Source: a virus
Length of the DNA: 41,395 nucleotides
IMG/VR virus record: IMGVR_UViG_3300027976_002258
Location: 1-41,395 of that record
Strand: one strand, 5' to 3'
The notes under the pieces were generated by a model, which saw only the letters and a list, made by a program, of their open reading frames with translations, had not been told where the DNA came from and ran no database searches. Every line of letters starts with the position of its first letter. Within the stretch, counting starts at the first letter, position 1. Positions 1 through 41,395 of this stretch are shown here, in pieces. Position numbers and translations under genes: made by a program.

Positions 1-93
1 TAAAAGATTATTGGCTTCTATATAGTCTGCTAATAATTGTTCTCTGATTTTTGGATGTGCAGTTTTAATTCTTTCTAATGTTATAGCGTCCAT
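1..93 (-). CDS. Endolysin-like peptidase, N-terminal fragment
   Basis: The reverse strand reads an uninterrupted 31 codons from an ATG at 93 to the window edge, starting MDAITLERIKTAHPKIREQL. This opening (a helix of the form ITLERI..hHPK.R..ll..Y.E.N) resembles the N-terminus of M15-family L-alanyl-D-glutamate peptidases common as phage endolysins, which cut peptidoglycan peptides at lysis. The zinc-binding and catalytic residues would lie beyond the window, so the call rests on the N-terminal helix alone. It is transcribed away from the rest of the genes, divergent from the gene at 206. A short unrelated ORF remains possible. Confidence 0.5.
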   Translation of the reverse strand, partial: MDAITLERIKTAHPKIREQLLADYIEANNLL

Positions 94-130
94 GCTGTGT
101 TATATTTTATTTTATATATTAGGGGAATCT

Positions 131-170
131 AGTGAAACAAGAGTGAAACAAGAGTGAAACAAGAGTGAAA
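131..170. repeat. 11-nt tandem repeats (iteron-like)
   Basis: Three perfect head-to-tail copies of agtgaaacaag at 131-141, 142-152 and 153-163 are followed by a partial copy (agtgaaa, 164-170). The 11-nt period is close to one helical turn, so a protein bound at each copy would sit on the same face of the DNA. The array lies between two divergent genes and directly upstream of a TATAAT at 178, which suggests a regulatory role; a replication role is not excluded. Confidence 0.8.
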
Positions 171-177
171 ATAACAG

Positions 178-183
178 TATAAT
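178..183 (+). promoter_or_regulatory. Candidate -10 box (TATAAT) for the gene at 206
   Basis: A TATAAT occurs 8 nt after the tandem repeats and 22 nt before the ATG at 206. There is no clear -35 box at the usual spacing, so activation from the repeats is plausible. The hexamer is frequent by chance in such AT-rich DNA; position is the main support. Confidence 0.35.
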
Positions 184-205
184 TTTTAAATATAAAGTAT
201 AGGTT

Positions 206-421
206 ATGTGGAAAACTAGAGAAATTAAAAAAGGATCCAATTCAAATTATGTTGGATTAGAAATGATATGTCAAAATTCAGAGCCTGAATTAGGAAAATG
301 GGCAATGTACGCTCCTGAAAATACAACATGTGAAAATTGGGTAGAAGTTGGAGCGAATGCAACTGCTGTTTTATGCTATGAATGCGCTAACAGATCTATC
401 AAAAATTTAAAGAATGCATAA
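206..421 (+). CDS. Small Cys-rich hypothetical protein (71 aa)
   Basis: I do not recognise this protein. It has four cysteines at residues 22, 42, 57 and 60, the last two in a C-Y-E-C arrangement, so a single zinc site is possible. There is no signal peptide or membrane segment. The gene is first in the rightward run, behind the tandem repeats, and its 3' end overlaps the next start (414) by 8 nt, implying translational coupling with the membrane protein that follows. Confidence 0.6.
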   Translation: MWKTREIKKGSNSNYVGLEMICQNSEPELGKWAMYAPENTTCENWVEVGANATAVLCYECANRSIKNLKNA

Positions 422-1256
422 ATTAAAATCAATGTTCTTTGAGAATTGGAAATCTATAATGTTTTCATATTCTCTTTTTTCAATAAATGCAATCTTAATA
501 CTAGTATACCCTAAAATAATTGGAGATACTATTGATAATTTGATTCTTAAAAATTATTCATATATATGGTACCTAATACTTACATTTGTAACTCTTATGT
601 TTTTTGGTTATGTGAGCAGAATTTATGATACAATCGTTTTTTCTGGAATATACAGAAAATTTGCATCAGTTGAAACCAGAAAACAAATAGAAGGTGGAGT
701 TGAAACAACTAAAATAAACGGTAGGTTAAACTTAATGCACCATATTGTTAGATTTTTTGAATATGACATGCTAACAATTATTCAAACATTATTTGGCATT
801 GTTGTTTCTGTTTATTTTTTATCACAGGTGAGTTGGTCAATTGTTGGCTTTCTTTTAATACCAGGAGTTGCCATACTAATGGTTACATATTACTATTCCC
901 CTAGGATTGCAAAGTTGACATCGATGAGTAACGATATTACAGAAGAACAGACAAAGGCGGTTTCTACTCGAGACACTCGAATTATTAATAATTTATTAAG
1001 GAGAGGTAGAACCCTTTCGATTAGGTGGTCCAATTTAGATTCAAAATTTAATTTCTGTTTAGAATTTATCATATATGCTAGTGTATCTGCATTGTTGACA
1101 TATTATATAGTTAACAATAAAGTAACGGTGGGAAGCGTATTTTCAACGTATAGATATTTGTTTGAATTTTGTGGGGCTATGCTAGGGATGCCAACTATAA
1201 TATCATCTATTATAAACATTAAAGACGTAATTAAACGATTAGAAACAGAAAATTAA
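414..1256 (+). CDS. ABC-exporter-type transmembrane domain protein without ATPase
   Basis: The 280-residue product looks like the membrane half of a type I ABC exporter. Hydrophobic segments lie at about residues 13-33, 46-68, 119-141, 143-163, 215-235 and 248-268, and the sequence YPKIIGDTIDNL after the first segment matches the P..IG..ID.L pattern of exporter membrane domains. Typical exporters continue with a nucleotide-binding domain of about 240 residues; here the stop comes right after the membrane part and no Walker A, signature or Walker B motif is present. The next gene is a Clp ATPase, not an ABC ATPase. Start at 414 overlaps the previous gene; an in-frame ATG at 432 is an alternative. 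It could pair with a host ATPase, act as a decoy, or have lost transport entirely. Confidence 0.65.
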   Translation: MHKLKSMFFENWKSIMFSYSLFSINAILILVYPKIIGDTIDNLILKNYSYIWYLILTFVTLMFFGYVSRIYDTIVFSGIYRKFASVETRKQIEGGVETTKINGRLNLMHHIVRFFEYDMLTIIQTLFGIVVSVYFLSQVSWSIVGFLLIPGVAILMVTYYYSPRIAKLTSMSNDITEEQTKAVSTRDTRIINNLLRRGRTLSIRWSNLDSKFNFCLEFIIYASVSALLTYYIVNNKVTVGSVFSTYRYLFEFCGAMLGMPTIISSIINIKDVIKRLETEN

Positions 1257-1266
1257 AAAATTAAAT

Positions 1267-3240
1267 ATGCTTAAAAGGACAGATACTCCATTCCTCGATC
1301 AATACGGCGAGGATTTAACAAAGATTGCAGCAGAAGGCAAATTAGACCCAATAATAGGGCGTGAAAAGGAAGTGAATAGAATATGCCAAATACTTTCTAG
1401 GCGCAAGAAAAACAATCCAATAATATTAGGAAATGCAGGGACGGGAAAAACCGCAATTGTCGATTTTATTGCCCAATTGATCGTAGACAAGAAAGTGGCT
1501 ATGACTCTTCTAAATAAACGTATAATATCCTTAAGTATGGCCAACATTGTTGCCGGAACAAAATATAGAGGCGAATTTGAGGAACGTATGAAAAAAATTG
1601 TAGAGGAACTTAAAGGAAACAGAGACATCATTATATTTATTGACGAGATACATACGATGGTTGGAGCAGGTGGAACTAGTGGTTCATTAGATGCTGCCAA
1701 TATATTAAAACCTGCACTTTCTAGAGGTGAAATACAATGTATTGGCGCAACTACTTTAGATGAATACAGAGAACATATAGAATCAGACAGTGCCCTTACT
1801 CGTAGGTTTCAAGAAGTCTTTATAGATCCACCATCAACAATTGACACTATTGAAATATTAAATCGAATAAAACATAATTATGAAGATTTTCATTGTGTTT
1901 CATATACAGCTGAAGCGATTGAAGCATGTGTAATTCTTTCAGATCGATATATTAAACAGCGGGAATTGCCAGACAAGGCTATTGACTTACTTGATGAGGC
2001 AGGATCCAAGGTGCATTTAAAGGAAGTTAAGATACCAAAACATGTTAGAGAACTTGAAGATGAGGCATTAGTTCTAAAGACTTTAAAATTGGATGCTGTA
2101 GAAGCGCAAGACTATGAAAAAGCAGGAAAGTTTAGAGACTTAGAAATTAATAAGCGTACGGACATTGACATTAAAACAAATGAGTGGGAAATTGCATTAC
2201 GCCAAAATAAAAAAACAGTTACGTATGATGATATAGCAGCTGTTATATCGGAGTCGACTGGAATTCCTGTTACTAGATTAACTGATGATGAAAGTCGAAT
2301 TATAATTGGAATGGAAAAGGAATTAAAGTCTATGATTATTGGACAAGATACTGCAGTTGAATTACTATGCAGAGTTATTAAAAGGAGTAGAACTGGAGTA
2401 AGTTCTTCGAATAAACCAATTGGTTCGTTTATGTTCATTGGTCCAAGTGGAACTGGAAAAACCGTTACTACTAAAATTTTATCTGAGTACTATTTTGGAG
2501 GAGAGGACTCATTAATTAGAATTGACATGTCAGAATATCAGGAGAAGTTCGACATAAGTAAGCTTATAGGTTCTCCGCCTGGATATGTCGGTCATGACGA
2601 CGGAGGGCAATTAACAGAAAGAGTTAGACGAAACCCATATTCTGTTGTTCTATTTGATGAGATAGAAAAAGCGCATCCTGACATTTTTAATGTATTGCTT
2701 CAAGTTTTAGATGAAGGTCGACTTACTGATGCATTAGGGCGGACTATTGACTTCACTAATACTATTATAATAATGACAAGCAATGTTGGGGCTAGAAAGG
2801 TTTCTGATTTTGGAACAGGAATTGGATTTTCAAGTTCATCTTCAACAACGTCACATAAAATACAAATGGAATTAATTATTAAAAAAGAACTTAAATTAAA
2901 ATTTGCTCCGGAGTTTCTGAATCGAATCGATGAAATTGTTCTATTCGATAATTTAAAACCAGAAGACGTTTTGAAGATTGCAGAAATTGAAGTTCAAAAA
3001 ACAATTGAACGAATGGAATCACAGGATTATATTATTAGGATTTCTAAATCAGCCATATCATTTTTAGCAGAAAAAGGGTTCGACGTCGCGTATGGCGCAA
3101 GGCCTCTTAAACGTGCAGTTCAAACATATATTGAAGACTTATTAGCAGATTCAATTTTAGAAAAAACAATAGTGAAAGGCACAAAGATTTATAATATATC
3201 GCATATTAAAGGAGAAGATAAACTTTACATAAAACAATAG
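1267..3240 (+). CDS. ClpA/ClpC-type AAA+ unfoldase, N-domain missing
   Basis: This 657-residue protein has both AAA+ modules of class I Clp/Hsp100 unfoldases. D1 carries Walker A GNAGTGKT (55-62), pore loop KYRGEF (99-104), Walker B IIFIDE (122-127) and arginines at 179-180. A short UVR-like stretch DYEKAGKFRDLE (282-293) stands where ClpC has its middle domain. D2 carries Walker A GPSGTGKT (392-399), pore loop GYVG (439-442) and Walker B VLFDE (461-465). An I-G-F tripeptide at 519-521 sits where ClpA/ClpC hold the loop that docks into ClpP. The N-terminal substrate/adaptor domain (about 145 residues in ClpA/ClpC) is absent: the protein begins at the linker before D1. With clpP 0.9 kb downstream it should form a complete phage-encoded ATP-dependent protease; it could also work with host ClpP. 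Confidence 0.92.
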   Translation: MLKRTDTPFLDQYGEDLTKIAAEGKLDPIIGREKEVNRICQILSRRKKNNPIILGNAGTGKTAIVDFIAQLIVDKKVAMTLLNKRIISLSMANIVAGTKYRGEFEERMKKIVEELKGNRDIIIFIDEIHTMVGAGGTSGSLDAANILKPALSRGEIQCIGATTLDEYREHIESDSALTRRFQEVFIDPPSTIDTIEILNRIKHNYEDFHCVSYTAEAIEACVILSDRYIKQRELPDKAIDLLDEAGSKVHLKEVKIPKHVRELEDEALVLKTLKLDAVEAQDYEKAGKFRDLEINKRTDIDIKTNEWEIALRQNKKTVTYDDIAAVISESTGIPVTRLTDDESRIIIGMEKELKSMIIGQDTAVELLCRVIKRSRTGVSSSNKPIGSFMFIGPSGTGKTVTTKILSEYYFGGEDSLIRIDMSEYQEKFDISKLIGSPPGYVGHDDGGQLTERVRRNPYSVVLFDEIEKAHPDIFNVLLQVLDEGRLTDALGRTIDFTNTIIIMTSNVGARKVSDFGTGIGFSSSSSTTSHKIQMELIIKKELKLKFAPEFLNRIDEIVLFDNLKPEDVLKIAEIEVQKTIERMESQDYIIRISKSAISFLAEKGFDVAYGARPLKRAVQTYIEDLLADSILEKTIVKGTKIYNISHIKGEDKLYIKQ

Positions 3241-3244
3241 TATA

Positions 3245-4081
3245 ATGAACATGACATTCAAATATATGGATATGTCCAGCGCATATAATGACATTCTAGG
3301 TAATTTAATGTATGACCCTGAATATGATATTGAGCCTAGAGGCCAAAAAATAAAGGAGATAACAAATACAATCATAGAAATTGGGAACCCTTTAAATAAT
3401 CTATTTTTAAACGCTACTCGGAATTCTCCTTTAAAATATATTGCTGCTGAACTTTTTTGGTATTTCTCTGGTTCAAATACCACAGAATATATTTCAAAAT
3501 ATGCAACAATGTGGGATTCTCTTAAAAACACAGATGGAACTGTTAATTCCGCATATGGATATTTATTATTTAAAGAACGTAATGCACATGGATTAACACA
3601 ATATCAGTGGGTTATAGAATCATTGAAACGAGACAAAGATAGCAGACAGGCGTTCATGCACTTTAATAACCCATCTCACCAGTTTTTTGAAAATAAAGAT
3701 CAAGTATGTACTTTGAATGGAGTCTTTCAAATAAGAAAAGACATGTTAAATTTAACAATTACAATGAGAAGCAACGATGTTATATTAGGATTTCCTGCAG
3801 ACTTTGCTTTTTTTAGTGTATTACAGCAACAATTACATCGACACTTATTAAAATATTATCCAAATTTAAAGATTGGAAGCTATACTCATATTTCAAATTC
3901 AATGCACGTGTATGAAAAACATTTTAAATTAGCTGAAGAAATGCTGGAATCTCCATTCTATGCTGGTTTAATGCCAGAACTGGATTGTAATTTAATAGAA
4001 GAAGATGGAACTCCTATCGATTTGACTAAAATAAATGATAGTGTGTTTTTAAATTTTCTAAGATATCAAATTAAAAAATAA
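3245..4081 (+). CDS. Thymidylate-synthase-family enzyme, probable dCMP (hydroxy)methylase
   Basis: The 278-residue product has the thymidylate synthase fold: DSRQAFMHFNNP (132-143), nucleophile Cys155, RSND (175-178) for phosphate and base binding, and HVY (221-223). In E. coli ThyA the key Asn177 lies 31 residues after Cys146 in LPFNIA; here the residue 31 after Cys155 is Asp186, in FPADFA. Asn-to-Asp at this position is the known signature of enzymes acting on dCMP rather than dUMP, such as T4 gp42. The usual P-C-H around the nucleophile is V-C-T. I infer that it makes 5-hydroxymethyl- or 5-methyl-dCMP for modified DNA; a divergent thymidylate synthase is the alternative. The gene lies between the two Clp genes, 4 nt after the unfoldase stop. 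Confidence 0.85.
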   Translation: MNMTFKYMDMSSAYNDILGNLMYDPEYDIEPRGQKIKEITNTIIEIGNPLNNLFLNATRNSPLKYIAAELFWYFSGSNTTEYISKYATMWDSLKNTDGTVNSAYGYLLFKERNAHGLTQYQWVIESLKRDKDSRQAFMHFNNPSHQFFENKDQVCTLNGVFQIRKDMLNLTITMRSNDVILGFPADFAFFSVLQQQLHRHLLKYYPNLKIGSYTHISNSMHVYEKHFKLAEEMLESPFYAGLMPELDCNLIEEDGTPIDLTKINDSVFLNFLRYQIKK

Positions 4082-4111
4082 TTAACCAATAATCATAATC
4101 ACAATTAAAAC

Positions 4112-4816
4112 ATGCATTACAATCCAAAAAACAAAGAATTTCAAAGATATGCTCAATCTGAATTTGGAGTATCTTCATTAAATTTAGACTACCATCAATC
4201 AAATTTGGAGAGCTCTATGACTCCATATATTTTAGAGGAACGCGAAATGCGAGTTACTCAAATGGATATTTTCTCGAGACTTATGGCTGATAGGATTTTA
4301 TGGGTAGCTGGCACTGTTAATGACAAGATGTCAATTATAACCCAAGCACAACTTATGTTTTTAGATAGCACCGGTCAACATCTAGACATAACGATGCACA
4401 TTGATTCACCGGGAGGTTCAGTCAAATCTGGTCTTTCAATAGTGGACGTAATGGACTGGATAAAAAGCGACATAAAAACAGTTAACACTGGAATTTGTGC
4501 GTCAATGGGATCGATTTTACTAGGAGCAGGAACAAAGGGTAAACGCAGTAGTTTACGACATTCAACGACGATGTTGCATATGTCATCAGGTGGGTTCTCA
4601 GGAAATATCCAAGATGCAGAAATCAACTACAAGGAATGGCAAAAAGTAAACAAAGAGTTATTCGTTTTACTTGGTTCATACTGTGGCAAAACAGCAGAAA
4701 CTGTCATGGCAGATGCTACACGAGATTTTTGGCTTTCTGCCGAAGAGGCAGTTGAATATGGCATCATTGATGAAGTAATTAATCCTATTAAATCACAATC
4801 TAAAAAAACGAAATAA
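4112..4816 (+). CDS. clpP: ClpP serine protease
   Basis: The 234-residue protein matches the ClpP peptidase family. The catalytic triad is Ser131 (ICASMGS), His156 (TMLHMSSGG) and Asp205 (TRDFWLSA); the spacings of 25 and 49 residues equal those of E. coli ClpP (97, 122, 171). IDSPGGSV (97-104) supplies the oxyanion-hole glycines. The N-terminus is about 35 residues longer than mature E. coli ClpP, possibly a cleaved propeptide or altered axial loop. Beyond a role with the N-truncated unfoldase at 1267, ClpP-fold enzymes also serve as phage prohead proteases, so capsid maturation is another possible job. The stop shares its last base with the next ATG. Confidence 0.93.
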   Translation: MHYNPKNKEFQRYAQSEFGVSSLNLDYHQSNLESSMTPYILEEREMRVTQMDIFSRLMADRILWVAGTVNDKMSIITQAQLMFLDSTGQHLDITMHIDSPGGSVKSGLSIVDVMDWIKSDIKTVNTGICASMGSILLGAGTKGKRSSLRHSTTMLHMSSGGFSGNIQDAEINYKEWQKVNKELFVLLGSYCGKTAETVMADATRDFWLSAEEAVEYGIIDEVINPIKSQSKKTK

Positions 4817-5013
4817 TGAGAATACATTTTTATATGTTAGCAGAAGATTTTGAATATTTAAACAGTATTATAAAAAACGGGATGGCAACAGGAGAGCGTA
4901 AAATTATAATCGCACATAGTTACTTTAAAAACGCATATTTAGTTAATCTATCGTATGATGATTTTGTAATTATTATAGATAATGATGTTTTAGCTCCAAT
5001 TATATCACTATAA
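4816..5013 (+). CDS. Hypothetical protein (65 aa)
   Basis: I do not recognise this protein. The start codon overlaps the clpP stop (TAATG), so it is probably translated by re-initiation with clpP. The sequence is a mix of short hydrophobic strands and charged turns with no obvious membrane helix, compatible with a small alpha/beta fold. Given the coupling, a role as partner or regulator of the protease can be proposed but is not shown. Confidence 0.6.
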   Translation: MRIHFYMLAEDFEYLNSIIKNGMATGERKIIIAHSYFKNAYLVNLSYDDFVIIIDNDVLAPIISL

Positions 5014-5052
5014 ATTAACGCACATATCTTAAAAATTATAGATAGATATGGT

Positions 5053-5754
5053 ATGGATATATTGAAATCGAGTTGGCTTCTAGAAGCACCACATGACTAT
5101 GAACTAAAATATTATAGAATGATGGCTTTAGTTGAAAGAATAAAAAAAATGATAGAATCTAATAATTTGCACACATCATTGTTAGAGGTTGAATCTGAAC
5201 TTTTAAGTCTAAGAGCAATCAAAAACAGGAGAGCCTCTATTGAAAATAAATCACGAGTAATTACAGGAATTGATGTAGAATTAATGTCTTTAAAATATAA
5301 TAATATTGCAGTAGATTATAATCTAGATTCAATGTACAATATATGTGACATTGCTATAGTTGTACTTGAAGATTTATTTAAAATTATAAAAGATAAATGG
5401 AGGTTTATAGAAACGCATTGTTATATAACGGAAATACCAAATGTAAGGGATTTGAATACGAAGGGATTCATCTTATACATAGATCCGAATTCTGACATAT
5501 CTATAAAGGTTTATTCTTATATTGAACCAGTTTCATTCAAAATCAACTGGAATGAATTGATTTTGAATGAAGTTGAGACAATAGACAATTCGCTTAAGAG
5601 TATTTCCGAATTTGTTATAAAAAAATCTGATGTTGATTACAATAACAGATTTTTTAGATTCGATATTAAATTTAAACGTAATGTTGAGCCGTTTAATAAT
5701 ATATACATGATTACTGTAATGAAGCATATGTTATTTAAACACATCAGAAAGTGA
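5053..5754 (+). CDS. Hypothetical protein (233 aa)
   Basis: I do not recognise a family. The N-terminal third is helical and charged (about residues 15-65, with leucine-rich stretches that may form a coiled coil); the rest alternates beta-like segments. It is soluble by appearance, with no signal peptide or membrane helix. It follows the Clp block after a 39-nt gap and ends with TGA, immediately upstream of the first copy of the repeated promoter-like element, so it is probably the last gene of the first transcription unit. Confidence 0.65.
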   Translation: MDILKSSWLLEAPHDYELKYYRMMALVERIKKMIESNNLHTSLLEVESELLSLRAIKNRRASIENKSRVITGIDVELMSLKYNNIAVDYNLDSMYNICDIAIVVLEDLFKIIKDKWRFIETHCYITEIPNVRDLNTKGFILYIDPNSDISIKVYSYIEPVSFKINWNELILNEVETIDNSLKSISEFVIKKSDVDYNNRFFRFDIKFKRNVEPFNNIYMITVMKHMLFKHIRK

Positions 5755-5758
5755 TATT

Positions 5759-5842
5759 AAACTTTAACAAAACTTTAACACTTTATTTTTTCATATTAAC
5801 CGGAAATTGATTAAATTTACTTATAATAATTAATCAAATCAC
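5759..5842 (+). promoter_or_regulatory. Repeated promoter-like element, copy 1
   Basis: First of three near-identical elements (others at 8232 and 11176). In order it holds two perfect tandem copies of aaactttaaca (5759-5769, 5770-5780), a cttt-plus-T tract, catRYtaacc, and a TATAAT (5822-5827) placed between inverted arms TTGATTA (5807-5813) and TAATCAA (5831-5837). The arms start 24 nt apart in all three copies. The ATG at 5843 follows directly. Conservation of the order and spacing supports a phage-specific promoter with an overlapping operator. Confidence 0.75.
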
Positions 5843-6106
5843 ATGGCAACAAATCAGATCACATTAAAAAAATACGTTGAAAATCCAAAGATAGGAAAAA
5901 CGTATTACTTTATTTTCGCAGGTACATTGATGCAAGGACCTATTATTTCATTAGACCATGAACTTTCAAAACAGGATGGGCATAAATGGTTTTGGATGAA
6001 GGAGCGAGAAGGAACATATATCAGTAAAACTAAGAGCACATATCCAATATCAATATATAAGATATTTAGCGATATAAATGATGTTAATAATGTACGTAAA
6101 AACTAA
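5843..6106 (+). CDS. Hypothetical protein (87 aa)
   Basis: I do not recognise this protein. It is lysine-rich, apparently soluble, with aromatic patches (YYFIF near 21-25, WFWM near 49-52) suggesting a small beta-rich domain. It is the first gene behind promoter-like copy 1, with a short A-rich leader, and ends 6 nt before the exonuclease gene, so the two are probably co-transcribed. Confidence 0.6.
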   Translation: MATNQITLKKYVENPKIGKTYYFIFAGTLMQGPIISLDHELSKQDGHKWFWMKEREGTYISKTKSTYPISIYKIFSDINDVNNVRKN

Positions 6107-6112
6107 AAAAAC

Positions 6113-6844
6113 ATGTATTCAACTTCTGAAATTAAAGAGATGTTATTCATTGATATTGAAACCACATCAGAGTATTCTAGTCATGAAGCTTTTTGTAGAG
6201 AAAGACCAAATGCAATAGCACTATGGACTAAAAGAGCAGATCAACATCGCTCATATGAAAAACATTTATCTGAACTAAGCGACTCTGAATTATATGACAA
6301 GATGGCGGCCCTGAGCCCCGAATTTAGTAAAATTATAGTTATATCAATAGGTCAGATTAAACATGATGAGTCTGGAATAAATTCAACTTCAAAAATTCGT
6401 TCTTTTTATGGAGACAATGAGTCTGAAGTTCTTAAAGCATTTATGGGAACTTCACAGGCTATCTTTTCTAAAAATCCATCTATAAAATTTATTGGACATA
6501 ATATTAAAAACTTTGACTTTCCGTTTCTTATTAAGCGCTCTATTATTAATGGTGTATCAATTCCACACCAGTTTCATTTACAGAAAAAGAAACCATGGGA
6601 AAATTGCATTATAGATACGTACGAAATTTGGAAATTTGGTGGTTTTACTAGTGCTTCTCTTGCATCGATATGCGAATCTTTAAAAATACCTTCGCCTAAA
6701 ACAATAATGGACGGTAGCGATGTTACATCTGAATATTGGAATGGAAACCTTGAAAATATTAAAAATTATTGTGAGCTTGACGTCGCTGCAACAATGAATG
6801 TTATTCTTAAAATGGCTAATATGCCATTATTATTGTTAACTTAA
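6113..6844 (+). CDS. DEDDy-type 3'-5' exonuclease
   Basis: The 243-residue protein carries the three Exo motifs of DnaQ-fold exonucleases: Exo I FIDIETT (Asp14, Glu16), Exo II GHNIKNFDFPFL (Asp135), and Exo III NYCELD (Tyr219 and Asp223), the last making it the DEDDy subclass. This agrees with the family of stand-alone predicted exonucleases related to the proofreading domain of family B DNA polymerases. No polymerase domain follows, and none is encoded in the window. It probably removes nucleotides from 3' ends in replication, recombination or host DNA breakdown. It is second in the unit started by promoter-like copy 1. Confidence 0.85.
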   Translation: MYSTSEIKEMLFIDIETTSEYSSHEAFCRERPNAIALWTKRADQHRSYEKHLSELSDSELYDKMAALSPEFSKIIVISIGQIKHDESGINSTSKIRSFYGDNESEVLKAFMGTSQAIFSKNPSIKFIGHNIKNFDFPFLIKRSIINGVSIPHQFHLQKKKPWENCIIDTYEIWKFGGFTSASLASICESLKIPSPKTIMDGSDVTSEYWNGNLENIKNYCELDVAATMNVILKMANMPLLLLT

Positions 6845-6873
6845 GTCATTTAGATATATAGTATAAACACATT

Positions 6874-7005
6874 ATGCGCAAAGAATCAATTGTCACTCGA
6901 AGAAATATAATCATTGAACTAATTCTTTTTTTAAAGGAGAATGAGCCTCTTAATTTTCTCAAAATACAAACACTTCAACAAAAATTAGATACAATAGACA
7001 AATAA
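6874..7005 (+). CDS. Small hypothetical protein (43 aa)
   Basis: A 43-codon frame starts MRKESIVTRRNIIIELILFL and ends in TAA 3 nt before the next ATG. It is basic at the N-terminus, with a predicted amphipathic helix and a short C-terminal coiled-coil-like stretch. Support is the tight packing with the next gene, the tatagtataaacac sequence just upstream, and the lack of any other feature in the gap. It could be a chance frame. Confidence 0.5.
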   Translation: MRKESIVTRRNIIIELILFLKENEPLNFLKIQTLQQKLDTIDK

Positions 7006-7008
7006 ATA

Positions 7009-7671
7009 ATGAACAAGATCCCAAGTTTCAGTGTATTTGATATAATTAGTTCTGCTATAAATAATACTTCAGATTCTAATGATATTTCAAGTGTTCCATT
7101 ATCACAAAACCCTTCACCTGGAAATTCTGAGATAGCGCAACCAAACCTGAGCGAAATGAATAGTGCAGGATCTAAATTATCAGAAACCCAAACTCAAGCT
7201 CAGAATTCAACAAAACCTGAAGCCAGAAGAAAAGAAAATCCAGCAAATAAGAACATCAAATATGAAAAACTGGAAGATGCCGATGAAACCACTAGTGTTG
7301 ATCCAAGAAAAGATAATCCTAAACCAAAAAGGAAGGGATTTATGGAATGGCTAATAGCAAAAAAGATGGAGTCTATGATGAAAAAACATATGGGAGGAGA
7401 CCAAAACTCAACAAATGGCGATAAAGGTCATAAGAGCGAAGACCCTCGAATTGAAAAGAAACAAGAACAATCTAATATAGACAGGAAACCTCAAAAAGGA
7501 TTTGATGGAAACGGTATAAAAATTAAAGATCCAGGAGTACCATCAACTACATTTGACAAAAAACACGATGGTCCACTATACATCGCCCCGTTGCATAATT
7601 TAGGCCCAAACTTTAATGTTCCTAAATCAAACTCTAAATTTCCAAAGATAAATTTACCTAAATTCAAATAA
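7009..7671 (+). CDS. Disordered, Lys/Ser/Asn/Pro-rich protein (220 aa)
   Basis: I do not recognise this protein. Most of it is low in complexity and probably unfolded: residues 15-75 are rich in Ser, Asn, Pro and Gln, and 75-220 in Lys, Asp and Pro. One ordered-looking helix, GFMEWLIAKKMESMMKKHMGG, spans roughly 109-129 and is amphipathic and basic. The overall positive charge would suit a nucleic-acid or virion-interior protein, but that is a guess. It ends 5 nt from the stop of the oppositely oriented gene at 7677. Confidence 0.65.
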   Translation: MNKIPSFSVFDIISSAINNTSDSNDISSVPLSQNPSPGNSEIAQPNLSEMNSAGSKLSETQTQAQNSTKPEARRKENPANKNIKYEKLEDADETTSVDPRKDNPKPKRKGFMEWLIAKKMESMMKKHMGGDQNSTNGDKGHKSEDPRIEKKQEQSNIDRKPQKGFDGNGIKIKDPGVPSTTFDKKHDGPLYIAPLHNLGPNFNVPKSNSKFPKINLPKFK

Positions 7672-7676
7672 AATGC

Positions 7677-8192
7677 TTAGTGTATTTTAATGTTCCATAT
7701 AATTACAGCAACTATAAAGAAAACCTCAAATACACCGTAACCCATACCCATCGAGAATATTGCATTTTTAAGATTATACTTAATATTGAATGCTCCCCAC
7801 CAAAAGATAAAGGTTGTATATGATACGAAAAATGAAATTGCAAAAATAAGATGAGGCTTTCCAAAACTCATATCTATAAATCCTGTTAATGATAGTGACA
7901 ATGTTGTTATAACATTTATAGTTTTTAACATCTTCAGCTGCATTACATTAATGTATGATTCTATACATTTTATAGCAGTATGGTTATTGACGTATATGAA
8001 TAATGTGATGACTTGTATGAATGTCAACCATAACCATTTAGTTTTACTTAAAACGCCGAATGTTGACAGCGGCTCAGATTTAATATCTAAGTGTGATATG
8101 ACATAGAAACAATATATGGGTATGATAACTCCGATCAAGGCAGAAAGTACCACTAGGGTTCTCTTGAGGTGCTTCCAATAACTGGTTGTCAT
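7677..8192 (-). CDS. Five-helix membrane protein
   Basis: This is the only complete leftward gene in the window. Its 171-residue product starts with a short basic segment and has hydrophobic helices near residues 12-31, 52-71, 88-110, 112-132 and 145-165, with charged short loops. I see no enzymatic motif; a DUF998 or Frag1-like multi-pass fold is conceivable but not established. Convergence with 7009 and divergence from promoter-like copy 2 suggest independent expression, perhaps as a late-acquired cargo gene acting in the host membrane (superinfection exclusion is one possibility). Confidence 0.65.
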   Translation of the reverse strand: MTTSYWKHLKRTLVVLSALIGVIIPIYCFYVISHLDIKSEPLSTFGVLSKTKWLWLTFIQVITLFIYVNNHTAIKCIESYINVMQLKMLKTINVITTLSLSLTGFIDMSFGKPHLIFAISFFVSYTTFIFWWGAFNIKYNLKNAIFSMGMGYGVFEVFFIVAVIIWNIKIH

Positions 8193-8231
8193 GTATCAAT
8201 TTTTATTCTATATATTCGGCATTCTAAATCG

Positions 8232-8323
8232 AAACTTTAACAAAACTTTAACACTTTAAATTTTCATGTTAACCATAAATTGATTAGATTTACTTATAAT
8301 AATTAATCAAATACACTACAATT
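8232..8323 (+). promoter_or_regulatory. Repeated promoter-like element, copy 2
   Basis: Same architecture as the element at 5759: tandem aaactttaaca copies at 8232-8242 and 8243-8253, catgttaacc, then TATAAT (8295-8300) between arms TTGATTA (8280-8286) and TAATCAA (8304-8310). It lies between the leftward membrane gene and the ATG at 8324 and would drive the rightward small-gene cluster. Confidence 0.75.
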
Positions 8324-8563
8324 ATGATACCAATGACTATTTCAAATGGAAAAACCAATAAGCTTTGGCTTAAAAACAGAATTTTAAATGGTACTGTTCT
8401 AATGTTTGAACAAAATCAAAAGAATGACAATGGTTATAAATTGTTAACACCAAAAAAAGCTCTGGCTTTGTTTTATGGATTGAGACTATGGTTTAATGGA
8501 GATATGATAATTGGATGCTATGGCACTTCATATTATTACAAATTCACAATAAAAACATCTTAA
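8324..8563 (+). CDS. Hypothetical protein (79 aa)
   Basis: I do not recognise this protein. It is small, basic and rich in aromatic residues, without a clear membrane helix. It is the first gene behind promoter-like copy 2 and is followed 23 nt later by the first EEYxxC-family gene. The products behind the three copies of the element (here, 5843 and 11262) do not look alike. Confidence 0.6.
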   Translation: MIPMTISNGKTNKLWLKNRILNGTVLMFEQNQKNDNGYKLLTPKKALALFYGLRLWFNGDMIIGCYGTSYYYKFTIKTS

Positions 8564-8586
8564 AAAATTCTAAATATATAAATAAA

Positions 8587-8871
8587 ATGATGGAAGACTT
8601 TGAAGACTTTGAAGACCAAGACGATGAAATGGAAATTCTTATTAGAAACACAGAGATGAAACATGATATGAACATGATGCGGATTAAACTCGCTAACGAG
8701 AATTATGACGTGGTAACGGCTAAGGGAATCGACTTCGCCACAATGCGAAAAGAAGAGAACAATGACGTTGTTCATATTTTAAAAGTCCTTGGGGATATGT
8801 TAGAAATATTCGAAGAACTTGAAGAATATGAAAAATGTTCGAAGATAAACAAAATTTTGCAAACAGCATAA
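8587..8871 (+). CDS. Small acidic protein with C-terminal EEYxxC helix (94 aa)
   Basis: I place the start at the ATG at 8587 (MMEDFEDFED), which follows an A-rich leader; an upstream in-frame ATG at 8515 lies inside the previous gene. The N-terminus is very acidic, followed by a Met-rich helix. The C-terminus, IFEELEEYEKCSKINKIL, resembles those of the products at 9922 and 10274 and recalls the UVR helix of UvrB/UvrC, McsA and ClpC (E-[FY]-E-.-[AC]). No catalytic residues are seen. I infer a protein-protein interaction role. Confidence 0.65.
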   Translation: MMEDFEDFEDQDDEMEILIRNTEMKHDMNMMRIKLANENYDVVTAKGIDFATMRKEENNDVVHILKVLGDMLEIFEELEEYEKCSKINKILQTA

Positions 8872-8889
8872 CGAAAAAATCTAGATAGT

Positions 8890-9105
8890 ATGAACAATGA
8901 ATTGTTAAGAAGAATAGCAGATGGGCTTGACCGCATTGCAGTGTGCCTGGAAAACAAGCAATTGAGAGAAATTGCTATATATAAAAAATCTCAAATAACT
9001 GAGAAAAATACTAATAACTCACATCAAAATAGAGCAACTCTAGTCAGAGAGAAGGCGTCAAAGCCTCAAACTATTAGAGTTAGAACCCCAAGAAATTCTA
9101 AATAA
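8890..9105 (+). CDS. Hypothetical basic protein (71 aa)
   Basis: I do not recognise it. The first 30 residues form a likely amphipathic helix (NELLRRIADGLDRIAVCLE), and the remainder is basic, Ser/Asn/Arg-rich and probably disordered, ending RVRTPRNSK. The layout of a helix for oligomerisation or partner binding plus a basic tail would fit nucleic-acid binding. It ends 11 nt before the dnaJ-like gene. Confidence 0.6.
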   Translation: MNNELLRRIADGLDRIAVCLENKQLREIAIYKKSQITEKNTNNSHQNRATLVREKASKPQTIRVRTPRNSK

Positions 9106-9116
9106 ACAATACAATA

Positions 9117-9929
9117 ATGGATTTCTACGAATCACTAAACGTTTCGAGGGATGCTTCGCCTGAAGCAATTAAAAAATCTTATAGAAAACTTGTAAAGATA
9201 CATCACCCTGATAAAACAGGAGGTGATGACATTAAATTCAAACAGATATCAGAGGCGTATGAGACCTTGAGTGACCCTGCCAAAAGGGGACAATATGATA
9301 ATACATCAAATTTAGATGCCCATCGGCATGCAGAGCAATCTTCAAGCTGGGATGCAGTATTTAACAGTTTTGGAGGAGACTTCGTAAACATGTTTGACCA
9401 CTCATTCAGTGGAGAAGCAAGAGGACATGACATTCGTGTTGTAATAGAAATATCAATAGAAGAGTCATACATGGGAACTAAAAGATATATTGACGTAGGA
9501 ACTGGCGGATTTAATATTAATATTCCTAGAGGAATTCTGAACGGAACAAAACTAAAGGTTCCAGGACGAGGGACTAAGCACCCTATTAATTCTTCTGCGC
9601 CATCAGGAGACATGATATTAAATGTTAATGTTAACCCAGACTCTGACTTTATAGTTAATGGCAGTGACATTTACATTGAATTACATTTGAATTGGATCGA
9701 TATGATATTAGGTGGAGAATTTGAAGTGCGAACCAAAGTTAATAGTGTAAAAATTAAAGTGCCTCAAGGGTCATATGATGGAAAAATGTTAAGAGTAGTA
9801 GGGATGGGAATGCCAATATATAATCAAGAAGGATATGGTAATTTAATGGTGAAACTTAGAACGCTTGCAATAAATTTAACAGAGGAACAAATTGAAATAC
9901 TTAAAAAAATAAAGAATTCAAATGGATGA
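9117..9929 (+). CDS. DnaJ-like co-chaperone without zinc finger
   Basis: The 270-residue protein begins with a J domain (residues 1-65) containing the H-P-D triad at 30-32 that stimulates DnaK ATPase activity, and SEAYETLSDPAKRGQYD at its end. Two C-terminal substrate-binding domains follow (about 105-180 and 185-265), with PRGILNGTKLKVPGRG in the first and PQGSYDGKMLRVVGMG in the second. The four CxxCxGxG zinc motifs of type I DnaJ are missing, so it is type II, like CbpA. It would recruit host DnaK to phage clients such as virion proteins. Ends in TGA, overlapping the next start by 8 nt. Confidence 0.92.
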   Translation: MDFYESLNVSRDASPEAIKKSYRKLVKIHHPDKTGGDDIKFKQISEAYETLSDPAKRGQYDNTSNLDAHRHAEQSSSWDAVFNSFGGDFVNMFDHSFSGEARGHDIRVVIEISIEESYMGTKRYIDVGTGGFNINIPRGILNGTKLKVPGRGTKHPINSSAPSGDMILNVNVNPDSDFIVNGSDIYIELHLNWIDMILGGEFEVRTKVNSVKIKVPQGSYDGKMLRVVGMGMPIYNQEGYGNLMVKLRTLAINLTEEQIEILKKIKNSNG

Positions 9930-10170
9930 AATACTAGACGATGACCATGAATTTATAAAGAAACTACACGAATCTCCGAAAGAAGAGATGATGATACATA
10001 TTTACAATGCAATTGTTGCTAGCAAGCGAGGAGCGCTCAAACATAATGATACCTCAATAGCAGAAAAAATCATAGGGGTTGAAACCGTTCTTACCTATTT
10101 TAAAGATAGAGAAGAATACAAGATATGTGCAGAACTTAAAAATATAATTGATAAACTAAAGGAATTATAA
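9922..10170 (+). CDS. Small protein with C-terminal EEYxxC helix (82 aa)
   Basis: The ATG overlaps the end of the dnaJ-like gene, so translation is coupled. The N-terminal half is acidic and helical; the C-terminus TYFKDREEYKICAELKNI aligns with those of the products at 8587 and 10274. The coupling to dnaJ suggests that this family may work with the chaperone or the Clp machinery, which is inference only. Confidence 0.65.
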   Translation: MDEILDDDHEFIKKLHESPKEEMMIHIYNAIVASKRGALKHNDTSIAEKIIGVETVLTYFKDREEYKICAELKNIIDKLKEL

Positions 10171-10184
10171 CATGTTTTTAAAAT

Positions 10185-10214
10185 GCCCTGGGCTACATCG
10201 GGGATATCCCATGT
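10185..10214. repeat. Two inverted repeats in a gene gap
   Basis: In the 103-nt gap between two EEYxxC genes, GCCC-t-GGGC (10185-10193) is followed by the perfect palindrome GGGATATCCC (10201-10210), flanked by ACAT (10195-10198) and ATGT (10211-10214). This is a GC-rich island in AT-rich DNA. No T tract follows, so it is not a typical intrinsic terminator; an RNA processing site or operator is possible. Confidence 0.5.
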
Positions 10215-10273
10215 GATATATATATTGTTATAAGCCAAAGCAATAAACTCATTTTAAAAAAGAACATATACAC

Positions 10274-10516
10274 ATGGAAGAACTTGATGCTCAAATGCGT
10301 TCATCTTACTTCATACTTACTAAAAATTTCACAAGAACTGTTAATAGATTCATAGTTTTCACCGACGGGAAGCATAACATCGATATACCACATGGCACTG
10401 GACAAAGGAGTCAATTCATAGATATTTTAATTAAATATTTTTCTGGATTAGAGGAGTATGAAAAATGTGAAGAACTTAAAAAACTACGAGAATTAGTAAT
10501 AATGGCAGGAGATTAA
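10274..10516 (+). CDS. Small protein with C-terminal EEYxxC helix (80 aa)
   Basis: Third member of the local family: KYFSGLEEYEKCEELKKL at residues 55-72 aligns closely with the 8587 and 9922 products, while the N-terminal halves differ. No catalytic motif or membrane helix is visible. It lies behind the GC-rich inverted repeats and 36 nt before the RNase HII gene. Confidence 0.65.
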   Translation: MEELDAQMRSSYFILTKNFTRTVNRFIVFTDGKHNIDIPHGTGQRSQFIDILIKYFSGLEEYEKCEELKKLRELVIMAGD

Positions 10517-10552
10517 AATAAAAACAAATTTATAATTGCTCATATAATTTAT

Positions 10553-11176
10553 ATGACAAATATAAAATTAAAAACATATTTTAAAGACTCAAATTTAATT
10601 CATGTTGGAACCGATGAATCCGGAAGAGGGGCTCTAAGTGGATGCTTAACTGTAGCTGCTTGTATAATGCCACATGGATTTGAACATCCCCTTATAAAAG
10701 ATTCAAAGCTCCTCAATGAACAGCAGCGAAAAGATGCCCGTAAAATCGTAGAGGAGTATGCAATTGCATACAGTATTGTACATATTCAACCTAAAGAAAT
10801 AGAAGATACCAACATACTAAAGTCTACAATGATTGGTATGCAACGCTCTTTGTCTAATGTATACTCAAAGGTTAAATTTGATTTCATCTTAGTTGATGGA
10901 GATCAATTCCATGGATTCGAAGGAATCCCTTATGAAACAATAATTGGCGGAGATAATAAATATGTGTCGATTGCAGCTGCTAGCATTTTGGCAAAAACAG
11001 AAAGAGATTCGATAATGAAGGATTTAGATATAGAAACTCCCGGTTATGGATGGAACAGCAATAAGGGATATGGTACTGCTGCACATATTACTGCAATAAA
11101 AAAGATAGGTCCTTCTAAACACCACAGAATTAGTTTCATCTCACATTTACTAAATGAAACAGTTTCATTATTTTAA
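10553..11176 (+). CDS. rnhB: Ribonuclease HII
   Basis: The 207-residue product matches bacterial RNase HII in length and motifs: DESGRG at 21-26 (catalytic Asp21, Glu22), FILVDGDQF (Asp115), ASILAKTERD (Asp152), then YGWNSNKGYGT and HHRISF near the C-terminus. RNase HII cuts RNA in RNA-DNA hybrids, including single ribonucleotides in DNA, and would remove primers or misincorporated ribonucleotides in phage replication. A TATAAT at 10543-10548 is too close to the ATG to give a normal leader. Its stop is next to promoter-like copy 3. Confidence 0.93.
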   Translation: MTNIKLKTYFKDSNLIHVGTDESGRGALSGCLTVAACIMPHGFEHPLIKDSKLLNEQQRKDARKIVEEYAIAYSIVHIQPKEIEDTNILKSTMIGMQRSLSNVYSKVKFDFILVDGDQFHGFEGIPYETIIGGDNKYVSIAAASILAKTERDSIMKDLDIETPGYGWNSNKGYGTAAHITAIKKIGPSKHHRISFISHLLNETVSLF

Positions 11177-11261
11177 AACTTTAACAAAAATTTAACACTT
11201 TAAATTTTCATGCTAACCTGAAATTGATTAGATTTACATATAATAATTAATCAAATACAAT
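11176..11261 (+). promoter_or_regulatory. Repeated promoter-like element, copy 3
   Basis: Same order as at 5759 and 8232: aaactttaaca (11176-11186) and a one-base variant aaaatttaaca (11187-11197), catgctaacc, and TATAAT (11239-11244) between TTGATTA (11224-11230) and TAATCAA (11248-11254). It starts at the last base of the RNase HII stop codon and ends at the ATG at 11262. Confidence 0.75.
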
Positions 11262-11555
11262 ATGAACACACTATCAAAATTTGAAATCGTTAGAGACATT
11301 GTTCGAGTTTATCTTAGAGAAAATGGAAAATATGCAAATCTTTCGGAATTAGACTCTTATAACGAACATATAATTGCAACGGGAACATCTATTCTTTGTA
11401 CCAAATGGAAAATAAACAGTGGTGGTGGCTTCGTCCAAGCATTTGTTAACAATGATTTATACGGAGCAATCTCAAGAGCCGATTGTATAAACATACATGC
11501 ACTTATGTTCTATAGTATGTTATCACATAACAATTCTGCTCCAACTTTTAAATAA
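11262..11555 (+). CDS. Hypothetical protein (97 aa)
   Basis: I do not recognise it. The first 20 residues look like an amphipathic helix (KFEIVRDIVRVYLRENGKY), followed by mixed segments with two cysteines (46 and 75). No membrane segment is seen. It appears to be the only gene between promoter-like copy 3 and the gene at 11604, which has its own candidate late promoter. Confidence 0.6.
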   Translation: MNTLSKFEIVRDIVRVYLRENGKYANLSELDSYNEHIIATGTSILCTKWKINSGGGFVQAFVNNDLYGAISRADCINIHALMFYSMLSHNNSAPTFK

Positions 11556-11582
11556 ACAAAATTATCTATATTGTTTTAGATA

Positions 11583-11590
11583 TATAAATA
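11583..11590 (+). promoter_or_regulatory. Candidate T4-type late promoter box TATAAATA
   Basis: A TATAAATA octamer lies 13 nt before the ATG at 11604, in the arrangement of T4 late promoters (octamer, then start of transcription 5-7 nt later). The octamer is expected several times by chance in DNA this AT-rich, so only its position supports it. Confidence 0.35.
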
Positions 11591-11603
11591 AAAAAATATT
11601 ATT

Positions 11604-12230
11604 ATGAGTATAAAACGATTCGAAGAATTTGTAGCAGAAATAGAAACAAAAATTATAACTAAAGATGCTGCATCGGTTAAGTTTAAGGATGAGGAGCCAG
11701 ATAGCATACAAGGAATTACAGAGGCATCTCGCAAAGTGGAATCTGTTATGATTAAGAACAATACTTCTTTTTCGATGAATGACATCTATGAATATTTATC
11801 TGGTTACACCACCAGATTAAATAATAAAATCAAGGTTTCTACATTAAAGGGAAACTACTATGACACTATTATAGTAGCAATGTCAGGGGTTTCAGAGGCA
11901 GGAGAAGCGATTCTAGGAGATGACTCCAAAACAATAAAGGAAACTAATAAAAAGGTAACTGACCAATTGAAGGATGTATATGAATCAGTGATATCAGAAG
12001 CTAAAGAATGGGAAGCTGACGCGCATGATGAGCATACTGTAATGACGTACATGTCAGAAAACGTAGCACTAGTTGCAGCATTGGCTGCAAACTCTGTTAA
12101 AGAAATGCATAAGGATATGGAGTCTGAAGCATATGAAGCATGTTTAAATAAAATGTCAGAATCATTTGCTAAAAAAATTAATGAAAGTAAAGAAACAGTA
12201 GCAGCAGTCGACGCTGAAGATATTGACTAA
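11604..12230 (+). CDS. Possible internal/capsid-packaged protein (208 aa)
   Basis: No family is recognised for the body, which is acidic, highly helical and Lys/Glu/Ala-rich. The N-terminus MSIKRFEEFVAE resembles the capsid-targeting peptide of T4 internal proteins (of the type MKTYQEFIAE), with V-A-E at 10-12 close to the (L/I)xE site cut by the T4 prohead protease. The same kind of N-terminus occurs on the product at 24278. I infer a virion-interior or scaffold-associated protein. It has a candidate late promoter before it and a strong terminator after it, so it is probably a single-gene unit. Confidence 0.55.
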   Translation: MSIKRFEEFVAEIETKIITKDAASVKFKDEEPDSIQGITEASRKVESVMIKNNTSFSMNDIYEYLSGYTTRLNNKIKVSTLKGNYYDTIIVAMSGVSEAGEAILGDDSKTIKETNKKVTDQLKDVYESVISEAKEWEADAHDEHTVMTYMSENVALVAALAANSVKEMHKDMESEAYEACLNKMSESFAKKINESKETVAAVDAEDID

Positions 12231-12250
12231 ACAAACTATAAAACTAAATA

Positions 12251-12284
12251 AAAAATCTATATATAAACGGTATAGATTTTTTTA
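12251..12284 (+). terminator. Intrinsic terminator
   Basis: A perfect 11-bp stem (AAAAATCTATA at 12251-12261 pairing with TATAGATTTTT at 12271-12281), a 9-nt loop, and a T run to 12283 follow the gene at 11604 by about 20 nt. The stem is AT-rich but the A-stem-T layout would also function from the opposite strand. Confidence 0.7.
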
Positions 12285-12340
12285 TGTCTATAATTTAGTA
12301 ATTTAACATAATTACATGTGTATCTTTTATAAAAATAAAA

Positions 12341-12514
12341 ATGGGATTTAATAAATTATTTATACCTAAAATTGCCACACTTGAGAAATTACTTAATGAA
12401 AATGGAACTGAGTTGTTTTATCGTATGTATTGCACTGGTTTTGATGTTATAGTAGGAAGTTCAAAATCAATAAAGTGGCTTGTTTCATTTAAAAAGAAAT
12501 ATCAAAAAAAATAA
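12341..12514 (+). CDS. Small hypothetical protein (57 aa)
   Basis: A 57-codon frame begins MGFNKLFIPKIATLEKLLNE after the A-rich leader aaaaataaaa and ends in TAA. It is basic, with a likely helix in the N-terminal half and a lysine-rich tail. It sits alone between the terminator at 12251 and the unit starting at 12630; a TATAAT at 12289-12294 could be its promoter. I do not recognise a family. Confidence 0.55.
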   Translation: MGFNKLFIPKIATLEKLLNENGTELFYRMYCTGFDVIVGSSKSIKWLVSFKKKYQKK

Positions 12515-12629
12515 AAATTACTCTTTTAATCTCTGGTTTGTTTTTAATAATTGATTATGTAAATGTATAGCCTTTAAATTATATAGAAACTTTTTATCAA
12601 AAACATATATAACATTTATATAATTAAAT

Positions 12630-13181
12630 ATGATACAAGAACAGGAAGTGACACTTATTAAGAAATATCAATGGAAAAAGGGTGAACGAATAGGTGAAGT
12701 CGTTGAAGTTCTCACTATAGATTCAGAGTTTGTACATTTTAAAGATGGAACAAAAATATATAATTTAGTTCTTCCGGAGTTTTTAGAGGAAATTATAGGT
12801 GATGAATTGCCGTTTCCAATAGTAGAACAAATGGAACAAACATCGTCAAATCAAGGTGCACAGTGGCTTAGTTCAAGTCCTCCTATAAAAAAACCACAAC
12901 CACATATTGTAAATAAAGATATTAAGTCAATGGACTCTCCAATTGAACTTCTGGTTGCTAAACTTTCTAAAAAGAATGTTGAACAATTAGAAGCTAAAAT
13001 AAATTTAAACATACCAGGGAAAGATGTATTTAATATGCTAATTGAAAGTGCGGATGAAGATAGAGAAGAATTAATTAAGACAATTGCCAAGGTTGCAGTC
13101 TCACAAATTGAGATAAATAAATTACAAGAATATTTAACAGAAGAAGTATTAACATTTATAAATAATTACTATAATGATTAA
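12630..13181 (+). CDS. Unknown protein, first of a coupled five-gene block (183 aa)
   Basis: The N-terminal 60 residues look like a small beta domain (KKYQWKKGERIGEVVEVLTI), followed by a Pro/Ser-rich linker (about 70-100) and a helical, acidic C-terminal domain (105-183). The position just upstream of the baseplate genes, and the shape of the helical domain, recall small assembly proteins near the T4 hub genes such as gp26, but I cannot show homology. The end overlaps the next gene by 8 nt. Confidence 0.6.
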   Translation: MIQEQEVTLIKKYQWKKGERIGEVVEVLTIDSEFVHFKDGTKIYNLVLPEFLEEIIGDELPFPIVEQMEQTSSNQGAQWLSSSPPIKKPQPHIVNKDIKSMDSPIELLVAKLSKKNVEQLEAKINLNIPGKDVFNMLIESADEDREELIKTIAKVAVSQIEINKLQEYLTEEVLTFINNYYND

Positions 13182-13578
13182 AGAAGAAACAATCCCAACT
13201 GAAGTATCTAAAAATACAAGGAGACAAAGAAGAGCTTATCTTAAGGCAATGGGATATTTGAAAATCAAAAATGAATTTGGAAGATTTTCGGCACAAGGAA
13301 AAACATGGTATGACAGAATGTGTTCTGATGGAAAAACAGAACATTTAGCCCATGAACGAAGAGTACAAGACCAACATGAAGAACAATTAGGGCAAATGGC
13401 CGAAAGTTTAAAAGTAACATGGAGAACTTTAGGGTATAATGACTCGGAATTAGAGATGTTATCAGAGGCCTTTTTTATACTAGCATTAAGTAATACTAGA
13501 GAAGATAGGAAAACTGCTAGAAAACTAATGAAGGATGCAAAGACCACTCAAAAGAGTAGACTAAATGCAATACGTTAA
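13174..13578 (+). CDS. Unknown basic helical protein (134 aa)
   Basis: I do not recognise it. It is strongly basic near the start (TRRQRRAYLKAMGYLKIK) and helical throughout, with few hydrophobic stretches. It overlaps both neighbours (8 nt upstream, 14 nt downstream), which supports translational coupling within the block before the tail genes. A DNA-, RNA- or virion-contacting role would fit the charge. Confidence 0.6.
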   Translation: MIKEETIPTEVSKNTRRQRRAYLKAMGYLKIKNEFGRFSAQGKTWYDRMCSDGKTEHLAHERRVQDQHEEQLGQMAESLKVTWRTLGYNDSELEMLSEAFFILALSNTREDRKTARKLMKDAKTTQKSRLNAIR

Positions 13579-13873
13579 AATAAATATAGCGGACAACGGC
13601 GTCATTAAAACTGTATTTGACGATAATATTAATTCTGGAGGAGAGAGTTATGAATCAACGGTAGTGTATGATTTTACCGATCAAATTTCCAAGATTAAAT
13701 TTATAGAAGACCTTTGTATTGACATTGGACTTTCTTTTGGAAATTCTAAAAACAAAAACCAAATAAAAATTATTGAATCATGGGGTATCGATTATATTCC
13801 AAATGATGAAGATAAGCGCGAAAAAATAAAAGTTATCAAATCTGAACTGAAACGATTTCAGATGGTAGTTTAA
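13565..13873 (+). CDS. Unknown protein (102 aa)
   Basis: I do not recognise it. The first half looks beta-rich and the second half helical and basic (DEDKREKIKVIKSELKRFQ). No catalytic motif is apparent. It overlaps the previous gene by 14 nt and ends 6 nt before the next. Confidence 0.6.
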   Translation: MQYVKINIADNGVIKTVFDDNINSGGESYESTVVYDFTDQISKIKFIEDLCIDIGLSFGNSKNKNQIKIIESWGIDYIPNDEDKREKIKVIKSELKRFQMVV

Positions 13874-13879
13874 AAATTA

Positions 13880-14287
13880 ATGAAAGTACTGGAAATTGAT
13901 TGTATTTGGTGTCCCTCAAGAAAGGATTTTAATAAGTTTATGAAACATACTATTAAGAAGTCAACTAAAACAATCGACTTCTTAAGTATTATAAGCAAGC
14001 TTATTAAGTCTGACCCATACTTGGATAATCCTAGTGATTCGATTATTGGTTTAACAATAATCAATGAAATCACTAGAAGCCTTGCACCCAATGTAAAGGA
14101 AATAGATCGTGTGATTTATTTATTTAGGAGTTTAGATTCTCAAATTGTTAGCAACCTCAAAGATTTAATATCATCTATTACTGAAAGAGAATTTATAATA
14201 TCATTGATTATAATTGGCGATGAAATTAAAATTGATGAAAGTGTACGGTTTCAATTTGATTATATCAAATACATTTCAAATGATTAG
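13880..14287 (+). CDS. Unknown protein (135 aa)
   Basis: I do not recognise it. It is Ile/Ser-rich and apparently all-helical, with a C-W-C-P sequence near residues 8-12 whose meaning is unclear. Hydrophobic stretches are too broken by charge for membrane helices. Its last 8 nt overlap the next start (14280). Confidence 0.6.
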   Translation: MKVLEIDCIWCPSRKDFNKFMKHTIKKSTKTIDFLSIISKLIKSDPYLDNPSDSIIGLTIINEITRSLAPNVKEIDRVIYLFRSLDSQIVSNLKDLISSITEREFIISLIIIGDEIKIDESVRFQFDYIKYISND

Positions 14288-14867
14288 ACATAAATTATTT
14301 TCAAAAGGTGACCATGTAAACGCGCTTATAACCAATAACCGACATAGTAATATTGTTTTTTTAGTGAAGGCAATAATACATGATGTTGAGTTTAATGATA
14401 AAATGCCTAGATATAAAATAAGAATCACCAGATTTTATGACGATATCGATTTTCTTAAAAGGTATTGGTTCGACATGAAATTCGATAAAAATTTTGATGG
14501 CGGTTATACTGTTTTTAGAATGTTGAGACAAAGGGTTTCTAATGTAAAAGAATTTCAAGCATATTTGGATTCTAAATGGGAATCATACACGATGATTATT
14601 GACTCAGTAATGTGTGTTAGAACTAAAGTAGAACTTGATGTTTTGTATAACAACATACAGGACTTCTTGGTTGAACGCAACATAAAAGAGTTATATGAAC
14701 TTACAACTAGATACGCGTATAACAAGGGCACCTATAAATACGAAAGTAAGGGTGTTTTTGTAGCACACCTAAAAAAATTCTTAGGTGATAGAGCAGGGAA
14801 GGAAAAGGACTATTATTTTAAACTGCTATATAGGCCTCTCTCGGTCGACTACGATAACTTAGAGTAG
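14280..14867 (+). CDS. Unknown protein, last of the five-gene block (195 aa)
   Basis: I choose the ATG at 14280 (MIRHKLFSKGDHVNAL), overlapping the previous stop as elsewhere in the block; a longer frame from 14214 would lie within that gene. The first 60 residues look like a small beta barrel (KGDHVNALI..VFLVKAIIHD..PRYKIRITRFY), followed by a helical region. It is soluble and basic. It ends just before a candidate late promoter for the large structural gene at 14911. Confidence 0.6.
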   Translation: MIRHKLFSKGDHVNALITNNRHSNIVFLVKAIIHDVEFNDKMPRYKIRITRFYDDIDFLKRYWFDMKFDKNFDGGYTVFRMLRQRVSNVKEFQAYLDSKWESYTMIIDSVMCVRTKVELDVLYNNIQDFLVERNIKELYELTTRYAYNKGTYKYESKGVFVAHLKKFLGDRAGKEKDYYFKLLYRPLSVDYDNLE

Positions 14868-14883
14868 TCAAAAATATATGATA

Positions 14884-14891
14884 TATAAATA
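14884..14891 (+). promoter_or_regulatory. Candidate late promoter box TATAAATA
   Basis: TATAAATA lies 19 nt before the ATG at 14911, the first gene of the long virion block, a position at which a late promoter is expected. Chance occurrence in AT-rich DNA is possible. Confidence 0.4.
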
Positions 14892-14910
14892 AAAATATAT
14901 GATATAATAT

Positions 14911-16785
14911 ATGCCTATAAAGGAAAAGGATTGGTTCGATAAAGTTAAAGATGAAGCTAAAGCTGCATTAAAAATTGTAAAAGAATCTTCTATAGGAAAA
15001 GGATTTATCAGTGCACAGAATAGTGTCCTAGGATACGACCAAAATGGAATCGATGCAACAAATCCAGATGGAGTACACTCTGGTTCAAAGGGTAATAGTA
15101 GAGCCATGGGCAGCAAACCTGACCAAACTAAAAACAGGGCAATTGCAAAAGACGAACCATTTACTATTTTATCTGTAAATGTTAAAGAAGTTAAAGATGG
15201 AGTTGAAACGACAAGATCTAAATATTACAGTGATATTGTAGAATCGGAATTTTATATATCGACGTCAGCTGACCCTGCTCAAAAAGGAAAAAAGATTCAA
15301 GTTGGATCTAGGCCTTATTCAGCATTCAATAAATATTCATTGGTAAATTACAGAGGAACCCCGTTAAATTCTATTAATTCTACTGGAGAAGATGGATTAG
15401 GGGAGTTCGATGGTGGATCTATTTATCAAAAAATACAACCTGCAGATTTAATAAATCCGACAGTTTCTAAAATAATAGAAATAACTAGTCAGAACACCGA
15501 AAATTATGGATATAGATATCAGTATTCGGATTTTGCATTAGCCAAATACTATAATAAAATACCTAATAACCTCTTAATCACATTGAGACGATTTGCGTTT
15601 CCTGCCCCTGACGATATCGTTACAACAAGAGGAATAGGTCCCGATGGGAAAATGGAGGACCTACAACAGCCTGATATTGCTAGAGCAGTAACGTGGATTG
15701 GAGAAGCGCCAGGAAACAATATTGGAGAAATATTAAAATTCAATCATGGGTTTGGTTGGAAAACAGAGACTGCTAATGTACAAACAATAGAATCTAGAAA
15801 TAAAGAATCTACTGGAAAACTTGGAAATTTTATTCAAAACAGTAAAATAGCATCTGCTGTTGTGAACGCTGCTGCTGGTAAAGACGCATTAGATTCTAAT
15901 GCAGCGCAACAGAATGCCGGATATGACTCTTTTTCAAATACATACCCTAACCATATATTTGGTCCTCTTAATATTATAAAGGATGTTCTCGTTAGAGAAC
16001 AAGGTCTTAAATTTGAACAACAATTTTCTCTAAAATTCGAATATGAGTTACGTGCATTTGAAGGTGCAAATCCTAAGATCATGATGCTAGACCAACTTGC
16101 TAATATATTAGCATTGACATATAACAACGCTCCTTTCTGGGGAGGTTCAGTCAGATATGTTGGAGACGGAGCGGTATCAAAACCACTTGGAAATCTTAGT
16201 AAATTACGAGAAGGAGATTATAGTGGGTTCATAGGAAGTATATTTTCAGATTTTGGTAAGATGGTAGGCGGAAAGGATGGAATTGGAGGAATGGGAGGAA
16301 CGGCTAAAGACATTTTAAGTGGGGATTTTGGTGCCCTTAAATCTAACAAGTTCCTAAATAATATGCTTGGAGGTTCAATGATGGAAATGCTCAATACACC
16401 ACAGGGTGGACAAGCAGTTGCATCATTACTTACAGGAGACCCTACTGGACAATGGCATGTAACAATTGGTAATCCTCTTAATCCGATTATGGTTATTGGC
16501 AACTTGGTATTAGAAGACTGTGAGATTGTATTCGATGGTCCAACTGGAATTCAAGATTTTCCAGAACGAATGACTGTTACAATAAAATTAAAACCAGGTA
16601 GACCTAGAGATAAAGCAGAAATTGAATCAATGTTTAACTCTGGGAGAGGTAGATTTTATATACAACCAGATGACGTTGCTGACATTAATAAAACAGTAGA
16701 TATTTCTCAGTATGGAAATAAAGACAAAGGTAAACCAACACGAGACGGTTTTACTGCAACATTTAGAAAAATAAGCAACGGATAA
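14911..16785 (+). CDS. Large baseplate/tail-tube-associated structural protein (624 aa)
   Basis: The protein has a Gly/Asn-rich N-terminal region, a long central part and a C-terminal domain (about 505-590) with GQWHVTIGNPLNPIMVIGNL, DFPERMTVTIKLKPGRPRDK and MFNSGRGRFYI. I associate this layout with large myovirus proteins at the junction of tail tube and baseplate, from memory and not from a search. The Gly/Met-rich stretch near 450-490 looks flexible. The stop shares a base with the next ATG (TAATG), tying it to the wedge gene that follows. Sheath or tube identity seems less likely, given the gene order. Confidence 0.6.
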   Translation: MPIKEKDWFDKVKDEAKAALKIVKESSIGKGFISAQNSVLGYDQNGIDATNPDGVHSGSKGNSRAMGSKPDQTKNRAIAKDEPFTILSVNVKEVKDGVETTRSKYYSDIVESEFYISTSADPAQKGKKIQVGSRPYSAFNKYSLVNYRGTPLNSINSTGEDGLGEFDGGSIYQKIQPADLINPTVSKIIEITSQNTENYGYRYQYSDFALAKYYNKIPNNLLITLRRFAFPAPDDIVTTRGIGPDGKMEDLQQPDIARAVTWIGEAPGNNIGEILKFNHGFGWKTETANVQTIESRNKESTGKLGNFIQNSKIASAVVNAAAGKDALDSNAAQQNAGYDSFSNTYPNHIFGPLNIIKDVLVREQGLKFEQQFSLKFEYELRAFEGANPKIMMLDQLANILALTYNNAPFWGGSVRYVGDGAVSKPLGNLSKLREGDYSGFIGSIFSDFGKMVGGKDGIGGMGGTAKDILSGDFGALKSNKFLNNMLGGSMMEMLNTPQGGQAVASLLTGDPTGQWHVTIGNPLNPIMVIGNLVLEDCEIVFDGPTGIQDFPERMTVTIKLKPGRPRDKAEIESMFNSGRGRFYIQPDDVADINKTVDISQYGNKDKGKPTRDGFTATFRKISNG

Positions 16786-17276
16786 TGAAATTTATTACAT
16801 TAGAGCGTAAAAAAATAGTTGATGGAACTGTTGATTTTAGTAAACCAACTTTAGTATTTTCTGATACAACATCATCAATTGCAGAACATATAGTTGATGA
16901 AGACCAAGTGGGACGAATTGACTTGATTTCATTATTATATTATAGAAGCGCAGATTATTGTGATTACATCTTAAAATGGAATGGCATTTCAAACCCATTC
17001 TCTTTAAAATTCGGGGATGTCATTGAAATTCCTTCACATAGGGATTCTCTTAAAATCATTAAAGATATTAAAGTTACTAATTCAAAACAAGAGGCTTCAA
17101 TAAGAGACCAGTTTATAGATTCTAAACGTCTTCCAATTAAAGATGCTAAGAGAATTGAATACCTACAGAGAAAGGCTGCACAAAAACCAAATGGGTCAAA
17201 ACAAATATTGCCACCTAATATTCTAAAAGAAGGAGATTCTAATATTAGGATTGGTAACGGTAAAATTATAATTTAA
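16785..17276 (+). CDS. LysM-containing baseplate wedge protein, gp53-like
   Basis: Residues about 45-86 (RIDLISLLYYRSADYCDYIL followed by KWNGISNPFSLKFGDVIEIP) match the LysM-like domain of T4 gp53-type wedge proteins, where the N-G-I-x-x-P-F and G-D-x-I-x-I-P pieces are typical. The rest of the 163 residues is basic and helical, then extended. It begins on the stop of the upstream structural gene and ends 1 nt before the hub gene, as expected for baseplate parts made in fixed ratio. A bacterial-type LysM wall-binding role is less likely, since no signal peptide is present. Confidence 0.7.
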   Translation: MKFITLERKKIVDGTVDFSKPTLVFSDTTSSIAEHIVDEDQVGRIDLISLLYYRSADYCDYILKWNGISNPFSLKFGDVIEIPSHRDSLKIIKDIKVTNSKQEASIRDQFIDSKRLPIKDAKRIEYLQRKAAQKPNGSKQILPPNILKEGDSNIRIGNGKIII

Positions 17277-17277
17277 A

Positions 17278-19380
17278 ATGGCATCAATTGATAATCATAT
17301 TCTTACTATTACAGAACCTACTATTAAATTAGACGAGGTTAAGTTTGAATCGCTTGGAGAAGGAGATGGTTCAACTAAAGCCATTACTAGCAAGGGATAT
17401 TTACTTATGGTTTCAATTAATGGATATGTGTTTAGTGATATGGACATTTTAAATATGAATTTAGACTGCAATGGATCGATGCCAATCATTGACATTACTA
17501 TATTGGATTCAAAGGGTCAATTTGGAATTGATAACTTTCCAAGAGATGGAGATGTTATTAATTTTAGAATGGGAACTCTTGACAAAACATCATATAAAGA
17601 CATCAGAATCGATTTTGATATTATAGAAGCAGAACAACCTAAACAAAATTCTAATAGTGGTGCGACTGGCAGATATAATTTTGTTGGAAGAATTAAAGTT
17701 CCAGGATTATATACAGATGAATGTAAGTCATATGGAGTTGGAACGTCATTAGAACATATAGAATCAATTGCGAATGATTTAAAACTAGGATTGGCTACCA
17801 ACATAGATACATCAGATGATAAAATGCACTTAATATTACCATACAACAATAAGTTTGATACATTGAATGCTCTAGTAATGCACTCATACATTGACGAGGA
17901 TAGCTTCCAGGTTCACTCTATTGACCCCTTTTACTATATAAACTATGTTAATCTAAATACTTTACTTGAATCAAAAGAGACGTTTGAAGAAATTATTGTG
18001 GCATTTGATAAAGAATTAAATGATGTACCACATTTACAAGGTGATGACTCAATTAATCAGATTAAAAAACCGTTAGTTATTACAAACCATGCCAGGGATG
18101 TTGGCACTAATTTATATATTGAAGCGCATTCGCTTATTAACAACGCAGGTTCGAAATCTAAAAAGAATGGATATAAACGAACCCTTCAATTTTTTGAAAA
18201 TGATTCTGAAGAAGGGTTTGTTAGCCATGATGTTCAACCCCTTGTTAGTAAAACAATGAGTGACATTGAAGAACCTATGAAAGGACGAAGAGATGAAGAC
18301 CGGTACAAGAATGAAGTTAAAACAAAATATGTTGGAAGGAAAAACGCAGATCCAGAGACTTCAAATGCCCATTTAAACTATGAGTATTCTGTAATAAGTA
18401 ATATGCAAAATATAGATGAGGTTAAAAAAATGTCTCTAGAGGTTGCATTGGCTGCATTTAACCCGGCTATACATTTATACCAAAAGATTCCAGTACTTAT
18501 TTATATAAATGAACAATTAAAACTTATTGCAGATAAAGATATTAAAAATTCTAAAAAAGAAAAAGGTTTTGAAACTGCAAGTGCTTCATCAGAAGAAGTC
18601 ATTAATCCAGGAGAACATGTAGCTGACGATTTTTTGTCAGGGTATTATATCGTTGGCGGACTTACATATATGTATAAATCAGGGTGGGACACTGTTAAGC
18701 AAAAAATAAAATTGCTTAGAAGAGAATGGCCAAGCAGGATTAATAATCTTACTGAAGAAACAGTTAAACCGCAGCCTACCCCAGTTCCACCGGTCGCTCC
18801 GGCCCCAGTGCCTGAACCTGCTCCTCCGCCGGAACCAGTGAAAATAGAATATAATGTTAGCTCATCACATCTTGACACACAATATATAAACTGGAAATCA
18901 AATCTTTTGGTTGGAAATTGGACAGTCACCCCAGAAGGTTCTCCAGTTCCAACTATTAATATTGAACTAACTGACACTAAAACACAGACTATAGTTACTT
19001 TACCAACAGAAGTAACACCAGGTGGTGTTTGGAAATTAACAATACAAAAAGTACAAATTATAGCTGCTCAATATAGAGTAGTTGTTAAATTGAATGCGTC
19101 TGGAGGAGAAAAAGCTGAATCAGAAACTGTTAATATTAAATTTACAAAATGGAATCCAAATAGCGATTTTAGTGGTATACAACGGGTTAGAGTAGGTAAC
19201 TTGGTCTTTTTACATGAAGTAAGAACAGGAACAGAACCAGGTACATATGTTGGTACATATACTAAAGCGAGCGAGGCTGGTAAAGATACATCACCGATGT
19301 CTGGAAGAATAGAAGGTACAGATGGTCAAAAGGTTCTTTCAGAAACTGCAGCATCAGTGAGAGCAGAATATGCTTTATAA
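17278..19380 (+). CDS. Baseplate hub protein (gp27/gpD-like) with C-terminal Ig-like domain
   Basis: Residues about 40-490 have the features of the T4 gp27 / P2 gpD hub: INGYVFSDMDILNMNLDCNG followed by a beta-rich region, and SGYYIVGGLTYMY near the end. A proline-rich linker (about 497-522, of the type PQPTPVPPVAPAPVPEP) leads to a domain of about 100 residues (523-625) with beta strands and an Ig-like look, then a 75-residue tail. The linker is encoded by unusually GC-rich DNA (about 18770-18840). Hubs of this family normally end at the core, so the extra domain probably faces outward or contacts a partner. The spike gene lies two genes downstream. Confidence 0.7.
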   Translation: MASIDNHILTITEPTIKLDEVKFESLGEGDGSTKAITSKGYLLMVSINGYVFSDMDILNMNLDCNGSMPIIDITILDSKGQFGIDNFPRDGDVINFRMGTLDKTSYKDIRIDFDIIEAEQPKQNSNSGATGRYNFVGRIKVPGLYTDECKSYGVGTSLEHIESIANDLKLGLATNIDTSDDKMHLILPYNNKFDTLNALVMHSYIDEDSFQVHSIDPFYYINYVNLNTLLESKETFEEIIVAFDKELNDVPHLQGDDSINQIKKPLVITNHARDVGTNLYIEAHSLINNAGSKSKKNGYKRTLQFFENDSEEGFVSHDVQPLVSKTMSDIEEPMKGRRDEDRYKNEVKTKYVGRKNADPETSNAHLNYEYSVISNMQNIDEVKKMSLEVALAAFNPAIHLYQKIPVLIYINEQLKLIADKDIKNSKKEKGFETASASSEEVINPGEHVADDFLSGYYIVGGLTYMYKSGWDTVKQKIKLLRREWPSRINNLTEETVKPQPTPVPPVAPAPVPEPAPPPEPVKIEYNVSSSHLDTQYINWKSNLLVGNWTVTPEGSPVPTINIELTDTKTQTIVTLPTEVTPGGVWKLTIQKVQIIAAQYRVVVKLNASGGEKAESETVNIKFTKWNPNSDFSGIQRVRVGNLVFLHEVRTGTEPGTYVGTYTKASEAGKDTSPMSGRIEGTDGQKVLSETAASVRAEYAL

Positions 19381-19401
19381 AATAAAACAAATAAATAAAT
19401 T

Positions 19402-20592
19402 ATGTCAGATTTTAAAACATTAATGGATTTTAGGAAAGGTTCGTATAGGAAGTTCCCATACCAGGATCCTACATATCTTTCGTTTGCATTATTGTTTGAT
19501 TTTTCAGACGTGGGAAATTCACCACTTTTAGCAGGTGGAGCTGAAGCGTTTCTAACTACACTTTCTGAAAATGCAGGTACTGATTCAATTAATTATAAAG
19601 ACAGATTAAATGACTTACAAAACTTCATAACAACATTGAACACCATTAATCGTGAACTTCCATGGTTTTGGCAATCTATAAAGGGAGTTGAAAGGTTACA
19701 GCAATATAATCCGGAAAATGCATTTATAGGCGGAGACGATGCAAAACTTGAAATAGAAACTCTAGAATCTTTGAATCTTACAATTTCTGGTTTAATGCAT
19801 CTATATAGAAGAGCAATTTTTGATGAGAAAAAATGGGTATATATAATGCCTCCTAATCTAAGAAAATTTAGAATGTGGATTTATGTTACCGAAATACGAT
19901 CAATTGCTATTAACACTGATGTTAAAATGAATGGATTTAATAAAGATGATCTTAAAAGTTTCCCTGATAATTTTAAACCAAGTGTTACTACCACTAACAA
20001 AAATGCAGATATATCAGGTACTGCTGGGAGACCATACTTTCTATTAGGTATTAAATCATGTGAGTTTGACATAAAATCAGGTACTACTATATTTGCTGAT
20101 CTTAATAAAAATCCAACAATGGCAACAGAATCTCTTAATATTATTTATGATGCACTTGAAAAAGTTGAAGCACGTGTATTGAATGGTATAATTGAACAAA
20201 GTTATGCTGGAACACAACATGCACCATCCCCTGATAGTGAGACGTTCAACCCATCTACAAAAACACCATTAGAGTTCGCAAAAGAAAAAGGCAAAGGTAA
20301 ACTCGATAAAATTTATGAGAAGGCTGAGTCTGACTTGAATACCCTATCTGAATCAAAGAAAAGAGAAGCACTTCAAAAACTAAAAGATGAAACCTTAAAT
20401 AGAATTCCTAAATTTGAAAATGTATTCTCAAATGCAATTAGAAAAGTAGATCAGGCTTCTTCCGATGTAATGCGTGGCAAAAACATTGGTAATGCTATTA
20501 AAGATAATGTACATGGAATTGTTCCAGGAACTACTATAGGCCAAGGTCTCAATAGAGCAGCAATAAATAACTTAGGCAATATTTATAAATAA
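19402..20592 (+). CDS. Tail-tube/baseplate junction protein (396 aa)
   Basis: The central part, with KWVYIMPPNLRKFRMWIYVT (about 142-161) and PYFLLGIKSCEFDIKSGTTI, fits the tube-like fold used in gp19/gp48/gp54-type proteins of large myoviruses: strand, peptide-rich loop, then a C-x-F-D-I motif. The C-terminal 130 residues are helical and charged. I infer a tube-initiation or junction role from this and from the position between hub and spike genes. Identity with a particular T4 protein is not claimed. Its last codons contain TATAAATA next to the following ATG, which is coding sequence and not taken as a promoter. Confidence 0.6.
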   Translation: MSDFKTLMDFRKGSYRKFPYQDPTYLSFALLFDFSDVGNSPLLAGGAEAFLTTLSENAGTDSINYKDRLNDLQNFITTLNTINRELPWFWQSIKGVERLQQYNPENAFIGGDDAKLEIETLESLNLTISGLMHLYRRAIFDEKKWVYIMPPNLRKFRMWIYVTEIRSIAINTDVKMNGFNKDDLKSFPDNFKPSVTTTNKNADISGTAGRPYFLLGIKSCEFDIKSGTTIFADLNKNPTMATESLNIIYDALEKVEARVLNGIIEQSYAGTQHAPSPDSETFNPSTKTPLEFAKEKGKGKLDKIYEKAESDLNTLSESKKREALQKLKDETLNRIPKFENVFSNAIRKVDQASSDVMRGKNIGNAIKDNVHGIVPGTTIGQGLNRAAINNLGNIYK

Positions 20593-21311
20593 TGTCAGTA
20601 TACAATGAATTAGATAAAGATAATATTAGAGAAACACACTGGTTAGGTGAGGTTGTAGATAATGCAGATCCTAAAGATTTGGGAAGATGTAGAGTTAAGG
20701 TCTTTGGTAAATTCGATAAACTTCCTACTGATTCAATTCCATGGGCAACTCCTATGAATAGAGATATTGTTGGTTTTCATAGTGTTCCTAATATAGGAAC
20801 TATCGTGGCGGTACGATTTGATAACGGTAACATATATCATCCAGAATATTGGTTTCATATTAATCAAAGTAAGTCATTAAAGAAGGATGTACTAGATAAC
20901 TCAGCTGAAGCGCATAATGTGGTTTCGCTGGTATATGACGAGGTGCGTAACATTAGAATATATCATTCACCGGAAGACGGTCTTATTATATCAAGAGGAA
21001 CTGGAGCAAAGGAAAGACCATTGATTCAACTTGACGAAAATGGTTACATTAAAATTTCTACTAGTGAGAAGATATTCCTTGATTCTGGAAATATATTCTT
21101 AAGCAATACTGGTGAAGGTACTGAAGATGATACAGAACCAGCAGTTAGAGGCGTTTCATTAGAAAAATGGCTGAATAAATTATTAGATGATTATAAGTCG
21201 CATATACATCCGACTCCAACTGGGCCCTCAGGTCCTCCATCGCCTCCGACTCCATCTATCATTTCAAGTCTTAAGCGCTCACATATAACATATCAACAGC
21301 TAAATAAATAA
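20592..21311 (+). CDS. Baseplate spike protein, gp5/gpV-like (no lysozyme domain)
   Basis: The N-terminal 95 residues form the OB-fold of gp5/VgrG/gpV spike proteins: WLGEVVDNADPKDLGRCRVK, then WATPM, and GTIVAVRFDNGN followed by P-E-Y. The middle section has short beta repeats expected in a needle stem, and the C-terminus contains HIHPTPTGPSGPPSPPTP, common in this family. The lysozyme domain of T4 gp5 is missing, as in P2 gpV and many large phages. The first base follows on from the previous stop (TAATG). Forms the membrane-piercing tip with the hub. Confidence 0.82.
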   Translation: MSVYNELDKDNIRETHWLGEVVDNADPKDLGRCRVKVFGKFDKLPTDSIPWATPMNRDIVGFHSVPNIGTIVAVRFDNGNIYHPEYWFHINQSKSLKKDVLDNSAEAHNVVSLVYDEVRNIRIYHSPEDGLIISRGTGAKERPLIQLDENGYIKISTSEKIFLDSGNIFLSNTGEGTEDDTEPAVRGVSLEKWLNKLLDDYKSHIHPTPTGPSGPPSPPTPSIISSLKRSHITYQQLNK

Positions 21312-21313
21312 TT

Positions 21314-22918
21314 ATGCCTGTACAATGGCCCATATTTATAAACAACCTCTCAAAAAAACTTGCAAGTAAAACGTCAAAAGGTCCTGATGACATTGGGATG
21401 TTTGTTGCTAATGAATATTTTAATGCAGTTAAGACTGCACAAACCGTATATGGTAATATCCATAAATCAGGAGAGAAATCCATATTAGAGATAGGATTCA
21501 AAAAAGCATTCAATATGCTATTCGATTCTGCATCCCCTATATTAGAAGACAAGTTTGGAAATCCAATATATGATGACTTATTTGAAAAGTTGCCCGGAAT
21601 TGATATGAAATATAATGTAGACTGTGAGTTTGAATCATGGGTTGAAGAAAACAAAGCAACAATAATTCCATTTGAATTTTATCCTATGTTTCCTACCACA
21701 TGTCCAAATCCAAAGGTTGCATCTATAAATGTAAATCTATTTGCTGACATATATATAAATTCTGAAAATTTAAAAGATCAACCTGAATCTAAATATGTAA
21801 CCCTATCGATTGAAGATAGCGATGGTACACCCCCATATGAGTTCGTATATTCATTAAATGGTAATATCCAGCCTAGTGTTGAATCTGATTCAAATGGTAT
21901 AGCATTGTTTTTAGCTCCGACTGATCCTGGTATATATGACTATATTTTTATAAGTGCAATTGATTCAACAAAAAAAGTTGAACTAAAAGATATTAATAGA
22001 AGCGCATCAATTGAAATAAAACAAAATATTAATATATTAGAAATTAAAGTTGATAATTCTATACCATTTCAATTAGTACCAATAATGTCAGATTCACGTT
22101 TGATAATAGAAATTTCCAAACGTGTTTTATATCAGAACAATGGAACTAAAGATTATATAAACTGGGTAAAACGATTCGATAATAATTTAGCAACATTTGA
22201 AGGTAAGGTTAAAAAACAAACATTGGATTGGATTGGTGCAGGTCTCGGAAAATTAAAAGTTCCTACATTAGTTGGAATCGAGCATGACAATATTATACGT
22301 AATAGATTATTTCAAGAAGAGAGTATCGATAGACATGACACCATAATAAAATTGATTGATTCTATCTTTATTTGTAAATATACATATATTAAAGACATAG
22401 ACGGTAAAATTGGAAGCGCTTCACTTAAAAACGAAACGAAACGAATTAAGGATAAAGTTTTAAGATATAATAAGGAAAAGGAATTATATAGACTGCTTAA
22501 AATTAGGTATGTAAATGAGGTTGCAGCTGCTAGCATAAAAATAGGAATCGAGTGCGATACAGAAGACCCATATTGTGTAATGTCGAAGTGTATTATTGAC
22601 TATTGGAAATCTACTACATCTAAACCGTTTGCTGCATCTCCTCCAATTTTACCATGTTTAATACCGTCTCCTGGTATGTACGTTCCTATTTATTATGGAG
22701 ATGAAGGTGAACTAGGGTCAGACTTAAGAAGAGCGTTGAACACTGGAAAACAATTTAAACATGAACCAAATATACAAACAGCATCTCGATTAGTTGCAAC
22801 TGCATTTGCAGTGTCATGTGCAAAACATCTAAAGGACTTAAAGTTTATATATAATGGCAAAATTCCAATTGGAACTAGTACTGCCCCTATGATAGGAATA
22901 TCACCATTTGCCTTCTAG
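21314..22918 (+). CDS. Structural protein with internal Ig-like segment (534 aa)
   Basis: I do not recognise the family. Residues 1-110 are helical; about 120-240 look like an Ig/PKD-type beta sandwich (VTLSIEDSDGTPPYEFVYSL, then ALFLAPTDPGIYDYIFIS); 250-420 are helical and charged; the C-terminal 100 are mixed and Pro-rich. It lies 2 nt after the spike gene, so it probably belongs to the hub or central tail. The Ig-like segment may be an insertion, as flanking parts look like one domain family. Confidence 0.6.
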   Translation: MPVQWPIFINNLSKKLASKTSKGPDDIGMFVANEYFNAVKTAQTVYGNIHKSGEKSILEIGFKKAFNMLFDSASPILEDKFGNPIYDDLFEKLPGIDMKYNVDCEFESWVEENKATIIPFEFYPMFPTTCPNPKVASINVNLFADIYINSENLKDQPESKYVTLSIEDSDGTPPYEFVYSLNGNIQPSVESDSNGIALFLAPTDPGIYDYIFISAIDSTKKVELKDINRSASIEIKQNINILEIKVDNSIPFQLVPIMSDSRLIIEISKRVLYQNNGTKDYINWVKRFDNNLATFEGKVKKQTLDWIGAGLGKLKVPTLVGIEHDNIIRNRLFQEESIDRHDTIIKLIDSIFICKYTYIKDIDGKIGSASLKNETKRIKDKVLRYNKEKELYRLLKIRYVNEVAAASIKIGIECDTEDPYCVMSKCIIDYWKSTTSKPFAASPPILPCLIPSPGMYVPIYYGDEGELGSDLRRALNTGKQFKHEPNIQTASRLVATAFAVSCAKHLKDLKFIYNGKIPIGTSTAPMIGISPFAF

Positions 22919-22964
22919 AAAATAGAATAAATAATTTAATTATTAACCTTTAAATATAAAAATA

Positions 22965-24182
22965 ATGTCAGAAGCTGTTTTAACAGAAGAAATTACAACA
23001 AACTTACTTAATGACTTTGACTGGAGCTCATATTCAAATGATTGCCCATCAAGTATTAGAAAACCAAACCCCCACATCAAAGCGCCAGAAGGAGTCAAGG
23101 TTTTTTCAAGAGAACCATATGCCCAAGAACTACTTAATTTAATGGAAAGCCATTGGTGTGAAAACAATATAATTAAATTAATTAGTGTTGTAAATGCAGG
23201 TGAAACTTATACTGGTAAAGTATATGGGATTGACGATGAATGGGCTACGATCGACATTGGTTATCGTGAAATGGTATATGTCCAATTGTCAAAAGAATCT
23301 GAAATTTCTAGAACAAAATTAATGCCTGGAACTGAAATATCAGTTGAAATTGTAAAAGATAGAGCATTAAACTCTAGAGGGTTTTTATTGGGATCAGTTG
23401 AGGCTGGAATTAAAGCGGCGCTATTTAGAGAAATATTAGATGCTATTGAAACTGGAAATACTGCTTACATCGGAACAGTAACTGGTATGATTCCTAATGG
23501 AGGTTATTTCGTTAACATACAGGGGGTTGATTGCTTTATGCCAGGTTCACTTGCTGGCATTAATAAACTAGTAGACTTTGATGTATTAATTAATACACAG
23601 TTATATGTTGTTCCAATGAGCTACTCTCCAGAAAAAGGAACAGTAATAGTATCACATAGAAAATATTTACAGGCGTTGATTCCAGGTGCAGTTGAGAACC
23701 TTATAAACAATTATGGAGAAATGAAAGAAGGAGTGGTTACAGGTTCTACTAAATATGGTGTGTTTGTTGGGTTTGACAATTGTTTAACAGGAATGATATA
23801 CACAAACGACTTAAATCCAGAAATGGCTAAAAAACAACAAAATAGAGAAATTAACCCAGGCGATATTATTGAGTTCAGAGTAAAAGAAGTAATTAGTGAT
23901 ACTAAAATCATGCTTACTCAACTTGAACATGTTGAAATAATAGACCCATGGGCTGATGTTATTACAAGGTATACTGCATTTCCAGTAGAGGTAAGAGGAA
24001 CTATTAAATCCATTAAAGAATACGGGGTATTTGTAGATATTGGAGCAGGCATTATTGGATTACTTCATGTATCGGAATTGCCAGACGAAATTAAAATAGA
24101 TTCTCTAGTGAATGGTGATAACATAACAGTTCAAATTACGCGTATAGATGTTTCCACTAGAAAGGTGTTCTTGAAACTATAA
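22965..24182 (+). CDS. Ribosomal protein S1-like RNA-binding protein (four S1 domains)
   Basis: Four consecutive S1-type OB folds are visible: about 75-150 (GKVYGIDDEWATIDIGY), 163-232 (GTVTGMIPNGGYFVNIQGVD), 252-322 (GVVTGSTKYGVFVGFDN) and 343-405 (GTIKSIKEYGVFVDIGAGII, with GLLHVSEL). The first 70 residues are unlike S1. Bacterial S1 has six domains and helps mRNA bind the small subunit, above all where Shine-Dalgarno sequences are weak, as in this window. I infer that it diverts ribosomes or binds phage RNA; a virion role is possible because of its neighbours. It lies between tail genes and is followed by a strong terminator. Confidence 0.88.
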   Translation: MSEAVLTEEITTNLLNDFDWSSYSNDCPSSIRKPNPHIKAPEGVKVFSREPYAQELLNLMESHWCENNIIKLISVVNAGETYTGKVYGIDDEWATIDIGYREMVYVQLSKESEISRTKLMPGTEISVEIVKDRALNSRGFLLGSVEAGIKAALFREILDAIETGNTAYIGTVTGMIPNGGYFVNIQGVDCFMPGSLAGINKLVDFDVLINTQLYVVPMSYSPEKGTVIVSHRKYLQALIPGAVENLINNYGEMKEGVVTGSTKYGVFVGFDNCLTGMIYTNDLNPEMAKKQQNREINPGDIIEFRVKEVISDTKIMLTQLEHVEIIDPWADVITRYTAFPVEVRGTIKSIKEYGVFVDIGAGIIGLLHVSELPDEIKIDSLVNGDNITVQITRIDVSTRKVFLKL

Positions 24183-24212
24183 AAAATGTTAATAACTTTT
24201 TGAAAATATTAG

Positions 24213-24242
24213 AGCCCATATTTTTTTATATGGGCTTTTTTG
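24213..24242 (+). terminator. Intrinsic terminator after the S1-like gene
   Basis: A perfect 9-bp stem, AGCCCATAT (24213-24221) with ATATGGGCT (24228-24236), has a 6-T loop and continues into a T run (to 24241). This is the clearest intrinsic terminator in the window and separates the S1-like gene from the gene at 24278. Confidence 0.9.
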
Positions 24243-24248
24243 TTTATA

Positions 24249-24277
24249 TTTACATATAATTAACAGATAAATAAAAC
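24249..24277 (+). promoter_or_regulatory. Candidate promoter with tttacatataatta core
   Basis: Directly after the terminator, tttacatataat (TATAAT at 24255-24260) repeats the core found in the third promoter-like element (tttacatataat, ending at 11244), but without the inverted arms or the tandem repeats. It lies 17 nt before the ATG at 24278 and would restart transcription. Confidence 0.5.
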
Positions 24278-25108
24278 ATGGGTAATTTAAAGACATATCA
24301 GCATTTTATCAATGAATCGAATAGCGGCAGAATAATTAACGTTATTTTAGACACATTGGAACCATCAATCTTAGATTTAGTTAATAAAACTGAAGCATAC
24401 TACTTGGAGAAATCCGACATGGTATTTACATCTTATGACAGGGAATTAACTAGATTAAACATAATCTTTGACATGGTTAAATCTATAGAAAAATATACAT
24501 TGCCCTCAGATTCACTCATATCAATAAGCGCAAGCCATTCTAGAAAAGGCAATTTAGAAATATCTGCACAGATTCAAAGGGATGGTATTGCATATAGTTT
24601 GAGTACCGAGGTTATTATCGCCGGAGGTTTTAATATTCAGATCGCACATTACAGATATATCACTTCAACAGATTTACCGATCACTGGCCAAACCGCTGAT
24701 ACTAAAGAATATGGAGATAAAATTAAGAAGCTAACAAAACTTGAAAAATTAAATAAAGAAGTAGAAATTAATAATAGACAAATAGAGAAAAACCTGGAAA
24801 TAATATCTATAAATTCTAAATTTAATGATGAAGAAATTTGGCAAAAATATTTAGAAGGAGATGGTTCTTTAAAAAACAAACCACACTCAGAGTGGCCTAC
24901 ATGGGATGTAATATTGGGTAGAGGCGCTGCAGGAAATTATAATGACGATGAGAATTTCTTTAATGCAGAACGTGAAAAGTCAAAACAATACAATATATCT
25001 CATTGGAAATATATGAATATTAAAAGTTTGCAACAATGGATTGATGTTATTTCTAAAAATAATGCTAAAATTCAAAATAAAATAGAGCAAGCTATCAATA
25101 GCATCTAA
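24278..25108 (+). CDS. Protein with T4-like capsid-targeting N-terminus (276 aa)
   Basis: The N-terminus MGNLKTYQHFINES closely resembles the capsid-targeting peptide of T4 internal proteins (MKTYQEFIAE type), and I-N-E at 11-13 fits the (L/I)xE cleavage consensus of the T4 prohead protease. The remainder is unrecognised: about 15-150 mixed, 150-180 a likely coiled coil (KLTKLEKLNKEVEINNRQIE), 180-276 helical. I infer a protein packed in the capsid, cleaved on maturation and perhaps injected with the DNA. It is flanked by its own terminator-promoter pair, as expected for cargo. Confidence 0.6.
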   Translation: MGNLKTYQHFINESNSGRIINVILDTLEPSILDLVNKTEAYYLEKSDMVFTSYDRELTRLNIIFDMVKSIEKYTLPSDSLISISASHSRKGNLEISAQIQRDGIAYSLSTEVIIAGGFNIQIAHYRYITSTDLPITGQTADTKEYGDKIKKLTKLEKLNKEVEINNRQIEKNLEIISINSKFNDEEIWQKYLEGDGSLKNKPHSEWPTWDVILGRGAAGNYNDDENFFNAEREKSKQYNISHWKYMNIKSLQQWIDVISKNNAKIQNKIEQAINSI

Positions 25109-25162
25109 TACTGATAATTTTTAGAGGATATATATTTAAAATATATTTTCGGGATAAAATCA

Positions 25163-26455
25163 ATGAATCATATTAATTCAGTACACATTCTTCAAAATGC
25201 CCTTTGCGGGGTTGAATTCGAATTTTTCTCAAATTTCAGTGCAGATGAGACTGCAAAAAAACTAGCGGTTCTGCTTGGCAAAACAATTCATGTTGAAACT
25301 AAAGCACATAGTGACTTTGAAGTAACACAGGACTCGTTTAAAATAGAGCCAGACATGTCTGGAGGCGCAAAACTGCTAGAACTTGTAACTGGCGCTCTTC
25401 CATATAATGCAGCGCGACTAATGATTATTAATGTATGTCAGTGGATAGAAGAAAATGGATCTACGAATGATAGAACATCAATTCACTTAAACCTTTCTTT
25501 TGACAAATCTAAGATTGATAATAAATACAGAATCTCTAAAATGAATGTTCTTAAATTCATTTTAGATTTTAATGAAGAACAAGTGTTTAAGTTTTTTCCA
25601 AAAAGAGAAAATTCTGCATACGCTAAATCTATTAAGTTTATTATACCAAAAGAAGATACTTACTTTTTTGATGGTAATCATATAAACCAACAAAACTTTA
25701 CATATCCTGACTCTAAGTATTACGGCGTTAATTTTGACAAGAGACATAAAAATTATCTTGAATTTAGGTATATAGGAGGATCCGATTGGCATAAGAAGAC
25801 ATCAACTATATTGTACCTTCTAGACCAATTTCTATTGCAAATATGGAATTCATCAGAAAATAATGAGTTTAACACTTTAAATTCAATTGAACTTAAAAGG
25901 ATAGTTGCTGAAAATAAACGTATTATTGATGCTAGAAAGGATTGGAAGACAATTAAAGATAATTGGAAGGATGTTAAGTTTACTGTTGATTTAAAAGAAG
26001 ATCCAAGGATTGTAGATCTTTATTGGCCAAGTGTTAAACATGCGGTTATTAGATTATTCACATTTGGAGATCTTTCAAAGGGACATATTAACTATGACTC
26101 AGATTCAGGTAAAATACAGGTTAATGGCGGTAGACTTGAATACTGTGTTGATTTAGTAGGATATGAATTTATTAATTGTTTTTTAACAGGAGAATTCAAG
26201 AATTGCGATATATATTCATGCGATGTTAATGGCTCTGATATTCACTATTGTAATTTTTACAAAGGTACTCAAATAAACTCTTCAAAGCTAGATGGGTCAT
26301 ATGTACATGGAACGTGTGTCGCTACTGACTGTTATGTATATGGTAAGGGTACATTTAAAGGAACTATGAATGGTGGCATATTTAGAGAAGGTATGTATGA
26401 TAAAAAATTAGCTAAATTTAATAATGTTGAAATTGTTAAATCTAAAGCAATATAA
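25163..26455 (+). CDS. Amidoligase-like enzyme fused to a C-terminal beta-helix (430 aa)
   Basis: Residues 15-22 (CGVEFEFF), 61-84 (IEPDMSGG.., LLELVTGALP) and 101-111 (TNDRTSIHLNL) follow the order of motifs of the putative amidoligase family (glutamine-synthetase-like fold; G-V-E-x-E-F, P-D-x-S-G..E-x-V-T/S, and x-H-x-N/H). Such enzymes join amino and carboxyl groups at the cost of ATP. Residues 334-406 are pentapeptide-like turns with N/C/G steps (FINCFLTGEFKNCDIYSCDV), suggesting a right-handed beta-helix. The fusion points to a targeted modifier, possibly of a virion, cell-surface or DNA-linked molecule. Substrate is unknown. It lies in the accessory insert between hub and wedge genes. 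Confidence 0.65.
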   Translation: MNHINSVHILQNALCGVEFEFFSNFSADETAKKLAVLLGKTIHVETKAHSDFEVTQDSFKIEPDMSGGAKLLELVTGALPYNAARLMIINVCQWIEENGSTNDRTSIHLNLSFDKSKIDNKYRISKMNVLKFILDFNEEQVFKFFPKRENSAYAKSIKFIIPKEDTYFFDGNHINQQNFTYPDSKYYGVNFDKRHKNYLEFRYIGGSDWHKKTSTILYLLDQFLLQIWNSSENNEFNTLNSIELKRIVAENKRIIDARKDWKTIKDNWKDVKFTVDLKEDPRIVDLYWPSVKHAVIRLFTFGDLSKGHINYDSDSGKIQVNGGRLEYCVDLVGYEFINCFLTGEFKNCDIYSCDVNGSDIHYCNFYKGTQINSSKLDGSYVHGTCVATDCYVYGKGTFKGTMNGGIFREGMYDKKLAKFNNVEIVKSKAI

Positions 26456-26470
26456 AAATAAAATAAAGAA

Positions 26471-27304
26471 ATGGGAAGTATATTAGTAGGAGGTTCTGAT
26501 AATCAGCAAGATCCCGGATGGGATGCTGAATGTTTTAACATATTTGTAAACGATTTAGCGGATGATATTACTGGCTCATGTATGATACCTATGAATCTCC
26601 CAAGAAAGGAGGTTCAAAATATAGTAAAACGTGCGAAGCAATGGTTTTATAAAAACTATGAATATTCTGTTAAAGAAAACTTCATGGTTATACCTAAGGA
26701 AATGTTTCATTCGGATCACTTTAAGGCTAAACGTTCATTTACACTTCCTAAAATGAATACGGTGACTGGTGGAGGTGAAGTATGGTCAGTATATGGAGTA
26801 TTTGAAACTGGTGGTGGTTCTGGAGGAGGCTTAGATATTAAATTTGCACAAGGAGATTTTTCAATAGAAAGAATGTTTGCTGGTGGAATTTCAGGGGGGT
26901 CCGCTATTGTAAACGCAGCAGAAAACTTAGAATATTACATAGTAAATCAAAGTTTCTTTGATATGGCTAGACAAATATTTCAAAACCCTTATAGTTTTCA
27001 TTATAGTCAACTAACACATGAACTCAAGTTCACAGGAGAAACTCCTAAAAGAGACGTAGTTTTAAATATATATGAAACTATTCCAGAATGCGCGTTGTTT
27101 CAAGATGAGGCGTTTTTTAGATATTGTTCTGCTAAGATTAAAATATCATTAGGGCAAAAACTAGGGATATTTGGATTTACACTTCCTGGAAACATTCAAA
27201 TTAATCCTGATTTAATCAAAGGATTGGGTGAAGAAGAATTAAGCAGTTTGATTGAGGAAATCAAAGGAGATGAGGGTGTCGACTGGATGTTCCATTCCTC
27301 ATAA
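26471..27304 (+). CDS. Baseplate structural protein (277 aa)
   Basis: Not assigned to a named T4 protein. KRAKQWFYKNYEYSVKENFM (about 54-73) is a helix followed by beta-rich segments and a Gly-rich patch (TGGGEVWSVYGVFETGGGSGGG). The last 35 residues are an acidic helix. Position (19 nt before gp25-like) and size suggest a part of the wedge or a tail-completion protein of large myoviruses; this is inference from gene order. Confidence 0.55.
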   Translation: MGSILVGGSDNQQDPGWDAECFNIFVNDLADDITGSCMIPMNLPRKEVQNIVKRAKQWFYKNYEYSVKENFMVIPKEMFHSDHFKAKRSFTLPKMNTVTGGGEVWSVYGVFETGGGSGGGLDIKFAQGDFSIERMFAGGISGGSAIVNAAENLEYYIVNQSFFDMARQIFQNPYSFHYSQLTHELKFTGETPKRDVVLNIYETIPECALFQDEAFFRYCSAKIKISLGQKLGIFGFTLPGNIQINPDLIKGLGEEELSSLIEEIKGDEGVDWMFHSS

Positions 27305-27323
27305 AAATAGAGATAGATAGTTT

Positions 27324-27677
27324 ATGGAACTGTATATAAAAGCAATAGGTGATCCAAACTTTGATCCAGATCAGTTGCAGGTTGATGAAGATATTGCCTT
27401 AATTTTAACACAAATTGAGAATTTATTGTTCACTGTAAAGGGAGATGTCATGGGAGAGCCTGAATTTGGACTCAATCTTGAGGATTATGTATATTCGTTT
27501 ATGTATAATGACACAATGCTACAGGGGGTAGTGAAAGAAGCAATTAGTAGATGGATTCCACTCTCTGCTAAAATACCAGTCAATGTCACTGTGGAATTTG
27601 CATCATTTACCGATAAGAACGTGGTTTTTATAGATATTATAGTTGACTACCGATATGGGATTACCATATCAATTTAA
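27324..27677 (+). CDS. Baseplate wedge protein, gp25-like
   Basis: The 117-residue protein has the size and layout of T4 gp25 / P2 gpW: an N-terminal helix (DEDIALILTQIENLLFTVKG), the conserved turn GEPEFGLNLEDYVY (44-57; E-P-x-F/Y-G is the family hallmark), then a C-terminal strand-rich half. gp25 starts sheath assembly and is conserved through contractile systems, including T6SS TssE. It is directly followed by gp6/J-like, the usual order. Confidence 0.9.
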   Translation: MELYIKAIGDPNFDPDQLQVDEDIALILTQIENLLFTVKGDVMGEPEFGLNLEDYVYSFMYNDTMLQGVVKEAISRWIPLSAKIPVNVTVEFASFTDKNVVFIDIIVDYRYGITISI

Positions 27678-27690
27678 AAAAAATAAAGAG

Positions 27691-29511
27691 ATGGCAGAAT
27701 TAAAATTTTTATCAAAAGCTAGAATTAAAGCTAGTGAGATGATCTTCGACACGAGGACGTATATTTCAAGAGTATATGGACGTGGGGGTGACTTATTTAC
27801 AACAGCATCGCCGTTTTCCCAAATACTTGAAGTGCTTACAGAACTTACGCAATTTGTATTTCTTTATATTGAAGATGCATTGGTTGAACAAAATATTCTA
27901 ACTGCACAAAATCATGCATCCATATATGGCCTTGCGAGACTTGCTGGACATGACGCATTCAGAGGAACATCGGCAGTTGGAGAGATAAGAATAAGATTAA
28001 GCACCATTGCATTTAACGAGATATCAGGGGATGCCATTAACATTCCAGCAAATACTATAATAAAGGCCACCAAAAATGGATTGACATATGTCTTAAAAAC
28101 AAACAACGATCAATTTAGAATAGAAACAAACAATCCTGAATATATCTATATACCAGTTATTCAAGGTAAACTTGAAAAGCAAAATCTTACCGGAACTGGA
28201 AATAAATTGCAATCATTTAATGTGATAATCAAAAAGAATACAGATCATCATTCGGTTAGGGTAAGTGTAAACAGTGAATTGTGGACAAAATATGATTCTC
28301 TTTATGATATGAAGGTAGGGACAAAGGGGTATATCGTTAAAACTGGAATAACAGGAGGACTTGATATTTATTTCGGAAATGGTTCATTTGGTTTAATTCC
28401 ACCAGCTGGCTCTTCAATTGGTGTTGAATACATCATAACGGATGGAACAAAGGGAAATTTAACAGGTTCAAAGGATCTTAATTTTAAATTTGAAAATGAA
28501 GGATTTGATTCTCTTGGAAACTCATATAACTTAAATAAAATATTAGAATCTTCGTTTACAGTTGCTCCGACTATGGGGTCTGACCCGGAAAGTATAGACC
28601 TTACTAAATTAATAGCGCCTTTACAATCACATTCATTTGTATTGGCAACTCCTAATAACTATGAGCATTTCCTATCTCGATATGGCATGTTTTCATATCT
28701 TGATGCATATAATACAACAGAAGATGGTTATATTGATGATGATAATGTTATTTATTTGTTCATGCTTCCTGACACTGCACGAAAACTTACATCGAATACT
28801 GATTATTTTAGTCTACATCAAGAGGAATTCTTTTTCTCTGAAGATGAAAAGAATGGAATTCTTAGAACCTTAGAAAATTCAGGTCAGCAGATGGTAACCA
28901 CTGAAGTTAAAATAGTAGAGCCTAAAATCCAATATTTTAGAATGGATATTAAAGTAAGATATTTTGAAGGATTTAATAAAACTAATTTGTTCACTGAGAT
29001 TCGTTCAAAGATTTCACAATACTTAATAAATATTACTAGAAGAGATCGTTTGCCTAAGTCTGATATTATTGCAATATTGGAAGGCGTTGAAGGAATCGAC
29101 TCTGTAAATGTTAGATTTGTTTCTGAAAAGGAAGAAACTGCAAGAAGACTCGGGTATTATGTTAGTGAAACAGTAACAGTGACTCCATCTACGCCAGTCC
29201 TCGAAGATATTGGAAATGGCAAACAGCATTATGTTTTCTTTAAAAGAAATGTTACCAAGTCCCATATTAATTTTGAACCAGGAGCAGCACTTCCGGAAAA
29301 TATAATAAGTCTAGACTCATTTGGAGATATTATATTAGAGAAGGAAGAGGTTGCATTATTTAGAGGAGGATGGGCCGATAGAGATAATATAAACGTACCT
29401 GACGCTGTTAAAATGGGGGAGATGGCAGCGTTATCAATTTATTTTGATGAGCCGGCTGTTCCAAATACAGTGTTTAGTATAATACAAGCTCAAAATAGAA
29501 AATCGATATAA
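27691..29511 (+). CDS. Baseplate wedge protein, gp6/J-like
   Basis: I start at the ATG at 27691 (MAELKFLSKARIKASEMI), 13 nt after the gp25-like stop and after an A-rich leader; an upstream in-frame ATG at 27643 lies inside that gene. The product (606 aa) fits the J/gp6 family: N-terminal helices with SQILEVLTELTQF, the central AIN..P..T.. beta domain (SGDAINIPANTIIKATKNGL), and a C-terminal domain that ends in a helix-strand unit with LPKSDIIAILEGVEGIDSVN. It forms the inner ring around the hub. The stop overlaps the next start (ATGA). Confidence 0.85.
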   Translation: MAELKFLSKARIKASEMIFDTRTYISRVYGRGGDLFTTASPFSQILEVLTELTQFVFLYIEDALVEQNILTAQNHASIYGLARLAGHDAFRGTSAVGEIRIRLSTIAFNEISGDAINIPANTIIKATKNGLTYVLKTNNDQFRIETNNPEYIYIPVIQGKLEKQNLTGTGNKLQSFNVIIKKNTDHHSVRVSVNSELWTKYDSLYDMKVGTKGYIVKTGITGGLDIYFGNGSFGLIPPAGSSIGVEYIITDGTKGNLTGSKDLNFKFENEGFDSLGNSYNLNKILESSFTVAPTMGSDPESIDLTKLIAPLQSHSFVLATPNNYEHFLSRYGMFSYLDAYNTTEDGYIDDDNVIYLFMLPDTARKLTSNTDYFSLHQEEFFFSEDEKNGILRTLENSGQQMVTTEVKIVEPKIQYFRMDIKVRYFEGFNKTNLFTEIRSKISQYLINITRRDRLPKSDIIAILEGVEGIDSVNVRFVSEKEETARRLGYYVSETVTVTPSTPVLEDIGNGKQHYVFFKRNVTKSHINFEPGAALPENIISLDSFGDIILEKEEVALFRGGWADRDNINVPDAVKMGEMAALSIYFDEPAVPNTVFSIIQAQNRKSI

Positions 29512-29780
29512 TGAACATTTTTAGTAATATATTAAAAGTACGAAAAGTAAAAAGCTACGATACAAGGCTTTCAATAATGGACCAAAGACTGCATGAAGGA
29601 AATGATTATCGTGCAAATATTCTAAGTGGTTCAATTTCAAAGTACATTCAGCGCAATGATACAATGAATGATTTTATTACCATGATTCAACACGTTGTGG
29701 CAGATTGGGTGGATTCGGTAACATATTTAAAAATGTACAAATCATATACTGTCAGAAGAAACGACAAAAAAATTAAATAA
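29511..29780 (+). CDS. Small structural-region protein (89 aa)
   Basis: I do not recognise it. It is basic and helical, with DRRRY-like stretches absent but many Arg/Lys/Asp residues; no membrane segment. It overlaps the wedge gene stop by 1 nt and lies 2 nt before the next gene. Possibly a small wedge adaptor or chaperone; in T4 no gene of this size separates 6 and 7. Confidence 0.6.
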   Translation: MNIFSNILKVRKVKSYDTRLSIMDQRLHEGNDYRANILSGSISKYIQRNDTMNDFITMIQHVVADWVDSVTYLKMYKSYTVRRNDKKIK

Positions 29781-29782
29781 AA

Positions 29783-32581
29783 ATGGCATATCCAAATTTA
29801 AGGTTTTTTGACAGTGAGTCAAACGACTTAAACTTATTATATAATTCCGATACTAATATATGGGAGGGTGTGTGTTATTTACCAATAGTTTCAACAGGTC
29901 TATATGAAACATTAACGATTTATATTTTAGAACAAGTGCAAGGTTTATTGGGTAACGACCAGTATATTACTCCAATTGCTACAATGTTAGGAGAAACGCA
30001 ATTCAAATTCAAATTCTTCAATGGATATGAATTCAGCAAAGATATTTTCATGTATAGCGCTTCCAATAATAATGGAAGACTTGAAATTACAAAAGATAAT
30101 ATTCAAGTGCATCCAATATTACCACCAGATGCTGCATATTTTGAAGGTGAAGTTAATGGAATAAAAAAGATTAAAACTAATATGTCGATGATTCCAATTA
30201 AATGCAACATTGCATTAATGAGTCATGACGATAATTATCATACAGGGATTTTAGATATATTCGAAGTTAATAATGGTAATGAAATACTTATAGCCAGTAT
30301 CAGAATATATGGTGAAACTGAGTCTGAGGATGAAAGACTTACGGTTTTACTTTCTAATATTGGGATGTCCATGTCAGAGGATGAATATATGATACTTAAA
30401 GATTCCAATATTATGGAGTTTGCACCGGACTGGATATTGATGAATCAAAAAAGAAAGGAGTTGCTTCTACAAGCATCAGAAATAAAACCATTTATTGGAA
30501 CATATAAGGCGCTTTTAAATGCTATTGATTTTTATGGTTATAATAATTTGACGTTAAAGGAATATTGGTTAAATATTAATGAGCAATCTGAAAACTTTGG
30601 AAAATTATTAGCAGTTGCGATTCCAAACCAAGATACGGTTGGATTTCTAGCAAATAAAAATAATAATAACGAATTACCGAATTCAAATATAAAAAAGACC
30701 AGTAGATTTTCTATTGTTTATAGATTAAATGAGGCGGATGGCGGAGTAGACTCTTGGGACATCCCTACAGTAAAAGAGTCATCTGACTATAGCCCTGATG
30801 AAGTTATTATAAAACTATATGGACTTAAGAAAAAACTACAATCAACATATTTGCCGCTTAATGCCAAAATTGTTGATATTACAGGAGAAGGTGATTATTT
30901 TTCACAATTCAACATGAAGGTTTGGAATAATCAACATATCATTAAAGACCAAACTGCTGGTTCCAATGTGGATTTCAGTAGATACCCGATTGAAAAGCAG
31001 TTATATATTGAAGATCTTAGAAAGGTTGACTATAGATTAACAGGACGCTCTCAAAATTTCGCAAATCTTTTAGATACTGAACGCGAAGAAATATCTAGTT
31101 CGATTATAAATTTTTATGATTCATATTATAACACAGAATTATCAAGTTTCAATACTCTAAGAGGTATACCTATAGGATGCCCTATTGTATTAAATGCAAA
31201 GTCATTTATTGATACATGGGATGATGCGGAATTTACATTCATAGATGGTGAATCCACTGGAAATCACATGTTGGAATGGGATAATTGGTGGAAGCAGGGA
31301 ATCTATGAGATGGAGTGGATTGTTAAAGGACCTAGAGATTACTTCAAATCATTTAGAGGAAACGTTGGATATTGGGCTGAGCCTACACCTGGAAACCAAA
31401 TATGGCATCCAGGATACCAACAATTCCCAATAGTATTACCATATAGCGGAGTATACTCAGTAGAACTTGCGGTTTATGACTTATACAACGTGAGAAGTTA
31501 TTATAGAATACCAAACTATTTTGAAGTAAAAAATAAAAATGTTGAAGTATATGGATTATTACAAAAAATGTCTCCTAAATTAAGTTGGAACGAATACACG
31601 TATAGTTATGACGTATCAGGCAGTGAATGGGAGTGGTCAAGAGAAAACATCGCGACTATTGATAGTATTATTGCAACGTATTATTTGACACTAGATAGGG
31701 CAAACTATGTGCATGACGATGTGGATAGCCCTGAATTTTCTACAGTAAGAAGATATTTAGATTCTGCGTCTCCATTCGGATTTTCAGAGACTCCTGGACC
31801 ATATCAATGGAAGGAGTTGCGAAATCATGTATGGGATGATGGGACTGAAGTTAATTGGAATATGATGCGAGTAGGTGGAGATATACATTCATCGTTTAAA
31901 ATGGATTTAAGACAAGATACCGGTCATGTGAATGGTCATGTTTTAGAAATAGAACAAATAGATCCTAATACAAACTTAGAAATAGTTGACACATATATCA
32001 TTCAATCTACATATCCAATTAACATGTATGATATTCAAGGGTGGACATTAATTGCAGAGGAACTTTCTACGTTAGATCCAAATGCTCACCCTTTATTGTC
32101 TAAATTTAATTACAATCCAATATTGGTAGATTCTGATAATAATGAATCAACAGGGACTGGCCCTATTGGAGAAGATATGTGCGAATATATCCTAGTAGTG
32201 GCTGAATCACCATCAAGAACGCATGACTATTCTAGTGTTAAATTCGATAGTGTTTTAGGAGGAACTATATTACAAGATTCAGAAATTCACTTTACAATAT
32301 ATAATCCAAGCTTTCATGATATACATGTAATTGACACACATATAGAAGTCCACATGTTGAACCATGTGACTTTCTCATATGATATATCGAATATGCCTGG
32401 AATCATCGGATGTAAATGGACTCTTAAAAATAATAGTAAAAAAATAGATGATATATATTCAAATAACACGTGGCTAACCTATTTATTTAAGCACAAAGGA
32501 GACTATACAATTGAATTGGAGTTAACTGATGTTAATGGAAATAGAAATAAAATAAATAAAAATATATTAAAAATCGTTTAA
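29783..32581 (+). CDS. Large baseplate wedge protein with PKD/Ig-like domains, gp7 position (932 aa)
   Basis: The first 470 residues are mixed alpha/beta, with a helical tract near 216-250 (MNQKRKELLLQASEIKPFIG). From about 490 on, repeated Ig/PKD-like units can be seen: FTFIDGES..WDNWWKQGIYEMEWI, PYSGVYSVELAVYDLY, and at the C-terminus HKGDYTIELELTDVNGNRNK. The gene follows gp25-like and gp6-like genes, the place held by gp7 in T4 (1032 aa), which is why I suggest the same role in the outer wedge. Sequence homology with T4 gp7 is not shown. PKD-like endings are more typical of surface-exposed proteins. Confidence 0.6.
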   Translation: MAYPNLRFFDSESNDLNLLYNSDTNIWEGVCYLPIVSTGLYETLTIYILEQVQGLLGNDQYITPIATMLGETQFKFKFFNGYEFSKDIFMYSASNNNGRLEITKDNIQVHPILPPDAAYFEGEVNGIKKIKTNMSMIPIKCNIALMSHDDNYHTGILDIFEVNNGNEILIASIRIYGETESEDERLTVLLSNIGMSMSEDEYMILKDSNIMEFAPDWILMNQKRKELLLQASEIKPFIGTYKALLNAIDFYGYNNLTLKEYWLNINEQSENFGKLLAVAIPNQDTVGFLANKNNNNELPNSNIKKTSRFSIVYRLNEADGGVDSWDIPTVKESSDYSPDEVIIKLYGLKKKLQSTYLPLNAKIVDITGEGDYFSQFNMKVWNNQHIIKDQTAGSNVDFSRYPIEKQLYIEDLRKVDYRLTGRSQNFANLLDTEREEISSSIINFYDSYYNTELSSFNTLRGIPIGCPIVLNAKSFIDTWDDAEFTFIDGESTGNHMLEWDNWWKQGIYEMEWIVKGPRDYFKSFRGNVGYWAEPTPGNQIWHPGYQQFPIVLPYSGVYSVELAVYDLYNVRSYYRIPNYFEVKNKNVEVYGLLQKMSPKLSWNEYTYSYDVSGSEWEWSRENIATIDSIIATYYLTLDRANYVHDDVDSPEFSTVRRYLDSASPFGFSETPGPYQWKELRNHVWDDGTEVNWNMMRVGGDIHSSFKMDLRQDTGHVNGHVLEIEQIDPNTNLEIVDTYIIQSTYPINMYDIQGWTLIAEELSTLDPNAHPLLSKFNYNPILVDSDNNESTGTGPIGEDMCEYILVVAESPSRTHDYSSVKFDSVLGGTILQDSEIHFTIYNPSFHDIHVIDTHIEVHMLNHVTFSYDISNMPGIIGCKWTLKNNSKKIDDIYSNNTWLTYLFKHKGDYTIELELTDVNGNRNKINKNILKIV

Positions 32582-32582
32582 C

Positions 32583-33161
32583 ATGGCAAATATAACAAAC
32601 ATCTTTGGGACAGACTCGGTTTCATCATCAAGAATTGTACTAAACTCTAATTTTAAATCTATTAAAGATGAATTAGATGACATTTCAAATTTATTAGATT
32701 TTGAAAATGAAACTTTAACATTAACAGGTTCAATTAAAGGAGGAGCATTAGATATATTGCCAACTGGTGGTAGTGTATCGGCGTTCAAGGTTACTGATAC
32801 AGAAGTTGTCACTAATGTTCCAGCAGAATTCAATTTTGATGTGACATTAAATGGAAGTTTAAAACACTCAGTATCAAGTGGAGTTACATCTCTACCTTCT
32901 GGTGTAAATACGTATGATAAAACAACATATATTTTAGATGCTGCTCCGCCTATAACTAATTTAATACTAAGCGACGCAGAGGACGGACAGGAAATTACTT
33001 TAATTGCGAATGCTGGTAGTATTACATTTGATGTTAATAATATAATAGGTGCTACTTCGATTGTACTTAATGATGGTGGATCAATAACTTTAAGATTTGT
33101 TGATGAAACATCAACATTCTATATAATATGTTCAAATAACGCAAGCATATCGCAATTATAG
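32583..33161 (+). CDS. Beta-rich baseplate/fibre-associated protein (192 aa)
   Basis: The N-terminal 40 residues are helical (SRIVLNSNFKSIKDELDDIS), followed by a largely beta, Gly/Thr/Asp-rich region. The segment SDAEDGQEITLIANAGSITF is a pattern seen in phage tail-fibre-type beta domains. It lies between the gp7-position gene and two large fibre-type genes; I infer a fibre-connector or decoration protein. TATAAATA (33163-33170) follows its stop. Confidence 0.6.
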   Translation: MANITNIFGTDSVSSSRIVLNSNFKSIKDELDDISNLLDFENETLTLTGSIKGGALDILPTGGSVSAFKVTDTEVVTNVPAEFNFDVTLNGSLKHSVSSGVTSLPSGVNTYDKTTYILDAAPPITNLILSDAEDGQEITLIANAGSITFDVNNIIGATSIVLNDGGSITLRFVDETSTFYIICSNNASISQL

Positions 33162-33162
33162 T

Positions 33163-33170
33163 TATAAATA
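33163..33170 (+). promoter_or_regulatory. Candidate late promoter box TATAAATA
   Basis: The octamer lies in the short gap between stop (33161) and ATG (33177), 6 nt before the start. The position is suggestive, but a start of transcription 5-7 nt later would leave almost no leader, so the evidence is weak. Confidence 0.25.
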
Positions 33171-33176
33171 GCTTAA

Positions 33177-35114
33177 ATGGCAACACCATTAATAAGGATT
33201 CCACAGGAACAAGGCGGGACTATGTATGCATTCTCTGGAGCTGCTAGAGATTTGACGCGTGCATATTACAACCCTGACATCAATTTCGAATATTCTAAGT
33301 TTGCACTTTTGGATATTCCTGTAGTGTCCACTCCTTCAAATGGGGAAAACTATATTCAATTTGAAAATTTACATAAAAGAAGTGGTTTGCAATATATGGC
33401 ACATGGAGATGCTAATGTTGATTTTGCACAAACATTTCAAAATTACGCCCTTAACTTTGAAAACTTTATTTTAACAGATGATGATTTTGATGAATCAATA
33501 TATACATCAGATGCTGAAAAAATATTCTTTAAGTGGCTGCACCATATCGGTGCATTTAAAGTTAAGAACGCTAACACACAACAATCAGTTGCAGGAAGTT
33601 CAAGAGTAGTAGAAGACGAAGACACTACTGATTCTGGAAACAACTATTCTAGAGTCGTTAAGTATATTGGAAATATCGACGTGTCTAATGATAAAAATTA
33701 TCAGGGAAATACATATAATGAAATATTTGTAAATGTACCATCATCGGTTGGTTATACACCTGACATTTTATTCAAATCAAATAACTTTAATACTACAGCA
33801 ACGTCATATTTACCTACGGATTACATTAACGGCAGAGTTAATCAAACACACCCTGATTCCTATTTGGATTTAGAATCTTTGGCTGACAATGTTTACGGTT
33901 CTATAAGCTTAGACCCAATCGATTTATATAATTATGGTATCGAATGGAACCCTTCAATATATGCTAAAATTGCAACTGATCCGAAACTAAATAATTTATT
34001 GGATTATTCTAAGAGAGGAGGAGACTTCAGATTTAACGCCATATTAATATACTATGATTTATATTCAAAATCAAACACCGCTAATAAGTCTACTAATTTA
34101 TATGGGATATTAATATTAGATAATTTTAAAAATGACCCTAATTCAGAAGGTTCATATATACCAGAATTGACTAAATATAAACCAAATGATGTTACTGGAT
34201 TAAATGGTAATGCGTTCGCCCTTAAACTAAATGTTAAATTTAACTCATCTCTAGACAATGTAGGAGTAGAGGTAAACATAAATGACTATTCAACATTCTC
34301 GATGGACATTTTCTTGAACACAACGACTGCTCTTGAAAATGCTGCAAGGTTATTAGTCGATGCTGCAAACACATATGCAACAATGACCCAGAGGGTTAAT
34401 GACATAGAGAATCTAATTGCACATCTAAGTGCACAAGGTACTTCAATGGATTTTGCATCTAGAATTAAAGCGTTAGAACTTGATTTAGAAAATGCAGCTT
34501 TAAACTATGCAAAATCAACGTCAATATTAGATATGATAACGTCGGTTAATACCAGGTTGAATTTAGTTATATCGGGAGTTATTCCATCGGAAATTCAATA
34601 TAATACAAACATTATAAAGGCAGGAGTAGGTATGAAGATAGATAAAACCAACAGTAACTTTATAAAAATCATAAACGATAACAATGGATATACATTGAAC
34701 GATTTGTTCAATTATGATGTCATTGGAGGGGTGAACGGAACCACTGTAAATGCAATAAATCCATTTAACATGTCAACTTCTGCATCGACCGGACTGATAA
34801 CTCGAGTTAGACCGTTTGATAATTTAATTAGAGTCAACACTAACTCTGGGGTTCTTACAGGTGATTTGAATATATACCTTGACGACAGTATTAATTCTTG
34901 GAAGAAAGGTCAAACTATTACGTTTTCTTTTAAGAATACATTGCCATATTTAGGACTAAACAAGATCAATATATACACAGACAAGTCTAATGTTCTTGGA
35001 TGGATTTTAAAAGCATCTATTGATATTGAAAATATATTAAGTTCTAAACCATACTTTGAATTAATATGTGTTGACGAAATAAATAATACATTTGAACTTG
35101 AAATTATAAGATAA
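33177..35114 (+). CDS. Large tail/baseplate periphery protein (645 aa)
   Basis: No family is recognised. The first 370 residues are mixed, with aromatic and Asn/Asp-rich segments; about 385-465 form helices with heptad-like spacing (LENAARLLVDAANTYATMTQ, and LSAQGTSMDFASRIKALELD), suitable for a trimeric coiled coil; the rest is beta-rich. This architecture is common for fibres or fibre-holding proteins. It is 1 nt from the next gene. A role outside the virion seems unlikely in this gene order. Confidence 0.6.
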   Translation: MATPLIRIPQEQGGTMYAFSGAARDLTRAYYNPDINFEYSKFALLDIPVVSTPSNGENYIQFENLHKRSGLQYMAHGDANVDFAQTFQNYALNFENFILTDDDFDESIYTSDAEKIFFKWLHHIGAFKVKNANTQQSVAGSSRVVEDEDTTDSGNNYSRVVKYIGNIDVSNDKNYQGNTYNEIFVNVPSSVGYTPDILFKSNNFNTTATSYLPTDYINGRVNQTHPDSYLDLESLADNVYGSISLDPIDLYNYGIEWNPSIYAKIATDPKLNNLLDYSKRGGDFRFNAILIYYDLYSKSNTANKSTNLYGILILDNFKNDPNSEGSYIPELTKYKPNDVTGLNGNAFALKLNVKFNSSLDNVGVEVNINDYSTFSMDIFLNTTTALENAARLLVDAANTYATMTQRVNDIENLIAHLSAQGTSMDFASRIKALELDLENAALNYAKSTSILDMITSVNTRLNLVISGVIPSEIQYNTNIIKAGVGMKIDKTNSNFIKIINDNNGYTLNDLFNYDVIGGVNGTTVNAINPFNMSTSASTGLITRVRPFDNLIRVNTNSGVLTGDLNIYLDDSINSWKKGQTITFSFKNTLPYLGLNKINIYTDKSNVLGWILKASIDIENILSSKPYFELICVDEINNTFELEIIR

Positions 35115-35115
35115 T

Positions 35116-38100
35116 ATGAGCGCTAGCAATTCAATATCACAGTTACTTGAACAGTTTCTTGAGTTAAACACTAACTCATTAGAAACTGTTAAACGAATTA
35201 ACGAAGCAATAACCACTGACAAGGAGACTGTTACAATTGACCTTTTTAATAGTAAAACTAACCTAATGGAAACTATTCAGATACCAGCGTTTGGTTATTT
35301 GAAGAGAGAGCTCGATCGACTAAATAATAATATCGTGTCAATTAGTGGTTTGGAAGGTTCAAACGCTAATGTAAGATTAAAGGATGGTACTTATAGAACC
35401 GTTCATACATCGAGGCTAAAGGGTCCTTCTCCTTCAATAACAACACTGGTGTCTCCGACTATATTTACTACAAAACTAAATGATTTTTTCGAAGAATTTT
35501 TAAATCCTCTATTAACAATAAATTTAGATGTTAGTGGACAGATTCCTGTCGAAACTGAGAAGGTATATGTTGAAAGATTTATTTTTAATGAAAATGATGC
35601 TGCATCGATTAATTCATTCGATGAAATATATAAAGGTGGAAGTGAGATATCATATTCAGAATTAATGACCGATATTAATGATAATAATTGGCTTTATTAT
35701 CTAGATTCTCAGGTTGTTGATATGCCGATTAGAAAGATAAAATACAATGGATTCTTCGATGTTATTAAAATTGATAATGTACAGAAGAATATTATAATAG
35801 ATGGTATTAGCCAGGTAAAAGGTGTTAAACTTTTTACACTTAATAAATTGTCATATACTGATTCGACAAAAATACTTAAAGATACGGAATCTCTTAAACT
35901 TGGAGATTCATTAATCGTTAACTCTGGCAATTATAGAACACGATATCAGGTTCTTTCGATTGATGGATCTACTACTCAAATTGAGCTTCTATTGTTAGAA
36001 GGGTCTGAATCTATAAAAATAGGAGTTGAACAGTTAGGAATTTATAAAGAGGTAGAATCTAATTTAAACGTTGAAATTAATGTCGCATTTAATGAAAGAC
36101 AAATTGTTTTCATTAAGCCAATAGATCCTAATTCAAAAATACCTGCTGAAAATTATTCACCGGGAGTTGGATTCTATTCTAATGACTTGGAGATAACAGA
36201 TGTTTCTGGTAATAAAGTGAAGCTTGCTGAATATTACAAAAATGAAGTGGCAGACTTTGGACAATTTATCAAATCACTAAAAGTTGATTATATTCCTCCT
36301 TCAGCGGTTGGAATAAAACCATCTGCGCCATTGATTGATATTGTAAATTTCAAAGTAGTGCAAATCAACAGCCATTTAACTGACAATTCTACTACAGAAA
36401 AAATAAAACAATTAAAATCTGATAAATTTACAACTGAACAGTCGTTAAATAAAATTGATGAGTCGATTAAACAAAAAAAATCACTGATTAATACTAAGAA
36501 ATTTACGTCTAGTGCAGAAAAGGATAGTCACAATAACGAATTAATTTCACTAGTGTTGCAACGTGAATCTGAATCTAAATTGTTCACATCAACTGTCAAT
36601 GAAATTAAAGCAGCAGGCGATTCGTCAAATATTCAATTAGTTTCACCTAAATATAGAGTTAGAGGGTTTTGGTCAGTTCCAAATCCTAAGTCTATTGGAA
36701 ACCAGGTTTCTCAAGAAGTTATTCAATTTAAGATTAGATACAGATATGTATCAACGTCTGGAAAAACGTCAACAATTGACCAAATCAAATTTATAGATAG
36801 TGTAACTGGTACAGAAAAAACTGCAGTATTTTCAAATTGGACTGAATTGTTAGGTCCAATTAGAAAGAGAGAGAAAAACTCTTATGGCAAATTCAATTGG
36901 ATAATGGAGAGCGAAGAAAATGCAAGTGCAGTAAACTTTAACTCTTTTGAAATATCAATTAATCCTGGAGAAATAGTTGAATTTATGATTAAATCTATTT
37001 CTGAAGCTGGATTTCCATCCAATCCTTTAGAATCAGAATGGTCATCAATCCAAAAAATTGAATTTCCACAAGGGCAATTCAATACAGATTCTCTTGGAAA
37101 TGTTATAAAGGTAAATGAATTAGATTTATTAAAGGTGCAAATAATACAAGACTTAGAGTCTGCCGGCATATATAAACACGTTGGAGAATCATTTGATGTT
37201 GGAAATCAAACATTTGCACATAATGCAAATAAAATTGCATCAGGTTTTTTAACAGACATATTGTCTCCAGTTTCGGTGTATGAAAAATTGCTATCACTAC
37301 AAAATGAAATATTGAGCTTGAGAGCAATTATTGAAGGAACTACTGGAGAATTGCTAGTACGTATAATTGATGAGAATGGAAACATTACACCCGTTACAAA
37401 TAATACAACAGTTCAATTGTTTGCTGGATATTATATCCAAGAAATTCCAACTACTGGAGGAAAAGGTTACATCGTTACTAAAAACTTTAAATTGGAATTG
37501 TCTAATACTAAAGCAACTGATCTTGAATTAATTGCTAGAATAATTGGAGATACAACACAACCAGCCCATGTATCTACTAACAACACTATATTTGGTCTTG
37601 GGACTGGAACTGCTAATAACGCGTATGATGGATATTATAGTGAAGAGGCAAGATACGATATGGTTCCTGTCATTTATCAGAATATAAAAGGTTTAGATGA
37701 AAGTTATTTTAATAGTGGGCCAGAACAATCAACTCAAGTGAAAGGACAGTTCATATATTCGCGATTTAAGAATATTGCGAATGACGACAACCTGTATATA
37801 TTCGATGAAAGTGGTTTACTCTCTTCAAATGCAAATGGTGATATAGATCCATCAGTACCAAGTACTCCGAGCTATGATAAATACGAATACGGTTTATCGT
37901 ACCCAATTTTCGGTGTTACTGAAATAGTAGGATCAGGATCTAAATCATTTTCTGCAGCTACTCAAAATATATTCACGGATGCAAATTCTGGTGAAAATGA
38001 TTTTATATGGTCTGGTGGGTATACTGGTGTAAATGGTACAAAAACCACTACCACTATTGGTGTTGATATTGACTTCCAATCATATTCAAATGGCATGTAT

Positions 38101-38790
38101 ATACATATTGACCATCCTATTATTACTGGATATTCATCGAATGCGGACAATGCTTTATTAAAAATTGCAAGTAATGGATTAGTGGGAATGCCAAAAACTG
38201 CTGTAAGAAGATCGACTGATGCTCATGGAAAAAAACAGACCCCTCTACGTATATTAAATACCGTTAATAGCGATAATATAATTGGATTGAGGCAAACTAT
38301 TAAAAATGGGTTTGCCCCTGAAGACCAGTATTTATTGGGAGGACATTCATGTGGGTCATTTCTATATATATCGCCATTGAACGTTGACTCGTTAATAGTA
38401 GACGCATCAAATAAAAACGGTAAGAAAATCATACCAGGTGGAAGCGCTAACTCTATTTCTTTAGACATTGTGTTCCAATATAGAATGACAGATTATTATG
38501 GAGCAGGATCCTCTGGAACTGGATTAGTGGGTGGCATTTTAAATAATATATTAACAAACTTAAGTTACGCTAAAAAAATTGGAATTGATATATTAGACTT
38601 CGGTAAGAATGATTTTAAATTCGATATAGAAGTACATGCGAAGTATACATCTCAGGGTAAAAACATTAACAACATAACAGGAGCAATGCTATCTAATTAT
38701 AATTCTAACTTCCTTGGATCACGAGGAAGACGTAGATATTTGTCAACGGGAAACATTGACTTCTCATTCCCAGAAATAGGACATTTTTAA
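35116..38790 (+). CDS. Very large structural/fibre protein with FN3-like and coiled-coil segments (1224 aa)
   Basis: Residues 1-80 are helical. Beta-rich segments run to about 420. A charged coiled coil (about 430-495, TTEKIKQLKSDKFTTEQSLN onward) appears to be inserted into a fibronectin-III-like region that ends with EFMIKSISEAGFPSNPLESE. The C-terminal 400 residues are Gly/Asn/Ser-rich with features of a receptor-contacting or structural tip (SYDKYEYGLSYPIFGVTEIV). Size and place suggest an outer wedge or long fibre protein. The family could not be named. Confidence 0.6.
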   Translation: MSASNSISQLLEQFLELNTNSLETVKRINEAITTDKETVTIDLFNSKTNLMETIQIPAFGYLKRELDRLNNNIVSISGLEGSNANVRLKDGTYRTVHTSRLKGPSPSITTLVSPTIFTTKLNDFFEEFLNPLLTINLDVSGQIPVETEKVYVERFIFNENDAASINSFDEIYKGGSEISYSELMTDINDNNWLYYLDSQVVDMPIRKIKYNGFFDVIKIDNVQKNIIIDGISQVKGVKLFTLNKLSYTDSTKILKDTESLKLGDSLIVNSGNYRTRYQVLSIDGSTTQIELLLLEGSESIKIGVEQLGIYKEVESNLNVEINVAFNERQIVFIKPIDPNSKIPAENYSPGVGFYSNDLEITDVSGNKVKLAEYYKNEVADFGQFIKSLKVDYIPPSAVGIKPSAPLIDIVNFKVVQINSHLTDNSTTEKIKQLKSDKFTTEQSLNKIDESIKQKKSLINTKKFTSSAEKDSHNNELISLVLQRESESKLFTSTVNEIKAAGDSSNIQLVSPKYRVRGFWSVPNPKSIGNQVSQEVIQFKIRYRYVSTSGKTSTIDQIKFIDSVTGTEKTAVFSNWTELLGPIRKREKNSYGKFNWIMESEENASAVNFNSFEISINPGEIVEFMIKSISEAGFPSNPLESEWSSIQKIEFPQGQFNTDSLGNVIKVNELDLLKVQIIQDLESAGIYKHVGESFDVGNQTFAHNANKIASGFLTDILSPVSVYEKLLSLQNEILSLRAIIEGTTGELLVRIIDENGNITPVTNNTTVQLFAGYYIQEIPTTGGKGYIVTKNFKLELSNTKATDLELIARIIGDTTQPAHVSTNNTIFGLGTGTANNAYDGYYSEEARYDMVPVIYQNIKGLDESYFNSGPEQSTQVKGQFIYSRFKNIANDDNLYIFDESGLLSSNANGDIDPSVPSTPSYDKYEYGLSYPIFGVTEIVGSGSKSFSAATQNIFTDANSGENDFIWSGGYTGVNGTKTTTTIGVDIDFQSYSNGMYIHIDHPIITGYSSNADNALLKIASNGLVGMPKTAVRRSTDAHGKKQTPLRILNTVNSDNIIGLRQTIKNGFAPEDQYLLGGHSCGSFLYISPLNVDSLIVDASNKNGKKIIPGGSANSISLDIVFQYRMTDYYGAGSSGTGLVGGILNNILTNLSYAKKIGIDILDFGKNDFKFDIEVHAKYTSQGKNINNITGAMLSNYNSNFLGSRGRRRYLSTGNIDFSFPEIGHF

Positions 38791-38792
38791 AA

Positions 38793-38857
38793 TACCTAGG
38801 TAATTCTATTAACAGCCGCTTCTATTTTAAGGGATATATAATTAAAATAAAGTCCCT
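38793..38857. repeat. Palindrome and short inverted repeat between two large structural genes
   Basis: TACCTAGGTA (38793-38802) is a perfect 10-bp palindrome just after the stop at 38790. AGGGA (38830-38834) and TCCCT (38853-38857) flank an AT-rich spacer with tatataattaaaa that may be a promoter region for the gene at 38860. Neither has a T run, so I do not call a terminator. Confidence 0.35.
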
Positions 38858-38859
38858 AC

Positions 38860-41395
38860 ATGGCTGGAATTAACACCGACATAGAGAATAATTCAATAGA
38901 CGATAAGTCTTTTGCTATATTAAGAACAAACCCTAAGTTAACAAGCAATATTAAAGTATTGGTTGACTCTATAGGGAATATATTCTTAAGTGCATTTAGA
39001 GCTAATAAGGAACTATCAAATATTACATATCAAAAATTCGATATAAAAGAGTCTGGAATATATTCTATTGATATTGCCAACTTTTATAAGGGCATGCCTC
39101 TAACGCAACGATATGATGTATTGAGAACTATATCAGACTCTACGGTATACTCTGACTATGAATTCCAGTATGAAGATCAATATCAGTATGGCGCAATTCA
39201 AAACAATACCAAGTTATATGGTGAGCAGTATAGAATATTTGCTCCAATTTGGATTGAAAAGAAAATACCTACTAAGTTTGTTTTATACAGAATAGAAGGG
39301 ACCGATTATAAAAATGAATATTTAGAGTCGACTTCGGGACAAAATGATAGGATTTTAGAGCTTCTTAAAAATGCAACTATTATCAAGACGTTTGATTTAA
39401 GTAAGTCTTCAAAGATTGGAGAGTATTTAAACAGACATGCGAACGATAAAAGATTTCCTAATTCTGCTTTAACAATAAACTTCAAAGAAGGTTCTCAATC
39501 CTTTTTTAATGGAATAGATATTGTAAACGGTGGGTTTGTTAATAGAGCGGAACAGCTTGATACATATTATACTCAAGTGGATTATCCTGAAATTTTTAAT
39601 AATCAGACTATTACACAGGGGTTCGAGAGAAATGGAATTGTATCTGCTAATATAATTAACTTAGAGTTTTTATTCGATGATAGTACTGCAGACAACTATA
39701 AAATTTATAGATACTTTGGGATTTATGTCGATGACATTGATGAGGGTTCATTCAGTGTTAATGGTTTCGATCCAAAAGGAAAATTAAATGTTAACAAAGG
39801 TTCATATAAAACATTACATGATACTATGTTATTAACAGATTTCGATCTATTGCCAAATCCAGATCAATTCAGAATTCCATCTTTGCAATATATCAAAGAC
39901 GTTAACGGAAATTTTTACCATGTAATAAATTCTATAAAAAACATACTATCTTATAAATTCATAATATCACCGAATGAAAGTTCACTGGAATCTTTCGGCG
40001 GATTTTCTAAAAATGGTAAGAAATTAGTGGTTGATTATTCTTCTCCGATTCCAAACTATAAGGGATTTATAACAGTTCGTATTAAGGAGGTTCCAGCCCA
40101 TGGAGACCGTGTATTCATGGGAGATAAAACAGAAATAGAAATATCTCAATATAATTTAGGAGACTATGTTATAATAGCGGATGAAGATATACATGCAGGA
40201 AGAGCAATTGGTAACAGGTTCTCGTCAAAGGGTTCTCTTCAGCAAATTGCTATAGCGTTCTCTTCTGCAATCAATAATGGTGATGCCGTTACATATAAAA
40301 CGCATGTGGTTGATACTTCTATTATAATAGAAGAGCATGTAGATGGTAATAAAAGAAGACATAATGCATTAGGGATTTATAATTCCAATTATGCAGATTT
40401 TATAAGCGTTGATAAAGGTGAATTAAATAATATTGGGTTGACGGATGATTACGTCGACTCTATGTTTCCAGGGAACGACACATTATTTATAGATTGGACT
40501 ATATATACAACTGTTGGTGGATCTGAGGATGGACATATTCTTCTAATTAAGTCCACAGAGATTGGAAATGTGATAGTTGGAGAATATATTAATAATATTG
40601 ATTCTAATAAATTTATAAGAATAATAGAAATCGAACGAGACCCGTTTAATATTGAGTATTACAGAGTCATATTTAACTCCAGGCTATATACATTGAATGG
40701 CAATCAACGCGAATTCGATATCTACCATGAATATAAAACAATCCATGGGAAATTTTCAGCTTACGACTTTAAAGATTTCGATTTCGACTTTTACTCTACA
40801 CGAAATTCAAGTTTAGGAGATATGTTATATGATAGTTCTGAAATCGACCTGGCTAAATTTTATGCAGGGCTTAATCCTGTATTAGATGTTGAAAGTATAG
40901 AAGAAAACACAAACAGAATTATCTTAAAAAATGAGTATGACAGACTATTAGAAAATAATTTGAAGGAAACTTCCATTATTAGTAGAGTAGTTCCGACCAT
41001 TTGTAAATTCGAGCTTAAGAATGCATCCAATGCACGTAATCTCCCATATATATTAAATGTAAATGAAGCCTTTGGGGAGGATAATCTTTCCCCTAATATT
41101 AATATAAATTCGGGAAGGAATGTTGAACATCTTAATATGGAATATTTTCATATGAATGGGATTCCTATCGAACTAAGAAATGGAAATGCCTCTCGGGATT
41201 TCAATAATTATGTAGATTTCGCAGATGACGGAGGAATAACTTTAGTAAAATTGAAGGACATTGGTTTCGATTATTTTGAGTCTCATTTTAACTGGAACGG
41301 ATATTATGATAATGTCGATAATACTTGGTATGATAATACATATAAAAAACTTTATAGTAAATTCGACAATGGTAATTCAGAGAAGAGTTCATCAA
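38860..41395 (+). CDS. Very large structural protein, 3' end outside window (>845 aa)
   Basis: From the ATG at 38860 (MAGINTDIENNSIDDKSFAI) the frame stays open for 845 codons to the window end, checked line by line for stops. The protein is Asn/Asp/Tyr-rich, apparently beta-rich, with no membrane segment. ANKELSNITYQKFDIKESGI and FAPIWIEKKIPTKFVLYRI near the start look like an ordered domain; the later part has repeated aromatic strand motifs. Position after three other large genes suggests a baseplate-edge or tail-fibre component. No family recognised. GC content and style match the neighbouring virion genes. Confidence 0.75.
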   Translation, partial: MAGINTDIENNSIDDKSFAILRTNPKLTSNIKVLVDSIGNIFLSAFRANKELSNITYQKFDIKESGIYSIDIANFYKGMPLTQRYDVLRTISDSTVYSDYEFQYEDQYQYGAIQNNTKLYGEQYRIFAPIWIEKKIPTKFVLYRIEGTDYKNEYLESTSGQNDRILELLKNATIIKTFDLSKSSKIGEYLNRHANDKRFPNSALTINFKEGSQSFFNGIDIVNGGFVNRAEQLDTYYTQVDYPEIFNNQTITQGFERNGIVSANIINLEFLFDDSTADNYKIYRYFGIYVDDIDEGSFSVNGFDPKGKLNVNKGSYKTLHDTMLLTDFDLLPNPDQFRIPSLQYIKDVNGNFYHVINSIKNILSYKFIISPNESSLESFGGFSKNGKKLVVDYSSPIPNYKGFITVRIKEVPAHGDRVFMGDKTEIEISQYNLGDYVIIADEDIHAGRAIGNRFSSKGSLQQIAIAFSSAINNGDAVTYKTHVVDTSIIIEEHVDGNKRRHNALGIYNSNYADFISVDKGELNNIGLTDDYVDSMFPGNDTLFIDWTIYTTVGGSEDGHILLIKSTEIGNVIVGEYINNIDSNKFIRIIEIERDPFNIEYYRVIFNSRLYTLNGNQREFDIYHEYKTIHGKFSAYDFKDFDFDFYSTRNSSLGDMLYDSSEIDLAKFYAGLNPVLDVESIEENTNRIILKNEYDRLLENNLKETSIISRVVPTICKFELKNASNARNLPYILNVNEAFGEDNLSPNININSGRNVEHLNMEYFHMNGIPIELRNGNASRDFNNYVDFADDGGITLVKLKDIGFDYFESHFNWNGYYDNVDNTWYDNTYKKLYSKFDNGNSEKSSS

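What the first reader, a model, noticed from the sequence alone, without database searches (positions are those of the whole stretch)
22965..24182. A four-domain S1-like protein in a phage with Shine-Dalgarno-free genes
The protein has four S1 folds and a new N-terminal region. Bacterial S1 aids translation of messages with weak ribosome sites; the genes of this phage use A-rich leaders. It may bring phage mRNAs to ribosomes or replace host S1. It lies within the late structural block, so it might also be carried in the virion.
Basis: partly seen in the sequence, partly recalled or inferred. Interest (0 to 1): 0.7.

Follow-up and report, generated by a model that had tools for sequence, protein, structure and literature searches.

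The report
Phage S1 protein with Bacteroidota-type tail
A large marine phage carries its own shortened copy of bacterial ribosomal protein S1, whose front end resembles the S1 of its probable host group, so it may dock on host ribosomes late in infection; S1-like genes in huge phages were already reported.

Summary
Window 22965-24182 encodes 405 aa with four OB/S1 folds, collinear with OB1-OB4 of bacterial bS1. It is a core gene of a family of large phages: S1 lies between the baseplate hub and an amidoligase gene in 136 of 136 loci that hold both neighbours. The 'new' N-terminus is partly not new: F-[DN]-W-x-x-[YF] matches Bacteroidota bS1 and is absent from the other S1s examined. A phage-specific insert of fixed length follows (F to Y always 34 residues, 39/39, Lak phages included). 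Phage S1s form one clade on a long branch, so this is not a recent host copy. Shine-Dalgarno-free, A-rich leaders are confirmed, but two S1-less Tenacibaculum jumbo phages have the same leaders: that trait follows the host and is no evidence for S1 function. In Lak and mahaphages S1 is unlinked to baseplate genes, which argues against a tail part. Best reading: a late-expressed bS1 paralogue that docks on Bacteroidota 30S subunits and recruits mRNA; docking is inferred. S1 in SD-poor huge phages was published in 2020 (PMC7162821): a new member of a known kind.

The parts
22965..24182 (+). phage S1 gene (405 aa)
22940..22954 (+). S1-specific conserved leader element TTATTAACCTTTAAA
   Evidence: motif class in 21/35 S1 leaders versus 3/564 leaders of 19 neighbouring genes (motif chosen after looking at S1 leaders)
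23016..23033 (+). codons of F-D-W-S-S-Y (residues 18-23), Bacteroidota bS1-type motif
23043..23114 (+). phage-specific insert (about residues 27-50) between FDW and the helix
   Evidence: F18 to Y52 always 34 residues
23121..23162 (+). N-terminal helix (residues 53-66) before OB1; position of the uS2-binding helix of bS1
   Evidence: uS2 contact described in PMC10123108
23205..23396 (+). OB1 (residues 81-144), Lys43-equivalent R/K kept
23466..23654 (+). OB2 (residues 168-230), aromatic pair Y/F kept
23724..23918 (+). OB3 (residues 254-318), RNA-binding aromatics kept
23985..24176 (+). OB4 (residues 341-404), all five RNA-binding positions kept
24211..24238 (+). intrinsic terminator after S1
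20592..21311 (+). baseplate hub/spike OB protein (Phage_base_V), conserved upstream neighbour
25163..26455 (+). Amidoligase_2-domain protein, conserved downstream neighbour

Best explanation
A phage-specific paralogue of ribosomal protein bS1, cut down to OB1-OB4, made late in infection of a Bacteroidota host. Its N-terminal motif, helix and OB1 dock on the 30S subunit at the uS2 site of host bS1 and compete with it. OB2-OB4 then bring A-rich, SD-free (phage) mRNA to the start site. Shown here: homology, fold, kept contact and RNA-binding positions, Bacteroidota-type N-terminus, universal retention in the family, SD-free leaders. Inferred: ribosome docking, competition with host bS1, preference for phage mRNA, late timing.
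For: Collinear bS1 homology and fold. F-[DN]-W motif shared with Bacteroidota bS1 only. Lys43-equivalent is R/K in 42/45 and Phe130-equivalent F in 45/45 phage S1s; OB4 aromatic, His, acidic and basic positions kept in 36/36 of the near family. S1 present between its neighbours in 136/136 loci. TATATAA element in the 70 bases upstream of 27/35 S1 genes, as for operon-leading structural genes. Precedent: E. coli S1 fragment 1-106 alone displaces native S1 from ribosomes (PMC3296737). bS1 domain 4 is positioned near mRNA -12 to -15, where Bacteroidetes leaders are A-rich (PMC6847099); this phage family peaks in A at -14 to -11. Some relatives also carry bS21.
Against: No binding or infection data. 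S1-less Bacteroidota jumbo phages have equally SD-free genes. The two Phe of E. coli bS1 that stack on uS2 align to L/M here, though Bacteroidota bS1 mostly has L/Y. Lys117 is lost. Lak S1 lacks OB4 and the Lys43 equivalent. The window itself lacks an exact TATATAA upstream of S1.
Confidence: 0.55

Rival explanations
1. An RNA-binding S1 protein acting off the ribosome: protecting phage mRNA, helping RNA processing, or regulating its own and other late mRNAs.
For: RNA-binding positions kept in OB3-OB4; Lak homologue lies among RNA/tRNA genes such as RNA ligase and tRNA-His guanylyltransferase; private leader element on its own gene.
Against: Keeping OB1 with its basic loop residue and a host-type N-terminal motif would be unneeded for simple RNA binding.
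Confidence: 0.22
2. A decoy that displaces host bS1 and shuts down host translation, without delivering phage mRNA.
For: Known dominant-negative effect of S1 N-terminal fragments in E. coli (PMC3296737).
Against: OB3-OB4 RNA-binding residues are under constraint, which a decoy would not need; phage mRNA has the same A-rich leaders at the proposed S1 site.
Confidence: 0.1
3. A baseplate or virion protein, or one injected with the genome.
For: Fixed place between hub and amidoligase genes in 136/136 loci and linked in LR756500.
Against: In Lak and three mahaphage genomes S1 lies far from baseplate wedge genes, and in the mahaphages far from the amidoligase gene; S1 is followed by a terminator and often has its own promoter-like element; best PDB folds are ribosomal S1.
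Confidence: 0.1

Closest known systems
Possible rpS1 proteins of huge phages (Al-Shayeb et al. 2020, PMC7162821), here taken to include those in LR756500, LR745206, LR756501, LR756504
   Same: Homologous S1 proteins in large phages with few SD sequences; a translation-initiation role on or off the ribosome was already proposed there
   Different: At most about 37% identity (LR756500); here a Bacteroidota-type FDW motif, fixed baseplate-block location, and no bS21 found in the window's nearest large relatives. That these accessions belong to that study is from memory.
Bacteroidota ribosomal protein bS1 (rpsA)
   Same: OB1-OB4 order, F-[DN]-W N-terminal motif, N-terminal helix
   Different: Bacteroidota bS1 has six S1 domains (PMC6705787); phage form has four, about 23% identity, a fixed phage-specific insert, and sits on a long separate branch
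Lak megaphage (Prevotella) S1 protein
   Same: FDW motif, KVYSxExYAQ helix, same 34-residue spacing
   Different: Lacks OB4; gene lies among replication/RNA genes
Phage-encoded bS21 (PMC9723584)
   Same: Phage ribosomal protein near structural genes, proposed late ribosome takeover in Bacteroidetes
   Different: Different protein; co-occurs with S1 only in some relatives
bS1 of Microcystis phage PhiMa05/MaAM05 (PMC13157829)
   Same: Phage-encoded bS1
   Different: Groups with other bacterial-type S1s, not in the huge-phage clade; its authors suggest acquisition from a Vampirovibrio-like host

Membership tests
ribosomal protein bS1 family | tandem S1/OB domains collinear with bS1 OB1 onward | tested here: met
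ribosomal protein bS1 family | NCBIfam rpsA equivalog cut-off | tested here: not met
   best hit is rpsA, but 133.5 bits against a cut-off of 524; TIGR00717 123 against 577
ribosomal protein bS1 family | N-terminal helix and OB1 contact residues for uS2 | tested here: inconclusive
   helix present; Lys43 as R/K in 42/45; Phe5/Phe9 not kept, nor in most Bacteroidota bS1
ribosomal protein bS1 family | RNA-binding residues in OB3-OB4 | tested here: met
   OB4 5 of 5 positions kept; OB3 aromatics and base kept, acidic position lost, His replaced by Tyr in the window
ribosomal protein bS1 family | association with the 30S subunit | not testable with these tools
   needs biochemistry
Bacteroidota-type bS1 | F-[DN]-W-x-x-[YF] near the N-terminus | tested here: met
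   39 of 45 phage S1s with F[DNML]W, 5/5 Bacteroidota-type bS1, 0/9 others
Bacteroidota-type bS1 | branches within Bacteroidota rpsA | tested here: not met
   separate clade 100/100; sister relation to Bacteroidota only 69/56
huge-phage S1 clade (PMC7162821) | groups with S1 of LR756500, mahaphages and Lak phages apart from cellular S1 | tested here: met
   support 100/100
phage virion/baseplate protein | linkage to baseplate genes across all relatives | tested here: not met
   linked in family and LR756500, unlinked in Lak and mahaphages

The most novel reading that the evidence does not exclude
An ancient, phage-only S1 lineage carries a two-part Bacteroidota ribosome anchor (FDW plus a helix at a fixed 34-residue distance) that outcompetes host bS1 late in infection. 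This would give phage-modified ribosomes in a host that cannot use Shine-Dalgarno pairing, with its own synthesis controlled through a private leader element.
Probability: 0.25. Interest if true: 0.75.

Novelty: new member of a known kind. Interest (0 to 1): 0.48.

Why it matters
Start-site selection in Bacteroidota without SD pairing is an open question, and bS1 binding to A-rich leaders is a suspected but untested answer (PMC6847099). A compact four-domain phage S1 with a host-type anchor is a natural probe for it. The S1-less Tenacibaculum phages show that the published link between phage S1 and SD-poor genomes may reflect host phylum rather than function.

Tried and rejected
PHROGs has no family for this protein. 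A genome-contig scan found only phage-like contigs binned with Bacillota, no close cellular S1. The SD-free argument was rejected by the S1-less control phages. RNA structure in the S1 leader: none (z=+1.6). Rfam: no match in the window. Sigma-70 promoter scan: below the number expected by chance. Bacteroidota TAnnTTTG promoter search in the window: uninformative. No near nucleotide match in the phage collection. No host could be read from the record; Bacteroidota is inferred from the S1 motif, the nearest Clp ATPases among plasmid records and the nearest cultured jumbo phages by baseplate wedge.

Full report
OBSERVATION. The ORF at 22965-24182 encodes 405 aa. Sequence search against solved structures returns E. 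coli bS1 at 2.8e-30, aligned collinearly from residue 78 to 403; with a profile of 14 phage homologues the E-value is 8.6e-68. Pfam alone sees three S1 copies. The AlphaFold2 model (mean pLDDT 80, built from 38 homologues) has four OB barrels and a helix at 53-66 before OB1. The best structure matches in the PDB are bS1 bound to the 30S subunit (9gut_B, E 2.2e-26). The nearest predicted viral structures are proteins named S1 or S1 motif in marine and uncultured phages.

FAMILY AND CONTEXT. Two scans of IMG/VR gave 14 and then 80 loci (the second scan confirmed 497 relatives before the cut). The gene order hub - (variable gene) - S1 - (variable gene) - amidoligase - adaptor - wedge is constant. 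Scans started from the neighbours, not from S1, gave 136 loci with both hub and amidoligase; all 136 have S1 between them, with 72 distinct S1 sequences over all loci searched. S1 is therefore a core gene of this phage group. Codon-position differences show purifying selection. A 234-kb relative has almost all genes on one strand and about 29 tRNA genes, so the window is probably a fragment of a large phage. Outside the group, LR756500 (462 kb) keeps the linkage. In Lak-B1 the S1 gene lies near DnaB-like helicase, RNA ligase and tRNA-His guanylyltransferase, and in LR745206, LR756501 and LR756504 it is far from the amidoligase and wedge genes.

N-TERMINUS. hhalign of the phage profile against four Bacteroidota bS1 (99.8% probability, E 1.7e-29) aligns phage NDFDWSSY with EDFNWEAY, and an independent MAFFT alignment does the same. 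The motif is in 5/5 Bacteroidota-type bS1, including PDB chain 9zcd_A, which from its sequence looks like a Bacteroidota S1 (organism not read here), and in none of nine other S1s examined. The single-sequence shuffle test is only moderate for some members and the cellular sample is small. Phages add an insert so that the motif F and the helix Y are always 34 residues apart (39/39, including Lak at 28% identity). Mahaphage, LR756500 and L033 S1s lack the FDW motif.

CONTACT SITES. From PMC10123108, E. coli bS1 meets uS2 through Phe5, Gln7, Phe9, Glu10, Lys43 and Phe79, and OB2 meets mRNA through Lys117, Phe120 and Phe130. In phages Lys43 is R/K in 42/45, Phe120 is Y/F in all, Phe130 is F in all; Phe5 and Phe9 are not kept, and Bacteroidota bS1 mostly differ there too. 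OB4 keeps both aromatics, His, the acidic and the basic position in 36/36 of the near family; OB3 keeps the aromatics and the base but not the acidic position.

PHYLOGENY. Phage S1s form one clade (100/100) on a branch of 3.64 changes per site; the grouping with Bacteroidota is weak (69/56). Recent capture of a host gene is therefore not supported. Long-branch effects cannot be excluded.

EXPRESSION SIGNALS. SD cores are depleted: 0/36 in the window against 12% of control ATGs, and 29/622 against 12.6% in the family. A peaks at -14 to -11 and -3, the pattern of F. johnsoniae (PMC6847099). However, the S1-less Tenacibaculum phages PTm1 and pT24 show the same (SD 3/65 and 1/63, A at -13/-12/-3 up to 78%). 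TATATAA occurs within 70 bases upstream of 27/35 S1 genes and of operon-leading structural genes, and a terminator-like hairpin follows S1 in most of the loci inspected; the window itself has no exact TATATAA there. A leader motif (TTAAC, TTACAC or TTCACAC, then TTT) is in 21/35 S1 leaders but 3/564 leaders of 19 other genes; it was chosen after looking at S1 leaders, so the contrast is biased upward.

HOST. The nearest plasmid-collection matches of the window's Clp ATPase are all Bacteroidota, the nearest cultured jumbo phages by baseplate wedge infect Tenacibaculum, and the S1 motif is Bacteroidota-type. The host is inferred, not shown.

MECHANISM. The kept anchor and RNA-binding positions fit a bS1 paralogue that occupies the host bS1 site and delivers mRNA. 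Displacement has a precedent: E. coli S1 fragment 1-106 alone displaces native S1 (PMC3296737). Some relatives also encode bS21, the protein reported to help block SD pairing in Bacteroidia (PMC9976891). Docking, competition and mRNA preference are inferences.

NOVELTY. S1-domain proteins in SD-poor huge phages and the initiation hypothesis are published (PMC7162821).

Noticed in passing
window about 5770-5843, 8240-8324, 11185-11262: Three copies of a regulatory-looking repeat (ACTTTAACAAAACTTTAACACTTTAAATTTTCAT.TTAACC ... ATAATAATTAATCAAAT) directly upstream of genes 5843, 8324 and 11262; a related stretch lies in L005.
   Followed up: partly
L128, L129, L130, and G014:C1:115503-115658; L125-L127: bS21 genes in several S1-carrying relatives (four contigs of this family, three mahaphages), but not in the window's nearest large relatives.
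   Followed up: partly
window 1267-3240 and 4112-4816: Clp ATPase and ClpP-like protease genes close together (thymidylate synthase between them), with the ATPase nearest to Bacteroidota among plasmid records.
   Followed up: partly
window 25163-26455: Amidoligase_2-domain protein, strictly conserved next to baseplate genes; role unknown. Also in mahaphages at sites unlinked to S1.
   Followed up: partly
L033, L034: Contigs filed under Erysipelotrichaceae and Clostridium MAGs carry huge-phage/Lak-type S1 genes, so they are probably mis-binned phage contigs.
   Followed up: no
L279-L290 (G008): 234-kb relative with about 29 tRNA genes, mostly in one cluster, and nearly all genes on one strand.
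   Followed up: partly
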